Assembly: GCA_020630145.1 (NCBI GenBank)
Contig: JAHDBX010000008.1
Span: 1-15,395, forward strand
Direction of reading: 5' to 3'
DNA: 15,395 bases
From: Gammaproteobacteria bacterium
Lineage (GTDB): Bacteria > Pseudomonadota > Gammaproteobacteria > HTCC5015
Position numbers and translations under genes: made by a program. The notes beneath the pieces are model-generated. The model was not told the origin of the DNA and did not search any database. It saw only the letters and a program-made list of their open reading frames with translations. Position 1 is the first letter of the stretch. Each line of letters opens with the position of its first letter. Below are positions 1 through 15,395 of this stretch, in pieces.

Positions 1-1222
1 TGAAGGGTCTCTGGTATCGATTGATCCTCAGAATGGCGCCTTGTTAGCGATGGTAGGTGGCTTTGATTTTTTTAAAAATAAATTTAATCGTGCCATACAA
101 GCAGAAAGACAACCAGGTTCTAGTTTCAAGCCGTTTGTTTATACAGCTGGTTTAGATAATGGTTTCACGACAGCAAGTATGATTAATGATGCGCCTGTTG
201 TATTTGATTACCCTGAGTTAGAAGGGCGTTGGAAGCCAGAAAATTATAGTGGCAAATTTTATGGCCCGACAAGGTTACGAGAAGGCTTAGTTAAATCAAG
301 AAATTTAATTTCTATACGCTTATTAATTGCCTTAGGTATAAAAGATGTTCGTAAGTATGTGCGACGTTTTGGTTTTACTGATAAGTCACTGCCTTATGAT
401 TTATCATTAGCTTTAGGTAGTGGTACGATCAAGCCTATAGAGTTGGCTACTGCTTATGCTAGCTTTGCAAATGGTGGTTATAAAGTTGATAATTACTTTA
501 TTGACCGTATAGAAGATCGTGATGGGCGTGTGATTTATTATACTGATCATAGTTATGTTTGTGAAAACTGTGCGACTGGTAGCGTTAATACTGCTATTGA
601 TTCTGAACAGCAAAAAGATTTGTTGAAAGAAGCTAATAGGGAGTTACAGAGTTTGCAAAGTACAACATCTTTAGTTGACCAAGTGAATGAACAAGATATT
701 TTACTGCGCGCAAACTTTCCAGCAACACGTGTTATTGAAAAAGATACGCATTTTTTAATACACTCATTACTCAATGAAGTCACTATCCGTGGTACAGGTG
801 CTCGAGCGACACGTGAGCTACAGCGTCGCGATTTAGCGGGGAAAACGGGTACCACTAATGACCAAAATGATGCATGGTTTAGTGGCTACCATAAAAAAGC
901 AGTAGCGACAGTTTGGGTGGGTTATGATGACCAAAATCCCTTAGGTGCTGGTGAAACGGGTACGCGTGCCGCCTTACCAATATGGATTGACTATATGCGA
1001 GATGTATTAAAAGATGAGCCGGAATATACTTTTGAGCAACCTGAAAATGTGGTAACGGTTAGAATAGATCAAGATACAGGTAAACTAGCAAGTGACCTAA
1101 CTCGCGACGCCGCGTTTGAATTTTTCCGCGAAGGTGAAGAGCCCTTGGAGGAAAGCAGTGCGGATGATTATTCAGGTTTGTTAAGCTCGGAAGAAGAAAG
1201 TACTAGCAATGAACTTTTTTAA
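1..1222 (+). CDS. mrcA: Penicillin-binding protein 1A, C-terminal transpeptidase half (5' end outside window)
   Basis: Class A penicillin-binding protein, a bifunctional peptidoglycan synthase anchored in the inner membrane. Only the DD-transpeptidase (cross-linking) half is in view, about 406 residues against about 800-850 for the full protein. The reading frame is open from base 2, so the gene runs off the left edge and the glycosyltransferase domain is missing. In fragment numbering the three active-site motifs are intact: SSFK at 40-43 (nucleophile Ser40, in QPGSSFKPF), SRN at 99-101 and KTG at 281-283. The ALGSGTIKPIELATAYASFANGG stretch, split here as ALGSGTIKP and ELATAYASFANGG, and the VCENC segment fit MrcA/PonA rather than MrcB. 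The tail is Ser/Glu/Asp-rich. The next gene starts 8 nt after the stop, so the two are probably cotranscribed. Family call is very secure. Confidence 0.95.
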   Translation, partial: EGSLVSIDPQNGALLAMVGGFDFFKNKFNRAIQAERQPGSSFKPFVYTAGLDNGFTTASMINDAPVVFDYPELEGRWKPENYSGKFYGPTRLREGLVKSRNLISIRLLIALGIKDVRKYVRRFGFTDKSLPYDLSLALGSGTIKPIELATAYASFANGGYKVDNYFIDRIEDRDGRVIYYTDHSYVCENCATGSVNTAIDSEQQKDLLKEANRELQSLQSTTSLVDQVNEQDILLRANFPATRVIEKDTHFLIHSLLNEVTIRGTGARATRELQRRDLAGKTGTTNDQNDAWFSGYHKKAVATVWVGYDDQNPLGAGETGTRAALPIWIDYMRDVLKDEPEYTFEQPENVVTVRIDQDTGKLASDLTRDAAFEFFREGEEPLEESSADDYSGLLSSEEESTSNELF

Positions 1223-1230
1223 GTAATGAT

Positions 1231-2400
1231 ATGAATATAAAACAAATACTTTTTTGGTTACATAAACAAGCTGGCCTATGGTTAGCATTATTTTTTGTTA
1301 TTTTAGGTTTAACTGGTAGTGCTCTAGTTTTTATGCGGGATATAGAGCCTGTGATACATGCAGATACTTTATTACCACAAAAGCCTGCTACTTATGAGGC
1401 AACAAATGCTGATACTGCATTAGCTGCTTTTAAGAGTCAGGACTTAGCGAAGAATTTTCGAGTTTTAAGGCTTTATTTGCCTAGTAATAAGGATAATGTT
1501 TTTCGTATTGTTACTGTCAATACGACAAAGGAAGGTAGGGGAGATTTTTACTTCCATTATATTTCTCCATACGATGCGACTTATTTAGGTGAACATTTAG
1601 TTAAGACCAATAATGTAAGTAGATGGTCTATGCCCATTATGCGCTTGTTATTGCAAGTCCATATACAGCTAATGTCAGGTTATTACGGTGGCCTGTTAAT
1701 GGGCATGATTGGCTTAGCTTTTTTTACAACATCTTTACTGGGCTTTTATTTATGGTTGCCTAAAAACTGGAGTAAAGCGTTTACTATATCTTGGCGATCA
1801 AACTTAACTCGCTTAATGCTCGACCTACATAAACAAATCGGTTTTTGGGCCGGTATCGTTTTGTTGTTAATTACGTTTACAGGTATATATCATGCATTCC
1901 CTGACCAGTTTGAAAAAGTGACGATGCGTTTATTACCAAGCAATAAAAGTGAGGATGTTGTTGCTACAGTATCTGTTGATGAGCCAAGCTCAATACAATC
2001 CTATGTTGACTATGTGGGCAATGTGTATCCCGATGCGCAAAATATGCAAATCTTCTTGCAGAACTACAATAAAGGCGAGATTGAACTTCGTGTTAGCCAG
2101 CCCGGTGAAATCAATGTAACGGAAGGTAAAACTAGCCTTGCCTTTGATGTAACAACGGGTGCTTTAATCCGCCACCAAAGGCCAGAAACGACACCTACTG
2201 CCAAGCGCTTTATAAATTGGATGTTACCTCTTCATAATGGTGAGGCTTTTGGTCTGTTGGGGCGCATTATTTTTGCATTTGTGGGCTTAATGCCACTCGT
2301 TTTATTTATTACCGGTTTTTATGTGTTCTATAAGAAATATAGAGCTAAAAGCCAAAAAGGCGTATTTAGCTTCATATTGGCGGTTTTAAGTCCTAAATAA
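1231..2400 (+). CDS. PepSY-associated transmembrane protein
   Basis: Inner-membrane protein of 389 residues in the PepSY-TM family. I see four hydrophobic segments at about 14-36, 150-176, 203-222 and 341-366, with periplasmic-type regions between them. Histidines sit at membrane edges in family-like contexts: His11 (LHKQAG), His144 (VHIQLMSGYYGG), His200 (LHKQIGFWAG) and His335 (LPLHNGEAFG). Such paired histidines are why some relatives are proposed to bind haem and reduce ferric siderophores; that role is family knowledge and not shown here. No TonB receptor or siderophore gene is adjacent, so the substrate is open. It starts 8 nt after the mrcA stop with no convincing Shine-Dalgarno, so it may rely on translational coupling. 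Family call is strong, function uncertain. Confidence 0.85.
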   Translation: MNIKQILFWLHKQAGLWLALFFVILGLTGSALVFMRDIEPVIHADTLLPQKPATYEATNADTALAAFKSQDLAKNFRVLRLYLPSNKDNVFRIVTVNTTKEGRGDFYFHYISPYDATYLGEHLVKTNNVSRWSMPIMRLLLQVHIQLMSGYYGGLLMGMIGLAFFTTSLLGFYLWLPKNWSKAFTISWRSNLTRLMLDLHKQIGFWAGIVLLLITFTGIYHAFPDQFEKVTMRLLPSNKSEDVVATVSVDEPSSIQSYVDYVGNVYPDAQNMQIFLQNYNKGEIELRVSQPGEINVTEGKTSLAFDVTTGALIRHQRPETTPTAKRFINWMLPLHNGEAFGLLGRIIFAFVGLMPLVLFITGFYVFYKKYRAKSQKGVFSFILAVLSPK

Positions 2401-2408
2401 GGTTGTTG

Positions 2409-2426
2409 ATGACAGTTAATTGTCAT
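2409..2426. promoter_or_regulatory. Near-perfect 18-bp palindrome after the PepSY gene
   Basis: ATGACAGTTAATTGTCAT pairs with its reverse complement except at the symmetric pair of positions 7 and 12. It lies 8 nt past the PepSY stop and about 165 bp before the SulP start. No T-tract follows, so it is a poor intrinsic terminator. A dimeric-regulator site is possible, but there is no independent support. Confidence 0.3.
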
Positions 2427-2462
2427 TATCGTCGTTGTTATTTATACCGTCCTTCGTTAAAA

Positions 2463-2497
2463 TGCGCGCCTATTCTATATTTAATTGTAGGCGCGTA
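2463..2497. repeat. GC-rich stem-loop between the PepSY and SulP genes
   Basis: CGCGCCTA at 2465-2472 pairs with TAGGCGCG at 2488-2495. One G-U and one T-A pair extend the stem to about 10 bp, around a 15-nt AT-rich loop. It stands out as a GC block in AT-rich spacer. No run of T follows on either strand. It may end transcription of the mrcA operon imperfectly, protect a 3' end, or act in the SulP leader. Confidence 0.4.
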
Positions 2498-2548
2498 GCT
2501 TATTTGCTCACCTCAGGCTTCTATTATTAGCAATTAATGAATAATTTC

Positions 2549-2580
2549 CTAACGGTATCACGTTAGCAGTTTTGTTTTTT
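2549..2580 (+). promoter_or_regulatory. Inverted repeat plus T-tract in the SulP leader
   Basis: CTAACG-gtatca-CGTTAG (2549-2566) is a perfect 6-bp inverted repeat. It is followed within 4 nt by a T-rich run (2570-2580) that leads directly into the AAGGAA ribosome binding site of the SulP gene. The arrangement resembles a weak terminator/attenuator, or an operator just before the gene. The short stem with three G-C pairs makes strong termination unlikely. Confidence 0.35.
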
Positions 2581-2592
2581 TAAGGAACACAT

Positions 2593-4086
2593 ATGTTGTT
2601 ACATTCCACCAAAAAAGATTGGTTTGGCAATCTTCGTGGCGATATTCTTGCGGGCTTAGTGGTTGCACTTGCTTTGATCCCAGAAGCCATTGCTTTCTCT
2701 ATTATTGCGGGTGTAGACCCTAAAGTCGGTTTATATGCTTCGTTTTGTATTGCGGTTGTGATCGCATTTGTCGGCGGCCGTCCAGGCATGATATCGGCTG
2801 CTACTGGCGCTATGGCTTTACTCATGGTGACGCTAGTAAAAGAGCATGGTTTACAGTACCTATTGGCGGCAACCTTATTGACGGGTGTATTACAAATTAT
2901 TATGGGCTACCTCAAATTAGGTAGTTTAATGAGTTTTGTCTCTCGCTCAGTGATTACAGGCTTTGTAAATGCTTTAGCTATATTAATATTTATGGCACAA
3001 CTCCCCGAGCTTATTGATGTGACATGGCATGTATATGCAATGACAGCCGTTGGCTTAGGTATTATTTATCTATTCCCATTAATTCCTGTGGTCGGTAAAA
3101 ATATACCTTCGCCACTTGTGTGTATTTTATCGTTGACGGCTTTTGCAGTGTTTGTTGGTTTAGATATACGTACAGTAGGTGATATGGGTGATTTGCCGAG
3201 TACATTACCTATCTTCTTGTGGCCGGAAGTGCCTTTAAGCTGGGAGACTATACAGATTATCTTGCCGTACTCAGCTGCTCTAGCTGTTGTGGGCTTATTA
3301 GAGTCGTTAATGACAGCAACGATTGTTGATGATTTAACCGACACAAAAAGTGATAAAAACCGAGAGTGTAAGGGTCAAGGTATTGCCAATATAGGCTCAG
3401 GTTTATTAGGTGGTATGGCGGGTTGTGCAATGATTGGTCAGTCTGTGATCAACGTGAAATCAGGTGGCCGCGGGCGCTTATCAACATTAGTAGCGGGTAG
3501 CGTGTTATTAGTGTTAGTTGTTTTCTTAAATGACTGGGTGGCTTTGATACCCATGGCAGCTTTAGTTGCAGTGATGATCATGGTATCAATTGGAACGTTT
3601 AATTGGGGTTCAGTACGAGACCTTAAGAAGCACCCCTTATCAACAAATATAGTCATGATTTCTACCGTTGTAGTGGTTGTATGGACGCACAATTTAGCTT
3701 ATGGTGTGTTTGTTGGTGTATTGCTAGCATCACTGTTTTTTGCAAATAAAGTTAGCCACTTTATGTATATAGAAAAAAGTTTAGATGCAGGCAATAAAAA
3801 ACGTGTTTACACTATAGTAGGCCAAGTATTCTTTAACTCTGCTGACAAGTTTATTGCTCAGTTCGATTTTAAAGAAGCGGTTGAACAAGTAGAAATTGAT
3901 TTAAGTCGTGCCCATTTTTGGGATATAACGGCGGTGCATGCTTTAGATATGGCTGTGGTTAAATTCCGCCGAGAAGGTGCAAGCGTTGAAGTTATTGGTT
4001 TGAATGAAGCCAGCGAAACCATAGTTGATCGCTTTGGTGTATACGACAAACCTGAAGAATTAGAAAAGGTATTAGGGGGCCATTAA
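2593..4086 (+). CDS. SulP family inorganic anion transporter with STAS domain
   Basis: Multi-span secondary transporter of the SLC26/SulP family, 497 residues, a usual length for bacterial members. The membrane domain covers about 15-385, starting with the conserved block around [18 protein letters not shown] (27-44) and later the [17 protein letters not shown] block (261-277). A C-terminal cytoplasmic STAS domain runs from about 400 to 495, with the motif [17 protein letters not shown] near 436-452. Relatives move sulfate, bicarbonate (BicA) or dicarboxylates (DauA). Sequence alone does not settle the anion here, though coupling to a Usp protein and the absence of sulfate-assimilation genes argue mildly against a dedicated sulfate role. 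A good AAGGAA Shine-Dalgarno lies 5 nt before the ATG. The stop overlaps the next start by one base. Confidence 0.92.
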
Positions 4087-4937
4087 TGAGTAAGCAAGAG
4101 TACGTACTATCATGTATTGACCGTTCTCCACTTAGTGAAGCCGTGTGTGATTATTCTGCTTGGATAGCCAGAAAAGTTAAAGTGCCGTTAAAGCTCATTC
4201 ATACGATTGATCAAAAAAGTACCCCAGCAGTAAAAAATTTATCCGGTGCAATTGGTTTAGGTGCATCAGAAGAGCTGCTTAATGAGCTAACGGAAGTTGA
4301 GCAAAGCCACCGTAGCTTATTAATCAAAAAAGGCCAGCTTATGCTGGAAGCTGCGCAAGACAGAGTTGGCCGAGCAGGCGTAACAGATATTGAGCTGATA
4401 CAGCAACACGGTGCCTTAACCGAAGCACTGGTTGAGCGCGAAGAAGATATCCGCGTTCTTGTTATGGGTTTACGTGGTGAAGGCCATGAGACCGGTGTAG
4501 GCACACAAATTGAAAGTGTTGTACGTGCCTTGCATAAGCGTATTTTGCTTGTAAATAAAGAGTTCAGTAAGCCAAAGAAAATCATGCTTGCCTATGATGG
4601 CAGTGATGCAGCAGTTAAAGCCTTAGATATGGTGGCGTCTAGCCCCTTGTTTGCCAATATAGATTGCCACTTAGTGTATGTAGAAAACGATGATACGCAA
4701 TCAGAAACCTTGTTAATGTTGGCGACAGATATTTTAGAAAAAGCCGGTATTAATGTCACAACGGTTAAAGTTAAAGGGCAAATGGAAGAAGTACTTGCTA
4801 ACTACCAAGCCGCTCATGAACTTGATTTAACTGTAATGGGTGCTTTTAGTCACAACCGTGTACGTGATTTCTTACTGGGTAGCTTTACGGCAAAAATGTT
4901 AGCCGCAACCAAACACCCCTTGTTGTTGTTACGTTAG
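4086..4937 (+). CDS. Tandem-domain universal stress protein (UspA family)
   Basis: Cytoplasmic protein of 283 residues made of two Usp folds, about 5-157 and 164-283, like UspE-type tandem proteins. The second domain carries a near-canonical nucleotide-binding loop, G252-x2-S255-x9-G265-S266; a Ser replaces the usual second Gly. In the first domain the loop (MGLRGEGHETGVGT, 127-140) is shorter by about two residues, so it may bind ATP poorly. The start ATG shares its A with the SulP stop (TAATG), which implies translational coupling and a job tied to the transporter, perhaps nucleotide- or stress-dependent control of transport. That functional link is inference. The gene is followed by a strong terminator. 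Alternative role: a general stress protein that simply shares the promoter. Confidence 0.9.
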   Translation: MSKQEYVLSCIDRSPLSEAVCDYSAWIARKVKVPLKLIHTIDQKSTPAVKNLSGAIGLGASEELLNELTEVEQSHRSLLIKKGQLMLEAAQDRVGRAGVTDIELIQQHGALTEALVEREEDIRVLVMGLRGEGHETGVGTQIESVVRALHKRILLVNKEFSKPKKIMLAYDGSDAAVKALDMVASSPLFANIDCHLVYVENDDTQSETLLMLATDILEKAGINVTTVKVKGQMEEVLANYQAAHELDLTVMGAFSHNRVRDFLLGSFTAKMLAATKHPLLLLR

Positions 4938-4960
4938 CTAATTAGTGTTGTTGTATCTAT

Positions 4961-4990
4961 AAAAAAAGACAGCGTAGCCTGTCTTTTTTT
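4961..4990. terminator. Strong bidirectional intrinsic terminator
   Basis: AAAAAAAGACAG (4961-4972) and CTGTCTTTTTTT (4979-4990) form a perfect 12-bp stem around the loop CGTAGC. It ends 53 nt after the Usp gene on the + strand. Because the arms carry an A-run and a T-run, it also works for the - strand VOC gene converging from the right. Confidence 0.9.
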
Positions 4991-5002
4991 GTGCTTGTTT
5001 CT

Positions 5003-5359
5003 TTAAGGCACATAAGGGCCTTTAAGGCCAATTAAATTGCCAAAAGGGTCTGTCATTTGGCAAATACCTAAACCATTTTCTATACCTATTGGGCCACGAT
5101 ATACGTTTGAGCCTAAAGCGATAAAACGATTAATTTCATTTTGAAGGTTTTCAACTTGCTAGTACAAAACAGTACCTGATTTTCCGCTGTTGACTTTGGT
5201 ATCAGCAAGCACCAGTTCAAGTGAAAAATCACCTAACTCCAATAAGATAAAGTCTTCTGTTGAAATGCTGGACTTAGACGCTAAGGGAAATGCTTTGCTA
5301 TACCAGTTATAGGCTGTTTTCAGGTCTGTCACGTGAATCATAATAGATACGGGTGTCAT
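5003..5359 (-). pseudogene. VOC (glyoxalase/bleomycin-resistance fold) protein broken by an in-frame TAG
   Basis: Read through, this encodes a 118-residue VOC-superfamily protein, a small metal-dependent fold used in glyoxalases, dioxygenases and resistance proteins. Codons 1-66 start MTPVSIMIHVTDLKTAYNWY, with a candidate metal ligand at His9, and end at GTVLY. Codon 67 is TAG (5159-5161). The same frame then continues QVENLQNEINRFIALG and closes with ICQMTDPFGNLIGLKGP, the usual VOC C-terminal signature, before a TAA at 5003. VOC proteins normally have Trp in this spot (YWQV), so one TGG-to-TAG change explains the break and no frameshift is needed. The gene starts 3 nt after the membrane-protein stop, with GAAAGG as ribosome binding site inside that gene. 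The 66-residue product would lack half the fold. A sequencing error or suppression is an alternative. Confidence 0.85.
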
Positions 5360-5362
5360 TGC

Positions 5363-6013
5363 CTACATACCTTTCACTTTTTGGCCCGTTTTAAGTTTTC
5401 TATTCCATACAATAATCATAGGCGTAATAATAAAGGTCGGTAACAACCACAATACAAACATGGGTGTAAATGTGAAGTTGGTTACGGTAAAGGCTGTTGT
5501 TGCAGCAATGAGCCCTGCAAGCATCATCGTTAAGTGTCTAGCGATGCGTTGTACCCCAGTAATGCCACCCGAGCGTAGTATTTTTATATCATGCGAACTC
5601 AGGCCTAGCCCAATCAGCCCAAAGACGAGGAGTGTGATACTGTTATCATGTGCTAATACATATACAGTAAAGCCATAGGTAATCATAATAAACGATATAA
5701 GAAACATACTGCTTGCAAGCAACCAGTCTATTTTTCGTACCCGGCCAGAACGATTCTTTGCATATAGCCAGCCTGACAAGGCCAGGTATGCACTGAATAT
5801 TGCGATTAAAGATAGAAAAACATTAACCTTGAAAAAGGCTAAAGGGATAGCAGTAAAAAAAATTATGATCATGCCCAGTACAAATATACGGCCACTATAA
5901 ATGTGCCAAGCGTGAGAGATGTTCAATACCTTAGATAAGGTGGCAATAATACCTGCAACTAAAGAGCAAAAGCCAGCAGCAATATGGATCAATAGTAATG
6001 TGTTCGTAAGCAT
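5363..6013 (-). CDS. Polytopic membrane protein, DUF2306-like
   Basis: Integral inner-membrane protein of 216 residues with about six to seven hydrophobic segments covering nearly its whole length. Features that suggest the DUF2306 family are the N-terminal HIAAGFCSLVAGIIA with a histidine at the membrane edge, then a HxxxGRIFVLGM segment, and a later RHLTMMLAGLIAATTAF helix. No catalytic role is established for this family, and I assign none. It is the first gene of a two-gene - strand unit with the broken VOC gene 3 nt downstream, so the two were probably translated together. The ATG is preceded only by a weak AGAGAAT ribosome binding site. Membrane topology is certain, the family name moderately so. 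Confidence 0.75.
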   Translation of the reverse strand: MLTNTLLLIHIAAGFCSLVAGIIATLSKVLNISHAWHIYSGRIFVLGMIIIFFTAIPLAFFKVNVFLSLIAIFSAYLALSGWLYAKNRSGRVRKIDWLLASSMFLISFIMITYGFTVYVLAHDNSITLLVFGLIGLGLSSHDIKILRSGGITGVQRIARHLTMMLAGLIAATTAFTVTNFTFTPMFVLWLLPTFIITPMIIVWNRKLKTGQKVKGM

Positions 6014-6153
6014 TTCATATTCTCTATTATATAAATATTACCTAGGTGCTTATGTAAGTAAAGCTTTCATAATGCTTCCTTATTCAAGCCATTTTCTATC
6101 CTTATTTGATAACTACTATGTACATACAGTAATAAACAATATGAGGAAACAAC

Positions 6154-6540
6154 ATGAAGACAGTACAAAAAAATATCACAAGCTTATTGGCTGCTAGTGT
6201 ATTAGCAGGCAGTATATTTACTAGCGTAGCATATGCCGTAGAAGACGGCAAAAAACATAAGCGTGGTCCAAACATTGAGCGTATTGCCGAAAAGCTAGAG
6301 CTTAGTAGTGAAGAAACCGTTTCTTTTACAGAAGTAATGAAACTGCAAATTGAAAAGAAAAAAGCTATTTCAACAGCGCTACGTGAAGAGAGAAAGTCTA
6401 AAATGGATGCGCATAGAGAAGATACATTAACAGCATTGGCCGCTGTGCTAACGGAAGAGCAATTAAATACAATGCAAGAGATGATGGATCGCAAGAAAAA
6501 TCGTAAGAAAAAAAGAGGCGATAAACACGACCACTCCTAG
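6154..6540 (+). CDS. Spy/CpxP-like periplasmic protein with LTxxQ motif
   Basis: Small secreted protein of 128 residues. Residues 1-28 are a clear signal peptide ending in AYA, with cleavage expected before Val29. The mature part is almost entirely charged alpha-helix. It contains one LTEEQ motif (99-103), the hallmark of Spy/CpxP proteins, where known members are ATP-independent periplasmic chaperones or damp the Cpx envelope response. The C-terminus is a Lys/Arg/His-rich tail ending HDHS, which could bind metal or anionic surfaces. A strong GAGGAAA ribosome binding site precedes the ATG. It stands alone, divergent from the membrane-protein gene, and is closed by a terminator. No CpxA/CpxR genes are in the window. 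Identity is by motif and composition; the second LTxxQ repeat usual in Spy is not obvious. Confidence 0.78.
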   Translation: MKTVQKNITSLLAASVLAGSIFTSVAYAVEDGKKHKRGPNIERIAEKLELSSEETVSFTEVMKLQIEKKKAISTALREERKSKMDAHREDTLTALAAVLTEEQLNTMQEMMDRKKNRKKKRGDKHDHS

Positions 6541-6560
6541 CTTAATAACGGGTGTTGATT

Positions 6561-6584
6561 AAAAAGCCTCTTAAGAGGCTTTTT
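6561..6584. terminator. Bidirectional intrinsic terminator
   Basis: AAAAAGCCTC (6561-6570) and GAGGCTTTTT (6575-6584) form a perfect 10-bp stem with loop TTAA. It lies between the convergent Spy-like gene (+) and the ABC exporter gene (-), 7 nt from the latter's stop. A- and T-runs flank both arms, so it can serve both genes. Confidence 0.92.
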
Positions 6585-6590
6585 ATTCGT

Positions 6591-8360
6591 TTAATGATTG
6601 AACTGTAGGTTTGCTAAGTTTTTGTATATAGGCGAACTATTTAACAGTTGCTCATGTGTGCCTTGAGCAATGAGTTGGCCATCATCCATAAGTAATATCC
6701 TATCGGCATGCACAATGGTGGCAAGGCGGTGTGCAATAATTAATGTGGTGCGGTTTTCCATTAAGCCTTGCAAGGCTTTCTGTACCCATAGTTCACTCTC
6801 TGCATCTAAAGCGCTAGTCGCTTCATCTAGTAACAATACATCGGGGTCATTTAAAATGGCTCGTGCAATCGCTATACGTTGCTTTTGTCCGCCACTCAGT
6901 CGAACGCCTCTTTCGCCTAAAAAGCTTTTATATTGTTGAGGTAACTTAATAATAAACTCATGTGCATGTGCTGCTTTAGCAGCAGCTATAATATCTTCTT
7001 CTGTTGCACCCACTTTGCCGTAGCCAATGTTATGCAATATATCCGTACTAAATAATGTGGGTTGTTGAGGGACTAGCGCCATTTGCTGCCTAGCTAAAGT
7101 TAAGTCAATTTTGTGCAAGTGAGTATCATTTAATAATATGCTGCCTTTTTTCGTATCATAAAAACGTTGCAGCAATTCGAATAGTGTACTTTTACCCGCA
7201 CCACTACTACCGACAATGGCAACCGTTTCTCCGCGTTGTATATCAATATTAATATTGCGTAAAGCAAGCGTGTCAGGGCGACTTGGATAGCTAAAGTCAA
7301 CGTTATCAAAGCGTATATGAACGGGTGATGCTGTTTGCATGGCATGTGTATCAGTTGTCGAACTAATAGTGGGTGTAACCTGTAATAGTTCGAGTAAGCG
7401 CTCGGTTGCTCCCGCTGCTCTTTGCAGTTCGCCCAGCACTTCTGATACTGCCGCAATACCGCTTGCTACAACTACCGCATAAAAAACAAAAGCAGCCAAT
7501 TCGCCTCCGCTCATATTGCCTTGTAATACGTCACTGGCTCCCATATACACCATAAGGCCAATAGCAGAAAATGCAAATAACATCACCAATGCTGTTAATA
7601 AGCCACGGTTAATAATACGACTTTTAGCCACATTAAATGCTTTTTCAACCTCCTTGCTAAAAGACGAACGTTCCTTGTCTTCGCGGGTATAACTTTGCAC
7701 CGTTTTTATTTGTTGTAACACTTCGCTAGCATACGTACCTACATCTGCAACACTGTCTTGGCTATCGCGTGATAATTTACGTACACGTTTGCCAAAAATA
7801 ATAATGGGCAGAATAACAAGTGGTAGCGCGCCGAAAACAACAGCGGTCAGTTTAATATTGGTCAATAGCAACATAATGATGCCACCCAGCATGAGTAGGA
7901 AGGAGCGTAAAGCAAAGCTAATACTTGAACCTATAATAGATTGCAAAAGCGTTGTATCGGTCGTTAAACGGCTAGTGAGTTCAGCAGAACGGTTGGTTTC
8001 AAAATAGTTAGGTTCTAAAGTTATTAAATGGTTAAAGACGGCTTTACGAATATCAGCAGTTACTCGTTCGCCTATCCACGTAACGAGGTAAAAGCGCACG
8101 AATGTGCCTATAGCCATCAGTGCCACAATAGCAAGGAAAAGTAACAAGGTGCTATTGAGTTCTTGCAGAGAGCCTTTGATAAAACCATCATCAACAATCA
8201 GGCGAACACCTTGGCCAAGAGATAGATTAAGGCTTGCTGTAAAAATTAATGTGAAAGCCGCAGCAATTAATACGAGTTTGTACGGTTTTAGAAAAGGCCA
8301 CAGGCCAAGCAAAGTTTTTAAGCCGGTTTTTTTCGTTGTTTCTGCTGATGCAGTTGGCAT
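6591..8360 (-). CDS. ABC exporter half-transporter (MsbA-like, fused membrane and ATPase domains)
   Basis: Inner-membrane exporter subunit of 589 residues expected to work as a homodimer. The N-terminal six-helix membrane domain spans about 25-325, and the nucleotide-binding domain about 345-585. All ATPase motifs are intact: Walker A GSSGAGKS (384-391), Q-loop in VPQQPTLF (430-437), signature LSGGQ (488-492), Walker B VLLLDE (508-513) and the switch histidine His544 in IIAHRLATI. Subfamily B members export lipids, drugs or peptides. No lpxK or other lipid A gene is adjacent, so it is more likely a paralogue than the essential lipid A flippase MsbA; the substrate cannot be told. The ATG has a modest GATGGAA ribosome binding site. 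It is monocistronic, with a terminator 7 nt past the stop. Confidence 0.93.
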   Translation of the reverse strand: MPTASAETTKKTGLKTLLGLWPFLKPYKLVLIAAAFTLIFTASLNLSLGQGVRLIVDDGFIKGSLQELNSTLLLFLAIVALMAIGTFVRFYLVTWIGERVTADIRKAVFNHLITLEPNYFETNRSAELTSRLTTDTTLLQSIIGSSISFALRSFLLMLGGIIMLLLTNIKLTAVVFGALPLVILPIIIFGKRVRKLSRDSQDSVADVGTYASEVLQQIKTVQSYTREDKERSSFSKEVEKAFNVAKSRIINRGLLTALVMLFAFSAIGLMVYMGASDVLQGNMSGGELAAFVFYAVVVASGIAAVSEVLGELQRAAGATERLLELLQVTPTISSTTDTHAMQTASPVHIRFDNVDFSYPSRPDTLALRNINIDIQRGETVAIVGSSGAGKSTLFELLQRFYDTKKGSILLNDTHLHKIDLTLARQQMALVPQQPTLFSTDILHNIGYGKVGATEEDIIAAAKAAHAHEFIIKLPQQYKSFLGERGVRLSGGQKQRIAIARAILNDPDVLLLDEATSALDAESELWVQKALQGLMENRTTLIIAHRLATIVHADRILLMDDGQLIAQGTHEQLLNSSPIYKNLANLQFNH

Positions 8361-8381
8361 AGGTATTCCATCGGTCAGTCT

Positions 8382-8448
8382 TTATATAGAGTTTGGGTTG
8401 TTATGACGGAATACAAGTGCTGTTTAATTAAATAAACTCTCTATATAA
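8382..8448. repeat. Spaced 10-bp inverted repeat upstream of the ABC exporter
   Basis: TTATATAGAG (8382-8391) and CTCTATATAA (8439-8448) are exact reverse complements 47 bp apart, upstream of the exporter start at 8360. The near arm could also serve as a TATATA -10 element for the - strand gene. The spacing suits two half-sites for a regulator bridging a loop, or two divergent -10 elements. Each half is AT-rich, so chance symmetry is possible. Confidence 0.35.
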
Positions 8449-8461
8449 GAAGCTTTTGCTT

Positions 8462-8501
8462 AGGCCTATCGCATGTAATACTATAATACAGCGATAAGCC
8501 T
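8462..8501. repeat. Hairpin downstream of the DUF4399 gene
   Basis: AGGCCTATCGC (8462-8472) and GCGATAAGCCT (8491-8501) pair with one mismatch around an 18-nt AT-rich loop. The hairpin begins 20 nt past the DUF4399 stop in the direction of transcription (-). On the - strand no T-run follows, so it is a weak terminator at best; on the + strand a short ATATTTTT does follow. Confidence 0.45.
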
Positions 8502-8521
8502 TCGCATATTTTTGTAATAGC

Positions 8522-8950
8522 TTACTTAACCGTAACGGTAATCTTTTTAGATATAACAGGTTTGTCATGTGGAATATGAATGTAGTTACCGAGTAGCAAC
8601 TGCAAAGTATGTTTGCCTGGTGGCAACGTGACTTTTGTTTCTGTCTGCCCTTTACCGAAGTGTTTGATTTTATTGGTTGAAGGTAGTGGTACGCTCATAT
8701 CAGGTAGCTTATCTGTATCAATAAGTAAGTGATGATGCCCGGTGTTTTCAGCATTTGTGCCAGCTGGAGCAACGCCCATGCCTGAAAGGCCAAACTTTAT
8801 AGTAAATGTTGCAGGTACAGTTGCGTCATTAGCAGGTTCAATAAAATAGACTTTAGCGCCATCAGGGGCCTTAGACACTAATTCGTTGGCAGATACAAGT
8901 GTTGTGACTGCAGATAGTAAAATAGCTGTAATAATCAGTAGTTTTTTCAT
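8522..8950 (-). CDS. Secreted DUF4399 domain protein
   Basis: Periplasmic or exported protein of 142 residues. A signal peptide occupies about 1-21 with likely cleavage after VSA. The mature protein matches the DUF4399 pattern throughout: KVYFIEPANDATV near 33-45, FGLSGMGVAPAG (53-64), GHHHLLIDTD (71-80), HFGKGQTE (97-104) and PPGKHTLQLLLGNYIHIPH (110-128). The many histidines hint at metal binding, but no function is established for the family. It is transcribed divergently from the ECF sigma gene and has a matching ECF-type promoter at 8979-9011 that would give a 5' leader of about 25-30 nt. I infer it belongs to the sigma factor's regulon, as an envelope- or oxidant-stress effector. Family call is strong. 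Confidence 0.88.
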   Translation of the reverse strand: MKKLLIITAILLSAVTTLVSANELVSKAPDGAKVYFIEPANDATVPATFTIKFGLSGMGVAPAGTNAENTGHHHLLIDTDKLPDMSVPLPSTNKIKHFGKGQTETKVTLPPGKHTLQLLLGNYIHIPHDKPVISKKITVTVK

Positions 8951-8978
8951 AATAAACTCACAATTCCATGGTTAATAA

Positions 8979-9011
8979 CTATATAAAACACCTTAATTGT
9001 ATTTTTATTCC
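8979..9011 (-). promoter_or_regulatory. Predicted ECF sigma promoter for the DUF4399 gene
   Basis: Read on the - strand: GGAATAAA (9011-9004), an 11-nt spacer, then GGTGTTTTATATAG (8992-8979). GGAAT is the typical -35 core of ECF sigma promoters, and the -10 would fall in GTGTTTT. The same two blocks with the same 11-nt spacer occur in mirror orientation in front of the sigma gene. Transcription would start near 8980, leaving a short leader with a GGAATTGTGAG region before the ATG. Confidence 0.7.
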
Positions 9012-9029
9012 ATAAATTTACTGTATTGA

Positions 9030-9062
9030 GGAATAAATTTCTGTGAGAGGTGTTATATATAG
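9030..9062 (+). promoter_or_regulatory. Predicted autoregulatory ECF sigma promoter
   Basis: GGAATAAA (9030-9037), 11 nt, then GGTGTTATATATAG (9049-9062). It matches the opposing promoter at 8979-9011 in both blocks and spacing, while the spacer bases differ, which is what a shared sigma factor would leave. The two -35 blocks are 18 bp apart. The -10 region ends 2 nt before the sigma ATG, so the transcript would be leaderless or nearly so. Confidence 0.7.
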
Positions 9063-9064
9063 GT

Positions 9065-9613
9065 ATGAGCCAGTATGTATCTGAAAACCTAAGTCATGAA
9101 TTAAGCCATTTATGGCGATTTGCCTTGAGGTTAACGCGCTCTACCAGTTTGGCTGAAGACCTTGTGCAAAAGACGGCTGTGCGTGCGCTTGAGCGTAAAC
9201 ATCAGTTTATATTAGGTACACAGTTACGTAGCTGGCTATTTAGCATAATGCATTCGGTATGGAAGAATGACTTACGGTCTGCTGCTATTCGTCAGCAATC
9301 AACATTTAATTTATCTGATGCTGAAAACTATGCCAGTGAGATATGCCACAGTGAAAATTTACAACTGTTTGATGATGTTATTTCTAATGTAAATCGTTTA
9401 CCAGAAGCGCAGCGAACAGTCATGTTACTAGTCTGTGTGGAAGGTTATAGTTACCAAGAAACGGCCGACATTATGGATGTCGCTGTTGGTACAGTAATGA
9501 GTAGATTAGCACGTGCACGTTTGAAAATAGGCGAAGCCTTTCTTGATAAACAGCATGATGAAGGGTCGGGTGAGCACATAGATAGAGTTAGTAGAAAACG
9601 TTATGAAAATTGA
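9065..9613 (+). CDS. ECF-type RNA polymerase sigma factor
   Basis: Alternative sigma factor of 182 residues. Region sigma2 covers about 11-77 (core binding and -10 contact, with LAEDLVQKTAVRALERKHQF at 29-48), and sigma4 about 108-157 (-35 recognition; the GYSYQETADIMDVAVGTVMSRL helix-turn-helix starts at 127). There is no sigma1.1 or sigma3, as expected for ECF factors. I chose the ATG at 9065. An in-frame GTG at 9050 lies inside the predicted promoter, and its residues LYIG have no family match. No well-placed Shine-Dalgarno exists (GAGAGG is 14 nt away), consistent with a leaderless mRNA. The 3' end overlaps the anti-sigma gene by 11 nt. A charged tail of about 20 residues follows sigma4. 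Predicted targets are itself and the DUF4399 gene. Confidence 0.92.
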   Translation: MSQYVSENLSHELSHLWRFALRLTRSTSLAEDLVQKTAVRALERKHQFILGTQLRSWLFSIMHSVWKNDLRSAAIRQQSTFNLSDAENYASEICHSENLQLFDDVISNVNRLPEAQRTVMLLVCVEGYSYQETADIMDVAVGTVMSRLARARLKIGEAFLDKQHDEGSGEHIDRVSRKRYEN

Positions 9614-10391
9614 TGAAATACAAATATTAAATTACGTAGAGCATAAATTAGATGCGCCTACTCGAGCAGCATTTGAAAAAATTATGGAAAACGATGCTGA
9701 ACTACAAAAACAAGTGCGAGCTATAAAGGCATCGCAGCTGCCTTATGATGCAGCTTTTGCTGCTGAAAAAATACCTGATGTGCCTGAGCGTTTGCAAGAG
9801 CAGCTAGAACAGTTGTCTAGCGTATCATTCGGTACTTCTGTTAAACAGGTATTTTCTCGCTCTCAACGTTGGTTAATGTTTGCGTGTTTATGCTTGGCTT
9901 TTATTACCGGTTCACTCGTTACATTGGGTTTTAACTCGATAAAGTCTGGTTCGGAGTATGAATTATCAGCTTATGGAAACCATGTACTTATTGATGCCAT
10001 GATTCAGTATCAGGCTTTATATAGCCGAGCAACCGTTGAAACGGTTCGCCAGTCATTTGAGAATGCAAACATATTAATCGAAGATTTTAATCAGCGTGGT
10101 AAATATAAACTTGTGATTCCTGACTTTTCTGGTGATGGCTATGAGTTTCGTCGTGCACAAGAACTTGCTTTTTATGAACAGGCTATTATTCAAATGGTAT
10201 ATCTGCCGACTAATGGTAAGCCCTTAGCTTTATGTGTGACAAAGGTTGCAATACCCAATCAAGGCATGAAACATTACCAAAGCGCAGGTATTAATAGCAT
10301 ACTTTGGGTAAAGCAAGGCTTGTCTTATATGTTGATGGGGGACTACACGAAAGAAGAGCTAGAAAGTTTATATAAATCTCTCGTTATCTAA
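9603..10391 (+). CDS. Membrane-anchored anti-sigma factor
   Basis: Single-pass inner-membrane protein of 262 residues, partner of the preceding sigma factor by position: its ATG lies inside the sigma gene (11-nt overlap, ATGAAAATTGA), so translation is coupled. The N-terminal cytoplasmic part (1-88) is helical, with a start like an anti-sigma domain (ILNYVEHKLDAPTRAAFEK). It lacks the HxxxCxxC zinc motif of ZAS proteins. One membrane helix lies at about 90-110, with Cys95 and Cys97 inside it. The periplasmic part (115-262) resembles the sensor half of anti-sigma factors that ends in a FRRAQELAFYEQAIIQMVYL and GKPLALCVTK pattern. The usual logic is that the signal causes release of sigma by conformational change or proteolysis; the signal here is unknown. 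Role is strong by context and architecture. Confidence 0.85.
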   Translation: MKIDEIQILNYVEHKLDAPTRAAFEKIMENDAELQKQVRAIKASQLPYDAAFAAEKIPDVPERLQEQLEQLSSVSFGTSVKQVFSRSQRWLMFACLCLAFITGSLVTLGFNSIKSGSEYELSAYGNHVLIDAMIQYQALYSRATVETVRQSFENANILIEDFNQRGKYKLVIPDFSGDGYEFRRAQELAFYEQAIIQMVYLPTNGKPLALCVTKVAIPNQGMKHYQSAGINSILWVKQGLSYMLMGDYTKEELESLYKSLVI

Positions 10392-10399
10392 ACCAAAGC

Positions 10400-10597
10400 T
10401 TATTTATTTTTTTGTAGCTGTTCCTGCTGCTTTTTTAATAAGTCATTAATCTTATCAACACTTTGTTGTGCTTGATCAACGTATTCTGCCGGTTTCTTTT
10501 CTGCCTCATTCGTATTGCTAGTGCTTGATGACCCAAGGTAGGTATAGCTCAGATAAGCAATTACAGTAAGAGTGATAAGTAATCCAATAAGTCGCAT
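10400..10597 (-). CDS. Small membrane-anchored coiled-coil protein, unknown function
   Basis: A 65-residue protein I do not recognise. Residues 3-22 form one hydrophobic helix (LIGLLITLTVIAYLSYTYLG). A Ser/Thr/Asn linker follows, then a charged helix from about 38 to 63 rich in Gln, Lys and Leu (DKINDLLKKQQEQLQKNK), which should form a coiled coil in the periplasm. The organisation points to a real protein: a hydrophobic start, an ATG with AGG 12 nt upstream, and only 8 nt separating its stop from the convergent anti-sigma gene. No terminator fits in that gap, so the two transcripts must overlap at their 3' ends. A link to envelope stress is suggested only by position. Confidence 0.65.
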   Translation of the reverse strand: MRLIGLLITLTVIAYLSYTYLGSSSTSNTNEAEKKPAEYVDQAQQSVDKINDLLKKQQEQLQKNK

Positions 10598-10711
10598 AGT
10601 ATTTAATTGCCTATATAGTCAAGCGCCAGTAAATCATAACCTATATTCTTGTACTATTCTAGGTGCTTAATTTTGCGTAGTAATTATGCATTTTTTCACT
10701 GTATCCTCGTT

Positions 10712-10717
10712 TATAAT
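10712..10717 (+). promoter_or_regulatory. Candidate -10 element for the lipoprotein hydrolase
   Basis: A perfect TATAAT lies 30 nt before the ATG at 10748, giving a leader of about 25 nt with AGG (10740-10742) as ribosome binding site. No good -35 hexamer is visible at 16-18 nt upstream, where only T-rich sequence occurs. Confidence 0.4.
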
Positions 10718-10747
10718 GATATTTTTAGTAAGCAGTATTAGGTCTTT

Positions 10748-11797
10748 ATGCTAAATAAACATATGTGGAAAATATCGGCTCATTTCGTATTGCTGCTCTT
10801 ACTTTATAGTTGTGGGGGGAGTAGTGAAAGTACTGATTCCTCTAAAGATAATAGTGCCCAACTCGATTTGGCTGCTTATGTTAATACGGCGCCATTTGTG
10901 CTCAGTACAGATACAAGATTTTATGCTGATATTCCATATGGTGATAATGCTAGGAATGTTATTGACTTATTTTTACCAGTATCAAATACCACGACAGGTT
11001 TACTCGTCTATATACATGGCGGTGGCTTTGATGGCGGAGACAAGAGTAGTGCTTACGATCCTACAGATACATTTATTATCAAGCAGCTTTTAAGTAAAAA
11101 TATTGCATTTGCCGCGATTAACTATCAGCTGCTACAAGTTAACGATCAAGATGGCATTATAAAGTCACTGAATGATATTAAACGAGCTATTCAGTTTATG
11201 AAATATCATGCGCAAGCACTCAATATTAAAAAAGAGAGAATTGTTTTACTGGGCGGTTCGGCTGGTGCAGGTGCAAGTCTATGGTTGGGCTTGAATGATG
11301 ATATGGCAGACATCGACGCTAGTGAGGCGCTGCTTAAAGAATCAACACGTGTACATGCTTTGGCATTATTCTCTACGCAGGCCAGTTATGATACGAATAA
11401 ATGGGTAAGCGATATTTTTTCTGAGTATCAAGCAATGGGTTTCAATTCCGCATCAGTTATCAATATTCTAAGTGAGCAATATTTGTTTAAATTTTATGGT
11501 GTGGATACCCTCGCCGAATTGTTAAGCAGCGACTTAGATGGATATCGACAGCAGCTTGATTTATTAAATTTAATGACGGCTGATGACCCCGAGTTTTATC
11601 TCGATAATTCAGCTATTGATTATGTTTTACCCACTAACTTTGACCAACTCACACATCATCCTTTGCATGGGCTCGCTTTGTATAATAAAGCCTTATCAGT
11701 TGGTGTGGCCGTTAAAGCCGTATTGACTCCGCTTGGTATAAACAATACAGGTGGAGAAGACTTTTTTGCCTTTGTTGATAGAAAGATGGCTGAATAA
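10748..11797 (+). CDS. Lipoprotein alpha/beta hydrolase (esterase/lipase-like)
   Basis: Enzyme of 349 residues with the alpha/beta-hydrolase fold of the HGGG carboxylesterase group. The N-terminus has a positive then hydrophobic stretch ending LLYSCGG, with Cys22 as the likely lipidated residue. Tyr at -2 is unusual for a lipobox, so anchoring is probable rather than certain. A Ser/Asp-rich linker follows. The oxyanion motif HGGG is at 90-93, and the nucleophile elbow G-G-S-A-G has Ser171. The catalytic His is probably in the HHPLHG stretch near the C-terminus; the acid is not clear. Relatives cleave short-chain or polymer esters; the substrate here is unknown. It is monocistronic. The start at 10748 is preferred over the in-frame ATG at 10763 because AGG sits 5 nt ahead. 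Adjacent peroxide-stress genes do not suggest a link. Confidence 0.88.
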   Translation: MLNKHMWKISAHFVLLLLLYSCGGSSESTDSSKDNSAQLDLAAYVNTAPFVLSTDTRFYADIPYGDNARNVIDLFLPVSNTTTGLLVYIHGGGFDGGDKSSAYDPTDTFIIKQLLSKNIAFAAINYQLLQVNDQDGIIKSLNDIKRAIQFMKYHAQALNIKKERIVLLGGSAGAGASLWLGLNDDMADIDASEALLKESTRVHALALFSTQASYDTNKWVSDIFSEYQAMGFNSASVINILSEQYLFKFYGVDTLAELLSSDLDGYRQQLDLLNLMTADDPEFYLDNSAIDYVLPTNFDQLTHHPLHGLALYNKALSVGVAVKAVLTPLGINNTGGEDFFAFVDRKMAE

Positions 11798-11838
11798 CAT
11801 GTCAGAAGTGATAGCCAAGATCTGCTTAAATTAAGTGA

Positions 11839-11844
11839 TATAAT
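11839..11844 (+). promoter_or_regulatory. Candidate -10 element for the ohrR remnant
   Basis: TATAAT ends 9 nt before the ATG at 11854, so transcription would begin within about 3 nt of the start codon and the mRNA would be leaderless. No Shine-Dalgarno is visible upstream of this ATG, which fits. No convincing -35 hexamer is present. Confidence 0.4.
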
Positions 11845-11853
11845 GATTTTACT

Positions 11854-12324
11854 ATGAGCAAGAAAAGCAAAAATACCGTGGTAGACTGTAGTTTGCCTAC
11901 TGATGAACAGCTGAAAATAGATAACCAGCTGTGCTTTGCTTTGTACTCAACGTCTAGGGCTATTACTAAGCAGTACTCAATATTGTTAGATGAGTTGCAA
12001 GTCACTTACCCACAGTATTTAGTTTTGCTCGTATTATGGTAAAAGGATAATCGTGCGGTGCAGGATATTGCCCGCACCCTTGAGTTGGAGGGGGCGACTA
12101 CCACGCCACTAATCCAACGAATGGAGAAGCAGGGGCTGCTTAGTCGTCAGCGAAGCGCTGAAGATGAGCGTAGAGTGGATGTGTGTTTGACAGCTAAAGG
12201 AAAAAAATTAAAAGAAAAAGCCAGTGAAATACCTTATACATTAGGTTGCAGTTTGGGTATTAATGAAAAAGTAGCTAAAGAGTTAATTTCGCATATGAGC
12301 GATATCAAGGCCAATCTAAAATAA
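11854..12324 (+). pseudogene. ohrR: OhrR-type MarR repressor interrupted by an in-frame TAA
   Basis: Read through, the frame encodes about 156 residues, the usual OhrR length. The N-terminal part holds [15 protein letters not shown] with Cys27, matching the redox-sensing cysteine whose oxidation by organic hydroperoxides releases OhrR from DNA. It stops after QYLVLLVLW at codon 63 (TAA, 12040-12042). The same frame continues KDNRAVQDIARTLELEGATT, then the recognition helix and wing (TPLIQRMEKQGLLSRQR, DERRVDVCLT) to a normal C-terminus. OhrR proteins usually have Glu here (LWEKD), so one GAA-to-TAA substitution explains the break. The 62-residue product lacks the DNA-binding domain. A GTG at 12058 has AAGGA 11 nt upstream and could restart an 88-residue winged-helix piece without the sensor cysteine. 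The intact ohr gene follows. Confidence 0.87.
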
Positions 12325-12327
12325 TAT

Positions 12328-12374
12328 CGCTGTTTCAGCGTGTGTTCTCTTTATAGTCAGCTTTCTGCTGGCTA
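12328..12374. repeat. Two successive stem-loops after ohrR
   Basis: CGCTG-TTT-CAGCG (12328-12340) is a perfect 5-bp stem starting 3 nt past the ohrR stop. A second stem pairs TAGTCAGC (12354-12361) with GCTGGCTA (12367-12374) around TTTCT, with one G-U pair. Neither is followed by a real T-tract (TGTGTTCTCTTT after the first), so termination between ohrR and ohr would be partial. Confidence 0.4.
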
Positions 12375-12446
12375 GCAAACAAGATTGAAGTTTAACGCCC
12401 GTTTCAAAAGGCTATGTTTTGTTTTTTTTACTATTAATAAATAAAT

Positions 12447-12475
12447 TATATAGTGCACTATATATTAGTGTGCTA
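12447..12475. promoter_or_regulatory. Probable OhrR/MarR-family operator at the ohr promoter
   Basis: TATATAGTGCACTATATA (12447-12464) is an 18-bp perfect palindrome, of the size and AT-rich dyad form bound by MarR-family dimers. A second, imperfect copy of its core (TAGTGTGCTA, 12466-12475, against TAGTGCACTA at 12451-12460) follows with 15-bp periodicity and overlaps the predicted -10. Binding here would block RNA polymerase. No equally good copy is seen upstream of ohrR. Confidence 0.7.
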
Positions 12476-12479
12476 TTAT
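12471..12479 (+). promoter_or_regulatory. Candidate extended -10 promoter of ohr
   Basis: TGCTATTAT reads as an extended -10 (TGN then TATTAT). It lies 28 nt before the ohr ATG at 12507, allowing a leader of about 20 nt that includes TAGGGG (12492-12497) as ribosome binding site. The -35 region falls on the palindrome and is weak, as is common for extended -10 promoters. Confidence 0.5.
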
Positions 12480-12506
12480 TATGTTTTTACTTAGGGGTCA
12501 TATGCC

Positions 12507-12935
12507 ATGAAAATAGAACAAGTACTATATAACGCACATGCTAGCGCAACCGGTGGTAGGGAAGGGCAAGCGAGTTCGTCTGATAATGTATTAAGTGTGA
12601 AACTGTCTACACCAAAAGAACTAGGTGGAGCAGGTGGTGATGGTACAAACCCTGAGCAGTTATTTGCTGCTGGTTACTCGGCTTGTTTTTTGGGGGCATT
12701 AAAAGTGGTTGCTGGGCATGAAAATGTTGTTTTGGCCGATGACTCTAAAGTAAGTGCACGAGTAGGTATTGGTGCAATACCTAATGGTTATGGTATAGAG
12801 GTGGATTTTACTGTCAGCTTGCCTGGTTTTACGCAAGCACAAGCTGAAAGCCTCGTTGAAAAAGCGCATGTTGTTTGCCCATATTCAAATGCAACGCGTA
12901 ATAATGTTGAAATTAACTTTGTCGTAACTACTTAA
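12507..12935 (+). CDS. ohr: Organic hydroperoxide resistance protein (Ohr)
   Basis: Thiol peroxidase of the Ohr/OsmC family, 142 residues, the normal length. It acts in the cytoplasm as a homodimer and reduces organic and fatty-acid hydroperoxides, using lipoylated proteins as reductant (family knowledge). Both redox cysteines are present: peroxidatic Cys60 in YSACFLGAL and resolving Cys124 in VVCPYSNATR. The conserved catalytic partners Arg18 (GGREG) and Glu50 (NPEQLF) are also present. The position of Cys124 in VCPYSNATRNN separates Ohr from OsmC. It lies 182 nt after the broken ohrR, behind its own promoter and palindromic operator. The YciI-like gene 35 nt downstream is probably in the same transcript. 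If the ohrR stop is real, ohr is predicted to be constitutively on unless another regulator uses the site. Confidence 0.95.
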   Translation: MKIEQVLYNAHASATGGREGQASSSDNVLSVKLSTPKELGGAGGDGTNPEQLFAAGYSACFLGALKVVAGHENVVLADDSKVSARVGIGAIPNGYGIEVDFTVSLPGFTQAQAESLVEKAHVVCPYSNATRNNVEINFVVTT

Positions 12936-12970
12936 GCTAACTATTGTTTAGCAGTGAGCAGGAGTACCGC

Positions 12971-13264
12971 ATGTTTATAATATCAATTTCTTATAAAGTA
13001 GACTTGTCAGAGGTTGAAAAACATATTAATGAACATATCGCCTACCTTGATAAATATTATGCAAAAGGGAATTTTATTGCATCAGGCCCCAAAGTGCCTC
13101 GTGTAGGTGGCGTTATTCTTGCTCATGCAAACAATAAAGAAGAGCTAAATGTAATTTTGCATGAAGACCCGTTTTATAAGGCAGGCATTGCTAATTATGA
13201 CGTAACGGAGTTTATGCCGAATAAAATGGTAAAGCTTTTTGAATCATTAATAAAGTTGCCCTAG
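12971..13264 (+). CDS. YciI-like protein
   Basis: Small cytoplasmic protein of 97 residues with the YCII dimeric alpha/beta-barrel fold. The conserved elements are EHIAYLDKYYAKG with His22, ASGPKVPRVGGVILA (37-51) and HEDPFYKAGIANYDVTEF with Asp66. His and Asp at these places form the putative active site in the family, whose reaction is mostly unknown (some relatives are muconolactone-isomerase-like or dehalogenase-like). I chose the ATG at 12971 because AGGAG lies 7 nt upstream. A longer reading from TTG at 12944 adds nine residues with no family match and includes the ribosome binding site. It follows ohr by 35 nt, so coexpression with peroxide defence is likely. Confidence 0.87.
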   Translation: MFIISISYKVDLSEVEKHINEHIAYLDKYYAKGNFIASGPKVPRVGGVILAHANNKEELNVILHEDPFYKAGIANYDVTEFMPNKMVKLFESLIKLP

Positions 13265-13294
13265 CAATAATGTTGAATAGGTTTTTACCGATAT

Positions 13295-13336
13295 GGCCTA
13301 AAATTGTTAACGTGTAGGTATTAAAAATTTTAGGCC
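13295..13336. terminator. Long inverted repeat between convergent genes, probable terminator
   Basis: GGCCTAAAATT (13295-13305) and AATTTTAGGCC (13326-13336) are perfect 11-bp reverse complements with a 20-nt loop. They sit between the YciI gene (+, stop 13264) and the cupin gene (-, stop 13346). The stem's own A/T half partly replaces a T-tract. Position and perfect pairing favour a shared terminator, but with GGCC at the base of the stem and AATT near the loop it is not a textbook one. Confidence 0.55.
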
Positions 13337-13345
13337 GAAAAATTA

Positions 13346-13738
13346 TTAGTCTGCTAGTTTAATATGAACGGACTGCAGCTCCACATTGCCAATAACTTCT
13401 GAACGGTGTCCATGTTTCTGTGCATCAAAACTTACACCTGTCGGCAAAATATCTCTGGCAACAAATGAATCGCCGGCTGAGAAATCTATATAGCTATCAT
13501 CACGTAATAAAACACGTAGGGTGCCTTGTTTAATAGTAATAAAAGCTGGGGCATCTGCTACATGCCAATCACTACTAAAGCCAGGTGCGCTTTTGCGTAA
13601 GCACATGCTGGCAGCCGACATGTTTTCGCTTAGGAACATACCGTTATTTTTATCGTCAGCTGTATAAGACTCTTCGGAAAAAATTGAAACTAAATTATCA
13701 TTCATTGTGATTAAAGGAAGTGTGAATGTTTTATTCAT
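13346..13738 (-). CDS. Cupin-fold protein
   Basis: Cytoplasmic protein of 130 residues with a small double-stranded beta-helix. The core shows the cupin pattern: SSDWHVADAPAFITIKQGTL (55-74) with His59 in the first motif position, then DFSAGDSFVARDILPTG (85-101), where AGD marks the usual turn. Histidines near 109-111 (KHGHRSE) complete a plausible metal site. The first motif lacks the full HxHx(3,4)E set, so metal binding may be reduced. Family relatives include small cupins of unknown role; no substrate can be assigned. It lies alone on the - strand, with its own -10-like TATAAT upstream and a shared inverted repeat past its stop. The gap of 146 nt to the ABC genes upstream argues for separate transcription. 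Confidence 0.8.
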   Translation of the reverse strand: MNKTFTLPLITMNDNLVSIFSEESYTADDKNNGMFLSENMSAASMCLRKSAPGFSSDWHVADAPAFITIKQGTLRVLLRDDSYIDFSAGDSFVARDILPTGVSFDAQKHGHRSEVIGNVELQSVHIKLAD

Positions 13739-13790
13739 ATCTACTCATTATAAGTTGGGTGCTTGTTAATAATACTGATGGAAAGTGAAT

Positions 13791-13796
13791 ATTATA
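13791..13796 (-). promoter_or_regulatory. Candidate -10 element for the cupin gene
   Basis: On the - strand GCG-TATAAT lies 52 nt before the ATG at 13738. No clear -35 is visible. A second TATAAT (13752-13747) sits only 8 nt before the ATG and would give a leaderless transcript; I prefer the distal one. Confidence 0.35.
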
Positions 13797-13884
13797 CGCT
13801 GACTTTAATATAAACGAGCCACTAAAAGCGCGCAATGAATGTCCTGGTTTTTATTGATATTCAACTGAAGTCTTGGAAGAGTAC

Positions 13885-14682
13885 TTAATTTAACAAAAGG
13901 TTGTCGTCGCTTAATGTTTCACCGTGCTGGCGTTCTTTAAAGAGATTTAGCAAGTCGTTAACAGTAAGTCCTTTACGCTCTTCTCCCGACACATCAAATA
14001 CCAAACGTCCTTCATGTAGCATGATCGTTCTTGTGCCAACATCTAAGGCCTGCTGCATGCTATGTGTAACCATGAGAGCAGTCAGACTATTCTCTTGAAT
14101 GATTTCACAGGTTAAGCGCAAAACATAAGCGGCTGTTTTGGGGTCTAATGCCGCGGTATGTTCATCTAGTAACAGGAGCTTGGCCGGTTGCAGCGCCGAC
14201 ATTAATAAACTTATGGCTTGGCGTTGGCCACCTGATAATAGACCCATCTTATCTCTCAGGCGTGTTTCCAAACCAAGACCCAGACGTGATAGTTGCTGCT
14301 TAAAAATAGCACGATTTTTATTGTTCAAGGCCATGCCTAAACCGGTTTTTTTGCCTCTATACCATGCCAAGGCCATGTTTTCTTCAATGCTCAGGTTTTC
14401 GCAGCTACTCGCTAAAGGGTCTTGAAATACACGTGCAATTAAACCCGCACGCTGTGCCACTGAGTGGTGAGTAAGGTTTTGCTCGTCAATGATAATTTCA
14501 CCCTGGGTAGGCTTAATATCGCCACTTAAGGTGTTTAAAAACGTTGACTTGCCTGAACCATTACTACCTATAACAGTGACAAATTCGCCTGCTTTTATGT
14601 CAAGGCTAATACCTTTTACAGCTTGTGTTTCTAAAGGGGTACCCTCGTTAAAAGTAATATGAATATCTTTAGCGCTAATCAT
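13885..14682 (-). CDS. ABC importer ATPase (COG1101, tryptophan-type family)
   Basis: Cytoplasmic ATPase subunit of 265 residues. Intact motifs: Walker A GSNGSGKS (39-46), Q-loop Gln87 in VFQDPL, signature LSGGQ (149-153, in GLLSGGQRQAISLLM), Walker B LLLLDE (169-174) followed by HTAALDPKTA, and switch His207 in MVTHSMQ. The LLLLDEHTAALDPKTA wording is typical of COG1101 ATPases, which pair with COG4120 permeases and COG2984 binding proteins. Streptococcal members (TrpXYZ) take up tryptophan; most others have no known substrate. The permease gene is directly upstream and overlaps it by 8 nt, so the two are translationally coupled. The binding-protein gene is expected further upstream, outside the window. 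No terminator hairpin is seen after the stop. Confidence 0.92.
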   Translation of the reverse strand: MISAKDIHITFNEGTPLETQAVKGISLDIKAGEFVTVIGSNGSGKSTFLNTLSGDIKPTQGEIIIDEQNLTHHSVAQRAGLIARVFQDPLASSCENLSIEENMALAWYRGKKTGLGMALNNKNRAIFKQQLSRLGLGLETRLRDKMGLLSGGQRQAISLLMSALQPAKLLLLDEHTAALDPKTAAYVLRLTCEIIQENSLTALMVTHSMQQALDVGTRTIMLHEGRLVFDVSGEERKGLTVNDLLNLFKERQHGETLSDDNLLLN

Positions 14683-15395
14683 GTTTTGTGCTCTTTAATT
14701 TTGCGCTTATTGAAGCTTTTATTTTAGGTGCCACAATGGCAAAAGCAACCAGTACAGCGGTAACAAGGTTTAAGTCTTGCGCTTTAAGGCCAATAAAATC
14801 AGTGTTGAGTGCAAGTGCAATAGCAAAGCGATAAAAAATAGCGCCAACTATACAGGCGATAAGCGCTCGAAGGAGGGTCTTAGGGGTAATGATAGCTTCA
14901 CCGCCAATGACAGAGGCAAGCCCAATAACAATGACACCCACTCCCATTGTAATATCGGCACTGCCCTGGCTTTGCGCAAATAGGCTGCCGGCTAAGCCAA
15001 CTAGGCCATTAGATATTGCCATACCAATAATGATCATAAAGTCTGTCTTAATACCTTGTGCACTTGCCATGCGAGCATTGGCGCCTGTTGCTCGCATAGC
15101 TAAGCCGGGTTGCGAATTAAGGAAAAACCATAAGACAATAAAGAAAAATAAAATAACAATGGCAAACACAAGTGGTGTTGATACGTAGTAGGGCATATCC
15201 CAATTTTCAGTTGGTGTTAAAATTGTCTGCTCACCTAGTAAAGCAATATTAGGTTTGCCCATAATGCGTATATTGATAGAGTACAGCGCAATCATAGTAA
15301 GGATAGAGGCAAGTAAATTTAAAATGCCAAGTTTTACATTCATAATGGCTGTAAGAATGCCAGCTAAACCACCGGCAAAAAAAGCCGCTAGTGTT
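14675..15395 (-). CDS. ABC importer permease (COG4120), 5' end outside window
   Basis: Inner-membrane permease, at least 239 residues in view, with the open frame continuing past the right edge. Upstream of the Met at 15343 the frame still reads family-like sequence (TLAAFFAGGLAGILTAI), so that Met is internal and not the start. Hydrophobic helices alternate with short loops. Diagnostic stretches are NLLASILTMIALYSINIRIM and the later FFLNSQPGLAMRATGANARM loop, which resembles the cytoplasmic coupling loop of branched-chain amino acid and sugar-type permeases (LivH/RbsC superfamily). GVGVIVIGLASVIGGEAI follows. It ends with a basic cytoplasmic tail. The stop overlaps the ATPase start. It forms the membrane channel for the ATPase at 13885-14682; the substrate is unknown. 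Confidence 0.92.
   Translation of the reverse strand, partial: TLAAFFAGGLAGILTAIMNVKLGILNLLASILTMIALYSINIRIMGKPNIALLGEQTILTPTENWDMPYYVSTPLVFAIVILFFFIVLWFFLNSQPGLAMRATGANARMASAQGIKTDFMIIIGMAISNGLVGLAGSLFAQSQGSADITMGVGVIVIGLASVIGGEAIITPKTLLRALIACIVGAIFYRFAIALALNTDFIGLKAQDLNLVTAVLVAFAIVAPKIKASISAKLKSTKHD

Follow-up and report, generated by a model that had tools for sequence, protein, structure and literature searches.

A putative ECF26-type divergent promoter region between an ECF sigma factor gene and a DUF4399 gene in a gammaproteobacterial draft genome

The locus and its two outward-facing elements

The window analyzed here is a 15,395-nt contig stretch of a draft gammaproteobacterial genome (1,886,361 bases in 306 contigs, 73% complete). 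The minus strand carries a DUF4399 gene (8522-8950). A 114-bp spacer (8951-9064) follows and then, on the plus strand, an ECF sigma factor gene (9065-9613) and the gene of a putative 262-aa membrane anti-sigma factor (9603-10391), which overlaps the sigma gene by 11 nt. The DUF4399 protein has 142 aa, an N-terminus that by eye resembles a signal peptide, and a match to PF14347 over the full length of the profile (126.1 bits against a curated cut-off of 28). Pfam and NCBIfam profiles place Sigma70_r2 at residues 12-73 (7.7e-11) and Sigma70_r4_2 at residues 109-155 (4.7e-16) of the 182-aa sigma protein, which also exceeds the cut-off of TIGR02937 (sigma70-ECF). With regions 2 and 4 only, in about 180 aa, it is an ECF (group 4) factor, and its ATG at 9065 agrees, by eye, with the annotated start of a Caballeronia homologue.

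The spacer carries the composite motif GGAATAAA-N11-GGTGTT twice, at 9030-9054 (+) and 8987-9011 (-), back to back and pointing outward. These are its two matches in the window, and none appeared in any of 200 dinucleotide-shuffled windows. The plus-strand copy lies in a predicted ECF26-type promoter of the sigma/anti-sigma operon (9030-9062), composed of a -35 block GGAATAAA (9030-9037), a -10 region GGTGTT (9049-9054) and a tail ATATATAG (9055-9062). The predicted ECF26-type promoter of the DUF4399 gene (8979-9011, minus strand) has the same GGAATAAA at 9011-9004 and GGTGTT at 8992-8987, and an AT-rich tail TTATATAG at 8986-8979. An AT-rich stretch of 18 bp (9012-9029) separates the two -35 blocks, and, tails included, the elements together occupy 8979-9062. 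That one motif occurs once per strand over this span, facing outward, with identical blocks and 11-nt spacing and different bases in between, was the original observation and proved exact: the inner spacers AATACAATTAA and TTTCTGTGAGA are identical at only 2 of 11 positions, which argues that the pair is no recent copy. A sigma-70-like promoter was sought in the spacer and none was found.

The mapped start of SMa0142 in Sinorhizobium meliloti is the 34th nucleotide from the first G of GGAATA. Applied as a ruler, this distance predicts transcription starts at about 9063 (+) and 8978 (-) in the window. By that analogy, the sigma mRNA would have a leader of 2 nt and the DUF4399 mRNA one of 28 nt. 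Within the predicted DUF4399 leader (8951-8978, minus strand), a three-codon frame, ATG GAA TTG TGA, overlaps GTGAG, a possible ribosome site.

Throughout the recovered genome the window pair are the sole exact matches to GGAATAAA-N11-GGTGTT, also with the gap free over 10-12. The motif had been offered as a key to the rest of a regulon, and this use of it failed, as no convincing third site emerged. Allowing up to two mismatches gives 27 sites, of which two are the window pair and all the rest have two mismatches, as compared with 21 sites for a reversed control pattern, and the core GGAATA-N16-GTT occurs 18 times against 32 for its control; for the recovered 73% of the genome we therefore reject a wider regulon. 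A matrix built from foreign sites, which is partly circular because the pattern used to gather those sites resembles the window elements, scores the two window sites 24.9 and 23.2. No other place in the window exceeds 13.1, and none of 27 other loci of the same genome (25 of the two-mismatch sites and two YceI loci) exceeds 18.5. The two YceI loci themselves gave no score above the threshold of 12. Elsewhere in the window, the gene at 6154-6540 (+) encodes a small, charged, secreted-looking protein that by eye is like Spy/LTXXQ; a weak one-mismatch site, which begins 175 nt upstream of the start of this gene, is probably there by chance.

Relatives of the sigma factor and the element beside them

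The class sample of 369 genomes, own genome included, holds 17 (own again included) with a match to the window sigma at E 1e-24 or better, and the best identity elsewhere in it is 47%. None of three other genomes of the order has a close homologue at E 1e-15, and of nine places in the own genome that looked sigma-like at first, only the window gene passed that threshold. A tblastn search against plasmids gave matches in 987 records, the best of them, at 43-52% identity, in Caballeronia, Paraburkholderia, Pantoea and Cronobacter. As the nearest homologues are at most 52% identical, any reading of the specificity of this sigma factor spans a long distance.

A tree of 46 sigma proteins, from which RpoE7 (L157) was left out, puts the window sigma in a starred set of eight rows with L095, L096 and five Burkholderiaceae rows. 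This set is nested in a starred 14-row clade (support 97/89) that adds YceI-linked, Ruegeria, Pantoea and Cronobacter rows, and whose members come from Caballeronia, Paraburkholderia, Pantoea, Cronobacter, Ruegeria and other gammaproteobacteria. The clade adjoins the RpoE6 rows of S. meliloti in a 20-row group whose support of 93/91 lies below the tree tool's starred threshold. RpoE5 (ECF15) belongs to the sister group, where its branch is long, and E. coli RpoE and S. meliloti RpoE8 are well outside.

The element recurs beside homologues of the window sigma in other bacteria. The 29 genome loci that carry sigma homologues contain four exact copies of GGAATA-N13..15-GTGTT, against a mean of 0.17 and a largest count of 1 for 30 scrambled patterns; allowing one mismatch, they contain 22, against a mean of 3.0 and a largest count of 7. 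The corresponding counts at 12 plasmid loci, which include two near-duplicate pairs, are 6 against 0.07 exact and 10 against 1.0 with up to one mismatch. A dyad search with no preset motif, corrected for expectation and run on 39 foreign loci, none of them from the own genome, returned GGAATA-N16-GTT as the top 6+3 word (14 of 39 loci, 1.65 expected, log10 P -8.6, about 1.57 million words seen). This dyad has the spacing of the window elements, and all but one of its 21 occurrences fall outside sigma genes. Searches for 6+4 and 5+4 dyads did not place GGAATA among their top 12 words. Of five other leading dyads whose places were determined, three fall mostly within sigma genes (CCCATC-N10-TGAG, 9 of 10 occurrences; GGCTCA-N12-TGGG, 10 of 11; ATAACT-N16-ACCA, 7 of 7), and CAGGTC-N16-TCG, fifth among the 6+3 words, does so in 8 of 17. 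Ranking dyads by raw counts was discarded, being swamped by G+C-rich words.

Two further dyads stand apart. GCCTA-N11-AGCT is found at 10 of the 39 foreign loci (0.56 expected), wholly outside sigma genes. GGAATA-N18-TCT, the same -35 with another -10, is enriched as well (11 of 39 loci, 1.19 expected); it lies outside the sigma gene in ten loci (L008, L009, L014, L016, L018, L019, L020, L065, L066, L107), seven of which hold more distant sigma homologues.

Among the 13 foreign members of the clade, nine have a site before a local gene (L006, L058, L059, L061, L062, L067, L095, L096, L097), that of L067 lying inside the sigma gene, and in six of them (L006, L058, L059, L061, L095, L097) sites are divergent. 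The four members with no site before a local gene (L060, L063, L064, L069) are one Paraburkholderia and three enterobacterial plasmids; an exact site does exist in L060, at 7375, close to the end of the locus. When genes within 220 nt downstream are taken as targets, the sites lead to YceI genes in L006, L095 and L097 (the first two confirmed by Pfam, L097 named by likeness), to a Pfam-confirmed CHRD gene in L096, and to cytochrome P460 genes in L010, L011, L101, L102 and L103 (L011 and L103 confirmed by Pfam, the rest named by likeness). The sigma genes themselves stand behind sites in L058, L059, L062, L098, L099 and L100, as do other genes. In L060, L061 and L062 the sigma gene has catalase-family peroxidase genes nearby, and in Cronobacter the sigma pair, which has no site of its own, is flanked by cytochrome b561 and YceI genes. 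A joint mention of YceI, an ECF sigma factor and cytochrome b561 was not found in the literature searched under those exact terms. The sigma/anti-sigma pair looks patchy in its distribution, with different secreted proteins probably under its promoter in different hosts.

The closest named relatives are the Caballeronia and Paraburkholderia plasmid loci L058, L059, L061 and L062, at 43-52% identity. They share with the window the promoter element and an anti-sigma factor of the same type with the conserved cysteine, and differ in their neighbors: type VI secretion or catalase-family peroxidase genes occur there, and no DUF4399 gene. In both Caballeronia loci (L058, L059) the element also forms a back-to-back pair, the -35 blocks being 22-23 bp apart where the window has 18 bp; there the outward partner carries one mismatch. 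The adjoining of ECF26-like sigma genes and type VI secretion genes is seen in L058, L059 and L061 (Caballeronia and Paraburkholderia plasmids), and in L061 an exact GGAATAA..GGTGTT site is aimed at tssA, the gene start being about 146 nt past the expected transcription start. Separately, in five gammaproteobacterial genomes the P460 gene stands beside an ECF26-like sigma gene and itself carries a GGAATAA-type promoter, a second branch with its own target.

The anti-sigma factor and the DUF4399 protein

As marks of an ECF26 anti-sigma factor we took a cytoplasmic N-terminus, one membrane helix and a periplasmic C-terminus, with likeness to COG5662. The window protein has a single hydrophobic stretch, seen by eye, followed by a putative periplasmic domain with a conserved cysteine, Cys211; its profile scores are 26.1 bits for the NCBIfam antisigma model (cut-off 100) and 21 bits for DUF4367 (cut-off 22.1). 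A full anti-sigma factor with a P-x-A-x-C segment is present in 13 of the 14 clade members; in L096 the open reading frame after the sigma gene has only 124 aa and lacks the segment. Pro61, Tyr136, Tyr140, Leu188, Gln197, Pro207, Ala209, Cys211 and Trp235 are invariant in these 13 proteins and in that of L065. Since L065 lies outside the clade and carries the same P-x-A-x-C, Cys211 is ruled out as a feature exclusive to the clade. In a second alignment, four anti-sigma factors from the P460 side (L007, L010, L011, L103) share the domain with no cysteine at the place of Cys211, and four from the RpoE6 side (L154, L098, L100, L106) have cysteines of their own that did not align with it. In the unrelated OsrA of Bradyrhizobium japonicum, a conserved cysteine exposed to the periplasm is required for the peroxide response (PMC3420878), and by analogy Cys211 is a candidate sensor. 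EcfF/OsrA (ECF16; PMC3420878) is an autoregulated ECF sigma factor with a membrane anti-sigma factor, similar in outline to the window system; it belongs to a different ECF group and its anti-sigma factor is a six-helix DUF1109 protein, and the likeness is one of logic, not of membership.

Six histidines of the DUF4399 protein (72, 73, 74, 97, 125 and 128) are invariant among 28 aligned homologues, which suggests that it binds metal; its fold is predicted to be an Ig/FnIII-like beta sandwich. DUF4399 is found in 65 of 274 genomes of the class, own genome included, at 70 places, of which 69 (30 + 39) were examined, a below-cut-off place in G104 being left out. No homologue of the sigma or anti-sigma factor stands beside DUF4399 at any of the 68 other loci, in flanks of about 1.5-3 kb per side, some shortened by contig ends, and no DUF4399 homologue occurs at any of 50 sigma or motif loci; no relative in the sample thus retains the gene pair in which conservation of both blocks was to be compared. 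Within 400 nt upstream of the other DUF4399 genes we found the element once with one mismatch, in L143 at a distance of 246 nt, and in five further cases with two mismatches only. In two other genomes of the family that have DUF4399, one of them at a contig end with one side visible, none of the 17 window genes tested, DUF4399 apart, lies nearby. The literature, as far as its available parts go, yielded no link of DUF4399 to a sigma factor. The counts of 0/68 and 0/50 rule out DUF4399 as a general partner of the window sigma, and the tie between a secreted protein and a specific sigma factor that had been read from this spacer is, within the sample, local to the window's lineage.

ECF26 promoters and the reading of the spacer

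The published promoter work on S. meliloti offers the nearest comparison. The ECF26 promoter consensus is a -35 GGAATA with a -10 GT (PMC6180224), and both window sites contain GGAATA in the -35 and GT in the -10. An ECF26 system is also expected to have a gene for an envelope or secreted protein upstream or divergent; here this is the divergent DUF4399 gene, with its N-terminus like a signal peptide by eye. In S. meliloti the promoters given in Table 1 of that study include GGAATAAATCC..GTGTCT before SMc01418-rpoE1, a mapped promoter GGAATAAATCCATAGCCCTCCGTGTCT precedes SMc01418-rpoE1-ecfR1, and a mapped promoter GGAATAGACCGACGACTCAGCCGTTC precedes SMa0142, which encodes a serine protease and is divergent from rpoE6 (PMC6180224). 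RpoE6 and RpoE1 (PMC6180224, PMC3511301) share with the window a -35 GGAATA(A), a GT-containing -10 and equal geometry, a sigma gene in one operon with an anti-sigma gene whose product is a membrane protein, putatively so in the window, a small target set, in keeping with the mostly small target sets of S. meliloti ECF sigma factors (PMC6180224), and a gene for an envelope or secreted protein just upstream or divergent (SMc01418, SMa0142). There are also differences: RpoE6 is only about 37% identical to the window sigma, the S. meliloti targets are a lipoprotein or a serine protease rather than DUF4399, the -10 is often CGTC or CGTT rather than GGTGTT, the signal for RpoE1/RpoE4 is sulfite, and the RpoE6 anti-sigma factor has two cysteines of its own that did not align with Cys211. 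The promoter strings published for SMa0142, rpoE6, ecfR6 and SMa0148 are all present in the pSymA stretch L153 and in L066, and three of them in L154, which identifies the sigma gene of L154 and L066 as RpoE6. Ruegeria (L067:3787, one mismatch) and S. meliloti (L066:3964, the published ecfR6 promoter; PMC6180224) also have a GGAATA-type site within the sigma gene, ahead of the anti-sigma start; it is possibly a separate anti-sigma promoter.

We consider it very probable that the spacer (8951-9064) is the divergent promoter region of an autoregulated ECF26-type sigma/anti-sigma system with DUF4399 as output. The design is a known one in bacterial regulation, of which the window is a further example. 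The membrane anti-sigma factor would let the sigma factor go, and RNA polymerase carrying the freed sigma would bind both outward GGAATAAA-N11-GGTGTT elements. Transcription of the sigma/anti-sigma operon would provide positive autoregulation, and transcription of the gene for the secreted DUF4399 protein the output. The signal may be, as a guess, redox or reactive-species stress in the envelope, sensed by the periplasmic domain of the anti-sigma factor; the guess comes from some clade relatives, whose neighbors include catalase-family peroxidases, YceI proteins and cytochrome b561. Two outward promoters for the adjacent ECF sigma factor had been proposed from the start, and that core is supported by the ECF26 consensus in print, by the enrichment of the motif beside distant sigma homologues of other bacteria, and by the mapped divergent SMa0142/rpoE6 promoter, which has the same place and geometry (PMC6180224).

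We infer that the window sigma itself reads both elements. It is unlikely, though it would preserve the promoters as such, that another sigma factor of the same cell, ECF or general stress, reads them and that the adjacent sigma gene is a target. The first look at the own genome gave nine sigma-like places, though only one at E 1e-15, and the exact element stands there only beside the window sigma. Autoregulation is common among ECF operons, which also counts against a foreign reader. Cross-reading does occur among the ECF26 factors of S. meliloti, and RpoE6 overlaps RpoE2 (PMC6527743, PMC6180224); against this stands the co-occurrence of the element with homologues of the window sigma in other genomes.

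An operator for a DNA-binding regulator of both genes would likewise appear as two inverted copies in one spacer, and the repeat might be that rather than a pair of -35/-10 promoters. We regard this as very unlikely: the two blocks are asymmetric and have the spacing of ECF promoters, the element in relatives is mostly single and aimed at the start of a downstream gene, and it matches a consensus that derives from mapped transcription starts (PMC6180224). Chance likeness, or a functionless remnant of a local inverted duplication, is hardly credible given the absence of the motif from all shuffled windows, identical blocks around dissimilar spacers, and the presence of the element at homologous loci.

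Beyond the promoter region of an autoregulated ECF26-type system, it is tempting to speculate about the clade as a whole, for which the literature consulted gave no description, in a form that we hold to be doubtful. Its anti-sigma factors might sense periplasmic oxidants or reactive species through the invariant Cys211 of P-x-A-x-C and so switch on, through GGAATAAA promoters, a plug-in set of small redox or metal proteins of the envelope. YceI and CHRD would belong to this set, catalase-like peroxidase and cytochrome b561 perhaps, and in the window DUF4399, which would be a histidine-rich, metal-binding protein of envelope defence. A nearly leaderless mRNA might hold the sigma level down, with the divergent promoter driving DUF4399 strongly. 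What remains new is a clade with a conserved-cysteine anti-sigma factor and redox-flavored, exchangeable secreted targets.

The target set here looks local, a warning that a single motif need not stand for a wide regulon. On this reading, a secreted family of unknown function falls, in one lineage, under an identifiable stress sigma factor. The cross-genus promoter word GGAATAAA-N11/12-GGTGTT may allow the small envelope-protein targets of ECF26-like sigma factors to be read from sequence. Moreover, if the conserved cysteine is the sensor, what this ECF26-like branch detects becomes directly testable.
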